The notes beneath the pieces are model-generated. The model was not told the origin of the DNA. It worked only from the letters and a program-made list of their open reading frames with translations, and searched no databases. Shown here piece after piece: positions 1-64,000 of a stretch of DNA of 64,000 nt. Position 1 is the stretch's first letter. Each line of letters opens with the position of its first letter. The position numbers and the translations under genes were made by a program. Source of the DNA: Archangium primigenium (GTDB lineage: Bacteria > Myxococcota > Myxococcia > Myxococcales > Myxococcaceae). The stretch spans positions 9,357,224-9,421,223 of the forward strand of contig NZ_JADWYI010000001.1 of the NCBI RefSeq assembly GCF_016904885.1, in the 5' to 3' direction.

Positions 1-6
1 AGCGCG

Positions 7-3000
7 GTGGACGGGACGCATGACTCGGGACCACCGGGCGCCCCCACGGTCGATCCCCACTCGCCCCCCCGTACGTCTTCCTCCTCCGCCACGCCGGTGT
101 TTCCCGTGCCGGGCTGGGAGCGCTACCAGGGCCTGCGCCTGCTGGGCCAGGGTGGCATGGGCCAGGTGTTCCTCGCCTACGATCCGCGCCTGCGCCGGCA
201 CGTGGCCATCAAGTTCGTCAAGGGCGAGGACGGCGACCTGTCGCGCCGCTTCCTGTCCGAGGCGCGCGCCCAGGCCCGCGTCGCCCACGAGAGCGTCTGC
301 CAGGTGCACGAGGTGGCCGAGGTGGACGGCCGCCCCTACATCGCCATGCAGTTCATCGACGGCGTGCCGCTCGGGCAGCTCGTGGGCCAGCTCACCGTGG
401 AGCAGACGGTCCAGGTGATGCGCGACGCCTGCCGGGGCGTGCACGCCGCCCACCGCGCCGGGCTCATCCACCGCGACCTCAAGCCGGGCAACATCCTGGT
501 CGAGCGCACCGAGGACGGCCGGCTCAAGGCCTACGTCATGGACTTCGGCCTGGCCCATGACGGCACGGCCACCGGCGCCACCGCCACCGGCTCCGTGCTG
601 GGCACGCCGCAGTACATGTCCCCCGAGCAGGCCCGGGGCGAGGTGGGCCGCCTGGATCGCCGCGCGGACGTCTACAGCCTGGGCGCCACGCTCTACCAAC
701 TGCTCACCGGCCACGTCCCCATCTCCGGCGACAACGGGCTGGAGGTGCTCAGCCGCATCCCCACCGTGGAGCCCCGCCCGCCCCGCGCGCTCGCGCCCGG
801 CCTGCCCGAGGACCTGGAGGCCATCGTCCTCACGTGCCTGGAGAAGGACCGCGCGGCCCGGTACGACTCGGCCCACGCGCTCGCCGAGGACCTGGAGCGC
901 TTCCTCGTGGGCGAGCCCGTCCGTGCGCGCGCCCCTGGCTGGGCCTACCGGCTGCGCAAGCACGTGCGCCGGCACCGGGTGGCCGTGGGCGCGGCGGCGG
1001 TGGCGCTCGTGGCGGTGACGGGCGCCCTGGGCTGGACCGCGGTGGCTCGCCAGCGCGCCGCCGCGCGCGAGCGGCTCATCCGCCACTTCACCGAGCGCGT
1101 GGAGCACATCGAGGCCCAGGCCCGTTACTCCGCCCTGTCGCGCCTGCACGACGTGCGCGCCGATCGCGCCGAGCTGCGCCGCGCCATGGCCTCGCTGGAG
1201 GAGGAGATCCACCGGGCGGACGACACCGTCCAGGCCGCGGGCCACTACGCGCTCGGACGCGGCGCGCTGGCGCTCGGCGACCCGCACCAGGCCCGCGAGC
1301 GACTGGAGCGCGCGTGGGCCCAGGGCTTCCACGAACCGCGCGTCGCCTGGACCCTGGCCCTGGTGCTCGGGGGGCTCTACCGCGAACAGCTCCTGGAGGC
1401 GGAGAACCTCCCCTCGCCCGAGCGGCGCGAGTCGGCCCGGCGCGCGCTCCAGGAGCGCTACCGCGCGCCCGCCCTGGAGTGGTCACGGCGCGGCGCGGGC
1501 GCCGAGGTGCCCTCGGCCGGGTACATGGCGGCGCTGTTGGACTTCCACGAGGAGCGGCTCGACGAGGCCCTGCGCCGGCTCGACGCGGAGGGCCCCGGAC
1601 GCCCCTGGTTCCACGAGGGGCTCCAGCTCCGGGGCGATCTGCTCATGCTCCGGGCCCGGCACCGCTGGAACCGGGGCGACACGGACGGGGCCCGCGCGGA
1701 CCTCACGGCCGGCCGGGAGGCCCTGCGCGCCGCCGCCGCCACCGCCGAGAGCCTGCCTGCGGTGCACGAGTCCCTGGCGCGGCTCGAGTACACCGAGCTG
1801 GTCCTGGAGCTCTACAGCCGGGGCGACATCCTCCCCGCCTATACGCGCGGCCTGGAGGCCGTGGCGCGCATGGCCGCGGTGGCGCCGGACTCGCCCGAGG
1901 CGCGCTTTCGCGAGGCGCGCTTCCACAACCGGCTGGCGGAGTTCCGGCTCAACCAGGGCGCCGACGCGGAGGCCCCGCTCGACCAGGCCCTCACCGCCGC
2001 GCGCGCCGCCCTCGCCCTCGCCCCCGGCCACACGCCCTCCCGCCGCGAGCTGGCGCAGGGCCTGTTGCGCCGCGCGCGCTCGCTCCAGGGCCGGGGACTG
2101 GAGCCCGGACCCGTGCTGCGCCAGGCCCTCGAGGTGCTCGAGCCCATTCCCGAAGCGGAGCGCGACTACGAGTTCCACGCCCTGCGCGGTCTACTGTTCC
2201 GCGTCTGGGTGGACCACACGGAGGCCACGGGGGGCGATCCCTCCGCCCCTCTCACCGAGGCCATCGCGGCGTACCAGCGGGCCATCGCGCTGGACGAGCG
2301 GCTGCCGGACGCGTGGATCAACCTGGGCCAGGCGTGGCTCAAGCACGCGGGGCTCGCGAGCACGGCCCGGCCCGAGGAGGATTTGGAGCAGGCCCGGCGG
2401 GCCCTGGAGCGCGCCCAGGCCCTCAACCCGCGCAACTTCGTGGCGTGGTTCCTCGGCGGCACCCTGGAGTTCGAGCGAGCCACCTGGCTGCGCCAGACCG
2501 GCGCGGATGCCCGGCCCGCGCTCGTCACCGCGGCGGCGCACTTCCAGCGCGGCCTCGACATCAACCCCCGCGTGGCCCCGCTGCACAACGGCCAGGGCAT
2601 GGCCTTCGCGGAGCAGGGCCGCGAGGCGTGGGAGCGCGGCGAGGACCCCGAGCCCCTGCTCGCCCGGGCCCAGGCGGCGTACGCGCGGGCCGTGGAGGTG
2701 GCCCCCGGCCAGGGCTGGGGACAGAACAACGCGGGCGAGGTCCATGCCGCGCGCGCCGGCTACCGGCTGCTCCAGGGGGAGGACCCGAGCGCCGAGGCCC
2801 GGGCGGCCGAGGCGGAGTACCTGCGCGCCGTGACCCTGCTGCCCGGTCAGGCGACGCCCTGGGCCAACCTGGCCAAGGTCCGCGTCCAGCGCGCGGCCTT
2901 CGTCCTGGAGCACGGCGGAGACCCCCAGGCGCTGCTCGCCCAGGCCCAGGAGGCGCTCACCCAGGCCTTCCAGCGCCACGCCGACGAGGCCCAGGCCTGG

Positions 3001-3399
3001 TTCCACCAGGGCGAGGTCCATGCCCTCCAGGCGCGCTTACAGGGTCGGCGTCGGGCCCCGGACACGGGCGAGGCCTTCGATCGGGCGACCCGGGCGCACG
3101 AGAAGGCGGTCCAGCTCGCGCCGCGCAACGCGGACTACCGGCTCGCGCTCGGGCACCTGGAGCGCGAGCGGGGACGCTGGCTGCGCGCCTCGGGCCAGGA
3201 CGCGGCCCCGACGCTCCAGCGCGGCCTGACCCTCGCCGAGGCGCTGCTCGCCGCGCGCCCCACGTGGACGGAGGCGCTGTGGCTCAAGGCCAGCCTGCTG
3301 GAGGCGCTGCGCACGCCCGACGCCGCGCTCACCGCGAAGGTGCTCGCGGCCAACCCGCATCGGGCGCGCTGGTGGCGCGGCCAGTCCTCCGGGCCCTGA
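7..3399 (+). CDS. Ser/Thr protein kinase with TPR-rich C-terminus (5' end may be cut)
   Basis: Eukaryotic-like Ser/Thr kinase, probably anchored in the inner membrane and signalling through its large C-terminal repeat region. The kinase domain covers about residues 35-300: glycine loop GQGGMGQVF near residue 47, the VAIK lysine, catalytic loop HRDLKPGN near 155, DFGLA near 179 and the SPEQ substrate loop. One hydrophobic segment follows at about 325-347. The remaining roughly 750 residues are alanine/leucine/arginine-rich helical repeats of TPR type (many A..L..A..L..P patterns), typical of myxobacterial kinases of this class. The GTG at position 7 is the first start in the window, but the frame is open to the window edge, so the true start may lie upstream. 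Substrate unknown. Confidence 0.9.
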   Translation: MDGTHDSGPPGAPTVDPHSPPRTSSSSATPVFPVPGWERYQGLRLLGQGGMGQVFLAYDPRLRRHVAIKFVKGEDGDLSRRFLSEARAQARVAHESVCQVHEVAEVDGRPYIAMQFIDGVPLGQLVGQLTVEQTVQVMRDACRGVHAAHRAGLIHRDLKPGNILVERTEDGRLKAYVMDFGLAHDGTATGATATGSVLGTPQYMSPEQARGEVGRLDRRADVYSLGATLYQLLTGHVPISGDNGLEVLSRIPTVEPRPPRALAPGLPEDLEAIVLTCLEKDRAARYDSAHALAEDLERFLVGEPVRARAPGWAYRLRKHVRRHRVAVGAAAVALVAVTGALGWTAVARQRAAARERLIRHFTERVEHIEAQARYSALSRLHDVRADRAELRRAMASLEEEIHRADDTVQAAGHYALGRGALALGDPHQARERLERAWAQGFHEPRVAWTLALVLGGLYREQLLEAENLPSPERRESARRALQERYRAPALEWSRRGAGAEVPSAGYMAALLDFHEERLDEALRRLDAEGPGRPWFHEGLQLRGDLLMLRARHRWNRGDTDGARADLTAGREALRAAAATAESLPAVHESLARLEYTELVLELYSRGDILPAYTRGLEAVARMAAVAPDSPEARFREARFHNRLAEFRLNQGADAEAPLDQALTAARAALALAPGHTPSRRELAQGLLRRARSLQGRGLEPGPVLRQALEVLEPIPEAERDYEFHALRGLLFRVWVDHTEATGGDPSAPLTEAIAAYQRAIALDERLPDAWINLGQAWLKHAGLASTARPEEDLEQARRALERAQALNPRNFVAWFLGGTLEFERATWLRQTGADARPALVTAAAHFQRGLDINPRVAPLHNGQGMAFAEQGREAWERGEDPEPLLARAQAAYARAVEVAPGQGWGQNNAGEVHAARAGYRLLQGEDPSAEARAAEAEYLRAVTLLPGQATPWANLAKVRVQRAAFVLEHGGDPQALLAQAQEALTQAFQRHADEAQAWFHQGEVHALQARLQGRRRAPDTGEAFDRATRAHEKAVQLAPRNADYRLALGHLERERGRWLRASGQDAAPTLQRGLTLAEALLAARPTWTEALWLKASLLEALRTPDAALTAKVLAANPHRARWWRGQSSGP

Positions 3400-3408
3400 G
3401 CGCCAAGC

Positions 3409-3870
3409 CTACGGCCGGGCGGGCTCCAGACCTCCGCTCGTGTGCACGTCCAGGCTCCCGGTCTTCGAGTCCCGGCCATCCTCCTCGCAATCGGCGACGC
3501 CGAAGCACAGCGAGTGACAGCCGCCCGTCGGGCCCACCGTCTCCACCTGCGTGGCGCCCGAGTCCTTGAGCAGGATGGTGGTCGCCCCACTGGTGAACGG
3601 CGAGCCGGTGCCGCCCACATGCAGCGAGACCGGGCGCTCGCACGCCGACACGAACGTCACCTGGGCTCCCGATTGGAGGCGCTGGTCCTTGGGCGCGAAG
3701 CCCTCACACGACAGCGTGTAGGTCAGCGACGTCTGGGGGGCCATCAGCCGCGCGGGGCACTCCAGGCGCTCCCGCGAGCCCTCGGCGGGCCCGCCCGGCG
3801 CGGTGCTCCGACACGCCAGTCCCGCGCCGACCACCAGGGCCCATCCCAACACGCTCCCGCTTCTCGACAT
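3409..3870 (-). CDS. Small secreted or lipoprotein-like protein, unknown function
   Basis: A 153-residue protein with an N-terminal hydrophobic signal (about residues 7-19) ending in GLAC, a lipobox-like site with glycine instead of leucine at -3. The mature part has several cysteines (LSCEG, SACERP, GGCHSLCFG, VADC), which suggests disulfides in an exported protein. The ATG at 3870 is chosen over upstream in-frame codons because it is preceded by a good ribosome site (AAGGAGGAG, complement near 3880-3889) and because the residues before it are not signal-like. It lies downstream of, and in the same direction as, the sigma-54 activator gene (stop at 3900), so the two may be co-transcribed. 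I do not recognise the family. Confidence 0.7.
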   Translation of the reverse strand: MSRSGSVLGWALVVGAGLACRSTAPGGPAEGSRERLECPARLMAPQTSLTYTLSCEGFAPKDQRLQSGAQVTFVSACERPVSLHVGGTGSPFTSGATTILLKDSGATQVETVGPTGGCHSLCFGVADCEEDGRDSKTGSLDVHTSGGLEPARP

Positions 3871-3899
3871 GCGCACCGTGCTCCTCCTTGACGACGGGC

Positions 3900-5480
<1,581 letters not shown>

Positions 5481-5525
5481 GCGCGCCCGAGTCTATACCC
5501 GGCCCGGGGGACACGGCGGGGGACC

Positions 5526-5562
5526 GGATTCACGCGTGAATCCTCCCGCGTCCACGCGTGAA
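5526..5562. promoter_or_regulatory. Paired palindromic sites TTCAC-GC-GTGAA, candidate upstream activator sequence
   Basis: GGATTCACGCGTGAATCC at 5526-5543 is a perfect 18-base palindrome. A second, one-mismatch copy of its core, TCCACGCGTGAA, follows at 5551-5562. The pair lies between the divergent sigma-54 activator and LamG genes, roughly 95-135 bases upstream of the predicted sigma-54 transcription start, the usual distance for an activator binding site. The same core architecture recurs at 30014-30027 and 30103-30120. Which protein binds is inference. Confidence 0.6.
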
Positions 5563-5632
5563 AACGGGGCCGGACCCGGGGTGCAGGGCCCGCGCGCGGC
5601 CGCCTCCCTCGGAGCCCCCGCCCCGGCCGGGC

Positions 5633-5648
5633 TGGCCCCGGCGTTGCA
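5633..5648 (+). promoter_or_regulatory. Sigma-54 (-24/-12) promoter of the LamG gene
   Basis: TGGCCCCGGCGTTGCA keeps the invariant GG (5634-5635) and GC (5646-5647) separated by exactly 10 bases, and has the TGGC and TTGCA boxes. It departs from consensus only in the middle of the -24 box. Predicted start near 5659, about 45 bases before the LamG ATG. The divergent sigma-54 activator gene and palindromes support the call. Confidence 0.65.
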
Positions 5649-5703
5649 ATTCGGACGTTCCGCGTCGGTGCACGTCGCGCCGACGAGGACCCAGGAAGCC
5701 CCC

Positions 5704-7752
5704 ATGCCCCAGACCCAGCTTCCCGCGAACTTCGCGGGTGTTCTCTCCATGTCCGCCGGCCAGCAGATGGATCTCGGCGTTCCCGTCCAGTCGCTCGATG
5801 GGCTCGGTGCCTTCACGGTCTCCGGGTGGTTCCAGGTGCCCACCACCCAGGACACCGTCACCGTCCTGTCCCAGGGCGACCTGTTCGGCTTCTCCTTCTA
5901 CGAGCGGCGCGCCACCGTGACGATGCGCGGCGGCACCGTCGCCCTGCGCATGGCCCAGGCGCTGCCGGCCGGACAGTTCCACCAGCTCGCGGCCATCTAC
6001 ACGCCCGGGCAGAACGGCGCCAACAGCACCCTGGCGTTCTATGTGGATGGCGCCTGCGTCGAGCAGGCGTCGATCAGCCCCGCCACGCCCGCCAGCGGCG
6101 CCCCGCCCCACCTCGTCGTCGGAGCGGTGAGCCAGGCGGTGGCGGTGCGCCGCGTCTGGCTGACGGACACCGCGGTGGACGTGGACCAGGTCGTCAACAC
6201 GCGCTTTGGCACCACGGGCACGGCCCCCTTCGCCACCCAGAGCACCTGGGACTGGGGACAGGTGCCGGCGGCCATCATCGGCGCGCCCACGCCCGTGGCG
6301 ATCAACGGCGCCACGCCGAGCCTCACCACCCCGGGCCTCGTGCTGGGTGCCTCTGGCACGGCGAGCATGACGCCCATCATCCAGACGAGTACCAACGCGG
6401 TGACGCTCCAGGGCTGGTTCTACTTCCCGCCGAGCGTCTCGTCCGCCCAGGTCGGCCAGGAGCAGACGCTCGTGCTCGTGACGAGCACGCCCAACAACAC
6501 CCGCCTCACCGTCACCCCCCAGGGCAACGGGACGTGGGCCCTCAGCGCGGCGATGGCGAACTACGCCTTCGGCACGAGCAACCTGACGCTCGCGGGCTGG
6601 CACAACCTGGCCGCGACCTGGGTGAGCGGCGGCGATGCCTACATCTACCTGGACGGCACGCTCATCGAGCACAGCATGCAGGGCGTGACGTTCTCGCTGA
6701 GCACGCCCTCGCTCACCGTGGGCGGCGTGCCCGCGTCGGGCGGCGGCGCCACGGGGGTCTTCCGCGGCTCGGTGCAGAACGTGGCGTTCTGGCCCATCGC
6801 GCTGCCGGGCGAGGACATCCAGGCATGCCTGATGCCCTGGTTCCCCATGCAGGACATCGACCCGGTGGCCGTCTGTGATTTCACGCAGAACCCGCCCCTG
6901 GACGTCGTCAGCGGCTCGACGCTCACCCTGGCGGGAGGCGCCTCCGTCCAGGACATGCTCTGGCCCGCGACCAGCACGACGCCGGCGCCCCAGATGCTCG
7001 TGGCCCAGCCCAAGCGGCGTCAGTCGTTGAAGAACCTGCGTCCCCAGAACCCGCCCACGGCGGACCCGGCCCTCTACTCGCAGCAGAAGGAGAACGACCT
7101 GCTGCAGAGCCTCCGGGGCTCCCTGGCCCAGGCGGGCAACGATCCGCGCGTGGCGACCCTGGGACCCGATCTGGAGGCGCAGCTCAAGGCGCGCTTCGCC
7201 CGGGGCCGCGCGGGCAACCCGGACCTCACGGGCATCGTGCACACCGAGCAGCAGGGCAACGAGTGGATCACCTTCTACTACGCGGAGAACGGCCCCGAGG
7301 CCATCCACCGGCGCGCCGTCACGAACTCCCGACTCGACTCGTGCACGAACTGGGTGGTCGACTTCACGGCCACGGCCTTGTTCGGCCTGCTCGGCATCAT
7401 GGGCATCCCGCTCAGCCGCGGCGTCGCGGTCAAGGCACTGCAGAAGCTGCTGGGCAAGGCCGCCATCTGGAAGGCGGTGGGCAAGGTCATCGAGGGCACC
7501 CTCACCTCCAAGTCGATCGTCGCGCTGGTCAAGGCCATCTACGACAACGGCGGACTGACCGCCTTCGTGAAGGCGGTGCTCGACGGGGTGTCCTGGTGGG
7601 ACTTCCTGTGGATGGTGGCGCAGGTGATCATCGAGCTCGTGGGCCTGCTGGTGCCGGGCGCCGAGGAGGCCCTCATCGTCGCCAAGTGCACGCTCGTGGT
7701 CGCCCAGCTCGCCGTGGTGGCGTCGCACAAGCCCGCGAACTGCCCGAGCTGA
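5704..7752 (+). CDS. LamG/concanavalin-A-like double-domain protein with hydrophobic C-terminal region
   Basis: A 682-residue protein. Residues about 1-175 and 195-390 are two laminin-G/concanavalin-like jelly rolls (for example FTVSGWFQVP with FYVDGACVE, and LQGWFYFPP with IYLDGTLIE), folds that usually bind glycans or surfaces. After a linker (about 400-540), residues about 545-682 hold several hydrophobic or amphipathic helices (FGLLGIMGIPLSRG, IIELVGLLVPGAEEALIV) ending in a cysteine-containing tail. There is no recognisable signal peptide: the protein starts almost directly with the first lectin-like domain. ATG 5704 has an AGGAAG ribosome site. Probably activated by sigma-54. The tail could be a membrane-inserting or pore-forming segment, but that is speculation. 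Confidence 0.8.
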   Translation: MPQTQLPANFAGVLSMSAGQQMDLGVPVQSLDGLGAFTVSGWFQVPTTQDTVTVLSQGDLFGFSFYERRATVTMRGGTVALRMAQALPAGQFHQLAAIYTPGQNGANSTLAFYVDGACVEQASISPATPASGAPPHLVVGAVSQAVAVRRVWLTDTAVDVDQVVNTRFGTTGTAPFATQSTWDWGQVPAAIIGAPTPVAINGATPSLTTPGLVLGASGTASMTPIIQTSTNAVTLQGWFYFPPSVSSAQVGQEQTLVLVTSTPNNTRLTVTPQGNGTWALSAAMANYAFGTSNLTLAGWHNLAATWVSGGDAYIYLDGTLIEHSMQGVTFSLSTPSLTVGGVPASGGGATGVFRGSVQNVAFWPIALPGEDIQACLMPWFPMQDIDPVAVCDFTQNPPLDVVSGSTLTLAGGASVQDMLWPATSTTPAPQMLVAQPKRRQSLKNLRPQNPPTADPALYSQQKENDLLQSLRGSLAQAGNDPRVATLGPDLEAQLKARFARGRAGNPDLTGIVHTEQQGNEWITFYYAENGPEAIHRRAVTNSRLDSCTNWVVDFTATALFGLLGIMGIPLSRGVAVKALQKLLGKAAIWKAVGKVIEGTLTSKSIVALVKAIYDNGGLTAFVKAVLDGVSWWDFLWMVAQVIIELVGLLVPGAEEALIVAKCTLVVAQLAVVASHKPANCPS

Positions 7753-7766
7753 GGTGAGAGGACATG

Positions 7767-7794
7767 CCGCGCCCGGACGCCGCTCCGGGCGCGG
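7767..7794 (+). terminator. Rho-independent terminator after the LamG gene
   Basis: A perfect 11-base-pair stem, CCGCGCCCGGA (7767-7777) with TCCGGGCGCGG (7784-7794), a 6-base loop, then the T-rich run TTGTCTT. It starts 15 bases after the LamG stop codon. Confidence 0.75.
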
Positions 7795-7890
7795 TTGTCT
7801 TCACGATCTTTTGGACAGGGCGTCAAATCCATCCACACTGAGAGGCCCCCCCGCGCCCAGACGTGGCGCCCTCCAAAGCGAGCCCTCTCG

Positions 7891-8967
7891 ATGAATCATT
7901 CGACTCCAGCGCTGGTGCTGGTCCTCAATACCCTTGTGTCCGGAAGCCTCTCGCTGGGCCTCCTGGCTTCCAGCACGGTCCACGCCCAGACCGCTCCGCA
8001 ACTCGTCATCCTCGGCGTGGATGTGGACTACGCGGGCTCCACGCTCTACGTCCATGGGGAGAACTTCACGTATGGCTCGAACCCCGCCGTCACACTGGCG
8101 GGAACCCACGCCCCCGTGCTGTCCCTCTCGGACACGGAGCTCGTCGTCTCGCTGCCTCCGACCCTGATGGGAGCCGTGGGCTCGTATCAACTCAAGGTGA
8201 CCACGGGGAGCATCCCCGCCCAGAACGATGTGTTCGCCCTCACCCTGGGCGCCTCGGGGCCTCGCGGACCCGTGGGACCTCCGGGTGCGCAGGGTGCTCA
8301 GGGTGCTCAGGGTGCTCAGGGGAACGCGGGTTCCCAGGGGCCGCAAGGGCTCAAGGGCGAGACGGGCGCCACGGGGCCGCAGGGGTTGAAGGGAGACACG
8401 GGGCCGCAAGGTATCGCGGGCCCCACCGGGCAGACAGGCCTCACGGGCGCCACGGGGCTCCAGGGCGCCAAGGGAGACACGGGCGCGCAGGGGCCCGTGG
8501 GTCCGCAAGGCCCCGTGGGTCCGCAGGGCACCTCGGGCATCATCACCGCCATCTATACAGCTCAGCAGACCAGCGACGTCAGGGTGACGGGATATCGATG
8601 GACGTCCGTCCCTGGCACGACCATCAACTTCATCCTGCCCCAGGCCGCGACGGTCGACTTCGAGGCCAATGGCTCGATTCAGGGCATTGAGGGCAACCGA
8701 GGCAATGCCTCGCATTGTGGCTTCCGCTTCATGGTCGACAACGTCACCTATGGCACGACCCAGTACGGCGACGTGCTCGTGGGGTGTGGAGCGGGTGCGA
8801 CCAGCGCGGGGTGGTGGTGCCCCTGGATGATGCGCCGGACGCTTCAACTGGAGAGCGGCAACCACGTCGTGACGGTTCAGCAGACCGGTTGGGCGAACAC
8901 GACCGCCGGATGCAGCAGCGAGGCCAAGGACGACTCCGCCACGCGCCTCCGGATGACCGTGCGCTGA
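7891..8967 (+). CDS. Exported IPT/TIG plus collagen-like repeat protein, paralog A
   Basis: A 358-residue exported protein. A signal peptide (about residues 1-33, ending VHAQ) is followed by an IPT/TIG-like beta domain (about 38-120, with [20 protein letters not shown]), then 31 uninterrupted Gly-X-Y triplets (about 123-215: [12 protein letters not shown] and so on), then a C-terminal beta-rich domain with several cysteines (about 216-358). Collagen-like runs with C-terminal heads usually form trimeric rods on bacterial surfaces or phage fibres. ATG 7891 is chosen because the signal peptide begins there. A close paralog lies at 10037. Base composition is visibly less GC-rich than the flanking core genes. 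The binding partner is unknown. Confidence 0.85.
   Translation: MNHSTPALVLVLNTLVSGSLSLGLLASSTVHAQTAPQLVILGVDVDYAGSTLYVHGENFTYGSNPAVTLAGTHAPVLSLSDTELVVSLPPTLMGAVGSYQLKVTTGSIPAQNDVFALTLGASGPRGPVGPPGAQGAQGAQGAQGNAGSQGPQGLKGETGATGPQGLKGDTGPQGIAGPTGQTGLTGATGLQGAKGDTGAQGPVGPQGPVGPQGTSGIITAIYTAQQTSDVRVTGYRWTSVPGTTINFILPQAATVDFEANGSIQGIEGNRGNASHCGFRFMVDNVTYGTTQYGDVLVGCGAGATSAGWWCPWMMRRTLQLESGNHVVTVQQTGWANTTAGCSSEAKDDSATRLRMTVR
8284..8319 (+). repeat. Nine-base tandem repeat inside the collagen-like region
   Basis: Four consecutive 9-base units (GGTGCGCAG, then three identical GGTGCTCAG) encode repeated GAQ triplets. Identical units inside a collagen stretch can change number by slippage without breaking the frame. 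The paralog at 10037 lacks this run. Confidence 0.75.
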
Positions 8968-9081
8968 AGTTCAGGCGCCACACCCGATGCGGGCCCCCAT
9001 GCACCGAGCCCCATCGGGAGCGGAGCAGGCGCGGGACGTGACGCTTGAGGCTCTTGAGAGCGCCATGGTAGGGCCAAGGGC

Positions 9082-9906
9082 ATGCCCGCGCCTTCAGCCC
9101 TGGTGCTCGAGTTCCCCGCGATGCTCCACGGACATCTGGGCGCCATCCGCCGCGACGTGAGGGCGCAAGGCAAGGCGTGGGCCCGGGAGTACCTCAAGAC
9201 GGGTGGCTTCACCCAGCCCAAGCGCATGATCCAGGTACCGCCGGGTGGGTTGTTGCTCATGCACTCGGGGGCGGAATTCGACATCAACCCCCACGAGCGC
9301 TGGCGTCCTCACCTGCTCCATGGCGTCTTCCCGAGCATGAATGACGGCGTCCCGGACGAGGCGAGTTCGCTCATGGAAGAGGCGTTCGAGACCTTCTGTC
9401 TGAGCACTCCGTGGGGTGCCCTCGACCATGCCGTCGCTCCGCTGCCACTTCGAAGCGCGCACCGCATGGCCAGGCGGCTCGCCGCGCTGCTGCGCTTCTG
9501 GGACGTCCTGCGGCTCCCGCGTTACGCGTACAGGGTTGCCGACACCCACCACACGCTTGATGAACTCATCGCCTATCTCTACCGGGAGACGATGGATGCC
9601 TGGTGCCCCGGAGGTCCCGCTTCGGTCCGCGAGCATCTGACGTTGATGGTGGAGCGCATGGCGCGCGCGACCCGAGAGGACTGCCTGGAGGCCTTGCTCC
9701 GGTTGATTCCGATCCTGGTCAAGATGGACACCGGGCTCCGGCACCGAGAACAACTCAGTGACCCGCGCGTCCTGCGTGAGCGCCTTCTCGCGCTCCCGAC
9801 AGCGGACTTCGATGATGTTTCCAGCGGGAACAAATACACAGTCGCCACACAGTTGAGCGCCTGGGACAGGGCATTGGCGCGGCGGGACCGGCCGCCCCAC
9901 GACTGA
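9082..9906 (+). CDS. Hypothetical protein between two collagen-like paralogs
   Basis: A 274-residue, soluble-looking protein with no signal peptide or transmembrane segment. It is rich in arginine and histidine, with helical stretches (SAHRMARRLAALLRFWDVLRL, LEALLRLIPILVKMD). Codon usage with G/C third positions supports the + strand reading over the equally long antisense frame. It lies 114 bases after the first collagen-like gene and 130 bases before the second, in the same direction, so the three may have moved or been duplicated together. I do not recognise any family. Confidence 0.6.
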   Translation: MPAPSALVLEFPAMLHGHLGAIRRDVRAQGKAWAREYLKTGGFTQPKRMIQVPPGGLLLMHSGAEFDINPHERWRPHLLHGVFPSMNDGVPDEASSLMEEAFETFCLSTPWGALDHAVAPLPLRSAHRMARRLAALLRFWDVLRLPRYAYRVADTHHTLDELIAYLYRETMDAWCPGGPASVREHLTLMVERMARATREDCLEALLRLIPILVKMDTGLRHREQLSDPRVLRERLLALPTADFDDVSSGNKYTVATQLSAWDRALARRDRPPHD

Positions 9907-10036
9907 GGGTGGCAGGCAGGCGTTCGGGGGCCTTGGCGTCCGCTCGTCCTGGACAGGGAGTGAACCCCTATCCACAATGCAACCCCTCTCACGCGCTCAG
10001 ACATGGAGCGCCCACACCCAGAAGTGAGCCATTCCA

Positions 10037-11089
10037 GTGACTCGTCACGCTCCAGCCCTGGCGCTGGTTCTCAATACCCTTGTGTCCGGTGGTCTCTCGG
10101 TGAGCCTCCTCGCGTCTGGCGCGGCGCAGGCCCAGACCGTTCCGCAGATGGTCATCCTCGGCGTGGATGTGGATTACGTGGGCTCCACGCTCTACATCCA
10201 TGGCGAGAACTTCACCAACGGCTCGAACACCGCCGTCACGCTGGCGGGAACCGATACCACCGTGCTGTCCATCTCGGACACGGAACTCGTCGCCTCGCTT
10301 CCGGCGACCTTCCTCGGCGCCGTGGGCTCGTACCAGCTGAAGGTGACCACGGGGAACACCCCCACCCAGAACGATGTGCTCGTCATCACCTTGGGAGCAA
10401 CAGGGCCTCGCGGGCCCGTGGGCCCTCCGGGCCCCCAAGGCCTCAAGGGAAACACGGGTAGCCAGGGGCCTCAGGGCCACACAGGGGCGACCGGTGCCAC
10501 GGGACCGCAGGGCGCCAAGGGAGACACGGGCCCGCAAGGTATCCCAGGTCCGACAGGGCCCATGGGCTCCACAGGCGCGACCGGAGCAACAGGCCCCCAA
10601 GGGCCCAAGGGTGACGTGGGCCCTCAAGGCCCTGTTGGACCGCAGGGTGTGTCGGGCATCATCACCGCCATCTATACGGCGCAACAGATTGGCGTTGTCG
10701 AGACCCGTGGATTGCAATGGACCTCCGTGCCTGGAACGACCATCAACTTCACGCTGCCCCGCGCCTCAACGATTGACTTCGAAGCCAATGGCTCCATCAG
10801 CGGGCTTGCAGGCAACCATGGCAATGCCTCCCATTGCGGCTTTCGCTTTCTCGTTGACAACGTGGCTCATGGAGATCCTACGTATGGCGATGTGATGGTG
10901 GGGTGTGGAACAGGCGCGAGTACCGCAGGTTGGTGGTGTCCGTGGACCATGCGTCGGACACTTCAGCTGGGGAGCGGCAATCACGTCGTGACCGTTCAAC
11001 AAACAGGACAGCAGGATCTCCCGACAGCGGGGTGTCGTAGCGTCCCTGGGTCTTACTCGGCCGCCCGCCTCCGGACAGTTGTCCGGTGA
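10037..11089 (+). CDS. Exported IPT/TIG plus collagen-like repeat protein, paralog B
   Basis: A 350-residue paralog of the protein at 7891, with the same order: signal peptide (ending AAQAQ), IPT/TIG-like domain ([20 protein letters not shown]), 28 Gly-X-Y triplets (about residues 123-206) and the cysteine-containing C-terminal domain ([25 protein letters not shown]). The ends of the two proteins are nearly identical in places, while the collagen part differs in triplet number and the extreme C-terminus has diverged. GTG start at 10037, aligned to the paralog start MNHS/MTRH. Likely a surface rod with a head domain. Whether the two form mixed trimers cannot be told from sequence. Confidence 0.85.
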
Positions 11090-11140
11090 GAACCCCTCTC
11101 ACGCTCGGGTCACGAACAGTCCAGCGCCCTTGAGCGTGTT

Positions 11141-11312
11141 TCAGCCCGGGTCCGCCGCGAGGCCACACAGGTAGTCGCCAAAGCCTCCTCGGGCCCGGGC
11201 ATCCTCCCGGGAGCTTGTGCGCACCCGGCAGCGCGCGCTCCACGCGATGTCCGCCCCCGTGCGATCCAGCGCCCGCACGAGCGCCACGTCCTCGTGCGCC
11301 ACCAGTGCGAGC
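11141..11312 (-). pseudogene. Orphan 3' fragment of the glycosyltransferase gene (second copy)
   Basis: On the minus strand this stretch encodes AHEDVALVRALDRTGADI and continues to GGFGDYLCGLAADPG and a stop, matching the last roughly 50 residues of the glycosyltransferase at 12408-13061 (AHEDVALVRALERTGADI through GGFGDYLCGLAAE). The reading frame is intact, but there is no start codon or upstream part of the enzyme: directly upstream is a different gene in another frame. It is a remnant left by duplication of the gene's 3' end. Confidence 0.8.
11151..11309. repeat. Direct repeat, copy 1 (partner of 12412-12570)
   Basis: About 159 bases align to 12412-12570 in the same orientation with a constant offset of 1261 bases and no gaps. 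I count about ten mismatches. The two copies bracket the two-gene cassette at 11334-12395. Confidence 0.85.
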
Positions 11313-11333
11313 CAATTTCCAGCACGCAGGTCA

Positions 11334-11906
11334 TCAAGGAAGGCGCGCGGGCTCGTTGGTGAACAGCGTATGGAAGAGCGTGGTGTCCGGGGGCTCCCTC
11401 GAACCCGCGACAAGCGGCACGGGCGTTTCCAAGGTTTCACGAGGAACCGCGCTGTAGCCGAACACGGTCTCGATCGTCCTGGCGACCATCCGCGCCGGAA
11501 TCGCCATGTCGGGTGGAGGCGGCTCGAAGCTGACGACGGGGTTCCGCAAGCGACCGTCGATGCCGTCACACACCACACCATGCACGACGTAGACAGGCGC
11601 CAGCAGGCTGACACAGCCCACGACAATCCAATTGGAAGTGGGAGCCAGCGCGGCCTTCGGCGGGTAGACGATGCAGCGGGGACCTCCGTCGTGCGTCGAG
11701 TATGTCTCCCCGATGAGGAACGACGGAAGCGCCTGGCTCAAATGGGCCCTGAACTGCCTCCAGGGCGCCATGTCCTCCAGCCACTGCGTCCACTTCGCCT
11801 GGCGCTGCTCGGTTTCTGGGCTCATCGCCAAGGCGGAGTGAAGTTGACTGCCTGATTCGTAGTAGCGCTGAACGGTCGCCAGCAATTCTTCGGTCGAAGG
11901 GCTCAC
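11334..11906 (-). CDS. Hypothetical protein, second gene of a repeat-flanked cassette
   Basis: A 190-residue protein with a helical N-terminus (STEELLATVQRYYESGSQL) and a beta-rich middle containing a hydrophobic stretch (SNWIVVGCVSLLAPVYVVHG). It has no signal peptide. It follows the lipoprotein gene at 11922-12395 by 15 bases in the same direction, so they are probably one transcript. Its stop lies only about 25 bases from the orphan glycosyltransferase fragment, so a shortened C-terminus is possible. Base composition is lower in GC than the neighbouring operon, consistent with acquisition. Two-gene lipoprotein/partner cassettes in myxobacteria are often toxin or immunity modules, but nothing in this sequence proves that. 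Confidence 0.6.
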   Translation of the reverse strand: MSPSTEELLATVQRYYESGSQLHSALAMSPETEQRQAKWTQWLEDMAPWRQFRAHLSQALPSFLIGETYSTHDGGPRCIVYPPKAALAPTSNWIVVGCVSLLAPVYVVHGVVCDGIDGRLRNPVVSFEPPPPDMAIPARMVARTIETVFGYSAVPRETLETPVPLVAGSREPPDTTLFHTLFTNEPARLP

Positions 11907-11921
11907 GTGATTCTCCGTCCG

Positions 11922-12395
11922 TCAGGCACCAGGCGCGGGGATGCCAAAAACCACCGGCTTCGCCCGAGGGTCACACGTCCGCATGACCCGCGAGCCTATG
12001 ACCGCGGCGCTCAGCCGCGTGTCGTACGCAGTCCGGACACTGGTGCAGAGGGTGTAGAGCGGAGGTGGAATCACCCGTGTCATTGACGAGAGGACCGCAT
12101 AGGCAGCCTCGTTGGCGCAGTCCGCCGCGATGCGCTGAGCGACAGCGGTGGACATGAGCCCGAGTTCGGTGTTGGCCACGGGCATCTCGACGCCAATCGG
12201 GCACGTATAGGACTCATGGGTACCGCCATTGTTGATCCGCGCATGAACACAGGCCACGCGCCATCCACCCGACCCCGCACCCGAGTGGGAAACGATCGTG
12301 GTGAACTGGAAATGCACGGGCTGTATCCGGCCCGTCACCGTGGACGCACAGCCCGAAGCCAGGACGAGGAGCAGCAACGGTTCGCGCAGGCGCAT
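11922..12395 (-). CDS. Small lipoprotein-like protein, first gene of a repeat-flanked cassette
   Basis: A 157-residue protein with a short signal peptide (RLREPLLLLVLASGC) and a lipobox-like LASGC, so it is probably lipid-anchored in the envelope. The mature part has several cysteines (WRVACVHAR, YTCPIG, ADCANE, LYTLCTS, MRTCDPRA) that may form disulfides. The start lies only 12 bases after the stop of the glycosyltransferase gene (12408). It is probably co-transcribed with the 190-residue protein downstream. Family not recognised. SitB-like or other toxin-cassette lipoproteins have a similar size, which is only a hint. Confidence 0.6.
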   Translation of the reverse strand: MRLREPLLLLVLASGCASTVTGRIQPVHFQFTTIVSHSGAGSGGWRVACVHARINNGGTHESYTCPIGVEMPVANTELGLMSTAVAQRIAADCANEAAYAVLSSMTRVIPPPLYTLCTSVRTAYDTRLSAAVIGSRVMRTCDPRAKPVVFGIPAPGA

Positions 12396-12407
12396 CGTGG
12401 CGGAAGA

Positions 12408-13061
12408 CTATTCCGCCGCGAGGCCACACAGGTAGTCGCCAAAGCCTCCCCGGGCCCGGGCGTCCTTCCGGGAACTCGTTCGCACCCGGCAGCGCGCGCT
12501 CCACGCGATGTCCGCCCCCGTGCGCTCCAGCGCCCGCACGAGCGCCACGTCCTCGTGCGCCGCCAGCGCCGGAAACCCTCCCGCCCGCGCGTACGCCGCC
12601 GCGCTCACCCCCAGGTTCGCCCCGTGGATGTGGGAGTGCCCATCCGCGTCCACGTACGCCGCCTCGTAGCGCTGGCGCACACGCGCCGCGTGCACGGACC
12701 AGTCGTCCACTTCCACCACGCCGCACACCGCATCCGCCCCCAGCGCGAGCTGCACCGCGAGCCAGTCCGGATGCACCTGCGTGTCCGCGTCCGTGTGCGC
12801 CAGCCACCGCGCGCCGTGGGACAAGAGCCACTCGGAGCCCACCGCGCGGGTCTTGCCCACGTTGCGCGCCTCCACGCACAGGATGCGCACGCCCCACTCC
12901 CACGCCACGCGCGCGGAGCCGTCCGAGCAGTCATCCAGCACGACCATCACCCGCACCGGCTCGCCGCCGAGCGCCGGGTGCCGGGACGCGCACAGGACCG
13001 AGGCCAGGCACGCCTCCAACCGCTCCTCCTCGTCGTGCGCCGGAATCACCACCCCGATCAT
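12408..13061 (-). CDS. Family 2 (GT-A) glycosyltransferase
   Basis: A 217-residue soluble glycosyltransferase, expected to move a sugar from a nucleotide-sugar donor. It has the GT2 N-terminal signature (VVIPAHDEEERLEACLASV), a metal-binding motif HTDADTQVHPDW (DxD type) and an acceptor-side motif AAHEDVALVRALE (the ED of GT2 enzymes). No membrane helices. The ATG at 13061 overlaps the TGA of the methyltransferase by four bases (ATGA), so translation is coupled within the four-gene operon 15.4-12.4 kb. Its last roughly 50 codons are duplicated downstream at 11141-11312, beyond a two-gene insertion. Confidence 0.88.
   Translation of the reverse strand: MIGVVIPAHDEEERLEACLASVLCASRHPALGGEPVRVMVVLDDCSDGSARVAWEWGVRILCVEARNVGKTRAVGSEWLLSHGARWLAHTDADTQVHPDWLAVQLALGADAVCGVVEVDDWSVHAARVRQRYEAAYVDADGHSHIHGANLGVSAAAYARAGGFPALAAHEDVALVRALERTGADIAWSARCRVRTSSRKDARARGGFGDYLCGLAAE
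12412..12570. repeat. Direct repeat, copy 2, inside the 3' end of the glycosyltransferase gene
   Basis: The intact copy of the repeat seen at 11151-11309. It encodes the C-terminal 50 or so residues of the functional glycosyltransferase. Confidence 0.85.
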
Positions 13062-13657
13062 ACGAGGTGCTCCCGCCTCGCCACCGACGCCGGGTCCAAC
13101 GACCACGTCTCCAGGAGGAAGTCCTCCTCCGCGAGCCGCGACAGGCGGTGCAGCCCCTCGCCCTCCCCGAGCATCGCGTGCACCTCGTCCCCCGTGAGCG
13201 GGGCCTCGGCGATCCGGTGCCGCCAATGGCAGGCCACCAGCACCCCGCCCGGCGTCAGCGATTGCACCGCGCGCTCGCGCACGAGCCGCAGCTCCCCGGC
13301 GTCCAGGTAGTAGCCGAACTCGCCAATGACAATCAGGTCGAAGCGGCCCTCGGGCCACTCCGCGGGCAGGAGCCGCCGCTCCACGCGCACGTGCGACAGG
13401 GGCGCGAGCCGCCGCGCCGCCACGCGCACCGCCGCCTCGCTCCCGTCACTCACGAGCAATTCGTCGCACCGCTCCGCCAGCTCCCCGCTCGATTCGCCAA
13501 TGGAGCAGCCCGGCTCGAACGCGCGGGCATAACGGGCGTGCGGCAGCACCGCGAGCGTCAGCGCCCGCTTGCGCCGCTCGTACCAGCGCCGCCGGTACTC
13601 CCACGGGTCCTCGCTCGCCGCGTACATGCGCTCGAAGTGCTGCATGGACACGCTCAT
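13058..13657 (-). CDS. SAM-dependent methyltransferase, NodS-like
   Basis: A 199-residue class I methyltransferase. It begins with FERMYAASEDPWEYRRRWYE, the opening typical of NodS-type N-methyltransferases, followed by a SAM-binding glycine motif (AFEPGCSIGESSGELA), an acidic strand end (LLVSDGSEAAV) and a post-motif (FDLIVIGEFGYYLD). NodS methylates the amino group freed by a deacetylase on chito-oligosaccharide, which fits the PIG-L deacetylase gene directly upstream (4-base ATGA overlap) and the glycosyltransferase downstream (another ATGA overlap). The substrate is inferred from context only. Confidence 0.88.
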   Translation of the reverse strand: MSVSMQHFERMYAASEDPWEYRRRWYERRKRALTLAVLPHARYARAFEPGCSIGESSGELAERCDELLVSDGSEAAVRVAARRLAPLSHVRVERRLLPAEWPEGRFDLIVIGEFGYYLDAGELRLVRERAVQSLTPGGVLVACHWRHRIAEAPLTGDEVHAMLGEGEGLHRLSRLAEEDFLLETWSLDPASVARREHLV

Positions 13658-14415
13658 GTGAGGACCACCTCGAAAGGACGCAGCAGCCGCGCCAGCACGT
13701 AGGGCGGCAGGATGGGGGCCTTGCCCGTGGACGGGTCCGGGTCCAACTGGCTCACGTAGGCCGCCGTGGCCCGGCGCTTGAGCGTGAGCGTGGGCTCGTC
13801 CAGGAGGATGCGCCGCGCGCGCGACCAGGGCACCCGCGCGTCCCCGGGCTTCGCCCAGTGCCAGGTCCAGATGGGCACTTCCACCAGGTGCGCCTCCAGC
13901 GCCGCGCACGCGCGGAACGCGGCCCGCCCCACCGCCTCGTGGTCCGGGTGCCCGTCCAGCCTCCAGGTCGCGAACACCACGTCCCCCGGCTGGAGCCGCT
14001 CGCCGAGCAGCCCCATGAGCCGCGACTCGTGCGCCGTGATGCCGCCGTCGGGAATCTCCAGCCGCTCCACGTCAACCCCGGCCAGCCCCAGGCGCAGCAG
14101 CGCCTCCTGGGTCTCGCGGGGGCGCGCCGTCGCGAGCCGGTCCACGGGCCACAGCGAGGAGCCTGGATGGCTCGCCGTGCCGTCCGTGACGGCGACGAGC
14201 ACCACCTCCCGCCCGAGCCGGCCGAGCCGCGCGAGCAGGCCGCCCGTGCCCAGCACCTCGTCGTCCGGGTGAGGCGCCACGATGATGGCCCGGCGTCCAC
14301 GGGGCACGAGCGTGGCGGGATCCACCGCGGGCAAGAGCTCCAGGCCGGACCACGACGCCCACTCCCGCGCCGAGGTGCCCTCGCCCACGATGCGCCGCGA
14401 GTTCACAGCGTCCAT
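13654..14415 (-). CDS. PIG-L/LmbE family N-acetylglucosaminyl deacetylase
   Basis: A 253-residue zinc-dependent deacetylase of the PIG-L/LmbE family, whose known members remove the N-acetyl group from GlcNAc conjugates (GPI, mycothiol, bacillithiol). The metal and catalytic motif APHPDDE is at about residues 47-53, and the second zinc histidine lies in the DGHPDHEAVGR motif near residues 155-165. The ATG at 14415 overlaps the end of the acyl-CoA dehydrogenase-like gene by 13 bases. It sits in a four-gene overlapping operon with a NodS-like methyltransferase and a glycosyltransferase, so its product is probably the amine methylated by the next enzyme. Confidence 0.9.
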   Translation of the reverse strand: MDAVNSRRIVGEGTSAREWASWSGLELLPAVDPATLVPRGRRAIIVAPHPDDEVLGTGGLLARLGRLGREVVLVAVTDGTASHPGSSLWPVDRLATARPRETQEALLRLGLAGVDVERLEIPDGGITAHESRLMGLLGERLQPGDVVFATWRLDGHPDHEAVGRAAFRACAALEAHLVEVPIWTWHWAKPGDARVPWSRARRILLDEPTLTLKRRATAAYVSQLDPDPSTGKAPILPPYVLARLLRPFEVVLT

Positions 14416-15425
14416 AGGCCCTCCCCCTGCACCACCACCTGGCCCGCCTGCGCGTCCAGGTCCCGCTCCGCGTGGCTCTGGCGCACGAAGACGGGCAGGT
14501 CCGCCAGTCGCCGGGCCATGCGCGCGTCCCGGCAGTAGGGCCCGGCGCCCAGCGCGCGGCCCGCGTGGTGCAGCACCTCCTCCACCGCGGCCTCCACGCC
14601 CGCGCGCGCGCGCCGCGCCACCAGCTCCGCGTCATCCCGGGGGTGGGCGTCGATCCACACCGCCGCCTCGCGCAGGGCCGCCCGGGCGCACACGAGCGCC
14701 GTGTCCACCGCGCCCAGGTGCGCGCGCGCATGGGGCTCCTCGCGCCGCAGGCAGTGGCCGCGCAGGGCCTCGCCCACCGCCATGGCCGCGCCATACCAGC
14801 ACGCCGCGATGCCCGCGCCGCCCTGCCAGAAGCCCGGCCGCTTCACGTAGCCCCCCGGCGCGCCCACGCGCGTGCCCGGAGCGTTGTCGAAGAGCACGTC
14901 CACGCTCGCCGTGGAGGCCATGCCCACCGCGTTCCAGCCCTCGTGCGTCACCCGCACCCCGGGCTGCTCGAGCGCCACGGCCACCAGGCACTGCCGGCCC
15001 GCCTCGTCCCAGGCCGTCACCAGCGCGTGGCTGACGCTCGCCGCGCCCGAGCACCACATCTTGCGCCCCGACAGCGTCACGCCACCGTCTGGCCGCTCGG
15101 TGAGCTGGAGTCGCGCCTGGGGAGGCTCGGCCGCCCACACGCCCCAGGTGCTGCCCTTGGGCGGCGCGTCCGCGCCCAGCTCGGCGAGGATGGCCAGCGC
15201 ATCCGTGTGGCCCTCATAGAGCTTCACGAGTCCCAGGTCGAAGGCCGCCACGGAGGCCAGCGCGCGCCAGCGGCTCAGGGTCCGGCCGTGACCGGGCAGG
15301 GGCAGCCGACCGAGCCCGCTCGTGACGAGCTGCCCGAGCCACCGGCCCGGACCGTGCTCGCCCGGGTCCGTGTCCAGTCCCGCGAGGACCGCGTCGAGGG
15401 ACATGTCTGAGAAAAGTTTTTCCAC
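14403..15425 (-). CDS. Acyl-CoA dehydrogenase family protein
   Basis: Flavin-dependent acyl-CoA dehydrogenase-like protein of about 340 residues. It shows the beta-domain signature (RKMWCSGAASVSHALVTAW), ALEQPGVRVTHEGW, and a C-terminal helical bundle (VGEALRGHCLRREEPHARAH). It is shorter than usual (about 380 residues) because the N-terminal helical domain is reduced. First gene of the operon with PIG-L, NodS-like methyltransferase and glycosyltransferase. It may oxidise an acyl or amino-sugar-linked chain. The start is uncertain: GTG 15425 has a GAGG about 9 bases upstream, while TTG 15467 and ATG 15404 are alternatives without clear ribosome sites. Confidence 0.82.
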   Translation of the reverse strand: MEKLFSDMSLDAVLAGLDTDPGEHGPGRWLGQLVTSGLGRLPLPGHGRTLSRWRALASVAAFDLGLVKLYEGHTDALAILAELGADAPPKGSTWGVWAAEPPQARLQLTERPDGGVTLSGRKMWCSGAASVSHALVTAWDEAGRQCLVAVALEQPGVRVTHEGWNAVGMASTASVDVLFDNAPGTRVGAPGGYVKRPGFWQGGAGIAACWYGAAMAVGEALRGHCLRREEPHARAHLGAVDTALVCARAALREAAVWIDAHPRDDAELVARRARAGVEAAVEEVLHHAGRALGAGPYCRDARMARRLADLPVFVRQSHAERDLDAQAGQVVVQGEGLWTL

Positions 15426-15500
15426 GGCCACCCGCCTCACCCGTCCAGAACCCACACCGTCGTTCAAGGTAAGAACGCGGAGGGGCGGGTGCCACGGGCC

Positions 15501-16832
15501 TCACATGGCGAGGGGGCGGGACTCCTCGCTCACGGGCAGGACGATGACGAAGCGCGCGCCGCCGCCGGGGCGATTCTCCGCGTGGAGCGTGCCGCCGCTG
15601 CGTGAGACGAACTCCCGGCACAGCGCGAGCCCCAGGCCCGTGCCCTTTCCGGGCGGCTTGGTGGTGAAGAAGGGCTCGAAGAGCCGGGGCAGCACGTCCG
15701 CGGGGATGCCCGGGCCGTTGTCGTCCACCTCCAGGCGCACGCCCTCCTCCACCCGCCACGCGCGCACGGCGATGTGGGCCAGGCAGCGCGTCTGGCACAT
15801 CTCCACCGCGTCCGCCGCGTTGATGAGCAGGTTGAGCACCACCTGCACGATGTGCCGGTGCCCCAGGCGCACGAGCGGCAGGCCCGGCTCGAGCGCCAGC
15901 GACACCTCGCCCCGCTCGCGCAGGCGCACCGAGGCCATGCGCGTGGCCTCCGGCAGCGCGACCTCCAGCGCCCCGCCGCGCTCCTCGCAGGGGCCGCCCG
16001 CGCGCGAGAAGCCCCTCAGGTCCATGACGATCTGCTGGATGCGCAAGACGCCCTGCTGCGTCTCGGAGATGACCTGGAGCAGCTCGTCGCGCACGCGCGG
16101 CAGCTCCTCGCCGCGCACCTCGTGCTCCAGGTAGTTGAGGTTGGCCTTCACGAAGGCCAGGGGGTTGTTCACCTCGTGCGCCACGCCCGCGGCGAGCTGC
16201 CCCACGAGCACCAGCCGGTCCACCTCGGCGCGCTCGCGCTCCGCGTGCCGCCGCCGGCGCTCGCTCTCGGCGAGCCGCTCGAGCATCTCCAGCTTCTCGC
16301 GGTGGGCCACGCGCTGCGCCTCGCCCATGCGCCGGTAGGTGCGCGTGCTGAAGAGCGCCAGCCCCACGAACAGGCCGATGCCCGCCACCTGCGGCAGCAC
16401 GGTGGTCAGCGGCATCTCGTGCCAGTGGCCCATGAGCGCCACCGCGCCCATCGTCGACACGCCGCTCACCACCGTGGGGAGGCGCGCGTCCGGCGTGAAC
16501 ATGGCCACCAGGAGCGGCAGCGCGGCGAAGGCGTGGAAGTAGGGGCCCCGCACCCCGCCCGTCAGCGTCACGAAGGCCGCGGACCCCACCAGGGCGATGA
16601 ACCCCGCCACCACCGCCGTCGCCTGCGGCGCGAACAGCCCCGCCCCCACCCCCAGGCCCAGCAGCAGGTAGCTCGCTCCCCAGAGGCACTGCATGATCAC
16701 GAGCGGCGGCGAGACCGTGCGCGTCACCAGGCAATGCACCACCAGGCCCGCCGCCAGGAAGAGCGCGCAGACGAAGTAGTTCCTCCGCTTCACCCGAAGC
16801 AGGGCCTTGGATGTGAGCGAATCTGCCGTCAT
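15501..16832 (-). CDS. Membrane sensor histidine kinase
   Basis: A 443-residue sensor kinase. About five to six transmembrane helices lie in residues 17-165 (YFVCALFLAAGLVVHCLV, AGLFAPQATAVVAGFIALVG and others), so input is probably sensed in or near the membrane. A coiled-coil follows, then the dimerisation box GVAHEVNNPLAF with the phospho-accepting histidine near residue 219. The ATPase domain is complete: N box LLINAADAV, G1 DDNGPGIP, F box FEPFFTTK, G2 GKGTGLGLAL. No response regulator gene adjoins it, as is common for orphan kinases in myxobacteria. Strongly similar in layout to other kinases with HEVNNPLAF boxes, including the one at 24025. Confidence 0.92.
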   Translation of the reverse strand: MTADSLTSKALLRVKRRNYFVCALFLAAGLVVHCLVTRTVSPPLVIMQCLWGASYLLLGLGVGAGLFAPQATAVVAGFIALVGSAAFVTLTGGVRGPYFHAFAALPLLVAMFTPDARLPTVVSGVSTMGAVALMGHWHEMPLTTVLPQVAGIGLFVGLALFSTRTYRRMGEAQRVAHREKLEMLERLAESERRRRHAERERAEVDRLVLVGQLAAGVAHEVNNPLAFVKANLNYLEHEVRGEELPRVRDELLQVISETQQGVLRIQQIVMDLRGFSRAGGPCEERGGALEVALPEATRMASVRLRERGEVSLALEPGLPLVRLGHRHIVQVVLNLLINAADAVEMCQTRCLAHIAVRAWRVEEGVRLEVDDNGPGIPADVLPRLFEPFFTTKPPGKGTGLGLALCREFVSRSGGTLHAENRPGGGARFVIVLPVSEESRPLAM

Positions 16833-16926
16833 GACGCGGAAGGGACCCCCCTGGGAGTTCCCACGAGATACGGGGTAGGCAGATTATTCCACGACCCCAC
16901 GCCTCTTAGCCAGCGCGCCCGGCTTC

Positions 16927-16963
16927 AGCGGGCCCGTTCTAGCGGGCCCGTTCTAGCGGGCTC
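16927..16963. repeat. 14-base tandem repeat over the 3' end of the phospholipase-D-like gene
   Basis: AGCGGGCCCGTTCT is repeated exactly at 16927-16940 and 16941-16954, followed by a partial third copy AGCGGGCTC. The array spans the stop codon of the gene at 16953, so changes in copy number would alter the end of that gene or its 3' untranslated region. Confidence 0.8.
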
Positions 16964-17564
16964 TTACGATGCGCCGCGTCTTGCCCAGGCGGATGCCGGA
17001 GGGCGCGCGGGCGGGCTGCCCCCGGGCGCTCGGCGGGAGGATGGGGTCCGGGCACACCGCGCGCAGCCGGCAGCCCTGGCACTCCGCGCCGCTCCACACC
17101 GACTCGAACATCGCCGTGGTGCGGTCGATGACGTCGAAGTCCTCGGTGACGAAGCCCAGCTCGAAGTTGCGCACGTCCTCGCCCTTGGCCCCGAGCCCCG
17201 CGCCGGTGAGGTTCGCGCTGCCCAGGTAGGCCCACGCCCCGTCCACCAGCACCGTCTTGAAGTGCACCCGCGGGCACACCTTGAGCCCGAGGCCCCCCGC
17301 CACCAGCCGCGCGCGCCGATCGAACTCCGCGCGGAAGGGCCGGCTGGGCAGCTCCGCGTGGAGCAACCGCAGCGCCACGCCCCGCGCCGCCAGGCCGTCC
17401 AGCACCTCCAGGAGCGGCACGTAGCGGCCCCGCTGCTCCACGTACATGGCCTTCACGTTCGCCGTGGCGATCCACACCGACTCGCGCGCGTGCGCCAGCC
17501 GCTCGAGCACCACTTCCCGGTACAGCTCTCCGCCCGCGAGCAGCTCCGCCTGGATGGGACGCAT
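16953..17564 (-). CDS. Phospholipase D-like (HKD) domain protein
   Basis: A 203-residue protein with a single HKD motif, H101-x-K103-x4-D108 in VHFKTVLVDGAWAYLGSANLTG, the catalytic core of phospholipase D and related nucleases. Single-HKD proteins act as dimers. The N-terminal part (ERLAHARESVWIATANVKAM) is the usual first strand region. The C-terminus carries a small cysteine cluster (ECQGCRLRAVC) that could bind a metal. No signal peptide. ATG 17564 is used; ATG 17582 is an alternative six codons upstream. The substrate (lipid or nucleic acid) cannot be told. Confidence 0.8.
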   Translation of the reverse strand: MRPIQAELLAGGELYREVVLERLAHARESVWIATANVKAMYVEQRGRYVPLLEVLDGLAARGVALRLLHAELPSRPFRAEFDRRARLVAGGLGLKVCPRVHFKTVLVDGAWAYLGSANLTGAGLGAKGEDVRNFELGFVTEDFDVIDRTTAMFESVWSGAECQGCRLRAVCPDPILPPSARGQPARAPSGIRLGKTRRIVRAR

Positions 17565-17708
17565 GCCTACATGCTCGCACATCGAGCCGGGGCGCGTCCA
17601 GGCGTCAACAGTCCCCGGGGCGGAGCGGATTGGGGTAACCGTCAGGATGACGTAGAGCCTGGGAGTGGTTGAGACACGACGGGGGGAACTCTTCCCGAGG
17701 AGGAAGCG

Positions 17709-19151
17709 ATGCGCGTGGTGAGCACGAAGGAAGAGCAGTCGCGAGCCAACCCCTTCCAGGAGATGTTCGAGCGGCTGCGCGCGCGGCGCTGGGAGCAGGC
17801 GCGCACGAGCGCGGCGGAGCGGGTGGAGCGGCTCAAGAAGCTGCGCGCGGCGCTGGTGGCGCGGCGCGAGGCGCTCTACGCGGCGCTGCACGCGGACTTC
17901 CGCAAGCCGGAGGCCGAGGTGGAGTCCACGGAGATGCTGCTCGTGCTCATGGAGCTCGACCATGCCATCAAGCACGTGGGCGGGTGGATGAAGCCGCGGC
18001 GGGTGGGCACGCCCCTGTTGCTCACCGGCACGAGCAGCCAGGTGCGCTCGGAGGCCAAGGGCGTGGTGCTCGTCATGGCGCCGTGGAACTACCCCTTCCA
18101 GCTGGTGATGGCGCCGCTGGTGGCCGCGGTGGCCGCGGGCAACTGCGTGTGCCTCAAGCCCAGCGAGAAGACGCCCCACACGTCCGCCTTCGTGGCGGCG
18201 CTCATGCGTGACGTGTTCCCCGTCAACGAGGTGGCGGTGGTGGAGGGGGGCGCGCGCGAGAGCCAGGCGCTGCTCGAGCTGCCCTTCGACCACTTCTTCT
18301 TCACGGGCGGGGCGCGCGTGGGGCGCAAGGTGATGGAGGCGGCGGCGCGGCACCTGGCCGGGGTGACGCTGGAGCTGGGCGGCAAGTCGCCCGTGGTGGT
18401 GGACGACACGGCGGACCTGGCGGCGACCGCCGAGCGGATCGTCTTCGGCAAGTTCATCAACGGCGGGCAGACGTGCGTGGCGCCCGACTACGTGCTGGTG
18501 CCCGCGGCGCGCGAGGAGGCGCTGCTCGGCCACCTGCGCGCGGCCATCGAGCGCTTCTACGGAGGCAGCGAGGAGGCGCGCCGCGCGAGCGCGGACTTCT
18601 GCCGCATGGTGGATGACGGGCAGTTCGCCCGGGTCAACGGGCTGCTCGAGCGCTCGGTGGCGCAAGGGGTGCGCGTGGTGGTGGGCGGCCAGGTGGACGC
18701 GGCCAGCCGCTACATCGCGCCCACGGTGCTCGCGGACGTCAAGCCCGACACCGCCATCATGGAGGAGGAGATCTTCGGCCCGGTGCTGCCGGTGCTGCGC
18801 TACGAGTCGCTCGACGACGCCATCCGGCTCATCCGCGCGGGCACCAAGCCGCTGGCGCTCTACATCTTCAGCCAGGCGACGCCCACGGTGGAGCGGCTGC
18901 TCGCGGAGACGAGCGCGGGCGGCACGTGCGTGAACACCACGGTGGTGCACCTGACGAACACGGAATTGCCCTTTGGCGGCGTGGGCGAGAGCGGCGTGGG
19001 CAACTACCACGGCGAGTTCGGCTTCCGCACGTTCAGCCACGAGCGCGCGGTGCTCAAGCAGGGGCCGCTCTTCCTGCTCAACCGCTTCTTCCCGCCCTAC
19101 ACGAGCAAGGGCCGGAAGATGGTGCGGCTGGCCAGCCGCCTGTTCGAGTAA
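17709..19151 (+). CDS. NAD(P)-dependent aldehyde dehydrogenase (class 3/coniferyl-aldehyde type)
   Basis: A 480-residue aldehyde dehydrogenase oxidising an aldehyde to the acid. It has the NAD-site stretch VLVMAPWNYPFQLV, the general-base glutamate in LELGGKSP, the catalytic cysteine in NGGQTCVAP and the C-terminal FGGVGESGVGNYHG. The NYPFQ pattern, short length and the hydrophobic basic tail (TSKGRKMVRLASRLFE) fit the class 3 fatty/coniferyl aldehyde group, which is often membrane-associated. ATG 17709 has a strong AGGAGGAAG site. The B3/B4-domain gene follows after 10 bases and overlaps the next one, so the three are probably one operon. Confidence 0.92.
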   Translation: MRVVSTKEEQSRANPFQEMFERLRARRWEQARTSAAERVERLKKLRAALVARREALYAALHADFRKPEAEVESTEMLLVLMELDHAIKHVGGWMKPRRVGTPLLLTGTSSQVRSEAKGVVLVMAPWNYPFQLVMAPLVAAVAAGNCVCLKPSEKTPHTSAFVAALMRDVFPVNEVAVVEGGARESQALLELPFDHFFFTGGARVGRKVMEAAARHLAGVTLELGGKSPVVVDDTADLAATAERIVFGKFINGGQTCVAPDYVLVPAAREEALLGHLRAAIERFYGGSEEARRASADFCRMVDDGQFARVNGLLERSVAQGVRVVVGGQVDAASRYIAPTVLADVKPDTAIMEEEIFGPVLPVLRYESLDDAIRLIRAGTKPLALYIFSQATPTVERLLAETSAGGTCVNTTVVHLTNTELPFGGVGESGVGNYHGEFGFRTFSHERAVLKQGPLFLLNRFFPPYTSKGRKMVRLASRLFE

Positions 19152-19161
19152 GGAGGCCGGC

Positions 19162-19788
19162 GTGCTCACCCTGGACGCCCATCCCCTGCTGGACGCGGTG
19201 GTCTTCGAGACCACCTTCCCCGCGCCGCTCGCCCAGAGCCCCTCGCCCGAGTGGCTGCGCGCGGGGCTGTCTTCCGAGTTCCCCGCGCCCCTGCGCGCCG
19301 ACGACGCGGTGCGCACCGCGGTCAGGGACTTGCTTCGCCACGGGGGCTACAAGCCCACGGGCCGGGGCAAGCCGGCGTCCGAGTACCTCGTGCGCGCCGC
19401 GGGCGAGGGCGCGCTCGGCTCCATCAACGCCGCGGTGGACGCGTGCAACGGGGTGTCGCTGCACAGCGGCCTGCCCATCAGCGTGGTGGACGCGGAGCGC
19501 GCCCGGGCGCCCTGGCGCGTGGGCGTGGCCCCGCCGGGCAGCACCTATGTCTTCAACGCCTCCGGGCAGAGCATCGACCTGGGGGGCCTCTTGTGCCTCT
19601 TCGACGCGGAGGGCCCCTGCGCCAACGCGGTGAAGGACGCGCAGCGCACCAAGACCCACGCGGACACGCGCCGCACGCTCACCGTGGTGTGGGGCACGCG
19701 CGCCCTGCCGGGACACGCCGCGCGGGCGTTCGCCTGGTACCGGGAGCTGCTCGAGCGGCTGGGCGCGGTGGTGGAGCCGCGGTCCTGA
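19162..19788 (+). CDS. B3/B4 tRNA-binding domain protein
   Basis: A 208-residue protein of the B3/B4 domain family, the editing-site fold of phenylalanyl-tRNA synthetase beta subunits found as a stand-alone protein. Diagnostic stretches are GKPASEYLVRAA, the INAAVDACNGVSLHSGLPIS motif and FNASGQSIDLGGLLCL. Stand-alone members may edit mischarged tRNA or bind amino acids, but few have been tested. GTG 19162 is chosen because AAGGAGG lies just before it (19150-19156). Downstream of the aldehyde dehydrogenase by 10 bases. Confidence 0.85.
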   Translation: MLTLDAHPLLDAVVFETTFPAPLAQSPSPEWLRAGLSSEFPAPLRADDAVRTAVRDLLRHGGYKPTGRGKPASEYLVRAAGEGALGSINAAVDACNGVSLHSGLPISVVDAERARAPWRVGVAPPGSTYVFNASGQSIDLGGLLCLFDAEGPCANAVKDAQRTKTHADTRRTLTVVWGTRALPGHAARAFAWYRELLERLGAVVEPRS

Positions 19789-19814
19789 GCGCCCCGGAGC
19801 TGGCGTCGCTGCTC

Positions 19815-20891
19815 GTGCAGGCCGCACGGGCCCTGTCGGCCACGTGGGGCCGTCCGGTGCTGCTCGGCACGCCCGAGACGCTGGAGGGCGGCGTGGTGCG
19901 GGCCCAGGTGCGCGGCGGCCCCGTGCCCGGGGTGCTGCTCAAGCACTTCCCGGAGGAGCCCGTGCGCGGCTTCGACGACTGGGCCGGCGCGCAGTACCTC
20001 ACCCACCGCGGCCTGGAGGCGGTGCCGCGCTTCCTCGCGGGCGACGTGGCCGCGCGCTTCTTCCTCCAGGAGGACCCGGGCCCGGGCCGCACCCTGGAGG
20101 AGCTGTTGCGCGGCCGGGACACGCGCTCGGCCACCGGGGGCCTGCTCGCCACCGCGCGCATGCTCGGCCAGCTGCACGCCTCCACCCTGGGCGCCCAGGC
20201 CAACTACGAGCTGGTGCGCCAGGCGCTGCCGCCCCGCCCCGAGCGCGTGCGCATGGAGGAGGCGCGCTGGCTGCTCGAGCACGAGGACCGGCTCAAGCGC
20301 TGGCTCCAGGCGGTGGACGAGCCCGTGGCCCCGGGCACCCACGCGGACCTGGAGACGGTGGCGCGCGCCCTGGCGGACCCGGGCGACCTGCTCGCCTTCA
20401 CCCAGGGCGGGCTGTCCCCCGCGGGCGTGCTGCTCACGCTCGGCGGCCCCCGGCTGCCGGGGCTCGGCGGCTCGGGCATGCGCCACGCGCTGCATGACGC
20501 CCTGCTCTGGCTCGTCACCCTGCCCCTGCCCGAGGAGCTGCGCGCCCGCGCGGACATCACCCACCGGCTCGCCCTGTCCTCGCGCTGCGCGACGGCCCAG
20601 GTGGACGCCGAGTGGGCCCGGGCCCGCGCCACGGTGGTGCTCGCGCGCACGGTGACGCTCCTGCAGGCCCTGTCCCCGCGTCAGCTGGAGGCGGAGTCAC
20701 CCCCGGGGGGCGCCCCGTCCCTGCGCGGCACGCTCCTGCACCACCTGGCGCGCTGCCGCGAGTCGCTCGAGCCGCTCGACGCCTTCACCGGGCTCGGCCC
20801 GAGCCTCGGCCGGCTGGAGGCGCGGCTGCGCGAGCGGTGGACCGTCACCCCCTTCGTGTGGCCCGCCTTGCGCGCCCCCGGCGGCGGCTGA
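19815..20891 (+). CDS. Degenerate aminoglycoside-phosphotransferase-like protein
   Basis: About 358 residues (or 368 if a CTG at 19785 overlapping the previous stop is used). The order of motifs resembles kinases of the phosphotransferase (APH/maltokinase) fold: a lysine strand (GVLLKHFPEEP), a hinge-like strand (FFLQEDPGPGRTLEELL), the helix MLGQLHASTLG, and a putative catalytic loop FTQGGLSPAGVLLTLGG where active enzymes have HGDLxxxN. The aspartate and asparagine are missing, so it is probably a pseudokinase or a binding protein. No membrane segment. Third gene of the aldehyde dehydrogenase operon. The assignment rests on pattern only; the start is not certain. Confidence 0.6.
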   Translation: MQAARALSATWGRPVLLGTPETLEGGVVRAQVRGGPVPGVLLKHFPEEPVRGFDDWAGAQYLTHRGLEAVPRFLAGDVAARFFLQEDPGPGRTLEELLRGRDTRSATGGLLATARMLGQLHASTLGAQANYELVRQALPPRPERVRMEEARWLLEHEDRLKRWLQAVDEPVAPGTHADLETVARALADPGDLLAFTQGGLSPAGVLLTLGGPRLPGLGGSGMRHALHDALLWLVTLPLPEELRARADITHRLALSSRCATAQVDAEWARARATVVLARTVTLLQALSPRQLEAESPPGGAPSLRGTLLHHLARCRESLEPLDAFTGLGPSLGRLEARLRERWTVTPFVWPALRAPGGG

Positions 20892-20892
20892 G

Positions 20893-21390
20893 TCAGGCCG
20901 GGGGGCTCAAGCCCAGCCCCTGGACGATGCTGGCCACCACCTCGTCTGGCGGGGCGGCCACGTCCACCGACAGCGCCACCGCGGGCACCTCCAGCGTCGC
21001 CAACTGGCTGTCGAGCAGCCCGCCCGACATGAAGTGGCCGCGCCGCTTCGCCAGCCGCTCGGCCAGCACCTCGCGCGAGGCGTGCAGGAACACCCACCGC
21101 TCGTGCTCCGGATCCACCGACAGCCGCTGGCGGTAGGACTCCTTGAGCGCCGAGCACGCCAGGACGAGCCCCTTTTGCTCCTGGAGCGCCTCGGCGATGA
21201 ACGCGCGGATCTTCTCCAGCCAGGGCTCGCGGTCCCCGTCGGTGAGCGCCGTGCCGCCGCGCATCTTCTCGATGCTCTCCGGCGAGTGGTAGTCGTCCCC
21301 GTCCCGGAACGTCCACCCGAGCGCCTGCGCCAGGTGCATGCCCACCGTCGTCTTGCCCGCTCCGGATACGCCCATCACGATGACCACCAC
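20893..21390 (-). CDS. gntK: Gluconokinase
   Basis: A 165-residue cytoplasmic gluconate kinase (GntK type) making 6-phosphogluconate with ATP. It has the P-loop GVSGAGKTTVG at residues 7-17, the DGDDYHSPESIEKM substrate motif, the GTALTDGDREPWL motif, the CSALKESYRQRL motif and the lid sequence. The length equals that of known small gluconokinases. GTG start at 21390 (GTG-GTG-GTC). It is convergent with the preceding operon, the two stop codons being separated by a single base, and divergent from the second Ser/Thr kinase. Confidence 0.95.
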   Translation of the reverse strand: MVVIVMGVSGAGKTTVGMHLAQALGWTFRDGDDYHSPESIEKMRGGTALTDGDREPWLEKIRAFIAEALQEQKGLVLACSALKESYRQRLSVDPEHERWVFLHASREVLAERLAKRRGHFMSGGLLDSQLATLEVPAVALSVDVAAPPDEVVASIVQGLGLSPPA

Positions 21391-21683
21391 GCGTGTGCTC
21401 CTCCCGCGGCCCCTGCGCCGCCACCCCCGTCCTCATCCCCCATCCCTGGACGATTGGAGCGGGAGATCCATTCCAACCCGACGAAGCTCGAAGTTTTGAG
21501 CAATTCCCGGCCCCCCCGTCTGAACGAATTGTTCACCTCGGCGCGGCGCCGGGGCCAAGGGTCCTGCCGTGGACACGCCAAGTCCCCGTCATTCGGGGCG
21601 GGCGGCGCATGCCCCGGAATTCCAGGGATAGCACGAACCTTGCAAGCCGTTCACTGGCGTTCATCTCTCACCGCCAGGCGCTC

Positions 21684-23039
<1,356 letters not shown>

Positions 23040-23157
23040 GCACCCGGGCCCATTCGTCCGCTATCCATCACTGCCCTCCCCCCGAGCGTCACTCGACACA
23101 CGCCCAGGGGGCGCGGACAGGACGCACCCGGGGGGCCGGGGCTACGCTGGGACCGTC

Positions 23158-24006
23158 ATGATGCGCACGGTGCCAGACCTGCTTCGTTGGGGCTCGAAAT
23201 TGCTGCTGCTGGGAGCCGTGGGGTTCCTGGTGGCCTGCCGGGATCCGGCCAAGGCCTCCGGGACGGCGCTCTACGTGACGGTGGAGTTCGATCCCACGCT
23301 CCTGCTCACCCAGGTGCGCATCTGGGGAGACGTGGCGGGGCAGACGCGCTTCGGGCCCGAGGTGCTCCCCGAGCAGCAGCAGCGGGTGCTGCACAGCGGG
23401 GAGACGCTGCGGGTGCTGCTCGGGGACATCCCCAACGGGGTGCCCATCCAGGTGGGCCTGGAGGGCCTGCGCGACGGCCTGGTGGTGGCGCGGGGCGAGG
23501 GCGCCACCGAGGTGCGCGACGGCTACGAGGTGGACGTGAGCGTGCGGCTGGAGCCCACGCACACCCCGCCCCCGGACGGCGGCACGGACGGAGGGGATGG
23601 CAGCTTCTGCCTGGACTGCACGGGCTGCTGCGTGCAGGGGCAGTGCGCGCCGTCCACCTTCAACACCTGTGGCACGGGGGGCATCGCCTGCGTGGCGTGC
23701 GACGCCGCCCGGGCCTCGGGGTGCGATCAGCGGGGCGTGTGCGTGTGCGGCGCCAACCCCGCGTGCTCGCCGCTCACCGCGGACCGCTGCACCCTGGGCA
23801 TGTGCCGCTGCGGCAACTCCGCCGCGTGTGGCCGGGGCCAGGCGTGCGTGAGCGGCACCTGCCGCTGCACCGCCGAGTCCTGCCCCGGCGGCTGCTGCGC
23901 GGGCAACACCTGCGAGGCGGGCACCGCCACGGACAAGTGCGGCGCGCGGGGCGACGCCTGCGTCAAGTGCAACAAGCGCTGCAACGCGGACGGCACCTGC
24001 GGCTGA
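23158..24006 (+). CDS. Cysteine-rich lipoprotein
   Basis: A 282-residue lipoprotein with a canonical lipobox (FLVAC, cysteine near residue 27). The N-terminal half of the mature protein is a beta-rich domain (SGTALYVTVEFDPTLLLTQV, RVLLGDIPNGVPIQVGL). After a PPPDGGTDGGDG linker, the C-terminal 130 residues are packed with cysteines in repeated CGxGxxCVxCD-like units, typical of myxobacterial extracellular repeats stabilised by disulfides. No enzyme motif is seen. Transcribed toward the sensor kinase at 24025, with stops 18 bases apart. Confidence 0.8.
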   Translation: MMRTVPDLLRWGSKLLLLGAVGFLVACRDPAKASGTALYVTVEFDPTLLLTQVRIWGDVAGQTRFGPEVLPEQQQRVLHSGETLRVLLGDIPNGVPIQVGLEGLRDGLVVARGEGATEVRDGYEVDVSVRLEPTHTPPPDGGTDGGDGSFCLDCTGCCVQGQCAPSTFNTCGTGGIACVACDAARASGCDQRGVCVCGANPACSPLTADRCTLGMCRCGNSAACGRGQACVSGTCRCTAESCPGGCCAGNTCEAGTATDKCGARGDACVKCNKRCNADGTCG

Positions 24007-24024
24007 GCCGCGCCCGGGCGCCGC

Positions 24025-25206
24025 TCAGGACAGCACGGGCAGGGACATGCGGAAGCAGGTGCCCCGGCCCGGCGAGGACGTGACGGACACCTGCCCGCCC
24101 AGCCCATGCACGATGTCCCGGCACACCGAGAGCGCCGGGCCGGGCCGGTGGGACTCGTGCGCGGGCAGCGGCGCGAAGGCCTGCGCCAGCGCGTCCGGCG
24201 TGAGGCCCGGGCCGGTGTCGTGCACCTCGATCACCACGTGGCCCTGACCGTCGTCCCGGGTGACGAGCCGCACCGCGTGCTCCTCGGGGTCCGCGTCCTC
24301 GGGCAGGGACAGCACCGCGTGCAGCACCAGGTTGAGCAGCGCCTGGCGCAGGGCACCATCCCCGCCGGCCACCAGCGCGTGGGACCCGTAGTCACGCACC
24401 AACCGCCCGCGCGAGCGCAGCGCGCTGGACACCAGTTGCCCCACCGTGTCGAGCGCCGCGTTCACGTCCACCGGGCCCTGGCCCGGCTCGATGCGAAAGC
24501 CCCTCAGGTGGCCGATGGTCTGGCGCAGCCGCTCGGCGCCCTCGCGGATCTCCTCCACGGCCTCCAGCCACTGGGACACCTGCCCGGCCTGCGCCCCGGG
24601 GCCCCGGGCCGCCTGACCCATCTGGGCCACCAGGTACTCGAGGTTGGCGGACATGAAGGCCAGCGGGTTGTTCATCTCGTGCGCGAAGCCCGGCACCAGC
24701 ATGCCCAGGGTGGCCATGCGATCCGCCTCCCGCAGGCGCTCCTGGAGCTGGCGCCGCTCGGTGATGTCGGTGAGCGTGCCCAGCACCTCGCCCTGGCCCG
24801 TGGGCGAGCTGAACGCCGCCAGCTCCACCCAGACCGGCTCGCGCGCCGTGAGCAGCCGCAGCTCCAGCCGGAACGAGGCCTGCAGCCGCGCGCCAATGGA
24901 CTCCAGCATGCCCTGCACGCCCGCGCGGTCCTCCGGGTGCACGCGCGCCACGAGCGCCTGGCCCAGCTCGTCCTCCACCGTCAGGCCCGTGAGCGGCGTC
25001 CACGTGGGGCCCAGGAAGGTGAACTGGCCCAGCCTGTCCAGGTGGAACACCACCTCGTTGAGCCGCTCGGCCAGGAAGTGGTAGCGCAGCGCGTCCGCGG
25101 ACAGCCCCGGCCGTGGACTGGCCGCGAGGTTGCGGGGACGGCGCACGGACGCGACCTCGTCCTGCTCCGGGGTCCAAGTGGCGTGCGACAGCGGTGGATA
25201 TCCCAT
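24025..25206 (-). CDS. PAS-domain histidine kinase with degenerate ATPase motifs
   Basis: A 393-residue cytoplasmic protein. A PAS domain lies at about 40-150 (RLNEVVFHLDRLGQFTFLGP, then VLGTLTDITERRQLQERL), followed by the dimerisation box PGFAHEMNNPLAFMSANLEY with histidine 176. The ATPase domain is clearly recognisable but altered: the N box reads LLNLVLHAVLSL (asparagine replaced by histidine), the F box is FAPLPAHESH, and the G2 glycines are lost (HRPGPALSVC in place of GTGLGLSVC), while G1 DTGPGLTPDA is kept. It may therefore be a receiver of phosphate, a heterodimer partner or a pseudokinase. No response regulator is adjacent. Confidence 0.85.
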   Translation of the reverse strand: MGYPPLSHATWTPEQDEVASVRRPRNLAASPRPGLSADALRYHFLAERLNEVVFHLDRLGQFTFLGPTWTPLTGLTVEDELGQALVARVHPEDRAGVQGMLESIGARLQASFRLELRLLTAREPVWVELAAFSSPTGQGEVLGTLTDITERRQLQERLREADRMATLGMLVPGFAHEMNNPLAFMSANLEYLVAQMGQAARGPGAQAGQVSQWLEAVEEIREGAERLRQTIGHLRGFRIEPGQGPVDVNAALDTVGQLVSSALRSRGRLVRDYGSHALVAGGDGALRQALLNLVLHAVLSLPEDADPEEHAVRLVTRDDGQGHVVIEVHDTGPGLTPDALAQAFAPLPAHESHRPGPALSVCRDIVHGLGGQVSVTSSPGRGTCFRMSLPVLS

Positions 25207-25389
25207 GGGCTCTTTCTCCCCCGGAGGCGCCCCACTCCCCCACCCCTGCGCGCTCCGCCATGGGGGGCCCTCGTCATCTGTGTCCTGGGAGAAGATAAGG
25301 ACTGGGGTGCGCGGAGCGTCAATCCGCGCACCGCGTCTTGGAACCGCTTTCCCACGAATTGATGACTATCCCCGGCGGAGGGGACACTT

Positions 25390-26067
25390 TCAGTCAGGGG
25401 AATCGTCTGGTGGTGAGCACCCCGGGGGACGCCAGCCGGAGTCTGGACGCTCGCGGCGATCGCCGATGACCCGCGCGGGCGAGCCGGCGACGATGGCCCA
25501 GGCGGGCACGTCCCGGGTGACGATGGCGCCCATGCCCACCACGGCGTGATCCCCCAGGCGCACGCCGTCGGTGATGCCGGCGTTGGCGCCCACCCACACG
25601 TCCTTGCCCAGCACGATGCCCCGGGAGGTGACGGGCTGGGCGCGCACGGGCCGATCCGGCGCCATGCCGTGATCGAAGGCATACAGGGTGGCGCCCGTGG
25701 CGATGCGACTGCCCTCGCCGATGTGGATGCCCCCCGCGCCCCCGTCCAGGCTCGCGCGGGCGTTGAGGCTCACCCCGGCCTCGAGCACCACCGGCCCGTG
25801 CATGAAGACGTGCGCGGCGATGCTCACCCCGGGGCCGGTGAGGCGGATGGCCCGGCCCGGCTCGGCGAACAGGCGGGCGTCCGGGGAGATGAAGCACCCC
25901 TCGTGCAGCTCCACCGTCTCCAGCTCGGCCAGGCTCGCCTGGACCTCGCGCTGCCAGGCCTCGGCCCAGGCCCGGTGGCGGGGCTTGAGGGTGAAGTAGA
26001 GCCACGGCATCCAGGAGAGGCGCAGCTTGTGCTGCTCACGCCGACGGGCGTCCAGGGAGTCGTCCAC
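25390..26067 (-). CDS. Hexapeptide-repeat (left-handed beta-helix) acyltransferase
   Basis: A 225-residue acyltransferase of the LbH family, which moves acetyl or other acyl groups from CoA to sugars or similar acceptors. Repeated hexapeptides ([LIV]GxxxxT pattern) run through GIHIGEGSRIATGATLYAFD, the catalytic-type histidine in the FDHGM stretch, and GIVLGKDVWVGANAGITDGV, VVGMGAIVTRDVPAWAIVAGSPARVIG, the classic end of this fold. GTG start at 26067. It lies 45 bases downstream of the PAP2 phosphatase gene in the same direction, so both may modify envelope glycolipids or isoprenoid-linked sugars. Confidence 0.88.
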   Translation of the reverse strand: MDDSLDARRREQHKLRLSWMPWLYFTLKPRHRAWAEAWQREVQASLAELETVELHEGCFISPDARLFAEPGRAIRLTGPGVSIAAHVFMHGPVVLEAGVSLNARASLDGGAGGIHIGEGSRIATGATLYAFDHGMAPDRPVRAQPVTSRGIVLGKDVWVGANAGITDGVRLGDHAVVGMGAIVTRDVPAWAIVAGSPARVIGDRRERPDSGWRPPGCSPPDDSPD

Positions 26068-26112
26068 GCGCCCCTGCCTACCATAAGAGACCCGACGAGA
26101 GACCCGACGCGC

Positions 26113-26856
26113 TCAGGGCGGCGCGGTGTCGCCCCGGGCCTCCTCGCGCAGGCCCGGGCTCTTGCGCCGGGCCACGCGCGCCACCAGGCCGGACAGGAGC
26201 GCCCAGCCCAGGCCCGCCATCCACCCGCCCAGCACGTCCGTGGGGTAGTGCACCCCCAGGTACATGCGCGTGAGGCCGATGAGCAGCGTGAGCCCGAGGC
26301 CCACCGTCACCAGGTACGCCTTGTGCCAGCGCGAGGACACCAGCTCCGACAGGAGCGCCGCCAGCGTCAGGTACACGATGGCCGAGAGCATCGCGTGGCC
26401 GCTGGGGAAGCTCGCCGAGAGCACCTCGGTGAGGTGCGGCACCACCGAGGGCCTCGGCCGCGCCACCACGTCCTTGAGCAGCGTGTTGACCCCCACGCCG
26501 CCCAGCGTGGAGGCGAGCACCAGCGCCAGGGTGCGCCAGCGCCGCACCAGCGCGAGGAAGCCCCCCACCGTCACCACCACCAGCGCGAGCACCGTCATGC
26601 TGCCCAGCGCCGTCACGTCCCGCGCCGCCTCCGCCAGCCACGCGGGGCCCCGGGGCCGGCCCGGCGCGTTGGGGTCCCGCAGCGAGCGCAGCACCTGCTC
26701 GTCGAACGTCTGGGTGGAGCGCTCGCGCACCTCATCCGACAGCACGAGGAAGCCCACGCCCAGCACGCCCAGCACGAAGAGCAGGCTCAGCAGCTCGCCG
26801 GCCTCGCGGGTGCGGAGGCGGCCCAGGAACTCGGGGGGCGTGGGTCGCATGCCCAC
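26113..26856 (-). CDS. PAP2-family membrane phosphatase
   Basis: A 247-residue integral membrane phosphatase of the PAP2 superfamily (lipid phosphate or undecaprenyl-pyrophosphate phosphatases). It has six predicted helices and the three-part active site: KDVVARPRPS, PSGHAMLS and RMYLGVHYPTDVLGG. The active site faces the periplasm in this family. The start is GTG 26856 with AGGG just upstream, or ATG 26850 two codons later. Followed by the hexapeptide acyltransferase gene. Confidence 0.92.
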   Translation of the reverse strand: MGMRPTPPEFLGRLRTREAGELLSLLFVLGVLGVGFLVLSDEVRERSTQTFDEQVLRSLRDPNAPGRPRGPAWLAEAARDVTALGSMTVLALVVVTVGGFLALVRRWRTLALVLASTLGGVGVNTLLKDVVARPRPSVVPHLTEVLSASFPSGHAMLSAIVYLTLAALLSELVSSRWHKAYLVTVGLGLTLLIGLTRMYLGVHYPTDVLGGWMAGLGWALLSGLVARVARRKSPGLREEARGDTAPP

Positions 26857-27113
26857 AGCACCCTAGGCGCTCCCCCCTGGCGGGGAAGCCTGGGGGTGGG
26901 AAGCGTCGGGGAGGCGACAGCCGGGGCGTGCACCAGCGAACACGACGGGGGGGCGACGCGGGCTTGGAGGCGCCGAGAAGGGGTGTAGGCCTTGGGGATG
27001 GACGGGGGGCACCCCAGATTGGCCCTGCCTGTCGTCGCCGTGCCGGGCACGCCAGCCGCTCGACACCGTGTGTCGGGCCTTCCGCTCGGCCTCAGTCCCG
27101 GAGTGAGGGTCAC

Positions 27114-27599
27114 ATGTTCGCCACCGCTACCACCACCACCACCGTTCCCGTCGCTCCGATCAACTTCAAGACGGCGCTCATCAACCGGGTCTTCTTCATC
27201 CGCTGGGAGCAGCCGCCCAGCCCCCAGGAGATCCAGATGGTGACCTTGCGCTTCCGCGAGTCGTACGAGGCGCACCGCCAGCAGCTGTGCGTGGTCATCG
27301 TCACGGGCGCCAAGGCGCGCGTGCCCAACGGCGAGCAGCGCAAGGCGCTCTTCAAGATGCTGGAGGATCACCGCAAGTACATCTGCGAGCTGCATCTGGT
27401 CATGGAGGGCAACGAGCTGCAGCACAACCTGCAGCGCATCATCGCCTCCGCGCAGCTCATCGTCACGCGCATCTACGACAGCAACTACGCGCGCCTGCAC
27501 AAGGCCCCCGAGGACATCGCGCCCTTCCTCACCAGCCGGCTCAAGGCGGACGGCTACCGCATCATCCATGACGCGCGCCTGCTCGGCGTGTTCCACTAA
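27114..27599 (+). CDS. STAS/SpoIIAA-like domain protein, function unknown
   Basis: A 161-residue protein. After a threonine-rich N-terminus comes a compact alpha/beta domain: FFIRWEQPPSPQEIQMV, QQLCVVIVTGAKARVP, ICELHLVMEGNELQHNLQ, IVTRIYDSNYARLH. The alternation of a strand, long helices and VVIVTGA-type strands resembles SpoIIAA/STAS-type regulators, several of which are common in myxobacteria. ATG 27114 has GAGGG about 7 bases upstream. No signal peptide. The role, perhaps in regulation or motility polarity, is not visible in sequence. Confidence 0.65.
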   Translation: MFATATTTTTVPVAPINFKTALINRVFFIRWEQPPSPQEIQMVTLRFRESYEAHRQQLCVVIVTGAKARVPNGEQRKALFKMLEDHRKYICELHLVMEGNELQHNLQRIIASAQLIVTRIYDSNYARLHKAPEDIAPFLTSRLKADGYRIIHDARLLGVFH

Positions 27600-27666
27600 G
27601 GCCGCCCGGGCTCGACCCACATGGCGCACGCGGGGGCAGACAGCACGCGCCCCCGCGCGCCAGGCG

Positions 27667-28365
27667 TCAGCGCTCCATGCAGACGTAGTAGTTCTCGCCG
27701 TAGTAGTCGTCGTGGTCGGCCGCGAGCACGCGCGTGAAGCCCAGCCGCCGCAGTTCCGCCACGAGCGCCTCCGGCTCGAAGAACGTCACCATCTCGTTGG
27801 GGTCCGTCACCAGCCGGCGCGTGAGGTCCACGTGGTAGGCGGTGGCCTTCTGCAGCGGCTCGTCCCAGCGGCCCTCGGCCTTCCACTCCTCGATGGACTG
27901 CTCCATCACCTTCTTGAGGTCCGGCCGGCGCCGGGGCCCCGCGGAGATGAGGCGCCCGCCGGGCTTGAGGTGAGCCAGGCTCTCGCGCAGCACGGCCTCG
28001 GGCTCGCGCACGTAGAAGAGCACGTTGTTGAGCACCACGGCATCCGCGCCGCCCTCGACGCGCTCGGGAAAGACGCGCACGTCCCCCTCGAGCACCGTCC
28101 AGCGCGCGCGCTCGGGCTCGGGGGACTCGGCCTGCTTGCGCAGCGCCACCGCGAGCATGCCCGGGTTGTTGTCGAAGCCCGTCACGCGGGCGCCGCGCCG
28201 CACCAGCGCCTGGCTCACCAGCCCCGTGCCACACCCGGCGTCGATGACGTGCGCGAGCCCTTGGGTGTCGCGCAGGATCTTGTCCGCCATCCGCCGGTAG
28301 CAGTTGAGCTGGGAGCAGATGGCGTCATAGCTCCAGGCGAAGTCACTCCAGATGTTGTCGACCAC
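27667..28365 (-). CDS. Class I SAM-dependent methyltransferase
   Basis: A 232-residue methyltransferase of the UbiE/arsenite type fold. It opens with an FAWSYDAICSQLNCYRRM segment, motif I HVIDAGCGTGLVSQAL, motif II end VTGFDNNPGM, a post-I acidic region and motif III-type LKPGGRLISAGPRR. The C-terminus is compact and tyrosine-rich (DDYYGENYYVCMER). GTG start at 28365. It is flanked by the SpoIIAA-like gene (convergent) and followed at its 5' side by the lipoprotein hydrolase gene on the same strand, 79 bases apart. The substrate is not determined. Confidence 0.85.
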   Translation of the reverse strand: MVDNIWSDFAWSYDAICSQLNCYRRMADKILRDTQGLAHVIDAGCGTGLVSQALVRRGARVTGFDNNPGMLAVALRKQAESPEPERARWTVLEGDVRVFPERVEGGADAVVLNNVLFYVREPEAVLRESLAHLKPGGRLISAGPRRRPDLKKVMEQSIEEWKAEGRWDEPLQKATAYHVDLTRRLVTDPNEMVTFFEPEALVAELRRLGFTRVLAADHDDYYGENYYVCMER

Positions 28366-28444
28366 GGCGGCCCTCGATGTCGTCCGGGCTCATCCCGGAA
28401 GCGCGGGGCCAATGTATGTCCGTGTCCAGCGGCGTGGGGCCCGC

Positions 28445-29872
28445 TCAGTGGGCCTTCATCCACTTGTAGATGGGCTCCCAGACCAGGCCCTTGGCGTTGT
28501 TGCCCAGCCACAGGTCCGCGTGGCCGAAGTCCTCCAGGCGCCCCGCGTCCGCGTTGAGCTGCACGAGCCGCACGGACACGTCCTTGCTGCCGAGCACCTG
28601 CTTGACCGAGTGCACCCCGTAGGCGCCGAAGCCGCCCGCGGCGCCCACGTACAGCACGGGCACCTTCACGTCCTTGAGGTGGTCGTCGTAGGGCAGGTCC
28701 TTCTTGCCGCACAGGAGCTGCTCGCCCTCCACCATCTCCGTGAAGCTCTGGTAGGGGTGCGCCGAGGCGAGGAAGTCGAAGAACTGCCGGTCGTTCACGT
28801 ACTGGAGCGTGGGCAGCCCGTCCGCGCCGAAGCGGCCGGCGGAGAAGTGGTAGAAGGGCACGCTCGGGTTGATGTTGTTCGCCGCGTCCGTGAGGAAGGA
28901 GAACGTGGCGGCACCCACCAGGCGGCCGAGCTGCCGGAAGGGCAGGGCCGGCAGCGGCGTGGGGGCGGTGATGTCCGGCAGGTTGATGGCGGCCTGACCC
29001 ACCGAGCGGATGGTGACGCCCGCGCCGGGGCCGGAGAGGCTGCCCTCGTACTGGCCCTGGGCCAGGAGCAGCTCGCCCACCTGGGCGCGCGTGCACGCCC
29101 ACTCGCGCTGCTGCGCCGCCTCGGGGCCGAACTTCACGCCCAGGTCCACCGGGATGAAGCCGCTCACGTGGCGCTGGCCCTTGGGCAGCCGCGCCTCCTC
29201 GTTCATGTAGGCGTACGTCACCTGCGCGCCGCGGCTCCAGCCCACCAGGTTGAGCTGCCCGTTGCCGCTGCCCGTGAGCTGGCGCACGGTGCGCGCCAGC
29301 GACAGGCCCTCGCCCACGTCAGCCGCGTGCGTGCCCAGGTTCCACTTCTTCATGAAGGAGAAGTCCTGGGTGGCCTCGGGCACCTGCGTCCAGCGCAGGT
29401 CGATGCCCCACACGTCCATGCCCTGCTGCGCCAGGTACACCGCCACCGAGTGATCGCGCGCCACCGTCTGGGTGAGCGTGCTGGCCATGAACGCGCCGCG
29501 GAAGTCCCACGCGTCGCCGTGCACGAAGAACGCCCCGTCCGTCGCGCGCACCGGCAGCCACGGCAGCCACTCGCGCACCACCCGGTGCAGCACCACCACG
29601 TCGTTGGCGCCGGGGCCCACCTGCACCCGGATGCTGTAGTGCGCGATGTCCCCGATGATCTGCTCGCGCTCGAAGCCCGTGAGCAGCCGCGCGTCGGCGA
29701 GCCCCGACAGGAGCGCCTGGCTGCCCTGCGTCACCTCCCGCATCGACTGGTGCTGCCCCCCCAGCGTGCCCACGTCGGCCGCGTCGACGGGCGTCTCCGG
29801 CGGCAGGCTCTCGGCACCACATCCAAACGTCATCAGGACCAGGGGCAGGAGGTGGCGGATGTTGAAGCGCAT
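28445..29872 (-). CDS. Exported alpha/beta hydrolase
   Basis: A 475-residue exported alpha/beta hydrolase, with a signal peptide (HLLPLVLMTFGCGAES) ending in a lipobox-like cysteine. The nucleophile elbow GWSRGAQ sits in LNLVGWSRGAQVTYAY, and a late histidine lies in LEDFGHADLWLGNN, where the family places the catalytic histidine, with an aspartate in a preceding DVKVPVLYVGAAGG region. GAFFVHGDAWDFRGAF resembles the oxyanion-hole strand. Possibly a lipase or esterase. AGAGGA precedes the ATG. The upstream 380 bases contain a -24/-12-like element and palindromes shared with the LamG gene. Confidence 0.85.
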   Translation of the reverse strand: MRFNIRHLLPLVLMTFGCGAESLPPETPVDAADVGTLGGQHQSMREVTQGSQALLSGLADARLLTGFEREQIIGDIAHYSIRVQVGPGANDVVVLHRVVREWLPWLPVRATDGAFFVHGDAWDFRGAFMASTLTQTVARDHSVAVYLAQQGMDVWGIDLRWTQVPEATQDFSFMKKWNLGTHAADVGEGLSLARTVRQLTGSGNGQLNLVGWSRGAQVTYAYMNEEARLPKGQRHVSGFIPVDLGVKFGPEAAQQREWACTRAQVGELLLAQGQYEGSLSGPGAGVTIRSVGQAAINLPDITAPTPLPALPFRQLGRLVGAATFSFLTDAANNINPSVPFYHFSAGRFGADGLPTLQYVNDRQFFDFLASAHPYQSFTEMVEGEQLLCGKKDLPYDDHLKDVKVPVLYVGAAGGFGAYGVHSVKQVLGSKDVSVRLVQLNADAGRLEDFGHADLWLGNNAKGLVWEPIYKWMKAH

Positions 29873-29950
29873 GAAATCCTCTAGAAAAAGAGATGCTGGA
29901 ACCCAGAAGCAAGCCTACTGCCAACCCCTCGTTCCAACCGGGTGAAAACA

Positions 29951-29969
29951 AAGCAGGATTCGAGCCAAC
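29951..29969 (-). promoter_or_regulatory. Sigma-54-like (-24/-12) promoter for the exported hydrolase gene
   Basis: On the minus strand the sequence is GTTGGCTCGAATCCTGCTT: GG of the -24 box at 29966-29965 and GC of the -12 box at 29954-29953 with 10 bases between them, and TGGCTCG close to the TGGCACG consensus. The -12 box is CTGC rather than TTGC. It lies about 80 bases upstream of the hydrolase ATG. Confidence 0.45.
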
Positions 29970-30013
29970 TCCTCAACCTGCGGAAATCATTGGAAAACAC
30001 CCTGAATCCGACC

Positions 30014-30027
30014 GTCACGGGTGAAAC
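30014..30027. promoter_or_regulatory. TCAC-GG-GTGA palindrome, candidate activator site
   Basis: GTCACGGGTGAAAC contains TCAC and GTGA separated by two bases, the same core as the palindromes at 5526 and 30103. It lies about 48 bases upstream of the -24 element of the hydrolase promoter. Confidence 0.45.
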
Positions 30028-30102
30028 AGGGTGCTCTCACTAAACAATAGAAATCCTGGTTTTCAGAGGGAACTGCTTTGATGGTTCAAAAATGAAACCC
30101 GC

Positions 30103-30120
30103 TGCTTCACCAGTGAAGCA
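30103..30120. promoter_or_regulatory. TGCTTCAC-CA-GTGAAGCA palindrome, candidate activator site
   Basis: Two 8-base arms, TGCTTCAC and GTGAAGCA, with a 2-base centre. The TTCAC-N2-GTGAA core matches the 5526-5543 palindrome next to the sigma-54 activator gene. It lies between the divergent hydrolase and aldehyde dehydrogenase genes and could serve either. Confidence 0.55.
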
Positions 30121-30255
30121 TGGAACCGCCACTCAGGACAATGGGGAGAAGACCTGTATTCCCGGGAAAAGGCGAGCAGCGGACGGAGCGCCTGGCTTGT
30201 CGTCCCCCGCCACCCGGACCAGATTGCCCCACCCCCCCTGCGGGAAGGAGACGCC

Positions 30256-31626
30256 ATGCCCTTCGCCACCGTGGATCCCCGTACCGGACAGACCCTGAGC
30301 ACCCAGACCCCGCATTCCCAGGAGGACGTGGAGGCAAGACTCATGCGTGCGGAGGACACCTTCCGGGTGCTCCGGGGGACGCCCGTGGCCCAGCGTGCCC
30401 GGTGGATGGAGCGGGCGGGCGAGCTGCTGGAGGCGGAGGCCGAGCACTTCGGGCGGTTGATGACGCGGGAGATGGGCAAGCCGCTCGGGGCCGCGCGCGC
30501 CGAGGCCCAGAAGTGCGCCGCCACCTGCCGCTACTACGCGACCCACGCCGAGCGCTTCCTGGCGGACGAGCCGGTGGACCTGGGGGAGGACACGGGCTGG
30601 GTGCGCCACGAGCCGCTCGGGCCTGTGTTGGCCATCATGCCGTGGAACTTCCCCTTCTGGCAGGTGGTGCGCTTCGCCGCGCCGGCGCTCATGGCCGGCA
30701 ACGTGGGCCTGCTCAAGCACGCCCCCAGCGTGCCCGGGTGCGCGCTGGCCCTGGAGGACCTGTTCCTGCGCGCGGGCTTTCCCGAGGGGGCCTTCCAGAC
30801 GCTGTTCGTGGAGGTGGACGGGGTGCGCCGGCTCATCGAGGACCCGCGCGTCAAGGCGGTGACGCTCACCGGGAGCGAGGGGGCCGGGAGGGACGTGGGG
30901 GCGCGCGCGGGGGGCCAGCTCAAGAAGGTGGTGCTGGAGCTGGGCGGGAGCGATCCCTTCGTGGTGCTGCCGAGCGCCGACCTGGACGCGGCGGTGGAGA
31001 CGGCGGTGAAGGCGCGGCTGCTCAACAACGGCCAGTCGTGCATCGCCGCCAAGCGCTTCATCGCCCCCGCGGCCATCTACCCCGAGTTCGAGCGCCGCTT
31101 CGTCGAGCGCATGCGGCGCGTGGTGGTGGGAGACCCCTCGGCGCCGGACACGGAGCTGGGGCCGCTGGCGCTCGCGCACATCCGCGACGGGCTGCACGAC
31201 CAGGTGGCGCGCAGCGTGGCGGCCGGGGCGCGGCTGCTGCTCGGGGGTGAGAAGCCCGAGGGGCCCGGCTTCTGGTACCCGCCCACGGTGCTCGCCCAGC
31301 CGCCCCCGGGCAGCCCCGCCCACCGCGAGGAGCTGTTCGGCCCGGTGGCGGTGCTCTTCCAGGCCCGGGACACCGAGGACGCGCTGCGGCTGGCCAACGA
31401 CACGCCCTACGGCCTGGGCGCGAGCGTGTGGACGCGGGACGGGGCCGAGCAGCGGCGCTTCATCGAGGGGCTGGAGACGGGCACGGTGGCCCTCAACGGC
31501 ATGGTGGCGAGCGACCCGCGGCTGCCCTTCGGCGGGGTGAAGCACTCGGGCCATGGCCGCGAGCTCGCGCGCCACGGCCTGCTCGAGTTCGTCAACGTCA
31601 AGACGGTACGCGTGACGGCGGCGTAG
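30256..31626 (+). CDS. NAD(P)-dependent aldehyde dehydrogenase (succinate-semialdehyde type)
   Basis: A 456-residue aldehyde dehydrogenase. It has the nucleotide site strand LAIMPWNFPFWQVVRF, TLTGSEGAGRDVG, the glutamate motif KVVLELGGSDPF and the catalytic cysteine in NNGQSCIAAKRF, followed by EELFGPVAVLFQ and FGGVKHSGHGREL. The PWNFPFWQV and NNGQSCIAAKR patterns match the short succinate-semialdehyde dehydrogenases (Sad/GabD type), but the substrate is inferred. ATG 30256 has GGGAAGGAGA upstream. Its 3' end overlaps the convergent coiled-coil gene by 29 bases. Upstream palindromes suggest control by an activator. Confidence 0.9.
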   Translation: MPFATVDPRTGQTLSTQTPHSQEDVEARLMRAEDTFRVLRGTPVAQRARWMERAGELLEAEAEHFGRLMTREMGKPLGAARAEAQKCAATCRYYATHAERFLADEPVDLGEDTGWVRHEPLGPVLAIMPWNFPFWQVVRFAAPALMAGNVGLLKHAPSVPGCALALEDLFLRAGFPEGAFQTLFVEVDGVRRLIEDPRVKAVTLTGSEGAGRDVGARAGGQLKKVVLELGGSDPFVVLPSADLDAAVETAVKARLLNNGQSCIAAKRFIAPAAIYPEFERRFVERMRRVVVGDPSAPDTELGPLALAHIRDGLHDQVARSVAAGARLLLGGEKPEGPGFWYPPTVLAQPPPGSPAHREELFGPVAVLFQARDTEDALRLANDTPYGLGASVWTRDGAEQRRFIEGLETGTVALNGMVASDPRLPFGGVKHSGHGRELARHGLLEFVNVKTVRVTAA

Positions 31627-32839
31627 GGCGCTGGCGCGAGGGGCCCGCGCCGTTGACCTCCTCCACGGCGCTGGCCACCGCCTCCATCTCCAGGCCGAGC
31701 TGCTCCACGCTCTGGCGCAGGCCGGCGCCCGCCACGTCCACGCTGGCCGCGTCCGCCGAGCGCACCCGCAGCACCTGGGTGTAGAGGCTCTCCAGCGTGT
31801 AGTACAGGCGCATGTGCTCGGCCTCCAGCCGCGCGGCGGACGTGGCCAGCTCCGCGCGCTGGCCGCGCTGCTCGTCCAAGAGCCGCAGCACCTTGCCCAG
31901 CCGCTCGCGCACCACCTCGTCCCGCTCGGACGCCACGCGCTCGGCCAGCCGCGCGCGCTCCTCCTCCAGGCGGCGCTCCTCCTCGGAGGGGCTCAGCGCG
32001 CGCAGCTCCCGCTCCCGCCGCGCCAGCTCGTGGCAGCTCTGGCGCAGCCCCTCCACCGTCTGCTCCGGCTGGTGCACCACGTCCCGCAGGATGGCCGGGC
32101 CCGCGCGCAGCTCCGCGAGCAGCTTGTCGCACAGCGCGTCCACCCGGGCCCGGCGGGGATCCTCCGGCGCGCGCGGCGCCTGCCCGGCCGCCTCCCGTGC
32201 CTCGGGCCCGGCCTCCCGCGGCGCCTCGCCGGACGCGAGGGCCCCGGCGGACGCGGCCTCGCGCGCGGCGAGCTGGGCCCGCGCCTTCGCCTTGCCGAAC
32301 GTGCTCGCCGCCGACGAGGCCATGCCGAGCGCCACGAAGATGAGCCACCAGTGGGGGGTGAGCAGCGCCATGCCCGCGAGCACCAGCGCCGTCACGGCGA
32401 ACACCGCGCCCTGGATGGGGTTGGCCTCGGCCGCCTCGCGCAGCCGCTCCTTGCGCAGCCGCTCGCGCTCGCGCCGGGCCTCGCGCTGCTCGCGCCGCAG
32501 CTCCTTGCGCCGGTGCTTGCGCTCCACGCGCGTGGCCCACTTCTCCACCTTGGGGATGTGGCCGCGCATCCAGTGCTCCACCTCCCCCGCGCGCTTCTCC
32601 GCCCAGCGCTCCCAGTGCCGGGCCGCCTGCTCCGCCTCGGCCTCGACGCGCCGCGCCGCGCGCTCCGCCCGGGCCTCCTCGCGGGGCCCCCAGCGCGCGC
32701 GCTCCTGGGCCTCGTGCCGCTCCCACTCCTCCATCCGCCGGGCGTGCTGCTCGGGCCACTCGGCGAGCGCGTCCAGCGCGGACATCATGCGCTGCAGGTG
32801 CTTCTGCAGGGGGGAGTCGGGCGGGGGGGTCGGAGCCAT
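31598..32839 (-). CDS. Coiled-coil membrane protein, function unknown
   Basis: A 413-residue protein dominated by long charged helices. Residues about 20-140 are extremely rich in glutamate and arginine (an EARAERAARRVEAEAEQ-type stretch), followed by two close hydrophobic segments (AVFAVTALVLAGMALL and WWLIFVALGMASSAAS, about 145-180), then another coiled-coil (about 225-380, EEERRLEEERARLAERV). Both ends would face the cytoplasm with a hairpin in the membrane. Similar layouts occur in myxobacterial envelope-associated proteins whose roles are unknown. The ATG at 32839 is preceded by an AT-rich hairpin region. The 3' end overlaps the convergent aldehyde dehydrogenase by 29 bases. Confidence 0.7.
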   Translation of the reverse strand: MAPTPPPDSPLQKHLQRMMSALDALAEWPEQHARRMEEWERHEAQERARWGPREEARAERAARRVEAEAEQAARHWERWAEKRAGEVEHWMRGHIPKVEKWATRVERKHRRKELRREQREARRERERLRKERLREAAEANPIQGAVFAVTALVLAGMALLTPHWWLIFVALGMASSAASTFGKAKARAQLAAREAASAGALASGEAPREAGPEAREAAGQAPRAPEDPRRARVDALCDKLLAELRAGPAILRDVVHQPEQTVEGLRQSCHELARRERELRALSPSEEERRLEEERARLAERVASERDEVVRERLGKVLRLLDEQRGQRAELATSAARLEAEHMRLYYTLESLYTQVLRVRSADAASVDVAGAGLRQSVEQLGLEMEAVASAVEEVNGAGPSRQRPTPPSRVPS

Positions 32840-33153
32840 GGCGTCTGCCGCAAACCCTAGTGCGCCGGGGCCGTGCGCGCCACGTCACCCGCTCCCGGAG
32901 CGTCCAGGAGGGCACGGGCGAAAAAAAACGCCCGCGGGCCGAGTTGGGGGGGTCCCCGACCCACGGGCGCTCCGAACGCCGAAGCGTCCAGCCTTTGAAA
33001 GCCGTGATGGCGGCCACCTATAGACCGGTCTTCTTTCCAAGGCAATTACAATTTTCCAACGGGGCTGTTCGCTAGCGGTCAGTGGCGAGCAAGGGGGCGG
33101 GCGGGTCGGAACGGGGGCGGGACGAGGGGATTTGCGCTAGGGAGGAAGGCGCG
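32840..33153. other. Intergenic region between divergent coiled-coil gene and heme A synthase gene
   Basis: No gene supported. It contains a hairpin at 32915-32934 (CGGGCG, a loop of eight A, CGCCCG), the palindrome AGACCGGTCT at 33022-33031, and a low-GC stretch (33036-33060) that probably holds promoter elements. A strong ribosome site GGAGGAAGG precedes the ATG at 33154. Confidence 0.6.
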
Positions 33154-34119
33154 ATGAGTGCCACCCCGTCCTCCCGTGCCTTCCGCGTCTTCAGTTGGTT
33201 CACGCTCGCCTACACCCTGGCCGTGGTGCTGTGGGGCGCCTTCGTGCGCGCCACGGGCTCGGGCGCCGGGTGTGGGGACCACTGGCCGGTGTGCAACGGC
33301 GAGGTGGTGCCGCGCGCCCCCACCCTGCAGACGCTCATCGAGTACACGCACCGGCTCACGAGCGGGCTGGCGCTGGTGTTCGCGGTGGTGCTGTGCGTGT
33401 GGGCCCTGCGGGCACACGGCAAGGGCCACCCGGTGCGCAAGGCGGCGGTGTTCTCGCTCGTCTTCATGCTGACGGAGGCCGCGGTGGGCGCGGGGCTGGT
33501 GCTCTTCAAGATGGTGGCGGGCAACGAGTCGCTCGCCCGGGCCTTCTGGATGGCGGTGCACCTGTTCAACACCTTCCTGCTGGTGGGCGCCCAGGCGCTG
33601 ACGGCCTGGTGGGCGGGGGACCACGAGCGGCTGAGCTGGCGGCGCCAGGGGCTCACGGGCGCGCTGCTCGTGGGGAGCCTGTCGGGAGTGCTGGTGCTGG
33701 GGGTGAGCGGCGCCATCGCGGCCCTGGGCGACACGCTCTACCCCGCCCAGAGCCTGGCGCATGGCCTGGCGCAGGACGTGTCCCCCACGGCGCACGTGCT
33801 CCTGCGCCTGCGGGTGCTGCACCCGGTGCTCGCGGCGCTCGTGGGCGCGGGCGTGGTGTTCTCCGCGACCATGGTGGCGCGGCTGCGGCCCTCGCCCGCG
33901 GTGCGACGCGCGGCCCTGCAACTGGGCATCCTCTATGGCCTGCAGCTCGTGGCGGGCACGGTGAACGTGGTGCTGCTCGCGCCCGTGTGGATGCAGCTCG
34001 TGCACCTGTTGCTCGCCGACCTGGTGTGGATCGTCCTCGTGCGCCTGAGCGCGGCGGGGCTCGCCCGGGGCGCGCCGCGCGCGGACGTGAAGCCGCGCGT
34101 GCAGCCCGCGCTCACCTGA
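33154..34119 (+). CDS. ctaA: COX15/CtaA family heme A synthase
   Basis: A 321-residue polytopic inner-membrane protein that oxidises heme O to heme A for cytochrome oxidase. It has eight hydrophobic segments and the family's conserved histidine motifs: EYTHRLTSGLALVF after VRATGSGAGCGDHWPVC, AVHLFNTFLLV, and RVLHPVLAALVG, ending with QLVHLLLADLVWIVLV. The cysteine-containing GAGCGDHWPVCNG loop is typical of CtaA. ATG 33154 is chosen because GGAGGAAGG precedes it. Its end overlaps the convergent Sir2 gene by 8 bases. Confidence 0.93.
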   Translation: MSATPSSRAFRVFSWFTLAYTLAVVLWGAFVRATGSGAGCGDHWPVCNGEVVPRAPTLQTLIEYTHRLTSGLALVFAVVLCVWALRAHGKGHPVRKAAVFSLVFMLTEAAVGAGLVLFKMVAGNESLARAFWMAVHLFNTFLLVGAQALTAWWAGDHERLSWRRQGLTGALLVGSLSGVLVLGVSGAIAALGDTLYPAQSLAHGLAQDVSPTAHVLLRLRVLHPVLAALVGAGVVFSATMVARLRPSPAVRRAALQLGILYGLQLVAGTVNVVLLAPVWMQLVHLLLADLVWIVLVRLSAAGLARGAPRADVKPRVQPALT

Positions 34120-34933
34120 GCGCGACGTCCAGGGCGCTCAGGGCCTCCAGCGCCCGCTGGGGCAGGGAGATGGCCCCGCGCGGCGCCTCGGGCTCGCGCA
34201 CGTTGATGCGGATGAGCGTGCCCAGCCGCGCCGCCGCGTGCTCGCAGAAGCGCCGCACCGAGGGAATGGCCGTGCCCGCGCCGCACTCCACCACCGCCAG
34301 CGCGCCGGGCTCCACCTCGGACAGCCACTTTTCCAGCCGCCCCTCCTGCACCTGGCTGCGCGAGTCGTCCCAGTAGCCGTCCCCGAACATGAGGATGTTG
34401 GGCCGCACGAGCGAGCCGCACCGGGGACACGCCGGCAAGGGCCCCCGCGCGCGGAAGTCCTCCGGGTCCACGTCCACGTTGTAGGCCGCCGCCGAGCCCA
34501 CCTCCTCGCACGGCCCCAGGCACTGGGTGTGGTGGATGGAGCCGTGGATCTCCAGCACGCGCTCCTCGGGGAAGCCCGCCCGCTGGAACTGCCCGTCCAC
34601 GTTGGAGGTGAAGACGAAGGCGCCGTGGGGCATGCGCTCGGCCCAGGCGCGCAAGAGCGCGAAGCCCGCGTGGGGCGCGGTGGCGCGGTAGAGCCCCAGC
34701 CGGTGGCCGTAGAAGCCCCAGGCGAACGCGGGATCCGTCTCGAACCACTGGGGGTTGGCCATGGCGGGGAAGTCCAGCCCCAGCCGGGCATAGGCGGGGT
34801 AGGCCTTCCAGAAGCCCTCGGTGCCCCGGAAGTCGGGCAGGCCCGAGTCCACGCCCATGCCGGCCCCGGCCCCGATGAGCAATGCCTTGGCCGAGCGCAG
34901 GACGTCGGCGGCCCGCTGCAGTTCCTCGTGCAT
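34112..34933 (-). CDS. Divergent Sir2-family NAD-dependent deacetylase-like protein
   Basis: A 273-residue sirtuin-like protein expected to use NAD+. The Rossmann motif GAGAGMGVDSGLPDFRG differs from the usual GAGxSxxSGIPDFR, and the TQN-D motif is replaced by FTSNVDGQFQRAGF. The catalytic histidine is kept (LEIHGSIHHTQC). A zinc ribbon uses the pairs QCLGPCEE and PACPRCGSLVRP. The substitutions suggest a variant activity, such as demodification of another acyl or ADP-ribosyl group. It has the usual sirtuin length and no signal peptide. ATG 34933 start. Confidence 0.85.
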   Translation of the reverse strand: MHEELQRAADVLRSAKALLIGAGAGMGVDSGLPDFRGTEGFWKAYPAYARLGLDFPAMANPQWFETDPAFAWGFYGHRLGLYRATAPHAGFALLRAWAERMPHGAFVFTSNVDGQFQRAGFPEERVLEIHGSIHHTQCLGPCEEVGSAAAYNVDVDPEDFRARGPLPACPRCGSLVRPNILMFGDGYWDDSRSQVQEGRLEKWLSEVEPGALAVVECGAGTAIPSVRRFCEHAAARLGTLIRINVREPEAPRGAISLPQRALEALSALDVALR

Positions 34934-34950
34934 CCGCCCATCCTAGCCGG

Positions 34951-35742
34951 TCACAGCACCTCGCTCGACTGCAACGCGCCGCGGGTGCCCCGCGCGGTGC
35001 ACGCGTACACCTCGCGCGTGGCGTGCAGACCCCGCGCGTCCGCCCGGACCCGGAGCACCTCCTCGCCCTGGCTCCCATGGTCCCCACACGGCGTCTGCAC
35101 GGCGGTGACGGAGGCCGCGCGCAAGAGCCGGGCCCACGTCCCGGGCGCGAGCACCAGGGGCCGCCCGGGGTGCGCCACCGTGCCGAGCGCGCGCATGCGC
35201 CCGGCCTTGTCCACGCCGAGCAGCACCGCCTCGCGCAGCCCACACCCCGAGGCCTGCGTCTGCAGGACGAACTCCCGCGCCTGCCCGTCATGGTCGTAGT
35301 CCCCGAGCACCATCGCCCGGACCCGAGGGCGGCCCCGGAGCGCCTCGGCCTGGCGCTCGGGCGCGAGCCCCGCGTCTCGCGGCGACACCGCCCAGCCGCG
35401 CAGCACGGCCTCCACCGGAGCGGCGCCCGGCTCCGCGGGGCCAAACAGGGGCGTGAGGTCCAGGCGCTCGGGGGCCGTGCCCGGCCGCTCGCGCTCCCAC
35501 TCCAGCGCGCCGGCCTCGCCCTGGGCGAAGCCCTCGCACGGACACGTCACGCCCTCCATCTCGAAGCAGGCGAGGCGCGGGGGGGCGCGCCAGACGAGCC
35601 GCCAGCGCTCCACTTCCCCGTCCACCCGGACCCGCGCCTCCTCGCGCACCACGGGCCCGGCGCGCGCCGTCCCTCCCGCCCCGCCGCTCGCGGCGAGCAG
35701 CCCCACCGCGATCCACCCTGCCCGGGAGCCGTGGAGGGACAT
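34951..35742 (-). CDS. Exported protein of unknown function
   Basis: A 263-residue protein with an N-terminal signal peptide (SRAGWIAVGLLAASGGAGG, cleavage likely after ARAG) and a mature part with several cysteines in conserved-looking places (LACFEMEGVTCPCEGF, QASGCGLREAVLLG, VQTPCGDHG, EVYACTARG). It contains a GDYDHDGQAREFVLQTQA stretch resembling an FG-GAP/calcium-binding repeat. No enzyme motif is seen. The ATG at 35742 lies just 15 bases after the stop of the kelch protein gene on the same strand, so the two may be expressed together. Confidence 0.75.
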   Translation of the reverse strand: MSLHGSRAGWIAVGLLAASGGAGGTARAGPVVREEARVRVDGEVERWRLVWRAPPRLACFEMEGVTCPCEGFAQGEAGALEWERERPGTAPERLDLTPLFGPAEPGAAPVEAVLRGWAVSPRDAGLAPERQAEALRGRPRVRAMVLGDYDHDGQAREFVLQTQASGCGLREAVLLGVDKAGRMRALGTVAHPGRPLVLAPGTWARLLRAASVTAVQTPCGDHGSQGEEVLRVRADARGLHATREVYACTARGTRGALQSSEVL

Positions 35743-35757
35743 GCGCGCCTCGTGTCC

Positions 35758-37767
35758 TTACGGCGTGTAGAACTCGCTGGAGGACTGGTCGTGGTTGCTC
35801 ACGCCGCCCGCGGCGAGCACGGTGCCGTCGGGCAGCCGCGTGGCCGTCTGGCCGTAGCGGTCCACGTTCATGGCGTACGTCGTGCGCCAGGTGCCCGTGG
35901 CCGGGTCGTACAGGTCCGACGCCGTCTGGATGCCGGTGGCCTGGTGGTAGCCGCCCGCCACCAGCACCTGCCCGTTGGCCAGCAGCGTGGCCGAGTGGGC
36001 GCGGCGCGGCTGCTTCATGCTGCCCGTGGCGCTCCAGGTGCCCGTGACCGGGTCGTACAGCTCCGCGGTGGCCGCCTGGGCCGGGTCGATGCCCGCGCCG
36101 CCCGCCACCAGCACCTTGCCGCCCGGCAGCGCCGTGGCCGAGTGGTAGCCGCGGCCCAGCGCCATGCTCGCCGCGGAGGAGAAGCGCCCGGTGGCCGGGT
36201 CATACACCTCGGCCGAGGCCAGCGACGCGCCCGAGGCGTCGAAGCCGCCCGCCACCAGCACCTTGCCGTCCGGCAGCGTCGTGGCCGTGTGGCGACCGCG
36301 CGCCCGGGAGAGCGAGCCCGTGTACGTCCAGGTGCCCGTGGCCGGGTCGTAGATTTCCGCCGAGGCGTGGGCGTCCGAGCCGTACTCGCTGCCGAAGCCG
36401 CCGATGACGAGCACCTTGCCGTTGGCCAGCAGGCTCGCCGTGTGGTGGTAGCGCTGCGTCAGGGTGTTGCGCACGCCCTTCCAGCGGCCGAGCGCCGGCT
36501 CGTACACTTCCGCGGTGATGCGGGTGATGGGGCACTCGCCGCCGCCGACGATGAGCACCCGGCCGTCGGTGAGCTTCGTGGCGGTGTGGCCGCGGTGGGT
36601 GGTGAGCGTGCTGCCCGTGGCGCTCCAGGCGCGCGTCTGGGCGTCGTACACCTCCGCCGAGACGTTGAAGCCACCGGCCACCAGCACCCGCCCGTCGTCC
36701 AGCAGCGTGGCCGTGTGCAGCAGCCGCGGCAGCGCCATGCTGCCCGTCAGCGTCCAGTTGCCCGAGGGCTCGGGCTCGGGGGGCACGGGCGCGCAGTCGT
36801 CGCGGCCGTCGTGGTTGGCGTCGCCGCAGATGCCCGGATCGAACGGCGCGGGGTCATCCTTGGAGGGCACGCCGTCGCCGTCCGGATCCGCGTTCGGGTC
36901 CAGGCCGCAGGTGCTGCCATTGACGGGGCTCACCAGGGTGAAGCGGCCCTGGGGCTGGGAGCAGGTGTAGAAGCCGAACTGGCCGATGGGGAAGCTGCCC
37001 GCGACGTCGAACTGGAGCACGCCGTCCACCCAGACCTGGATGCGCGAGGGCGAGTACTTCATCGTCACCAGGTACGTCTTCTTGTCCGCCCAGCCGGTGT
37101 TGCCCAGCGTGTTGGCGCGCGCCAGCTCGGTGATGCCCCCGGTGTGCGCCCAGAAGTTGCCCAGGCCGTCCTGGCCCTTGGACTCGATGACGCCCTTGAC
37201 CCGGCTCAGGGCCAGGCCCTTCTTGCCCACCTCCTTGGAGTCCAGCGTCTGGTCGCCCTGCTTCCAGTCGAACAGCAGGAAGTCGGCGTTGGGGTTGGTG
37301 ATGTCCCCGCGCTCGAAGCCCACCACCCAGCCGATGAAGTCGTCGTCCTCCGCCGTCTCCACCGCCAGCTCGAACGACAGCGACGTGCCCGCCGCCGGCA
37401 GCGTGCTCATGTAGATGGTGGGATCGGAGTTGGTGCTCTGGCGCACCGTCAGCTTGTCCGCGCTGATGGTCCAGTTGGGGTTGGGCGCGTTGCCCTTCCA
37501 GTGGTCCGTGAAGTCCAGCGTGAAGTTGGAGTCCACGCACGCGTGGCCCGCCTCCACCTGGCACTGGCTGCTGCACCCGTCGCCATTGACCAGGTTGCCG
37601 TCGTCACAGCCCTCGCCCGCGTTGCGGTTGCCATCCCCGCACACCCCGGCCGTGGCCGCCGCGGACGCCTCGCTCAGCGCCCACTCCGCCTCCTCCAGCG
37701 GCCCTCCACACCCCGCGCCCCACAACCCCACCAGCGCCAGTCCCAGCCAGTTCTTCACGAGCCGCAT
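35758..37767 (-). CDS. Kelch-repeat lipoprotein with Myxococcus cysteine-rich repeat
   Basis: A 669-residue lipoprotein (signal LVGLWGAGC, cysteine near residue 20). Residues about 35-75 form a Myxococcus-type cysteine-rich repeat (CGDGNRNAGEGCDDGNLVNG), then a concanavalin/thrombospondin-like domain (about 80-295), a calcium-binding TSP3-like stretch (DPNADPDGDGVPSKDDPAPF), and seven kelch blades (about 340-669; each with the HTATLLxDGxVLVAGG and AEVYDPATGxW patterns) forming a beta propeller. Start ATG 37767 is used because AAGGGGG lies upstream and the signal peptide begins there. Likely on the cell surface; binding partner unknown. Confidence 0.88.
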   Translation of the reverse strand: MRLVKNWLGLALVGLWGAGCGGPLEEAEWALSEASAAATAGVCGDGNRNAGEGCDDGNLVNGDGCSSQCQVEAGHACVDSNFTLDFTDHWKGNAPNPNWTISADKLTVRQSTNSDPTIYMSTLPAAGTSLSFELAVETAEDDDFIGWVVGFERGDITNPNADFLLFDWKQGDQTLDSKEVGKKGLALSRVKGVIESKGQDGLGNFWAHTGGITELARANTLGNTGWADKKTYLVTMKYSPSRIQVWVDGVLQFDVAGSFPIGQFGFYTCSQPQGRFTLVSPVNGSTCGLDPNADPDGDGVPSKDDPAPFDPGICGDANHDGRDDCAPVPPEPEPSGNWTLTGSMALPRLLHTATLLDDGRVLVAGGFNVSAEVYDAQTRAWSATGSTLTTHRGHTATKLTDGRVLIVGGGECPITRITAEVYEPALGRWKGVRNTLTQRYHHTASLLANGKVLVIGGFGSEYGSDAHASAEIYDPATGTWTYTGSLSRARGRHTATTLPDGKVLVAGGFDASGASLASAEVYDPATGRFSSAASMALGRGYHSATALPGGKVLVAGGAGIDPAQAATAELYDPVTGTWSATGSMKQPRRAHSATLLANGQVLVAGGYHQATGIQTASDLYDPATGTWRTTYAMNVDRYGQTATRLPDGTVLAAGGVSNHDQSSSEFYTP

Positions 37768-37855
37768 CCGCAACCCCCTTTTCCGATGATTCCAGGGATA
37801 AACCGTCAAATCGCGGATTCCTTCTACACCAAAAGGCTGTGGCCGTGTCAAAAAA

Positions 37856-38827
37856 TCACACTCTGACTACAATCGGGGACAGGGTGGGGGCCGCGGCCCC
37901 GGGGTGCGCCATGAAGGCCTGGGCCTGGGCGAGCTCCTCGCGGATGACCTCGGTGGCCCAGTCCACGAAGACGCGCACGCGCAGGGGCAACCGCCGGGTG
38001 GGCGCGTACAGCACGAAGAACGGCAGGGGCGGCGCGCTCCACTCCGGCAGCACCCGCACGAGCTGTCCGCTCTCCAGGAACTGGCGCACGGGGACCGAGG
38101 CGGGCGCCTGCAGGAGCCCCTGCCCCGCCAGGCTCAGCGCCAGGGCGATGGAGGCGTCATTGGTCGCCACGCGGTGCGGCAGGTGCAGCACGTGGCTCTC
38201 CTCGCCCCGCTGGAAGTCCACCTCGAAGGGCTTGCCGGTGCGCCGGGAGAGGAAGTTCACGAAGACGTGCCCCTGCAGGGCCTCGGGCGAGTGCACCGGC
38301 CCGTGGCGCCGCAGGTAGCTCGGGGCCGCGCAGGTGAGCACGGGCAGCTCCCCCAGCTTGCGCGCCACGAGCCCCGGGTCGTGCACCTCGCCGCCTCGCA
38401 CGACGCAGTCGATGCCCTCGGCCACCAGGTCCACGACGCGGTCGGTGCACCCCAACTCCAGGGTGATGCCCGGGTAGCGCGCGAGGAAGTCCTCCACCCG
38501 GGGCGCCAGCACGTAGCGGCCCACGGACGTGGGCACGTCCACCCGCAGGCGCCCCTTGGCGCTCGCCGTCTCCTGACCCAGCGTGCCCTCCAGGTCCTCC
38601 AGCTCGCGCAACAGCCGCGTGCACTCCTCCAGGTAGTGCGCCCCCTCGGTCGTGAGCGACACCCGGCGCGTGGTGCGGTGCAGGAGCTTCACCCCCAGCC
38701 GCGCCTCCAGCGCCTGCACCCGCGTGGTGGCGCTCGCCTTGGGCACCCCGAGCTGCCGCGCCGCCTCCGTGAACGAGCCCGTCTCCGCCACCCGGATGAA
38801 CACCTCCATCGCCTCGAGCCGGTTCAT
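37856..38827 (-). CDS. LysR-family transcriptional regulator
   Basis: A 323-residue regulator: the winged helix-turn-helix (EAMEVFIRVAETGSFTEAAR, then LGVPKASATTRVQALEARLG) at residues 5-55, linked by a helix to the substrate-binding domain (about 90-295, RLRVDVPTSVGRYVLAPRVE onward). It is divergent from the aldo-keto reductase gene, with 96 bases between the two starts, and this arrangement usually means the regulator controls the neighbour. The C-terminus is longer than normal (about 20 extra residues). Confidence 0.92.
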   Translation of the reverse strand: MNRLEAMEVFIRVAETGSFTEAARQLGVPKASATTRVQALEARLGVKLLHRTTRRVSLTTEGAHYLEECTRLLRELEDLEGTLGQETASAKGRLRVDVPTSVGRYVLAPRVEDFLARYPGITLELGCTDRVVDLVAEGIDCVVRGGEVHDPGLVARKLGELPVLTCAAPSYLRRHGPVHSPEALQGHVFVNFLSRRTGKPFEVDFQRGEESHVLHLPHRVATNDASIALALSLAGQGLLQAPASVPVRQFLESGQLVRVLPEWSAPPLPFFVLYAPTRRLPLRVRVFVDWATEVIREELAQAQAFMAHPGAAAPTLSPIVVRV

Positions 38828-38866
38828 TCCACCTCCGCGAACAATGCGTTCAAGACCGGGCCGTTT

Positions 38867-38880
38867 ATCCCGACCGGGAT
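38867..38880. promoter_or_regulatory. Inverted repeat ATCCCG-AC-CGGGAT between lysR and aldo-keto reductase genes
   Basis: Six-base perfect arms with a two-base centre, 43 bases before the aldo-keto reductase ATG and 40 bases from the LysR start. LysR proteins commonly bind such T-N11-A or short dyads between divergent genes, so this is the best operator candidate here. Confidence 0.5.
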
Positions 38881-38923
38881 GAACAGTACATCTCCCTCAT
38901 CTCGCAGCCCCGAGGACGCCCCC

Positions 38924-39913
38924 ATGAACGATTACCCCCTGCGCCGTCTCGGTCAGACCGGCCCCGAAGTCTTCCCCCTCGCGCTCGGCTGCATGGGCAT
39001 GTCCGGCATGTACGGCCCGGCGAGCGAGTCCGAGAGCATCGCCACCATCCATGAAGCGCAGGAGCGGGGCGTGACGCTCTTCGACACCGGCGACTTCTAC
39101 GGCATGGGCCACAACGAGCTGTTGCTCGGCCGGGCGCTCCAGGGCCGCAGGGACAAGGCGCTCCTGTCGGTGAAGTTCGGCGCCCTGCGCGGGCCGGACG
39201 GCGCCTGGCTCGGCTACGACACGCGCCCCATGGCGGTGAAGAGCGCGCTCGCCTACACGCTCCAGCGCCTGGGCGTGGACCACATCGACGTCTACCGGCC
39301 CGCGCGGTTGGATCCCGCCGTGCCCATCGAGGACACCATCGGCGCCATCGCGGACCTGGTGAAGGCGGGCTACGTGCGCGCCATCGGCCTGTCCGAGGTG
39401 GGGGAGGACACCCTCCGCCGCGCCCACGCCGTGCACCCCATCGTGGACGTGCAGCTCGAGTACTCGCTGGTGAGCCGGGGCATCGAGGAGAAGCTCCTGC
39501 CCACCACCCGCGCGCTGGGCATCGGCGTCACGGCGTACGGCGTGCTCTCGCGGGGGCTGCTCAGCGGCTCCAAGCCCCAGGGCGCCCAGGACTTCCGCTC
39601 CCACCTGCCGCGCTTCACCGGGGAGAACGGCGAGAAGAACCAGCGGCTCGTCGAGGGGCTCAACACCCTGGCGCGCGCCAAGGGCGTGAGCGCCACCCAG
39701 CTCGCGGTGGCGTGGGTGCTGGCCAAGGGCAAGGACCTGGTGCCCGTCATCGGGGCGCGCACGCGCGCGCAGTTCGCCGAGTCCCTGGGCGCGCTGGACG
39801 TGACGCTGTCGGCCGAGGAGCTCCAGGCGCTGGAGCGCACGGTGCCCGCCTCGGCCGTGGCCGGCACGCGCTACGCCGCCCCGCAGATGCACCACCTGGA
39901 CAGCGAGCGCTGA
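38924..39913 (+). CDS. Aldo/keto reductase
   Basis: A 329-residue NADPH-dependent oxidoreductase of the aldo/keto reductase family. It has LALGCMGMSGMYGP, the active-site tetrad stretch FDTGDFYGMGHNE (Asp and Tyr), KSALAYTLQRLGVDHIDVY with a lysine before it (LLSVKFG), and the C-terminal cofactor motif VPVIGARTRAQFAESL. The usual histidine position HxxRLD-type appears as YRPARLDPAVP. ATG 38924 has GAGGA upstream. Divergent LysR gene likely regulates it. Confidence 0.92.
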   Translation: MNDYPLRRLGQTGPEVFPLALGCMGMSGMYGPASESESIATIHEAQERGVTLFDTGDFYGMGHNELLLGRALQGRRDKALLSVKFGALRGPDGAWLGYDTRPMAVKSALAYTLQRLGVDHIDVYRPARLDPAVPIEDTIGAIADLVKAGYVRAIGLSEVGEDTLRRAHAVHPIVDVQLEYSLVSRGIEEKLLPTTRALGIGVTAYGVLSRGLLSGSKPQGAQDFRSHLPRFTGENGEKNQRLVEGLNTLARAKGVSATQLAVAWVLAKGKDLVPVIGARTRAQFAESLGALDVTLSAEELQALERTVPASAVAGTRYAAPQMHHLDSER

Positions 39914-39938
39914 GCGCGGGTTTGCTAGCCTCGGGCGC

Positions 39939-40433
39939 ATGGACACCCCCTCGCTGCAAGAACGCGCCGCGCCCGACGGCATCTGCTACGGCTGTGGCGG
40001 CCAGAACCCCCACGGCCTGCGCATCCAGAGCCAGTGGCACGCGGACGGCACCCACGTCGTGGCCACGCACGTCCCCGAGCCCCAGTACACGGGCTGGCCG
40101 GACCTGGTGTACGGCGGGCTCATCGCGATGCTCGTCGACTGCCACTCCAACTGGACGGCCATGGCCTACCACTACCGCGCCGAGGGCCGCGAGCCCGGCA
40201 CCCTGCCGCGGATCGAGTGCGTCACGGGCCAGCTCGGCGTGAAGTACATCAAGCCCACGCCCATGGGGGTGCCGCTCACCCTCAAGGCCCGCGTCGAGGG
40301 CGAGGTGGGCCGCAAGAGCCGGGTCGTCTGCGAGGTGTACGCGGGCGACACGCTCACCGCGGTGGGCGACTCGGTCTTCGTGCGCGTGGACACGGCCCAG
40401 CTCAAGGCCGCCGCGCACGGCCGCGACACCTGA
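39939..40433 (+). CDS. Hotdog-fold thioesterase (PaaI-like)
   Basis: A 164-residue hotdog-fold protein of the PaaI/acyl-CoA thioesterase family. It opens with a cysteine pair ([14 protein letters not shown], as in many family members) and the active-site loop [20 protein letters not shown], followed by [19 protein letters not shown]. Cytoplasmic. It follows the aldo/keto reductase by 25 bases and precedes the NTF2-like gene by 8, so an operon is likely. The acyl-CoA substrate is not apparent. Confidence 0.88.
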
Positions 40434-40441
40434 GGGCGCAC

Positions 40442-40909
40442 ATGGACACCCGACCGCCCCTGCCCCCCTTCACCCCCGACACCGCCCGCCAGAAGGTCCG
40501 CGCCGCCGAGGACGGCTGGAACAGCCGCGACCCGCACCGCGTCTCGCTCGCCTACAGCCCGGACAGCCGCTGGCGCAACCGCGCGGAGTTCCTCCATGGC
40601 CGCGAGGCGATCGTCGCCTTCCTCGAGCGCAAGTGGCGCCGTGAGCTCGACTACCGCCTCATCAAGGAGCTCTGGGCCCATGACGGCCCGCGCATCGCGG
40701 TGCGCTTCGCCTACGAGTGGCACGACGACAGCGGCCAGTGGTTTCGCTCCTACGGCAACGAGAACTGGGCCTTCGACGCCCAGGGCCTCATGGTGGAGCG
40801 CCACGCCAGCATCAACGACCTGCCCATCCCCGAGAGCGCCCGCCTGTTCCACTGGCCCCTGGGGCGCAGACCGGACACGCACCCGTCCCTGAGTGACCTG
40901 GGCTTGTAG
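40442..40909 (+). CDS. NTF2-like protein (DUF1348-like)
   Basis: A 155-residue small alpha+beta barrel protein of the nuclear-transport-factor-2-like superfamily. It shows a family-typical stretch ([20 protein letters not shown], then [20 protein letters not shown] and [20 protein letters not shown]). In DUF1348 proteins the same [10 protein letters not shown] ending occurs. No catalytic residues are evident; such folds act as ligand pockets or small enzymes. It is separated by 8 bases from the thioesterase. Confidence 0.85.
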
Positions 40910-40947
40910 TCCGTGCATAGAGAGGGACTCCAACCTTCGGGGTCCCG

Positions 40948-42534
40948 ATGCGACTGACCTTCCTCTCCGCGCTCCTGGGCGGCGGCGTGCTCGCCGCGAC
41001 GTCCGCCCAGGCCGCGCTGCCCACCTACACGTACCAGCTCCAGGCGCGGGCCAACCTGCGCGGCAATGCCTCCGGGGCCTTCAACCTGGAGCCCGGCAAC
41101 CTCCTGCCCGGCAGCTACCGCGTGCCCCTCACCGCGGATCGCCAGCTCGCCTTCCGCCTGTCCATCACCCCCGAGGGCCAGCGCGCCGTGTGGTGGGGCC
41201 AGGACGGGGTGGGCCAGCGCATCTACCTGTTGCCCAAGGAGCTGGGCGAGGACGTGAGCGCGGGCGACCCGGAGCTCAACGCGGCGGGCGCGCTGGCGTT
41301 CGCCGTGAGCGGCGGCCTGCGGGACAACGGCGTCTACCTCCTCAACGTCCAGCGGCCCGACCCGGTGCGCATCCTCAAGGAGCCCTACGGCATCTCGAGC
41401 TGGTCCAGCCTGGCCCTCAACGACGCCGGGCAGATCGCCTTCCGGGCCTCGTTCTCCAGCCAGGGCCAGGCCCACGTGGTGCTGACGCCCCAGGGCTCGG
41501 ACTACGTCCCGCGCTACCTCGTGCGCGAGCAGGGCCTCGACTCCGCGAGCCCCTTCACCTTCCTCTACTCGCCCGGCTTCAACGAGCGGGGACAGATGGC
41601 GGGGGCCGGGGACGTGGCGGCGCCGGGCGCGGGCTCGCAGGAGCTGCACATCTGGACGCCGGGCGAGGCCTCGCGGCGCATCGCCGTCACCCAGGCGCTC
41701 GACGCCACCTCGCCGCTCTTCCGCATCGCCTCGGTGCAGCCGGCCCTGTCCGGCACCGGCCAGGTCGCGTTCCTCGCCACGGTGAAGACCGCCTCCGGCG
41801 CGAACGCCACCGCGCTCTACCTGTGGGACGGCACGCGCCTGCGGCTGCTCGCCCAGGACGGCGTCGGCGAGGTGCAGAAGCTGGAGATCTTCCCCCCGGA
41901 CATCAATGACCGCGGCATGGTCGTCTTCCGCGCCTTCGACAGCGCGGGCCTGCGCGCGGTGTGGGTGAGCGACGGCGAGGTGGCCCGGCGCGTGGTCACC
42001 GAGCACGACCTCGTGGACACCGACCTGGGCCCGGGGCGGCTGGACCAGGAGAAGACCTCGGTGCCGGTGTTCGGCGGCTCGCCCACCATCAACGCCCGGG
42101 GCGACATCACCTTCGTCGCGGGCGTGACGCCGCCGGACGACGATCAGGTGGAGTGGGGCACGGGCATCTTCGTGGCGCGCGCCGAGTGGCCGGCCGAGCC
42201 GGACGCGGGCACCGGGGAGCCGGACGCGGGCCCGGGCGAGCCGGACGCGGGCGAGGCACCGGACGCGGGTCCGGGCGAGACTCCGGACGCGGGCGAGGCG
42301 CCGGACGCGGGTCCGGGCGAGACTCCGGACGCGGGCGAGACTCCGGACGCGGGCGAGACTCCGGACGCGGGTGGCGACGAGGGCGGCCCGATCGTCGTCT
42401 CGCCCCTGCCCGGCGGAGAAGTGCCCGAGGCGGGCTGCGGCTGCCAGTCGGCGGGCCCGGGCGCCCTGGCGTCCTGGCTGCTCGTGGGCGGGGCGTGGCT
42501 GCGCGCGCGCCGCCGCGGGCGCTCTCGCGACTGA
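40948..42534 (+). CDS. Surface protein with NxxGxxAF-type repeats, PDAG linker and MYXO-CTERM-like tail
   Basis: A 528-residue exported protein: signal peptide (FLSALLGGGVLAATSAQA), then at least six repeats of the NxxGxxAF type (LNAAGALAFAVS, LNDAGQIAFRAS, FNERGQMAGAGD, LSGTGQVAFLAT, INDRGMVVFRAF, INARGDITFVAG), probably a beta propeller. A low-complexity linker of nine PDAG units (about residues 417-475) leads to a C-terminal sorting signal (CGCQSAGPGALASWLLVGGAWLRARRRGR) with the Cys, hydrophobic helix and arginine cluster of MYXO-CTERM tails, implying cell-surface anchoring by the myxobacterial sorting machinery. ATG 40948 gives the full signal peptide. Confidence 0.88.
   Translation: MRLTFLSALLGGGVLAATSAQAALPTYTYQLQARANLRGNASGAFNLEPGNLLPGSYRVPLTADRQLAFRLSITPEGQRAVWWGQDGVGQRIYLLPKELGEDVSAGDPELNAAGALAFAVSGGLRDNGVYLLNVQRPDPVRILKEPYGISSWSSLALNDAGQIAFRASFSSQGQAHVVLTPQGSDYVPRYLVREQGLDSASPFTFLYSPGFNERGQMAGAGDVAAPGAGSQELHIWTPGEASRRIAVTQALDATSPLFRIASVQPALSGTGQVAFLATVKTASGANATALYLWDGTRLRLLAQDGVGEVQKLEIFPPDINDRGMVVFRAFDSAGLRAVWVSDGEVARRVVTEHDLVDTDLGPGRLDQEKTSVPVFGGSPTINARGDITFVAGVTPPDDDQVEWGTGIFVARAEWPAEPDAGTGEPDAGPGEPDAGEAPDAGPGETPDAGEAPDAGPGETPDAGETPDAGETPDAGGDEGGPIVVSPLPGGEVPEAGCGCQSAGPGALASWLLVGGAWLRARRRGRSRD
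42196..42374 (+). repeat. Minisatellite of PDAG codons in the surface protein
   Basis: Near-identical units with the core CCGGACGCGGG, encoding PDAG followed by PGE, GE, EA or ET, nine times. Such repeats are prone to length change while keeping frame, which would alter the distance between the propeller and the anchor. Confidence 0.8.
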
Positions 42535-42559
42535 GTCCGCCCCGGGGCTCGGGGGCCGA

Positions 42560-44044
42560 CTACAGCCGCAGGCCCCGGGGCACCACGAGCCGCTCCACGA
42601 GCTCGAACACGCCGCTCACGAGCAGCGCGAGCACCGCCGCGGGCACCGCGCCCTGGAGGATGAGCGCGGTGTCGTCCAACCGGATGCCGGTGAGGATGGG
42701 CTGCCCGTAGCCGCCCGCGCCGATGAGCGCGCCGAGCGTGGCGGTGCCCACGTTGATGACGGCGGACGTCTGGATGCCCGCGAGGATGGAGGGCGCCGCC
42801 ATGGGCAGCTCCACCCGCCACAGCCGCGCCCCCGGGGGCAGGCCGAGCGCCTCGGCGGACTCGCGCACCTCGGGCGGGATGCCGGTGAGCCCCGCCGCCG
42901 TGTTCCGCAGGATGGGCAGCAGGCTGTAGAGGAACAGCGCCACGATGGCCGGCCGCGAGCCGATGCCGAGCAGCGGAATCATGAACACGAGCAGCGCCAG
43001 CGAGGGCACCGTCTGGATGACGCTCGCGAGCCCGAGCACGCCCCGCCCGAGCCTCGGCCGGCGCGCCACCAGCACCCCCAGCGGCACCGCCACCGCGATG
43101 GCCGCGAGCAGCGACACGCCCACGAGGAACAGGTGCTCGCGCGTGTGCTCCCACAAGCCCGCGAGCACCCCGCCCCCGCGCACCTTCACCGTGAGCCCCA
43201 GCTCGCGCGAGAGGAAACCCGCGGCCACCTGCCGCTCGGGCACGCGCTCGAGCTTGGCCTGCGCGTTGAGCGCCCCCATCTCCGCCTCGGACACGCGCCC
43301 CTCCAGCCGGCCGAGCGCCGCCAGGGCCTCGGGCGCCCGCGCCTCCAGGTCCGCCCGGTAGAGGTACACCGCCTCGTACGCGGGGAAGTGGCGCAGGTCG
43401 TCCACCAGCACCCGCAGGCCGTAGTAGGCGATCTCCGCGTCGGTGGAGTACAGGTCGGTGACCTGGAGGGCGCCGCTCTCCAGGCCCCGGTAGGCCAGGT
43501 CATGGTCCAGGCCCCGCACGTCCGTCTGCGGCAGCCGGTAGCGCGCGCGCACCCCGGGCCAGCCATCCGCCCGGGCCATGAACTCGCTGCTGAAGCCCAG
43601 GCGCAGGTCCGGGTGCTGGCGCAGGTCGGACAGGGTCCGGATGCCGAGCCGCTCGGCCTCCGCTTCCTTCATGCCCAGCGCGTACGTGTCGTTGAAGCCC
43701 AGGGCGGGGCCCAGCACCACGCCCTCGGCGGCGAGCGCCTGGCGCAGGGCCTCGTCGTCCGGCAGCGCGCGGCCGGCGAAGACCTCCTGGCGCAGCGTGC
43801 CGGTGTACTCGGGGTAGACGTCGAGGTCGCCGCGCTTGAGGGCCTGCCAGAGCACCTGGGTGCCCCCCACCTCGCGCCGGTGCTCCACGCGCGTGCCCGT
43901 GCCGCGCATGAGCTGCGTCGCCATGTCCCCGAGGATGACGGACTCGGTGAACTTCTTGGAGCCCACGCGCACGGGGGGCCCCTCGTCTCCAGAGCCCGAG
44001 CACGCGGCCAGCACGAGGAGCAGACACATGGCGAGCGCTCTCAT
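42560..44044 (-). CDS. Osmoprotectant-type ABC transporter: substrate-binding/permease fusion
   Basis: A 494-residue fusion. The N-terminus is a lipoprotein signal (LLLVLAACSGSG) and an OpuAC-type binding domain for quaternary amines (VGSKKFTESVILGDMATQLM, EYTGTLRQEVF, GFNDTYALGM, YSTDAEIAYYGLRVLVDD). From about residue 275 follow the permease helices, with the family motif SAEALGLPPGARLWRVELPM (EAA loop) and SVIQTVPSLALLVFMIPLLGI. The order, binding domain first, is opposite to the common permease-first fusions. ATG overlaps the ATPase stop (ATGA). Substrate not proven; glycine betaine, choline or ergothioneine are the known ones for the family. Confidence 0.9.
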   Translation of the reverse strand: MRALAMCLLLVLAACSGSGDEGPPVRVGSKKFTESVILGDMATQLMRGTGTRVEHRREVGGTQVLWQALKRGDLDVYPEYTGTLRQEVFAGRALPDDEALRQALAAEGVVLGPALGFNDTYALGMKEAEAERLGIRTLSDLRQHPDLRLGFSSEFMARADGWPGVRARYRLPQTDVRGLDHDLAYRGLESGALQVTDLYSTDAEIAYYGLRVLVDDLRHFPAYEAVYLYRADLEARAPEALAALGRLEGRVSEAEMGALNAQAKLERVPERQVAAGFLSRELGLTVKVRGGGVLAGLWEHTREHLFLVGVSLLAAIAVAVPLGVLVARRPRLGRGVLGLASVIQTVPSLALLVFMIPLLGIGSRPAIVALFLYSLLPILRNTAAGLTGIPPEVRESAEALGLPPGARLWRVELPMAAPSILAGIQTSAVINVGTATLGALIGAGGYGQPILTGIRLDDTALILQGAVPAAVLALLVSGVFELVERLVVPRGLRL

Positions 44045-44784
44045 GCGGGACGGGGCTCCAGGAGCGGGCGCTGGGCCTGGAAGAAGCGGGTGACGAAGGG
44101 CTCGGCGGGCGCGCGCTCCAGCTCGGCGAGCGGGCCCTGCTGCACCACCCGGCCCTCGCGCAGGAGCACCACGTGATGGCCGAGGAAGGCGCCCTCCCCC
44201 AGGTCGTGCGTGACGAGCACCACCGTCTTGCCCAGGCGGGCGAAGATGTCGCGCAGGTCCTCCTGCAACTCGTGGCGGATCATCGGATCCAGGGCGCCGA
44301 GCGGCTCGTCCAACAGCAGCACGTCCGGCTCGAGCATCAGCGCGCGCATGAGGCTCACGCGCTGGCGCTGCCCGCCGGACAACTGGCCCGGGTAGCGGCC
44401 CAGCGCCTCGGCGGGAAAGCGCGTGAGCGCCACGAGCTCGTCGAGCCGCGCCTTCACCCGGGCCTCGGGCCAGCGCAGGTAGCGCGCCATGAGCGCGGCA
44501 TTGCCCTCGGCGGTGAGGTGGGGAAAGAGCCCGCCGCCCTGGAGCGCGTAGCCCATGCGCTGGCGCATCGCGAGCAGGTCCTCCTCGGCCAGGGGCCGTC
44601 CCCCGAAGAGGACCCGTCCCGAGTCGGGACGGATGAGCCCGTTCATCAGGCGCAGGAGCGTGGACTTGCCGCAGCCGCTCGGTCCGAGCAGCACGGTGGT
44701 GCGCCCCTCGGGCACCTCCAGGTCGAGCGGGTGCAGCGCCCACGCGTCCCCATAGCGTTTGGAAACCTGCTCGAGTCGGAACAC
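44041..44784 (-). CDS. ABC transporter ATPase, osmoprotectant type (OpuCA/ProV-like)
   Basis: A 247-residue ATPase energising the fused transporter encoded next. Walker A GPSGCGKST near residue 34, signature LSGGQRQRVSLMRAL, Walker B VLLLDEPLGALDP and H-loop TVVLVTHDLGEGA. The pattern (LSGGQRQRV, LDPMIRHELQEDL) matches quaternary-amine transporters, but the C-terminal CBS domains of ProV-type proteins are absent, so regulation by ionic strength through CBS is unlikely. GTG start at 44784. Ends by overlapping the fusion gene (4 bases). Confidence 0.92.
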   Translation of the reverse strand: MFRLEQVSKRYGDAWALHPLDLEVPEGRTTVLLGPSGCGKSTLLRLMNGLIRPDSGRVLFGGRPLAEEDLLAMRQRMGYALQGGGLFPHLTAEGNAALMARYLRWPEARVKARLDELVALTRFPAEALGRYPGQLSGGQRQRVSLMRALMLEPDVLLLDEPLGALDPMIRHELQEDLRDIFARLGKTVVLVTHDLGEGAFLGHHVVLLREGRVVQQGPLAELERAPAEPFVTRFFQAQRPLLEPRPA

Positions 44785-44811
44785 CCGGTGCCCTCCCTGG
44801 CCCCGCTCCCT

Positions 44812-46458
44812 CTAATCCCCCCGCGCGCCCGGGACCACCACGTTGCGCCCGCCGGTGGAGGGAAGGACCGGAGCTGTCCGCGAGCCAACGGCCTCGGCGG
44901 GCACCAGTCCCTCGGCGCGGACCACGGGCAGGCCATGGGGCTGGCGGCCCAGGTACTCGACGAGCTTCTCACGCACGATGCAGCGCAGCTCGAACGCCTT
45001 GCCCGAGTCCGAGGCGCTCACCAGCGCGCGCAGCGTCATCGTCCGCTCGCTGAGCGCCGTCACCAGCAGGCCCTCCACCTTGCCGTCCCACAGGTGCTGG
45101 CCGTCCTCGCGCAGCACCCGCGACAGCTCCTGGCGCACCCCGGGCACGTCCGTGCGGAAGTCCGCGTAGACCTCCGCCGTGCCGAGGATGTCCGGCGACA
45201 CCTTGCTCCAGTTCTGGAAGGGCTTCTCGAGGAAGTGCGTCATCGGCACCACCAGCCGCCGCAGGTCCCACACCTTCACCACCACGTAGGTGAGGGTGAT
45301 CTCCTCGATCCACCCCCACTCGTTCTCCACGATGACGGTGTCCCCGATGCGCACCGGCTGGGTGATGGACAGCTGGATGCCCGCGAGCAGCGTGGAGATG
45401 GACTTCTGCGCCGCGAGGCCAATCACCAGACCCGCCAGACCCGCGGACGCGAGCAGCGACACGCCCACGCTGCGCACCCCCTCGAACTGCAGGAGCAGGA
45501 GCGACGCGGAGATGACATACGTGGCCGCCTCGATGATGCGCCGCATCACCACGAGCTGGGTGCGCAGCCCCCGCGCCCGCCCCACGTCCGCGCCCGCCCC
45601 GGTGATCACCTTCTCCTCGATGAACGAGGCGGACAGCCGCACGAAGCGCAGCACGAACCACGCCGCGGACACCAGCATCAGCGAGCGCGCGCCCAGGTCC
45701 AGGGCATGCTGCGCCGGCGGGGGCATGGCCAACAGGCGCGAGCCCGCCGTGGCGAGCATCGCCAGCAGCACGTAGCGCAAGGGCCCCTGGCTCGCCGCGA
45801 GCACCTGGTCATCCCACCCGGACTTCGTCAGCTTCGTGGCGCGCTCGGCCAACCGCCGCGCCACGCCCTCCACCCCCCGGCTCACCAGCAGGGCCGCCGC
45901 GAGCAGCACGCCCAGCCCCAGCCACTGCCACAATTCCAGCACCCACACGGGCCGCACGAAGAGCCACGTGGGCAGCCGCTCCACCAGGGGCGAGCCATGC
46001 TCCTCGAAGAGCGCGTCCACGGCGCGCACCGTCTTCTCGCTGAACACCCACGCCGCCGCCCCGTCCGCCCCCACCACCCGGCGCAGGCGGATGTCGCGCA
46101 TCCCCCGCCCGAGCGGCACCTGACCCAGCGTCACCGACTCCGTGCCCGGCGCGCCCCCGTCCGGCTGCTGGCTGATGTGCGTGAAGTCCAGCCACAGCGT
46201 GCGATCCATCACGAACATCAACCGGCGCCCGAGCCGCTCGCCCTCCGCCCGCTGCTGCTCGGCGGGCAGGTGCGACAAGGACAGGTAGTGCGGCAGCGCC
46301 TGCAAGTCCCTCGCGTGCGCGGCCTCCAGGAAGCCCCCCACGGCCAGGGTGGGCGTCTGGCGCTCCACCTGCGACGGAGGGTCTCCCAACCCCTCGTTGA
46401 ACGCCCACCCCATGGCGGGCATGCACAGCGACAGGACGACGGCGAGTTTTCGGAGCAT
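44812..46458 (-). CDS. MscS-family mechanosensitive ion channel
   Basis: A 548-residue channel with an N-terminal signal peptide (KLAVVLSLCMPAMGWAF), a periplasmic domain (about 20-180), then several transmembrane helices and the MscS core: the pore helix VGVSLLASAGLAGLVIGLA, QKSISTLLAGIQLSITQPVRIGDTV and VENEWGWIEEITLTYVVVKV, ending in a C-terminal domain with KLVEYLGRQPHGLP. It opens under membrane tension to release solutes, which fits the neighbouring osmoprotectant transporter. ATG 46458 used; an in-frame upstream start would add 22 residues not typical of a signal peptide. Confidence 0.9.
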   Translation of the reverse strand: MLRKLAVVLSLCMPAMGWAFNEGLGDPPSQVERQTPTLAVGGFLEAAHARDLQALPHYLSLSHLPAEQQRAEGERLGRRLMFVMDRTLWLDFTHISQQPDGGAPGTESVTLGQVPLGRGMRDIRLRRVVGADGAAAWVFSEKTVRAVDALFEEHGSPLVERLPTWLFVRPVWVLELWQWLGLGVLLAAALLVSRGVEGVARRLAERATKLTKSGWDDQVLAASQGPLRYVLLAMLATAGSRLLAMPPPAQHALDLGARSLMLVSAAWFVLRFVRLSASFIEEKVITGAGADVGRARGLRTQLVVMRRIIEAATYVISASLLLLQFEGVRSVGVSLLASAGLAGLVIGLAAQKSISTLLAGIQLSITQPVRIGDTVIVENEWGWIEEITLTYVVVKVWDLRRLVVPMTHFLEKPFQNWSKVSPDILGTAEVYADFRTDVPGVRQELSRVLREDGQHLWDGKVEGLLVTALSERTMTLRALVSASDSGKAFELRCIVREKLVEYLGRQPHGLPVVRAEGLVPAEAVGSRTAPVLPSTGGRNVVVPGARGD

Positions 46459-46541
46459 CACGGTTCCCGGTACGGTGCCAACGGCCTTGGGGGACACGAC
46501 CTCCGCGCCCCCTTCCCTGGCCACGTCTCCCCCATAAACTG

Positions 46542-46555
46542 ATTTGAGTGCAAAT
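46542..46555. promoter_or_regulatory. Small inverted repeat ATTTG-AGTG-CAAAT before the DUF481 gene
   Basis: Five-base arms with a four-base centre sit three bases before the ATG at 46559, where a ribosome site would be expected; no good Shine-Dalgarno is visible. It could be an operator or a stem that limits translation. Low confidence. Confidence 0.3.
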
Positions 46556-46558
46556 TAA

Positions 46559-47389
46559 ATGACGGATGTCTGGAAGCGGCTCCTCGCCCGGTGGGCAGGC
46601 GGGTCTCTCGGTGGTGGCTGGGGCGTGGTGCTGGCGGTGGTGGTGGGCGTGCTCGTCCCCGGGCCCGAGGCGGCGGCGCAGATCGTCAACGTGCAGGCGC
46701 TGTTCGACGAGGCCACCGCGCCCATGGGCTTCTCCGGCACGGCGGACCTGTCGCTGGACTGGCGCACGGGCAGCACCCACCTCATCGCCACGCGGCTGCT
46801 CGCCTCGGCGCAGTTGCGCACGCCGCCGCACACGGTGCTGGTGGTGGCGCGGGGCGAGTACAACTTCGCCCGCGACGAGCTGCTGGTGAGCCGCTTCCTC
46901 GAGCACGTGCGCTACCGCTACCGGCTGCTGCCGTGGCTGGCGGTGGAGGCCTTCGCCCAGCACGAGCTGGATGCCTTCCGGCGCCTGCGCGCGCGGGCCC
47001 TGGTGGGCGCGGGCCCCCGCTTCACGCTCTTCAGCCAGGACGAGGCCTCGCTCGTGTTCGGCGTGGCGCTCATGGGCGAGTACGAGCAGTTGCGCCGGGA
47101 TGGCGAGGTGGACGCGGGCCAGGAGCGGTTGGACCCGCGCCTGAGCAGCTACATGCTCGGCCGGGTGAAGCTCGCGCAGAACATGAGCCTCGTGGAAACG
47201 CTGTACGTGCAGCCCCGGCTGACCTCCGTGCGCGACCTGCGCATCCTCAACGAGACCCTGCTCGTGGTGACGCCCAACGCGCGCTTCACCTTCAGCATGG
47301 GCTTCATCGCCGCCTATGACGCCGAGCCGCCCGCCACGGTGTCCCGCCTGGACACCCAGCTGCGCACCTCGCTCGGCGTGAAGTTCTGA
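46559..47389 (+). CDS. Exported DUF481-family protein
   Basis: A 276-residue outer-membrane-type beta-barrel protein. The signal peptide runs to EAAAQ (WGVVLAVVVGVLVPGPEAAAQ), then a DUF481-like repeat of short beta strands: GFSGTADLSLDWRTGSTHLI, VARGEYNFARDELLVSR, RYRLLPWLAVEAFAQHELDAF, MLGRVKLAQNMSLVETLYVQ, ending RTSLGVKF with a C-terminal aromatic as in outer membrane proteins. DUF481 members are little characterised. ATG at 46559 lacks a clear ribosome site. Confidence 0.8.
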   Translation: MTDVWKRLLARWAGGSLGGGWGVVLAVVVGVLVPGPEAAAQIVNVQALFDEATAPMGFSGTADLSLDWRTGSTHLIATRLLASAQLRTPPHTVLVVARGEYNFARDELLVSRFLEHVRYRYRLLPWLAVEAFAQHELDAFRRLRARALVGAGPRFTLFSQDEASLVFGVALMGEYEQLRRDGEVDAGQERLDPRLSSYMLGRVKLAQNMSLVETLYVQPRLTSVRDLRILNETLLVVTPNARFTFSMGFIAAYDAEPPATVSRLDTQLRTSLGVKF

Positions 47390-47397
47390 GCCCCGCG

Positions 47398-47892
47398 TCA
47401 TTTGTCACACGCCACGGAGGCGCACGCGCCCCACATGCCCTTGCGGGCGCGCCGCGCCGATGACTCGAGCGCCTGGAACTCCGAGCGCCGCGTGCCGCCC
47501 GCCGGGGGCACGTAGAGCGTGCACGCGTACCCCTCGTGCACGAGCCGCGTGTTCACCTCCTGGCCCTCCACGCTCACGTACGCGAGCAGCCGCCCATACC
47601 GGTCCGTGCACGCCTCGCCGTAGCTCAACCGCACCCCGCGGCCCTCCACCAGGGAGCGGTTGAACTCGCGCGCCTCGGCGCCAAAGCAGTCGCGCTTGCC
47701 CCCGGTGCTCTCCGGGGTGTCCACGAGCAGGTAGCGCACGCGCTCGCCGCTGTGGAGCACCACCGTGTCGCCATCCACCACGCGCGCCACCACCCCCGCG
47801 CCCGGGCCACACGCCGACTCCGGACCACACCCGCCCAGCAGGACGAGCGCGCCCACGAGCCCTCCCCACCCCCTCGCGCTCACGGTCCACAT
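47398..47892 (-). CDS. Secreted thermonuclease (SNase-like) lipoprotein
   Basis: A 164-residue staphylococcal-nuclease-fold protein. A lipoprotein signal (VGALVLLGGCGPES) precedes the SNase domain (about 35-150): VVDGDTVVLHSGERVRYLL, DTPESTGGKRDCFGAEA, SLVEGRGVRLSY and DRYGRLLAYVSVEGQEV, with the conserved Arg, Asp and Glu positions of the active site. Expected to cleave DNA and RNA outside the cytoplasm with calcium. The start overlaps the lamin-tail gene by 13 bases; it is the last gene of the helix-hairpin-helix/lamin-tail operon. Confidence 0.9.
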   Translation of the reverse strand: MWTVSARGWGGLVGALVLLGGCGPESACGPGAGVVARVVDGDTVVLHSGERVRYLLVDTPESTGGKRDCFGAEAREFNRSLVEGRGVRLSYGEACTDRYGRLLAYVSVEGQEVNTRLVHEGYACTLYVPPAGGTRRSEFQALESSARRARKGMWGACASVACDK

Positions 47893-49055
47893 GGACGGTT
47901 CTCCCCTCCCGGCGTGCCCCGCTCCCCCACGCCCGGCCCGTAGCGGGCGCTCTCGGGCGCCAGGCACCAGCCCACCTCCGGCGCCGCGCGGGGCACCGTC
48001 CGGTGGCGGGGGTCCAGTTGCAGGGACACGCCCGCGACGGACGCGCGGGTCCACGACACCTCGTCGAGCACCTGCCCCTCCAGCGACAGGCGCAGCAGAT
48101 GGAAGCCCGCGGTGTTGCTCACCCCGAAGGAGAAGAGCGCGAGCACCGAGGGCAGGCCGCCATTGCGCGCGGGGTGCTCCTCCCGCGCGAGGACCGCGTG
48201 GGTGCCGGCCCGCATCTCCAGACAGCGCGGCGGCGCGTCGAGCACCGTCCGGCCCGTGCCCTCGTTGGCCAGGGTCACGCCATTGAGGTCCACGTCGCGC
48301 AGCGCATACACCTCCACCCACTCGCCCTGGGCATCCGGCACGGTCCTCGGGTCGGCCATCACCTCGGTGAGCAGCAGATCTCCGGGACGGGGCGGCACCC
48401 GGCTCCGGGTCTCCCCCGTGCGCGGAGACAGGCACGTCCCGGAGAGGCCCGCGTCCGGCGCGGCCCCGGGCGGACACGGCGGGTTCTCGGCCCCGGGACT
48501 CATCCGGAGCCCCCCCTCCGCGGACGCGGGCGAGTCGCACCAGTGCTCGGGCACGTCGTTGTCGACGGCGTCGGGCACGCGCTGGCCATCGAAGATGCGC
48601 GAGACCCCCGAGCGCGCCTTGGCGTAGTGCACCTCGTCCACCACCACCTCGCCGCAGCGCAGGCCGAGGCGCCCGCCCGTGTTCGCCAGCGCGCCCAGGG
48701 CATCGCCATACGCATGGTCCACCGGGGGCGCTGGCGTCCCGGTCCGCACGTCCCCGAGCACCACGTGGCCGCGCGGCTCCACCGGCACGGACGTCTCGAA
48801 GAAGTAGGCCCGCTCCTGAGCCCCGTCCGCGCGCGCCGCGTAGAGCATCAGGCCCCGCAGGTCCACGGCCGCGCGCCCCGGGTTGTACAGCTCCAGCCAC
48901 TCCCGGCCCGTGTCCGTGCCCTCGGGATCCGGCAGGACCTCGGTGATGACGACGTCGCCGGGACGCCACCCCTCGCACGCGGGCAGGTCCGAGAGCGAGG
49001 ACGGCTCGCACGCCACCGCCGCCAGGAACAGTCCCATCCCCAGCACGCGCGTCAT
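47880..49055 (-). CDS. Double lamin-tail domain protein
   Basis: A 391-residue exported protein. The N-terminus has a lipobox-like signal (MGLFLAAVACEPSS). Two lamin-tail (LTD) beta-sandwich domains follow: GDVVITEVLPDPEGTDTGRE then EWLELYNPGRAAVDLRG, and GDLLLTEVMADPRTVPDAQ then GEWVEVYALRDVDLNGVTL. LTDs act as adaptors, and in bacteria they are often joined to secreted nucleases or phosphodiesterases. Translation is coupled: the ATG overlaps the upstream gene stop (4 bases) and its end overlaps the nuclease start. Confidence 0.88.
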   Translation of the reverse strand: MTRVLGMGLFLAAVACEPSSLSDLPACEGWRPGDVVITEVLPDPEGTDTGREWLELYNPGRAAVDLRGLMLYAARADGAQERAYFFETSVPVEPRGHVVLGDVRTGTPAPPVDHAYGDALGALANTGGRLGLRCGEVVVDEVHYAKARSGVSRIFDGQRVPDAVDNDVPEHWCDSPASAEGGLRMSPGAENPPCPPGAAPDAGLSGTCLSPRTGETRSRVPPRPGDLLLTEVMADPRTVPDAQGEWVEVYALRDVDLNGVTLANEGTGRTVLDAPPRCLEMRAGTHAVLAREEHPARNGGLPSVLALFSFGVSNTAGFHLLRLSLEGQVLDEVSWTRASVAGVSLQLDPRHRTVPRAAPEVGWCLAPESARYGPGVGERGTPGGENRPCGP

Positions 49056-51106
49056 GGCACGGCCCCTTCCAGCTCCAAGCGGAACAGGTGCTGCGAGGCG
49101 GCGGCCCGGGCCAGGACGAGCTCGTACCGCGCGCCAACCCGGGCGCCGCTCGCGAGTGACCAGGCGCCTTGGAGCACGGTGCGCAGGGCCTCGGTGGGCC
49201 GCGCGGTGTCCTCGGCGAGCGCGTCGTTCCGCCACCCCACCCGGCCGCTCAGCCGCAGCGCGGGCACCGGCCGCGCCCCCACCTCGCCCCAGGCCTGGCC
49301 TTGTCGGCGCAGACCCCCGGGGCTCTTCGCATGACCGACCCACGCCTGCTGGTACTGCGCCGCCACGCTCCAGGACGGGTCTGGCTCGAACCGCAACCGG
49401 CCGCCCACGACGTGGCGCTCTCCGGAGCACTCGTCCCGCGCGCCCTCGAAGCACAGGCCGGCGCCATTGCGGCCCAGGTCCTTGTTGTGGTGCTCCACCC
49501 ACACGGAGGGCCGCCACGCGGCGAGCGCCAGGGCCTCCACGCGCAGGGAGCCCGCCAGATTCACGACGCGGGGCGCGCCCTCCGCCTGGGTCCACACGTC
49601 CACCTGCCCCACCCAGCGCCAGGCCTCGTCGTCCGTGCGGTGCAGGTAGCGCAGCCGGGCGCCCCTCTCGTCGCGCGCGCGCGAGCCCTCCCACTCGTCG
49701 GCGCTCGCGAGCGGGCGCGCATGGGGATTGTCGAAGCCGCGCCCGTAGTAGCGCAGCGAGCCCTCCCATTGCCGCGCCCGGTCCCCCACGACGACCCGCT
49801 GGAGCGCGCCCCAACCGCCTCCCGCCGCGGTGAGGCTCCGGGCCCCCTCCACGAAGACGTCCACCAGGCCCAGGCCCCAGGCCCCATCCAGGCCCACCGC
49901 CCCATAGCCCCCGCCCGCCGGAAAGCGGGACGCGACCCGGAAGTCGGGCGTCAGGCCCTCCAGGGTCCACACGGGCCGCGCCCCCCAGGCCGTCAGTCCC
50001 AGCCGCGCGCGCGGCGAGAAGCCCACCGCCGCGTGCCCGCCTCCCGCCAGCTCCCGGAAGACATCCGGCAGGGTGCGCGAGACGAAGCGCGCCCGGCCCG
50101 TGGGGCCCACGAGCACCTCGGGCGCCGCGCACTCCCGCGCCGAGGCACAGCGCGTGCGGTCGAACAGCTCGGACGGGGCGAGGCTCCGCGACTGGTACGA
50201 GCCGAAGCCCGTGAAGGACAGGGACACCGCCCCGCCCCGCGCGCGCACGGTGGCCGCCATGCCCCGGAAGCCCTCCGTCCACCCGAAGTCCGGCGTGATG
50301 CGCGCCGCCTCGGGGCCGCACGCCTCCGTCCCCGACAGCAGGCACCGCCGCTCGGGTGCGCCGGGCCAGGAGACGTTCTCGTCGGCCAGGAAGCCATCCG
50401 GGGCCGGGCGGCCCGTGGTGTCGAGCGTCAACCGCTGGCCGAAGCCCACCCGGAACGCCCCCACCAGCACCGAGGCCCCCGGCGAGTCCCAGCGCACGTG
50501 GAAGCGAGGCGGCCGGAGCCCTACTCCCGGCGGCGTCGCCATCAGGGCCCGGCGTCCGGGCACGGACCGCACCCCCGCGAGCCGCCGCCGGGTGAGCGCG
50601 AGCGTGAGACCCGCGCTCAGGCCCCAAGGCCCCTGGCCTCGCGCCTGGAGCAGCAGGGGCGGCACCTCCGCGTCCGCCAGCGCATAGGCGCTCCCCACGC
50701 GAAGGCGTCCGGAGGTGCCCGACGCCCGCGGCGCCTCGTCCACCAGGAAGGGCCGCACCTGGCGCAGCCCCTCGGCGGACAGCACGCCCGCCTCGACCAG
50801 CGCCCGCGCCGGGAAGCCCTCCGGCCGCGTCCGCCGGAAGGCGATCAGCGCGTCCACCTGCGCCCAGGTGAGTCCCGGCAGGGCATACAGGGCCTCGCGC
50901 GAGGCCGTTCGGAGCGACACCCCCGTGCGCAGCAACTCCCGCAGCGCCTCGGCCTCTTCCTCGGGCAGGCGCCCCTCGTCACGCAGCGCGAGCAGGTCCG
51001 CCTCGTCCTCGAGGGGCCGCTCGACGGTGTAAAGCTCCGCGTGCGCCCGGGATGCCCCGAGCCCCGCCCCCCACACGCCCCACAGCAATAGACAGACACG
51101 TCGCAC
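49052..51106 (-). CDS. Helix-hairpin-helix envelope protein with long beta-rich domain
   Basis: About 684 residues with a hydrophobic signal (VRRVCLLLWGVWGAG to AHAE). Residues about 55-105 form a ComEA-like helix-hairpin-helix unit (SLRTASREALYALPGLTWAQ then VDALIAFRRTR) of the kind that binds DNA. The rest (about 130-684) alternates polar and hydrophobic residues with many short strands, ending in FRLELEGAVP, as expected for an outer-membrane barrel. GTG 51106 is proposed as start because the signal begins there; ATG 51190 would add 28 residues. First gene of an overlapping operon with a lamin-tail protein and a nuclease. Confidence 0.75.
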   Translation of the reverse strand: MRRVCLLLWGVWGAGLGASRAHAELYTVERPLEDEADLLALRDEGRLPEEEAEALRELLRTGVSLRTASREALYALPGLTWAQVDALIAFRRTRPEGFPARALVEAGVLSAEGLRQVRPFLVDEAPRASGTSGRLRVGSAYALADAEVPPLLLQARGQGPWGLSAGLTLALTRRRLAGVRSVPGRRALMATPPGVGLRPPRFHVRWDSPGASVLVGAFRVGFGQRLTLDTTGRPAPDGFLADENVSWPGAPERRCLLSGTEACGPEAARITPDFGWTEGFRGMAATVRARGGAVSLSFTGFGSYQSRSLAPSELFDRTRCASARECAAPEVLVGPTGRARFVSRTLPDVFRELAGGGHAAVGFSPRARLGLTAWGARPVWTLEGLTPDFRVASRFPAGGGYGAVGLDGAWGLGLVDVFVEGARSLTAAGGGWGALQRVVVGDRARQWEGSLRYYGRGFDNPHARPLASADEWEGSRARDERGARLRYLHRTDDEAWRWVGQVDVWTQAEGAPRVVNLAGSLRVEALALAAWRPSVWVEHHNKDLGRNGAGLCFEGARDECSGERHVVGGRLRFEPDPSWSVAAQYQQAWVGHAKSPGGLRRQGQAWGEVGARPVPALRLSGRVGWRNDALAEDTARPTEALRTVLQGAWSLASGARVGARYELVLARAAASQHLFRLELEGAVP

Positions 51107-51221
51107 GTGGCGGCGCTCTGCACGAAGGAGACCACCGGGGCCTCCTCCGAGCGCGCCTGGGCCGGGGCGTCCCGACCCCCACGCGTCCATCCAGGCGGCG
51201 GACGCGCGGGAGGGCGCGGAC

Positions 51222-52286
51222 TCAGTTCTTCAGCAGGGTGAAGGTGATGCCCACGGGACGCACGAGCCGCGGATCGGGCGACACCAGCAGGGCGCCCGGC
51301 TTGCCCGACGCGGGCAGGGGCGCGTTGGTGCGGGCATCGAAGCGCAGCACGGCGCCGGGCGCGCCCGAGCCCTCCCGGGAGTCGAAGCCCACCGTGTACA
51401 GCCGCCGCTGGGTGCCAATCACCAGGCCGCCCAGGTTGTTCGTCGTGGGCACCGTGCCCGAGTAGTTCGTGGACAGCGTGGCCTCGAGCGCCCCCGTCGC
51501 CAGGTCATAGCGGCGGATGTCGTTGGCGAAGTCGCTGACGAACAGGTCGCACTCGCCGGAGGCGCTCACGCAGTCCGGGCCGAACACGAGCCCGAGCAGG
51601 CTGATGTAGCCCGCGCCCGCGGGAGACAGCTCGGGCTGCTCCACGAACACGGTGGCCGCGCGGGTGCGCGGGTCATAGCGCAGCACCTGGCTGGGCAGGC
51701 CCGGGAAGGTGGGCGCGCCGTTGACGGCGATGGTGCCCTCGGTGCTCACGTACAGGAAGCCATCGGGGCCGAGCGCCAGGGCTCTGGGGCCGTTGAGGCC
51801 GCCGGGCTGGCCGTTGCCGGTGGCGAACACGTCCACGAAGGCGCCCGTCTTGCCGTCGAAGCGCAGGAGCTGGTCGCTCAGGAAGCTGCTCACGTAGAGC
51901 AGGCCGTCCGGACCGAACAGCAGGCCGCAGGGCCGCAGCATGCCGTTGCCCGAGGCGAACGTGCCGAGGAACTGGCCCGTCTGGCCGTCGTAGCGGAGCA
52001 CCGCGGAGTTGGCCAGGGTGTCGCCGCTGGCCACGTACAGGGCGCCATCCGGACCGAACACGAGCGCGTTGGGCGCCACGAGTCCACCGCTGCCCGCGGG
52101 GATGAAGTCGCCGAGGAACTCGCCCGTCTCCTCGTCCAGGCGCACCACGTTGTGGGCCCGGGTGTTGCCCACCAGCAGCACGCCCCGCTCGGACTTCGCG
52201 GGAGGCGGCGTGCTGTCACAGGCGGGGCCCAGCAGACACAGCGACGACAGGACGAGGAACGAGGCGAAGCGGGAGAGTGGGTGCAT
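51222..52286 (-). CDS. Beta-propeller (NHL/SMP-30-like) lipoprotein
   Basis: A 354-residue exported protein with a signal peptide (SRFASFLVLSSLCLLGPAC, lipobox-like cysteine). The mature protein consists of repeats of the type LRYDGQTGQFLGTFA, GLLFGPDGLLYVSSFLS, LALGPDGFLYVSTEG, the NHL/SMP-30 blade pattern, giving a six-bladed propeller. No catalytic metal residues of SMP-30 lactonases are obvious. Start ATG 52286 used rather than upstream codons because the signal peptide begins there. Confidence 0.8.
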   Translation of the reverse strand: MHPLSRFASFLVLSSLCLLGPACDSTPPPAKSERGVLLVGNTRAHNVVRLDEETGEFLGDFIPAGSGGLVAPNALVFGPDGALYVASGDTLANSAVLRYDGQTGQFLGTFASGNGMLRPCGLLFGPDGLLYVSSFLSDQLLRFDGKTGAFVDVFATGNGQPGGLNGPRALALGPDGFLYVSTEGTIAVNGAPTFPGLPSQVLRYDPRTRAATVFVEQPELSPAGAGYISLLGLVFGPDCVSASGECDLFVSDFANDIRRYDLATGALEATLSTNYSGTVPTTNNLGGLVIGTQRRLYTVGFDSREGSGAPGAVLRFDARTNAPLPASGKPGALLVSPDPRLVRPVGITFTLLKN

Positions 52287-52330
52287 GGCGCGCACCCTAA
52301 TGAAGGACGCGCCGCCCCGGCACCCCGCGC

Positions 52331-53101
52331 TCAGCCCACGCTCGGGCTGCCCTGTTGCATCTTGCCCAGCAGCGGATGCGCCGCGGGCTTCTCGGCCTTC
52401 TCGGGCGGCGGACAGGAGACGGGCTCGATCTTCATCTCCCGGGCGAGCCGGCGGCCCAGGAAGATGCCCAGGCCCAGGCTCAGCACCAGACCCACGATGG
52501 AGGCCACCGTCGTCCACGTCTTGCCCTGGCTCAGCGAGCTGCCGAAGAAGGTGGTGAGCAGCGTGCCCGGGATGCTGCCCACGGCGGCGCCCAGCGCGAG
52601 CGGCAGGTAGCGCGCCCCGGAGGCCGACGCCACCGCCAGCATCACGTCCCCGGGGATGACCGAGTTGATGCAGGCGAGGAACCCCACCTGGAAGCCATGC
52701 TGACGCGCGGCGCGCTGGAGCCCCTCATGGCGCTGTCCCGCCAGACGCTTCATGGGCCCCTGACCAAAGCGGCTCGCCAGCAGGTGGATGAGCGCCGTGG
52801 ACAGGAGACTGCCGAGCAGCGAGTAGACGGTTCCCAACAGGGTCCCGAAGAGGATTCCACCCACGGCGGCGAAAAGCTGTCCGGGCAGAAACGCCACGGG
52901 CCGCACGCCCAACAGGAGCACGAAGGCCAGGGGCGCCCAATGCCCGAGCGGCCGCAAGTAGGTCGACAGTGTCCTCTGGTCCAATAGCTCCGGGCCCAGC
53001 AGACGCACGGCCACGAGAATGCCCACGGAGATACACATGGGGGCGAGCAGCTTCAGCCCCAGCTTCCATTTCCCATCCCCGACACGCTCACGCACGGACA
53101 T
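52331..53101 (-). CDS. VTT-domain membrane protein (TVP38/TMEM64 family)
   Basis: A 256-residue integral membrane protein of the VTT/DedA superfamily. Hydrophobic helices bracket the conserved re-entrant motif LPGQLFAAVGGILFGTLLG with SLLSTALIHLLASRFG and the later IPGDVMLAVASASGARYLPL, VGSIPGTLLTTFFG. Members are implicated in lipid transport or envelope homeostasis. ATG 53101 has no strong ribosome site. An in-frame extension to 53281 exists, but it contains non-hydrophobic, non-family sequence. Confidence 0.85.
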   Translation of the reverse strand: MSVRERVGDGKWKLGLKLLAPMCISVGILVAVRLLGPELLDQRTLSTYLRPLGHWAPLAFVLLLGVRPVAFLPGQLFAAVGGILFGTLLGTVYSLLGSLLSTALIHLLASRFGQGPMKRLAGQRHEGLQRAARQHGFQVGFLACINSVIPGDVMLAVASASGARYLPLALGAAVGSIPGTLLTTFFGSSLSQGKTWTTVASIVGLVLSLGLGIFLGRRLAREMKIEPVSCPPPEKAEKPAAHPLLGKMQQGSPSVG

Positions 53102-53279
53102 GGCGCAAAGGTGGATGTCCCCCTCCCCCCCGGCAATCTCCTCCCACCAGGCGACCGGCCACCGACCGAGCAGGAACCCATGCGTGGAGTAGAGGACACT
53201 TGACGAGAAGTATTGGCCACCGTCGGGGGGACCTTTATCGTGGACGTCCCCCCGCTTTCCCGAATGGTGCCCGCTCCGC

Positions 53280-54029
53280 ATGGGTCACGTGCACATCATC
53301 CGCGACTTCTATTCGCCCCAGGAGGGCTTCTCCCGCACGGTGCGCATCTACACGCCGGACGGGTATGACCCGCACTCCTCCCACCGCTACCCCGTGCTCT
53401 ACATGCACGACGGGCAGAACGTCTTCGCGCATTCCGAGTCCGCCCGCTTCGACACCTGGTGCGCCAACACCGCCCAGGAGCAGCTGGTGGGCGCGGGCCA
53501 GACGGAGCCCTGGCTCATCGTGGGCGTGGACTCGGGCATGGGCCGGCTGGACGAGTACTCCCCGTGGAGCCGCGGCGATGCCTACGCGCGCTTCCTCGTG
53601 GAGACACTCAAGCCCTACATCGACAACACCTACCGCACGCGCACCGGACCCGAGTGGACGGCCGTCATGGGCTCGTCGCTCGGCGGGCTCATCTCGCTCT
53701 ACCTGGGCATGCGCTACCCGGACGTGTTCGGCCGCGTGGGCGCGCTGTCTCCCTCGGTGATGTGGAGCGAGTACCGGCTGTTCCAGCACTGGAACGCCCA
53801 CCCGCGGCGCTGGACGCGCATCTACCTGGACGCGGGCGAGCACGAGTGGATCGACCCGGGCGGCTACCCGCTGCCCTACGGCCAGGCCACGCGCGACTTC
53901 CACCAGCACCTCAAGCGGCTGGGGTACGCGGACCACGAGCTGCGGCTGGTGCTCGACCCCCAGGGCCAGCACCACGAGCAGGACTGGCAGCGGCGTCTGC
54001 CCTCCGCGATGCAGTGGCTGCTCCACTAG
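53280..54029 (+). CDS. Esterase D/feruloyl-esterase-type hydrolase
   Basis: A 249-residue cytoplasmic alpha/beta hydrolase of the esterase D/Mycobacterium antigen-85 superfamily. Opening DFYSPQEGFSRTVRIYTPDG and YPVLYMHDGQNVFA, the nucleophile serine in VMGSSLGGLISLYLGMRYP (GxSxGG), and a likely catalytic aspartate and histidine in LDPQGQHHEQDW. No signal peptide is evident. Divergent from the VTT gene. The substrate may be a carbohydrate ester or S-formylglutathione-like thioester; undetermined. Confidence 0.9.
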   Translation: MGHVHIIRDFYSPQEGFSRTVRIYTPDGYDPHSSHRYPVLYMHDGQNVFAHSESARFDTWCANTAQEQLVGAGQTEPWLIVGVDSGMGRLDEYSPWSRGDAYARFLVETLKPYIDNTYRTRTGPEWTAVMGSSLGGLISLYLGMRYPDVFGRVGALSPSVMWSEYRLFQHWNAHPRRWTRIYLDAGEHEWIDPGGYPLPYGQATRDFHQHLKRLGYADHELRLVLDPQGQHHEQDWQRRLPSAMQWLLH

Positions 54030-54048
54030 CCCGCGGCTGAGCGGCCCC

Positions 54049-54074
54049 GCCCGGGACTCCACGGTCCCGGGCGC
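54049..54074. terminator. Bidirectional terminator-like hairpin
   Basis: A ten-base-pair stem, CGCCCGGGAC (54049-54058) with GTCCCGGGCG (54065-54074), six-base loop, between the converging ends of the esterase and ATP-grasp genes. No T-tract follows, so it may also act as an mRNA end stabiliser. Confidence 0.5.
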
Positions 54075-54084
54075 GAGCGCGTGC

Positions 54085-55245
54085 TCAGGCCGGTGCCTGC
54101 ACCAGCCGCACCGCCTCGTGCACCGCCGCCAGGTCCTCGTGGCGCGTGAGGTACATGTCGCTGCCCATGGCGCCGTGGAACACGGCGGGCATCTGCCGGT
54201 GCACCAGCAGCGAGCCCCCCAGCTTCTGCACCAGTTCCGGATGCGCGTAGCGGTAGGCGCGTTGGGGCCGGCGCGAGCTGTGACAGACATGGTGGCGCGC
54301 GCTGTAGGTAAATCCGCTCAGGTCATCGCCGGTGAGCAGGCGCGCCCAGAGCGCGTACACGTCCGTGTCGCACGTGTAGTTCATCATGTCCGTCATGAAG
54401 GCGCCGGGCGGACGCAGGTTGGCCTCGAGCACGACGAACTGGCCATCCGGCAGCCGGAAGAACTCCAGGTGGAACCAGCGCTCGCGCAGGCCGAGCGCCG
54501 CCACGGCCTTGCGGCCCATCGCCTCGAGCGCGGGGGGAATCTCCTTGAGGCTCCAGAAGGAGATGTCGCGCTGCTCGAGCACCACCTCCATGACCCCGTC
54601 GCTGTACTCGTGGCTGAGCCGGAAGAGGATGTCGCCCTGGCGGTCCACCAGCCCGTCGTAGGTGACGATGGCGCCGCGCACGAACACCTGGGCCACGTAG
54701 CCCACCAGCGGCTCGGCGAAGGCGGCGTCCACCTCGGCGTCCGAGCCGACCTTGAAGGTGCGCGCGGCGCCCACGCCCACGTCCGGCTTGAGCACGAGCG
54801 GATAGCCCTCGGCCTTGGCGAAGGCCTTCACGGTCGCGGCGTCGCGCGCGGCGATGCAGCTCGGGTGGGGCACGCCCGCCTTCTTGAAGACATCGTGCAT
54901 GCCGAGCTTGCTGCGCAGGCTGTCGATGTCGTGCGGCCTCAAGCCCGGCACGTTGAAGTCCTCGCGCAGCCGGGCCTCCACGCCGAGCCACGTCTCGTTG
55001 AGCGAGTCGATGCGGTCGATGCGGCCGTGGCGCCAGGCGAAGTAGCCCGCGGCGCGCAGCACGGCGTCGTAGTCGTGGAGGCTCGGGGTGAAGAAGTACT
55101 CGGAGAGGGATTTGCGCAGGTCCGCGTGGAGCGTGTCGAAGGGCGCGTCGCCGAGCCCCAGGACGTTGACGCCTCGTGCACGCAGGGCGTGGACGAAGTG
55201 GATGAACTGCGGCGGGAAGTGGGGGGAGATGAAGACGACGTTCAT
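54085..55245 (-). CDS. ATP-grasp family enzyme
   Basis: A 386-residue ligase-like protein. The N-terminal Rossmann-like part (NVVFISPHFPPQFIHFVHAL) is followed by the ATP-grasp domain (about 115-310): DVFKKAGVPHPSCIAARDAA, YPLVLKPDVGVGAARTFKV (ATP-binding lysine and glycine-rich region), VYVAQVF-like strand YVAQVFVRGAIVTYDGLVDR, and the metal-binding FFRLPDGQFVVLEANLRPPG with the glutamate and asparagine. The C-terminal about 75 residues are unique (SSRRPQRAYRYAHPEL). It forms an acyl-phosphate or amide bond; the substrate is unknown. Confidence 0.88.
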   Translation of the reverse strand: MNVVFISPHFPPQFIHFVHALRARGVNVLGLGDAPFDTLHADLRKSLSEYFFTPSLHDYDAVLRAAGYFAWRHGRIDRIDSLNETWLGVEARLREDFNVPGLRPHDIDSLRSKLGMHDVFKKAGVPHPSCIAARDAATVKAFAKAEGYPLVLKPDVGVGAARTFKVGSDAEVDAAFAEPLVGYVAQVFVRGAIVTYDGLVDRQGDILFRLSHEYSDGVMEVVLEQRDISFWSLKEIPPALEAMGRKAVAALGLRERWFHLEFFRLPDGQFVVLEANLRPPGAFMTDMMNYTCDTDVYALWARLLTGDDLSGFTYSARHHVCHSSRRPQRAYRYAHPELVQKLGGSLLVHRQMPAVFHGAMGSDMYLTRHEDLAAVHEAVRLVQAPA

Positions 55246-55398
55246 GGGCGGGCTTGGAGCGGAGAAGGCGTCGACGCGGCGGGGGACCCTAGCGCACTTG
55301 TCTGCGCGGCTCACGTTTCGTGCGAGCGCACCCACCCTGGCGGTCCAGGCGGGCGGGGGCGCGGATCGTGAAGATTTCCTGAATGGCCCATGTGCAAC

Positions 55399-55458
55399 GA
55401 ACCTGTTTCCCCCGCCGGGGGAACGGACCATATCTCTCCTCGTGCCGGAACCTGTTTC
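55399..55458. promoter_or_regulatory. Repeated GAACCTGTTTC elements and an inverted repeat upstream of the alcohol dehydrogenase
   Basis: GAACCTGTTTC occurs at 55399-55409 and 55448-55458, 49 bases apart. Between them TTCCCCC-GCC-GGGGGAA (55407-55423) is a perfect 7-base dyad that overlaps the first copy. These sit 26-85 bases before the ATG at 55484 and are candidate regulator sites, perhaps for the LysR protein encoded just downstream. Confidence 0.5.
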
Positions 55459-55483
55459 GGTCCCAATCGCCGAGGAGTCCCCC

Positions 55484-56533
55484 ATGTTGAAGACCCCTGC
55501 CTACGCCGCCGCCGCTCCGAACCAGCCCCTGGCGCCGCTCACCATCGAGCGGCGGGAGCCCGGCCCCAAGGACATCCTCATCGACGTGCAGTACTGCGGC
55601 GTGTGCCACTCGGACATCCACCAGGCCCGGGACGAGTGGGGCGGCGGCATCTTCCCCATGGTGCCCGGCCACGAGATCGTCGGGCGGGTGGCCCAGGTGG
55701 GCGCCCAGGTGACGAAGTTCAAGGTGGGCGACCTGGCGGGCGTGGGCTGCATGGTCGACTCCTGCCGTGCCTGCGGTCCGTGCGGCCGGGAGCACGAGCA
55801 GTTCTGCGAGAAGGGCATGGCCGGCACCTACAACGGCACGGAGATGGACCGGAAGACGCCCACCTACGGCGGCTACTCGTCGCGCCTCGTGGTCACCGAG
55901 CACTTCGCGCTCAAGGTCCCCGAGAACCTGGAGCTCGCCGCCGTGGCGCCGCTCTTGTGCGCCGGCATCACCACGTACTCGCCCCTGCGCCAGTGGAACT
56001 GCAAGAAGGGCGACAAGGTGGCCGTGGTGGGCCTGGGCGGCCTGGGCCACATGGCGGTGAAGCTCGCCGTGGCCATGGGCGCCGAGGTGACGCTCTTGAG
56101 CACGTCGCCCTCCAAGGAGGCGGATGCGCGTCGGCTGGGCGCCCAGCACTTCGCGAGCACCAAGGACAAGTCCACCTTCAAGAAGCTCGCGGGCCAGTTC
56201 GACCTGATGATCGACACGGTCTCGGCCGAGCACGACTACAACGCGTACCTGCGCCTGCTGCGTGAGCAGGGCACCATGGTGATCGTGGGCGTGCCGCCCG
56301 CGCAGCCGGTGCACGCCTTCTCGCTCATCCAGGGCAACAAGCGGCTCGTGGGCTCCATGATTGGCGGCATCGCCGAGACGCAGGAGATGCTCGACTTCTG
56401 CGCCAAGCACAACATCGTCTCGGACATCGAGCTCATCCCCATCCAGCAGATCAACGAGGCGTACGAGCGCGTGGTGCGCAGCGACGTGCGCTACCGGTTC
56501 GTCATCGACATGGCGAGCCTGTCCAAGCAGTAA
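55484..56533 (+). CDS. Zinc-dependent alcohol dehydrogenase (YahK/cinnamyl-alcohol type)
   Basis: A 349-residue NADP(H)-dependent medium-chain alcohol dehydrogenase. Catalytic zinc ligands in YCGVCHSDIHQARDEWG and the GHEIVGRV motif, a structural zinc lobe of four cysteines (DSCRACGPCGREHEQFCEKG), the NAD(P)-binding motif VAVVGLGGLGHMAV, and the pattern LLCAGITTYSPLRQW that marks the cinnamyl-alcohol/YahK group. Likely reduces aromatic and aliphatic aldehydes. Good ribosome site (GAGGAG) before ATG 55484. The LysR gene follows 23 bases later. Confidence 0.93.
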   Translation: MLKTPAYAAAAPNQPLAPLTIERREPGPKDILIDVQYCGVCHSDIHQARDEWGGGIFPMVPGHEIVGRVAQVGAQVTKFKVGDLAGVGCMVDSCRACGPCGREHEQFCEKGMAGTYNGTEMDRKTPTYGGYSSRLVVTEHFALKVPENLELAAVAPLLCAGITTYSPLRQWNCKKGDKVAVVGLGGLGHMAVKLAVAMGAEVTLLSTSPSKEADARRLGAQHFASTKDKSTFKKLAGQFDLMIDTVSAEHDYNAYLRLLREQGTMVIVGVPPAQPVHAFSLIQGNKRLVGSMIGGIAETQEMLDFCAKHNIVSDIELIPIQQINEAYERVVRSDVRYRFVIDMASLSKQ

Positions 56534-56556
56534 GGGGCCGTTGTAGGAAGGCCCTC

Positions 56557-57474
56557 ATGGCCTTCACCCCGCTCAATGCCCTGAACGCCTACCTCGCGGT
56601 CGCGCGCCGCCGCAGCTTCGCGGCGGCCGCGGCCGATCTGGGCGTGTCCCCCTCGGCCTTGAGCCAGTCGGTGCGCCAGTTGGAGAAGCGGCTGGGCGTG
56701 TCCCTGCTCATGAGGACCTCGCGCAGCGTGTCGCTCACCGACGAGGGCCAGCGCCTGTTGGAGAGCGCTGGGCCCGCGGTGGACCAGGCGCTCGAGTCGC
56801 TCAAGAAGGTCACGGCGCGCACGGAGGAAGTGACGGGGCGCATCCGGCTGTCGGTGCCGACCTTCTCCGTGCCGCAGGTGGTGGCGCCGCTCCTGCCGCG
56901 CTTCCTCGCGCGCCATCCCCACGTGGAGGTGGACGTGCGGGTGGAGGACCGCTTCGTGGACATCGTGACGGAGGGCCTGGACGCGGGCATCCGCTTCTCG
57001 GACGCCATCGAGCGGGACATGGTGCAGGTGCGGCTGTCCGGGCCCGCGCGGTTCATCGTGGTGGGCGCGCCGGGCTACCTCGCGCGCAAGGGCACGCCGG
57101 AGAAGCCCGAGGACCTGCTCGAACACGAGTGCATTGGCATCCGCTCGGCGACGACGGGGGGCCGCTACGTGTGGGAACTGGAGCGGGGGAAGAAGACCTG
57201 GCGCGTGCCGGTGCAGGGCCCGGTGGTGACCAACGACGTGGGGCTGATGCGCTCGCTGGCCGAGGAGGGCCTGGGCCTGCTCTACACGTTCGAGTCGCAG
57301 GTGGCGGCGGAGCTGAAGCGGGGCAGCCTGCGGGTGGTGCTCGAGCCCTACGCGGCGCTGGTGCCGGGCATCTACCTCTACTACCCGAGCCGGACGCAGG
57401 TCTCGCGGGCGCTCAAGGCCTTCGTGGCCGTGGCGCGCGAGATGGCGGCGGAATGGAAGGACCAGGCCCGTTAG
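56557..57474 (+). CDS. LysR-family transcriptional regulator
   Basis: A 305-residue LysR regulator with the helix-turn-helix (AYLAVARRRSFAAAAADLGV then SPSALSQSVRQLEKRLGVSL) and ligand-binding domain (about 92-290, GRIRLSVPTFSVPQVVAPLL onward). It follows the alcohol dehydrogenase in the same direction, so it is probably co-expressed with and regulates it. Its stop codon TAG is immediately followed by the ATG of the toxin gene. Confidence 0.92.
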   Translation: MAFTPLNALNAYLAVARRRSFAAAAADLGVSPSALSQSVRQLEKRLGVSLLMRTSRSVSLTDEGQRLLESAGPAVDQALESLKKVTARTEEVTGRIRLSVPTFSVPQVVAPLLPRFLARHPHVEVDVRVEDRFVDIVTEGLDAGIRFSDAIERDMVQVRLSGPARFIVVGAPGYLARKGTPEKPEDLLEHECIGIRSATTGGRYVWELERGKKTWRVPVQGPVVTNDVGLMRSLAEEGLGLLYTFESQVAAELKRGSLRVVLEPYAALVPGIYLYYPSRTQVSRALKAFVAVAREMAAEWKDQAR

Positions 57475-58950
57475 ATGCGATCCGCTCTGATTCTCTGGAC
57501 GGCCCTGATGCTCATGGGCTGCACCCTGGAGTCGAGGGGTCGCCACTGGAACCCCATCTCCACCCAGGTGATGGCCATGGCGAGTCCATCGCCCATGACC
57601 GTGCGGGCGGTGTCGGGTGGCGCGGTCCGATGGGATGCCTTCGAGTACCTGCTCGCGCTCTCGGGGCTGGACGCCACTCGCGCCTCGATGCCGCGAGGGA
57701 ATGTCCTGTCACCCCAGGAAGCATCACGACTCCTGGCGGACCTGTCGCGCCAACCCGTGACGACACGGGCCTTCCCGCCCCGACTGGCGCTCGGCCACCT
57801 GCTGCGAGAAATCCTGGAGAGCGGTGAAGTCACACGCGAGGAACTGCTGCGCCGTGTGGAGCGATTCAAGCACGTGGCGGTGTTGCGGCCGGATGGACGC
57901 TTGGCCTGGGCTCTCGATGGACGCACGCAGCAAAAAGTCGGACCCGTGGAGTGGAAGGAGGACGCCTTCCTCGCGGGACCTTTCAAACTGGGCCACTTCT
58001 ACGTCAGCAATGGCTCGGTCTTCCGGCAGGCGGACGTGCATCTGCGTCCCATCGAGGGGCCACCGCTCGCCGAGGTCCATGACGATGCCGACCTCATCAA
58101 CCAGACGATGGATGGCACGCAGGAAGCCTTCATCGAACTGGTACACGCCCTCGGTCAATGGGTCGTCCATCCGGTGGACAGCCTCGAAAGCCTGAGACAC
58201 CTCCCGGCGGGAGTGAGCGCGCTCATCGCCACGTCACCCGAGTACCGCGAGCGCTTCCGGAACATGACCCGAGGCGAGCAGACGAGGGCATTCGCGAGGC
58301 TGACGACGAACCTCCTCGCCACCTTCGGCACGGCGGGGGGCACGACTCGGACACTGACGCGCGCGGTGAGCGGATGGGAGGCCACTGTGCCCATCCTGTC
58401 GCTCTCACCCGAGGGCCTGCTGCTGGTGGAGCGAGTCGCGGTGCCCGTGGGAAGGGTAGCCACGGTCCTGAGCGGCGGGCCCGGCGCGGCGCTCATCCTC
58501 CATCGCGCGAACGAGGCCGGACAGGCATCCGCGCCGCCTGCGGGTCCGGGACAATGGGCCCCCGCCGAGGAGTCCATGTCCGCCCGAGCCCGGGCCTACC
58601 AGGAGCAGATATCAGGACACTCGGCGCATGAGGCCTACTGGGTCGGCGGCGTGGGCCGGAAGAGCAAGGGCGTGCGCTTCGATGGCTTCAAGGACGGCGT
58701 GCTGCTTGAAGCCAAGGGGCCCGGCTACGCCAACAAGTTCCTCGAGAACCTTGAGCCCAAGAACTGGTTCAAGTCTTCTGGCGCGAAAGCCCTCGTCGAC
58801 CAAGCCATTCGACAGCTCAATGCCGCCAGGTCGACCAAGACGCCTATTCGATGGCACATCGCGGAGGAGAAGAGCGCCGAGGCCATCCGGTTCCTCTTCA
58901 GGAGAGAGCAAGTGTTCGGCATAGAAATCATCCATACACCCGCGATTTAA
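57475..58950 (+). CDS. SitA-like polymorphic toxin lipoprotein with Tox-REase-5 domain
   Basis: A 491-residue lipoprotein toxin. A short signal (SALILWTALMLMGCTLES) has a canonical lipobox (LMGC). A long middle region (about 30-365) has the SitA-type delivery features of myxobacterial swarm-inhibition toxins. The C-terminal domain (about 369-491) matches restriction-endonuclease-fold toxin 5: ARAYQEQISGHSAHEAYWVG, FDGFKDGVLLEAKGPGY with a D...ExK active site, and IRWHIAEEKSAEAIRFLF. In known Sit systems the lipoprotein is passed to neighbours by outer-membrane exchange (TraAB) and kills those lacking immunity. The start follows the LysR stop directly, with a weak ribosome site inside the LysR end. 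The Imm52 immunity gene is next. Confidence 0.88.
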   Translation: MRSALILWTALMLMGCTLESRGRHWNPISTQVMAMASPSPMTVRAVSGGAVRWDAFEYLLALSGLDATRASMPRGNVLSPQEASRLLADLSRQPVTTRAFPPRLALGHLLREILESGEVTREELLRRVERFKHVAVLRPDGRLAWALDGRTQQKVGPVEWKEDAFLAGPFKLGHFYVSNGSVFRQADVHLRPIEGPPLAEVHDDADLINQTMDGTQEAFIELVHALGQWVVHPVDSLESLRHLPAGVSALIATSPEYRERFRNMTRGEQTRAFARLTTNLLATFGTAGGTTRTLTRAVSGWEATVPILSLSPEGLLLVERVAVPVGRVATVLSGGPGAALILHRANEAGQASAPPAGPGQWAPAEESMSARARAYQEQISGHSAHEAYWVGGVGRKSKGVRFDGFKDGVLLEAKGPGYANKFLENLEPKNWFKSSGAKALVDQAIRQLNAARSTKTPIRWHIAEEKSAEAIRFLFRREQVFGIEIIHTPAI

Positions 58951-58963
58951 GGACACTCAGCAA

Positions 58964-59698
58964 ATGCCCGACACGTTCAAGAGAATCGACTCATACATCG
59001 CCGGTGCTTACTGGGGTGCTCGAAAGGAGACGCCAGAGGAGTGCGCCCTCCGCGCGGAAAAGTTTCTGAAGGCCATGATCAACATTGACCCGGCCTTCGC
59101 GCGCTGGTTCCAGCAGGGCAAGTCCCGCAAGGATGCGTTGAAGCGCGTCATCGAGCCATCGCTGCCATCCCTTGAGAAACTGATCCGACGGGGGAAGGAT
59201 CGATTCTTCGACGAGATTGGGTACTCGGTCTGGGCGTGGAATGGGGCACTCGACGACTACGACGCGAGCGGGTTCAACTTCTGCTGTGGCGGGTATGGCG
59301 AGGTGCGGTCCAACCGCTGCGTGCTCAATCTTCCGACCCGAGGACCCAATGCGGAGCGAGTCTTGTCCGCGCCTGTCCTCGCCGAAGTCGTCCGGAGCAT
59401 GGCGCTTGCTTGGGAACCGGAGACCGCCATCGCCACCTCGACCATGCACCGCGACACGATCTCCGCCACGGGAGTCGCGGGAACGTACATGAGTTGGGTG
59501 ATGTACTTCCCGCGTGAGCAAGGCACGGTCCCGCCACTGCCCGCCCCCGTTCGCATCGAGCCCGTGGAGGACAAGGGAACGCTCGTGATCCTCACGCCCG
59601 AGAAATTGACTGCGGACAACCCCGAACACATCGATCTCGCCCAGCGAGTGCATCCCCTGCTGGAGAAGGCGGGTCTTCTACGAACCGTGTCGTCCTGA
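58964..59698 (+). CDS. Imm52 family immunity protein
   Basis: A 244-residue cytoplasmic protein matching the Imm52 family that pairs with Tox-REase-5 toxins: SYIAGAYWGARKETPEECAL, FLKAMINIDPAFARWFQQGK, SRKDALKRVIEPSLPSLEKL, GYSVWAWNGALDDYDASGF, FNFCCGGYGEVRSNRCVLNL. It follows the toxin gene by 13 bases, the expected order. Its 3' end overlaps the convergent TOPRIM-like gene by 21 bases, an unusual join that suggests these modules were brought together. Confidence 0.9.
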   Translation: MPDTFKRIDSYIAGAYWGARKETPEECALRAEKFLKAMINIDPAFARWFQQGKSRKDALKRVIEPSLPSLEKLIRRGKDRFFDEIGYSVWAWNGALDDYDASGFNFCCGGYGEVRSNRCVLNLPTRGPNAERVLSAPVLAEVVRSMALAWEPETAIATSTMHRDTISATGVAGTYMSWVMYFPREQGTVPPLPAPVRIEPVEDKGTLVILTPEKLTADNPEHIDLAQRVHPLLEKAGLLRTVSS

Positions 59699-60463
59699 CG
59701 CGGGCCCAGGATTGCCCTTGAAGATGGGAACAAGCCGATCTCGGACTTCCTGGATATAGGCAGTGAGGCCTGTGTCGACCCCACGCGCGGACAAGGTCGC
59801 GAGAGGTGTTTCCTCGAGACAGGCGCACTCGCGCACCCGCTTCGGATCTTCATCTTTCGGAATCAGCGCTTCCAAGACCCGCTTCACATCCTTCTTGGAG
59901 CCGCGTGTACTTGGATCCAGGAGGTGCGCCTCGAGAACAGGGTGGAGAGAAAGTCGCTGTCGCTCACCGTCCAAGCGCTTCTCTTCCTCCTTGTTCCTCG
60001 GATCGAATCCATTCAGCACCCAGCACTCTCGCTTAGCCTCAGCCAAGCCAATGATGACAGGGAAGGGTCCTTTCCATTCATCCCGGGCCTGTTCGAGTCC
60101 GATGCGCCGCTCGGGTTCGGCATCACTGTCTCGCATCAGGACCACGGCATCCGGGCATCGTGCGGACGCAGCCATGAGGAGAAGCGCGCGTCGCGCGGCA
60201 TGTGCATCAGGAGCCCCGGGCCGACCATCGAATCTGCCGAAAACGCCCTTGAGTCCCGCAGTCTGGAATTCCTTACCAACAGAGCCCCACCCCAAGAAGT
60301 CCGCGCCCATCGTGGCCCCTCGCCACTTTCGGTAATCCTCCAAGTTCTTGTGGGTTATCCAATCTACTTCTTCAAGGAGCACCCGATCCGCGAGTCCACA
60401 CGCAGCTTTCTGGTCTGCCGGAGCCTCGCAGACGATTCCGAATTCGAAGGCGGCGTCACTCAT
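59678..60463 (-). CDS. TOPRIM-like nuclease partner of the ATPase
   Basis: A 261-residue protein. The N-terminus has a TOPRIM-type strand and glutamate (FGIVCEAPADQKAA, E13), and DAVVLMRDSDAEPERR supplies a DxD pair (D112, D114). A later glutamate sits in IIGLAEAKRECWVLNGFDP (E146), matching the acidic order of TOPRIM domains in OLD, PARIS and DUF4276-type effectors. The C-terminus (STRGSKKDVKRVLEALIP and IQEVRDRLVPIF) is helical. ATG 60463 overlaps the ATPase stop by 8 bases (ATGAGTGA), so the two are coupled, the arrangement of ATPase/TOPRIM defence pairs. It overlaps the Imm52 gene end by 21 bases. TOPRIM assignment is inferred from motifs only. Confidence 0.65.
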   Translation of the reverse strand: MSDAAFEFGIVCEAPADQKAACGLADRVLLEEVDWITHKNLEDYRKWRGATMGADFLGWGSVGKEFQTAGLKGVFGRFDGRPGAPDAHAARRALLLMAASARCPDAVVLMRDSDAEPERRIGLEQARDEWKGPFPVIIGLAEAKRECWVLNGFDPRNKEEEKRLDGERQRLSLHPVLEAHLLDPSTRGSKKDVKRVLEALIPKDEDPKRVRECACLEETPLATLSARGVDTGLTAYIQEVRDRLVPIFKGNPGPASGRHGS

Positions 60464-61586
60464 GGCCCTTGGGCGCCTCCGCATTCTCCACCCACGACTC
60501 GCCCACGGTGCTCCAGAACTCACCGGGGCTCATCATGTCCTTCCAGCGCTCGAATTCGGGATGGGCCGTGAGCTTCTCGCAACGCGCGAAGCCGTTCTCG
60601 GAAAGGAAGGCCATCCGGACCTCCTCGGGCCTGAGGTAGTTCAGGATGAAGGGCGAATGGCTGGTCGCGACGATCTGTAGCTCAGGGTCACGCTCTTGGA
60701 GCTTGCGCAGCGTCTCGACGAGTTTTCCCTGCGCCACGGGATGAAGGTTCAGTTCGATGTCGTCCAGCAGCACCAACCGCGGCTTTTGGGGACCCATCAA
60801 GACCGTCAGGAGTCCGAGGACCATCAAGGTGCCTTCACCCGCCGAATCCGCGGCGACCCCCTTGGCTCCCCTCATGTCCAAGATCACCTTGTTCCCCCAC
60901 AAGGTCCGCTGCTCGGAGGTCCGATGTTGCTGTTGCTCAAAGGAGAGCGTCCTGAGAGCGGTTTGCTTGACCTCCGCGCGCTCGATCCGAATGCGCCGGA
61001 CCGCGGGAACAATTTGTTTGAGTGCCAGCTCGATTTCGTCGAACACCTCATCCTGGCTCAGCTTCAAGTAAGCGAGGACGGAGGCAAGGCCTTCTCCGTT
61101 GCCAGCAATGGCGGGGACTGGATCCTCGCTGTACGCCGCCGCCGCCAGGGCATGCGATTCAAAGCGCAGGATCGAGGTCGAACGGAGCAGGCCCATGAAC
61201 TCACCTATATCGACCTGCAACTTCACCAGGGGACGCACTTCCATCCCGTTGGTGAACGAAAATGCACTCCCCTGCCATTGCCCCTTCACCACTGCATCCG
61301 GTTTGTCGGGCTCACTGGTGATGCTTACAGAACCAGGAACGCCCTTCCAAGAGCCCGACAAAGCCAACTCTATCGGACTACTCGTGCCGTACGAATTCAG
61401 TGCGGAGAGTTCTGATGCACTTGGCAGGAGGTCGGAAAATGCAGCCCAACCCGTTGCGAGCCGCAGGCCCTGCAACAGCGTCGTCTTGCCAGACGCGTTG
61501 GGACCCACGAGCACGGTGAGCCGCTCCAGGTCCAGGTCGAGCGTGCGGTATGCCTTGAAGTTGCGGAACGAGACCTTCTGGATCAC
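60456..61586 (-). CDS. AAA/ABC-type ATPase of an ATPase-TOPRIM pair
   Basis: A 376-residue ATPase of the AAA_15/AAA_21 (OLD-like) group: Walker A VGPNASGKTTLLQG at about 28-36, an ABC-like signature (ADSAGEGTLMVLGLLTVLMG), Walker B RLVLLDDIELNLHPVAQGKL with an aspartate pair, and the ATSHSPFILNYLRPEEVRMAF H-loop. These ATPases sense or clamp DNA and control an attached nuclease. The short C-terminus lacks the TOPRIM domain present in single-chain OLD proteins; that function is on the next gene. Base composition is lower than in the neighbouring housekeeping genes, supporting acquisition. Confidence 0.85.
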   Translation of the reverse strand: MIQKVSFRNFKAYRTLDLDLERLTVLVGPNASGKTTLLQGLRLATGWAAFSDLLPSASELSALNSYGTSSPIELALSGSWKGVPGSVSITSEPDKPDAVVKGQWQGSAFSFTNGMEVRPLVKLQVDIGEFMGLLRSTSILRFESHALAAAAYSEDPVPAIAGNGEGLASVLAYLKLSQDEVFDEIELALKQIVPAVRRIRIERAEVKQTALRTLSFEQQQHRTSEQRTLWGNKVILDMRGAKGVAADSAGEGTLMVLGLLTVLMGPQKPRLVLLDDIELNLHPVAQGKLVETLRKLQERDPELQIVATSHSPFILNYLRPEEVRMAFLSENGFARCEKLTAHPEFERWKDMMSPGEFWSTVGESWVENAEAPKGHE

Positions 61587-61621
61587 GACTGCCCTCCCTC
61601 ACGAGGTGCCTGAATACACCG

Positions 61622-61654
61622 CGGCCCCGCCCCCGGGACTCGGGAGAGGGGCCG
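61622..61654 (-). terminator. Terminator-like hairpin after ettA
   Basis: CGGCCCC (61622-61628) pairs with GGGGCCG (61648-61654), with a loop of about 19 bases that can form a smaller inner stem. It lies 17 bases after the ettA stop codon, on the ettA 3' side. No T-run is present, so efficiency is uncertain. Confidence 0.35.
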
Positions 61655-61670
61655 TGGGAATCTGCTCGGC

Positions 61671-63350
<1,680 letters not shown>

Positions 63351-63525
63351 CGTGCTTTCTCTCGCTCCTGGGACGACGCGGGGGGGAAGGGGGACGCAGG
63401 GGGGCGGATACTAAGGAGCCACGGCGGGCGCAAGACGCTCCCCGTCCGTCTGCCCGGACGCTGACGTCCAGCGTCATCAAAACGATGAGCCCGCGTCCGG
63501 CGGGGGTGCTAAAGGCCCTCCCACC

Positions 63526-64000
63526 ATGTCCTCGCCCCCCGCGCTGGAGCTCCAGGGTCTCACCAAGACCTATGGCGACAAGCACACCGCCCTGTCCGAG
63601 GTCTCCCTGAGCATCCGCCCCGGGGAGATCTTCGCCCTGCTGGGCCCCAACGGCGCCGGAAAGACGACGCTCATCGGCTCGGTGTGTGGGCTGGTGAAGA
63701 AGACGCGCGGCAAGGTGTTCGTGTTCGGGCAGGACCTGGACGTGGACCCGGTGAAGCCGCGCTTCCAGGTGGGGCTCGTCCCGCAGGAGATCAACTTCGA
63801 CCCCTTCTTCACGGTGGCCGAGTCGCTCTACATCCAGCAGGGCTTCTACGGACAGCCCCGGGACGAGGCGCGGGTGAAGGAGGTGCTCACCGCGCTCAAC
63901 CTGCAGGGCAAGGCCAACGCCATCACCCGCGCGTTGTCGGGCGGCATGAAGCGCCGGCTGCTCATCGCCAAGGCGCTGGTGCACCGGCCCAAGCTCGTCT
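63526..64000 (+). CDS. ABC transporter ATP-binding protein (3' end outside the window)
   Basis: The first 158 residues of an ABC ATPase: TKTYGDKHTALSEVSLSIRP, Walker [15 protein letters not shown] near 38, Q-loop region VGLVPQEINFDPFFTVAE, and the signature LSGGMKRRLLIAKALVHRP near 137. Walker B and the H-loop lie beyond the window. The pattern GxCGLVKKTRGKV and PRDEARVKEVL is typical of ABC-2 type exporters for drugs or polysaccharides. It is divergent from ettA with 175 bases between starts. The end is open because the window stops here. Confidence 0.9.
   Translation, partial: MSSPPALELQGLTKTYGDKHTALSEVSLSIRPGEIFALLGPNGAGKTTLIGSVCGLVKKTRGKVFVFGQDLDVDPVKPRFQVGLVPQEINFDPFFTVAESLYIQQGFYGQPRDEARVKEVLTALNLQGKANAITRALSGGMKRRLLIAKALVHRPKLV

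Follow-up and report, generated by a model that had tools for sequence, protein, structure and literature searches.

A linked set of barrel, lamin-tail and nuclease genes in Myxococcota and its possible role in handling extracellular DNA

A small set of genes in Archangium primigenium may bear on two open questions: how DNA passes across the outer membrane, and how predatory soil bacteria exploit DNA from lysed prey. Within the window (the whole stretch of DNA that was analysed, 64,000 nucleotides), the first-pass annotation had described three overlapping genes at positions 47398-51106, whose products together could bind, trim or import extracellular DNA. The overlaps were confirmed, with all three genes on the same strand (Table 1): the gene of the lamin-tail domain (LTD) lipoprotein overlaps the preceding gene, which encodes a helix-hairpin-helix (HHH)/barrel protein, by 4 nt (ATGA), and the gene of the SNase lipoprotein (SN) overlaps the LTD gene by 13 nt. 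The HHH/barrel gene has an alternative in-frame ATG upstream at 51190. What do these genes encode, do they belong together, and what might their products do jointly?

Table 1. Positions of the genes and predicted domains of the unit in the window.
Feature	Position	Strand	Remarks
HHH/barrel protein gene	49052..51106	minus	684 aa; GTG start at 51106
LTD lipoprotein gene	47880..49055	minus	391 aa
SNase lipoprotein (SN) gene	47398..47892	minus	164 aa
ComEA-like HHH N-terminal domain (residues 22-130)	50717..51043	minus	helical in the model folded alone
Predicted transmembrane beta-barrel (about residues 130-684)	49052..50719	minus	predicted from alternation and the C-terminal Phe of relatives

The HHH/barrel protein comprises a signal peptide (called by eye), an acidic HHH domain (about residues 24-125), and a predicted barrel. 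Pfam HHH_3 scored 12.7 bits on the window copy, under its cut-off of 27, and was matched at E <= 1 by 22 of 31 family members; the 31-sequence family profile found Geobacillus ComEA at E 1.1e-7. Residues 22-130 were folded alone with two sequences as input, and the five models had pLDDT values of 80.4 for the best and 73 to 45 for the other four. The first PDB match of the model was ComEA (8dss; Foldseek probability 1.00, E 0.097), no match in this PDB search fell under E 0.001, and the comparison with 8dss (VIA Z 8.2, rmsd 1.9 over 64 residues) was tied with that of Tex. Family profile and model together support a ComEA-like domain in sequence and predicted fold.

The HHH part of the ComEA-like DNA-binding motif proposed in the first-pass annotation therefore stands; its DNA-binding part is less certain. 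The Gly-hydrophobic-Gly hairpin of HHH motifs contacts the DNA backbone. In the window copy this hairpin reads GLTW, and the Gly-x-Gly is mostly Gly-x-Thr or similar across the family; according to a script pattern, the second Gly was kept in one of 62 members (GVGA), and two of the 62 had no readable motif. Because almost every copy departs from this hairpin, the HHH domain is at most a putative DNA-binding domain. The domain (residues 24-125) carries a net charge of -7 in the window and of -3 to -19 across 31 members, and charge alone does not rule out DNA binding, because the reference ComEA core also has a slightly negative net charge (-2).

The barrel part contained 16 strongly alternating segments (threshold of 1.6), compared with 5.2 +/- 2.0 in 200 shuffles (maximum of 12). 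At a threshold of 1.3, there were 20 segments versus 11.3 in the shuffles (maximum of 20), and at the loosest threshold of 1.0, the barrel part was not separated from the shuffles (23 versus 20.2, maximum of 30). Of 62 members, 58 end in Phe; the window copy, which ends GAVP, is among the four that do not. The features of an outer-membrane barrel, i.e., signal peptide, alternating strands, and C-terminal aromatic residue, were all observed, the last in relatives and not in the window copy. The region also carries three conserved cysteine pairs, the pairing being our assignment. No sequence match to the barrel part was found in the PDB, and the full-length AlphaFold model from two sequences (pLDDT of 30) was unusable. 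Residues of about 130-684 are thus predicted to form a transmembrane beta-barrel, which is not necessarily a channel; the barrel that the first-pass annotation considered likely is favoured by alternation and the relatives' C-terminal Phe.

The annotation of the other two products held. Pfam LTD scored 60.6 bits (cut-off of 34.3) on the LTD lipoprotein, in two stretches, in agreement with the two lamin-tail domains described earlier. The net charge of this protein was -17 in the window and -17 to -36 in all 15 aligned members, values more in keeping with a scaffold than with a DNA clamp. Pfam SNase scored 79.5 bits (cut-off of 21) on SN, as expected of the secreted thermonuclease lipoprotein proposed, and SN was the only SNase found in this genome. 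Among 16 aligned members, D42, R53, E61, and R101 were invariant and D58 was nearly so; these match the catalytic and calcium-site residues known from the S. aureus nuclease. SN thus has the active-site residues of its family and is a predicted nuclease. Longer SN frames in one genus (g6) were considered as fusions and rejected: variable sites by codon position numbered 25/20/59 within the SNase part and 127/84/112 in the extension, a pattern that lends no support to coding in that frame.

The altered hairpin and the acidity of both the N-terminal domain and the LTD proteins would also agree with another arrangement, in which HHH and LTD make no contact with DNA. The barrel would then anchor the lipoproteins or serve as their export pore, and the substrate of the nuclease would be RNA, or DNA and RNA alike. 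One locus (L149), where a barrel protein without HHH persists beside LTD and SN is absent, points in the same direction. However, the charge argument is weakened by the slightly acidic ComEA core, and SNases cut DNA as well as RNA; we consider this explanation very unlikely.

The linkage of the genes was surveyed in 81 fetched Myxococcota loci, each of at most about 18 kb; the 60 family regions included were a chosen subset of the HHH-gene matches, and two loci (L039 and L043) are one place counted twice. The triad was conserved: barrel, LTD, and SN genes lay together on one strand in 67 of the 81 loci, and contig ends may account for nine of the 14 loci without a complete triad. Two gene orders were found, HHH-(SN2)-LTD-SN and (LTD)-(SN2)-LTD-SN-HHH, i.e., HHH-LTD-SN or its rotation. 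Many deeper lineages add SN2, a second nuclease lipoprotein with SNase plus an OB fold, and a short LTD gene is also part of the unit in deeper lineages. SN was absent beside HHH and LTD in three loci (L092, L098, and L099), and L143 contained no part of the unit but the HHH protein, in a view that took in 2.5 kb upstream. The survey of the unit's distribution covered Myxococcota; similar HHH-barrel proteins may also occur in Bacteroidota. When neighbouring frames were clustered, they were mostly antisense, and the others included a TonB_2 protein and a small methyltransferase-like gene.

ATP-grasp and esterase genes adjoin the unit in 39 of the 40 loci nearest the window (L039-L078) and in none of 21 deeper loci (L079-L099). 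In one locus (L158) from a genome without the unit, genes of both flanks lay about 1.1 kb apart, and four other such loci (L154-L157) were matched on the ATP-grasp and esterase side only. A mobile or island gene is not favoured, since the site is fixed in the nearest loci and searches of plasmids and viral contigs for the unit gave no match. This fixed site, which does not extend to the 21 deeper loci, is also unlike that of a mobile defence gene and counts against an envelope barrier or matrix-remodelling nuclease that would destroy phage, plasmid, or biofilm DNA at the surface or in the periplasm with no feeding. That function would be served just as well by a nuclease tethered close to the outer membrane and equipped with DNA-handling domains, and the complex could face the periplasm, as outer-membrane lipoproteins do by default; we nevertheless regard a barrier as very unlikely.

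Of 96 family genomes, 82 have the HHH gene and 76 have SN, which is always accompanied by the HHH gene (both in 76, HHH only in six, SN only in none, and neither in 14, without correction for kinship). The SN count leaves out genome G013, whose match is the SN2 gene. HHH and LTD genes were both present in 81 genomes and both absent in 13, with one genome having HHH only and one (G010) retaining a lone LTD gene. The three genes are one conserved unit, mostly retained and lost jointly, and lineages without it serve as natural controls. Chance or an annotation artefact was rejected because the genes co-occur and remain linked.

ComEC was found in 92 of the 96 genomes, as would suit the main rival explanation, in which the unit would supply the outer-membrane components for natural transformation, with the barrel admitting DNA, the periplasmic HHH domain pulling it in as ComEA does, the SNase making entry cuts, and ComEC moving one strand across the inner membrane. 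However, the distribution of the unit was not tied to ComEC in these genomes. ComEC was retained in 13 of the 14 genomes that lack the HHH gene (all those of g7, g8, g2, g14, and g21, and G010), G045 had neither, and three genomes with operon genes (G009, G013, and G084) had no ComEC match, their assemblies being incomplete (79-88% complete). Separate ComEA-like genes also exist (in genome G000, one at C1:6262855 with a 128-aa frame), no competence gene was recognised among the neighbouring genes looked at, and SNase products are short and would be poorly suited to transformation. In favour of transformation, the HHH domain is ComEA-like, and the SNase lipoproteins of the unit recall the lipoprotein thermonuclease MMJJ_16440, which is required for transformation of Methanococcus maripaludis; the SNase-OB lipoprotein of many deeper lineages has a parallel in the OB-fold protein MMJJ_13020, recovered in the same transposon screens (available part of PMC10133366). 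On balance we regard transformation as unlikely. The retention of ComEC in 13 of the 14 genomes weakens a strict competence role and places digestion of DNA for nutrition ahead.

The explanation that we prefer, with confidence about evenly divided, is that the products of the operon form a single complex in the outer membrane for capturing and cutting extracellular DNA, mainly to supply a predator or saprophyte with phosphorus and nucleotides. What the analysis establishes is the gene structure, the domain identities, the conserved linkage across both gene orders, and the shared presence or absence of the genes. In the proposed complex, the barrel protein would span the outer membrane, exposing disulphide-bonded loops on the outside and keeping its N-terminal HHH domain on the periplasmic side. 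Both lipoproteins, the acidic LTD one and SN, would be retained at that membrane and docked on the barrel, where LTD would be a scaffold for proteins and not a clamp for DNA. SN, judging from its catalytic residues, may cut DNA that is retained at the cell surface or comes out through the barrel. Fragments would then cross the barrel and be handed on by the HHH domain, and the second SNase/OB lipoprotein, where present, would degrade them further. Nutrition would be the main role, possibly with uptake of DNA into the cell.

A bolder version, which we consider rather unlikely, is a DNA import machine in the outer membrane that is spread across Myxococcota and needs no pilus secretin. Barrels of a new family would conduct the DNA fragments that SNase lipoproteins of the outer membrane, arranged on an LTD scaffold, produce, and the periplasmic HHH domain, fused to the barrel, would ratchet them inward; if so, predators would feed on, and sometimes inherit, prey DNA. 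The value of the unit is that its few genes are strongly linked in myxobacteria and include those for a predicted barrel without a PDB sequence match and for the only SNase of the genome.

The first-pass annotation did not recognise the system as described, and a literature search, largely outside subscription papers and bioRxiv preprints, likewise found no description of an HHH-barrel/LTD/SN unit. By search terms, the main text of an M. xanthus transcriptome study (PMC9548883) did not mention HHH or LTD, and a passage of it reports five upregulated nucleases that are not named there; a study of Bdellovibrio nucleases (PMC7925074), searched by terms, did not mention SNase, thermonuclease, or lamin. 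An HHH protein required for transformation in Riemerella, RA0C_RS02645, was also considered and is probably not a counterpart: with HHH at residues 236-301 and a predicted periplasmic location, it looks like a different architecture, judging by the description in the part of the paper available (PMC8459023).

Several systems share parts of the unit. ComEA of naturally transformable bacteria (8dss and 2duy) has the HHH sequence and fold in common with it; however, ComEA is a small envelope protein, whereas the myxobacterial HHH precedes a predicted barrel, has an altered hairpin, and occurs in a genome with separate ComEA-like genes. MMJJ_16440 resembles SN as a lipoprotein thermonuclease in an extracellular DNA process with an OB-fold protein from the same screens, but it is archaeal, transformation was shown, and neither barrel nor LTD is reported in the available text (PMC10133366). 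Secreted DNases of halophiles bear either an LTD or an HhH add-on, and that of Thioalkalivibrio sp. K90mix is likewise a secreted nuclease working with a (duplicate) HhH DNA-binding domain; it differs in being a single protein with a DNase I-family catalytic domain and with HhH fused to the enzyme rather than to a barrel (sections consulted of PMC4486849). Halobacterial ComA/Hlac_1867, a metallo-beta-lactamase plus LTD with a lipobox, is similarly a probable lipoprotein with LTD beside a presumed nucleic-acid hydrolase domain, of another hydrolase fold, and barrel and HHH are not mentioned in the excerpt (PMC5118699). The precedent on which our preferred explanation leans, for DNA capture and cutting mainly for nutrition, is Hvo_1477 of Haloferax volcanii, a single protein that combines lipobox, SNase, and LTD and is reported to be important for DNA metabolism in an organism using extracellular DNA mainly as a phosphorus source (available part of PMC3929857). 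In both cases lipobox, SNase, and LTD would form one unit outside the cytoplasm, here as two adjacent lipoprotein genes. Hvo_1477 is one fused archaeal protein, with no outer membrane and no barrel or HHH in the domain table of that source, whereas in myxobacteria the parts come from separate genes and are joined by a barrel protein and, in some cases, another SNase.

The first-pass annotation had described an operon of three overlapping genes, which was confirmed on the minus strand with gene overlaps of 4 and 13 nt. These overlaps suggest that the helix-hairpin-helix (HHH)/barrel protein, the lamin-tail-domain lipoprotein (LTD), and the staphylococcal-nuclease (SNase) lipoprotein (SN) are encoded on one transcript. 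In the surrounding 9.49-Mb genome, which its relatives mark as probably myxobacterial, SN was the sole SNase found, and eight LTD matches were retrieved. The DUF481 family of the convergent neighbor is of the outer-membrane type.

Features of the operon, its surroundings, and related loci
Feature	Location	Strand	Description
HHH-LTD-SN operon	window 51106-47398	minus	three overlapping genes
HHH-barrel protein	first operon gene	minus	684 residues; signal peptide, HHH domain, long beta-rich part
C-terminus of the barrel protein	window 49052-49090	minus	GAVP, not Phe
LTD lipoprotein	second operon gene	minus	391 residues; two lamin-tail domains
SNase lipoprotein (SN)	third operon gene	minus	164 residues
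DUF481 gene	window 46559-47389	plus	67.2 bits; convergent to operon
Beta-propeller-like protein	window 51222-52424	minus	directly upstream of operon; ScyD/ScyE-family similarity below threshold (42.7 of 80 bits)
TonB_2-domain gene	L085:3034-4209	as operon	upstream of operon
TonB_2-domain gene	L086:3776-4966	as operon	upstream of operon
Barrel relative	L149:5228-7165		no recognisable HHH domain; adjoins LTD gene
Lone LTD gene	L150:5769-7532		genome G010, without barrel or SN

A search of the phylum gave matches in 125 of 195 genomes, many of them short HHH-only matches to ComEA-like genes. By our reading, barrel-covering matches occurred outside the family in 22 genomes (f8, four; f10, two; f11, seven; f16, one; and f26-f31, eight). 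We compared 81 loci, comprising 61 from the family (60 regions chosen among the barrel matches and L039, which is one place with L043 and was counted twice) and 20 of the 22 places outside it. The triad was conserved, with all three genes on one strand in 67 loci. The order was HHH-LTD-SN, as in the window, in 39 loci and HHH-SN2-LTD-SN in 16, where SN2 is a second nuclease lipoprotein; one locus had HHH-LTDshort-SN2-LTD-SN. The HHH gene came last in LTDshort-SN2-LTD-SN-HHH (five loci), LTD-SN-HHH (four, and one with a cut LTD), and SN2-LTD-SN-HHH (one). Contig ends may account for nine of the 14 incomplete loci (L049, L082, L083, L084, L087, L088, L134, L135, and L145) and do not explain the other five: SN was absent from L092, L098, and L099, L149 paired LTD with a barrel protein lacking HHH, and L143 held the HHH protein alone. 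The barrel protein of an Archangium locus was 57% identical to the window copy. Relatives of the TonB_2 protein were present in 11 deeper family loci, the same-strand placing referring to L085 and L086, and a small methyltransferase-like gene was present in nine.

The survey of 96 family genomes recovered the barrel protein in 82 (some as fragments), an LTD orthologue (match above 120 bits, G001 paralogue excluded) in 82, and SN in 76 (77 matches minus that of G013, which is its SN2 gene). None of the 96 had SN without the barrel protein, six had the barrel but no SN match (G013, G074, G084, G085, G086, and G088; contigs end at the locus in the first two), and 14 had neither. Co-occurrence of HHH and SN gave a Fisher's p of ~2e-12, uncorrected for kinship, and the absences cluster in genera, with seven in g7 alone. 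At L158 (G041, g7), the operon is gone and genes of both flanks lie ~1.1 kb apart; the other four loci from genomes without the operon matched on one flank only. In G010, one of the 14, the lone LTD gene adjoins by eye an apparent efflux-pump cluster.

The likely barrel proposed for the HHH protein is consistent with residues 130-684, which alternate in the manner of membrane strands (16 strong segments versus 5.2 in shuffles), and with a C-terminal Phe in 58 of 62 members. No comparable excess was found in LTD, SN, SN2, or the N-terminal parts at the same threshold. An alignment of 31 relatives (A1) has six conserved cysteine columns (255, 263, and 552 in 31 members; 320 and 326 in 29 each; 560 in 26), which probably form pairs. 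Besides HHH_3, no Pfam family matched more than four of the 31. The L149 barrel relative without HHH beside LTD suggests that the barrel–LTD pair is the core.

The ComEA-like character of the claimed DNA-binding motif was supported in sequence and fold, and its hairpin is altered in nearly all members. Family evidence supports a probable HHH identity despite the window protein scoring 12.7 bits for HHH_3, under the 27-bit cut-off: the A1 profile matched ComEA at E 1.1e-7, its six PDB matches all fell within the HHH part, and 22 of 31 members matched HHH_3 at E ≤ 1. The domain was folded alone from two sequences (window and one relative); the best of five models reached pLDDT 80, and ComEA headed its PDB matches with a Foldseek E of only 0.097, Tex tying with it in Z. 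The hairpin sequence is GLTY or GLTW in 46 of the 62 members and retains its second glycine in one of them, and all 31 A1 members are acidic over the entire N-terminal domain.

The lamin-tail protein and secreted nuclease lipoprotein were likewise borne out. Of the proteins delimited by script, 44 of 60 LTD, 45 of 53 SN, and 16 of 18 SN2 carried a strict lipobox pattern, although the pattern is unspecific, also matching 13 of 62 barrel proteins within signal peptides. The misses displayed (8/16 LTD, 8/8 SN, and 2/2 SN2) have a cysteine roughly in place, with an off-pattern residue or late start choice. The residue after the lipobox cysteine bears on membrane destination (+2 rule); as Asp follows it in one of 44 LTD matches and no SN match, an outer-membrane location is indicated for both. 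LTD proteins are acidic (charge −17 to −36, n = 15), which counts against simple DNA binding by LTD. SN retains the nuclease residues of its family in alignment. In L050-L056 and L060 (g6), no stop follows the SNase domain in the SN frame, which remains open over at least ~210 to 1,130 more codons, some frames reaching the locus end. L052 and L060, the two frames read through, run by eye into histidine-kinase-like sequence; variation across codon positions did not support the extension as coding.

SN2, a lipoprotein of ~375 residues, occurs in many deeper lineages; its gene separates HHH from LTD or, in rotated loci, precedes LTD. All 12 scanned proteins had an SNase domain and 10 had an OB-fold match, and D65, R77, D82, T83, E85, and R155 are invariant (n = 12), the nuclease residues being kept. 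SN2 was not found in the loci of g1, g3, g5, g6, and g19 near the window, the whole window genome, L092, L098, L099, or several loci of other families. A short LTD lipoprotein gene was present in six loci of f11 and f16; that of L132 scored 23.7 bits for Pfam LTD, below cut-off. A simple history would start from four or five ancestral genes and have the lineage of the window lose SN2.

The first-pass annotation had proposed binding, trimming, or import of extracellular DNA, or its release for nutrition, and the parts are most likely those of extracellular DNA processing. The genome data lean weakly toward nutrition over transformation, because ComEC occurs in 92 of the 96 family genomes and is retained by 13 of the 14 that lack the HHH gene, and because the matches listed include separate ComEA-like genes. 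A domain preceding a barrel is periplasmic; the HHH domain would thus be periplasmic, which would suit import. Both the altered hairpin and the lack of HHH in the L149 protein caution that the domain may serve another role.

No description of the HHH-barrel/LTD/SN unit was found in the literature searched, in line with the first-pass annotation, which did not recognise the system as described. The domains are already known, as is the concept of LTD- or HhH-assisted secreted nucleases. Halophile secreted DNases bear HhH or LTD add-ons (PMC4486849), transformation of Methanococcus requires a lipoprotein thermonuclease (PMC10133366), and a Haloferax lipobox protein uniting SNase and LTD is reported to be important for DNA metabolism, DNA being mainly a phosphorus source (PMC3929857). 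Whereas SNase and LTD are fused in the Haloferax protein, the window encodes them as separate lipoprotein genes. This outer-membrane arrangement of separate genes appears to be new, as do the barrel family and the linkage across the phylum.
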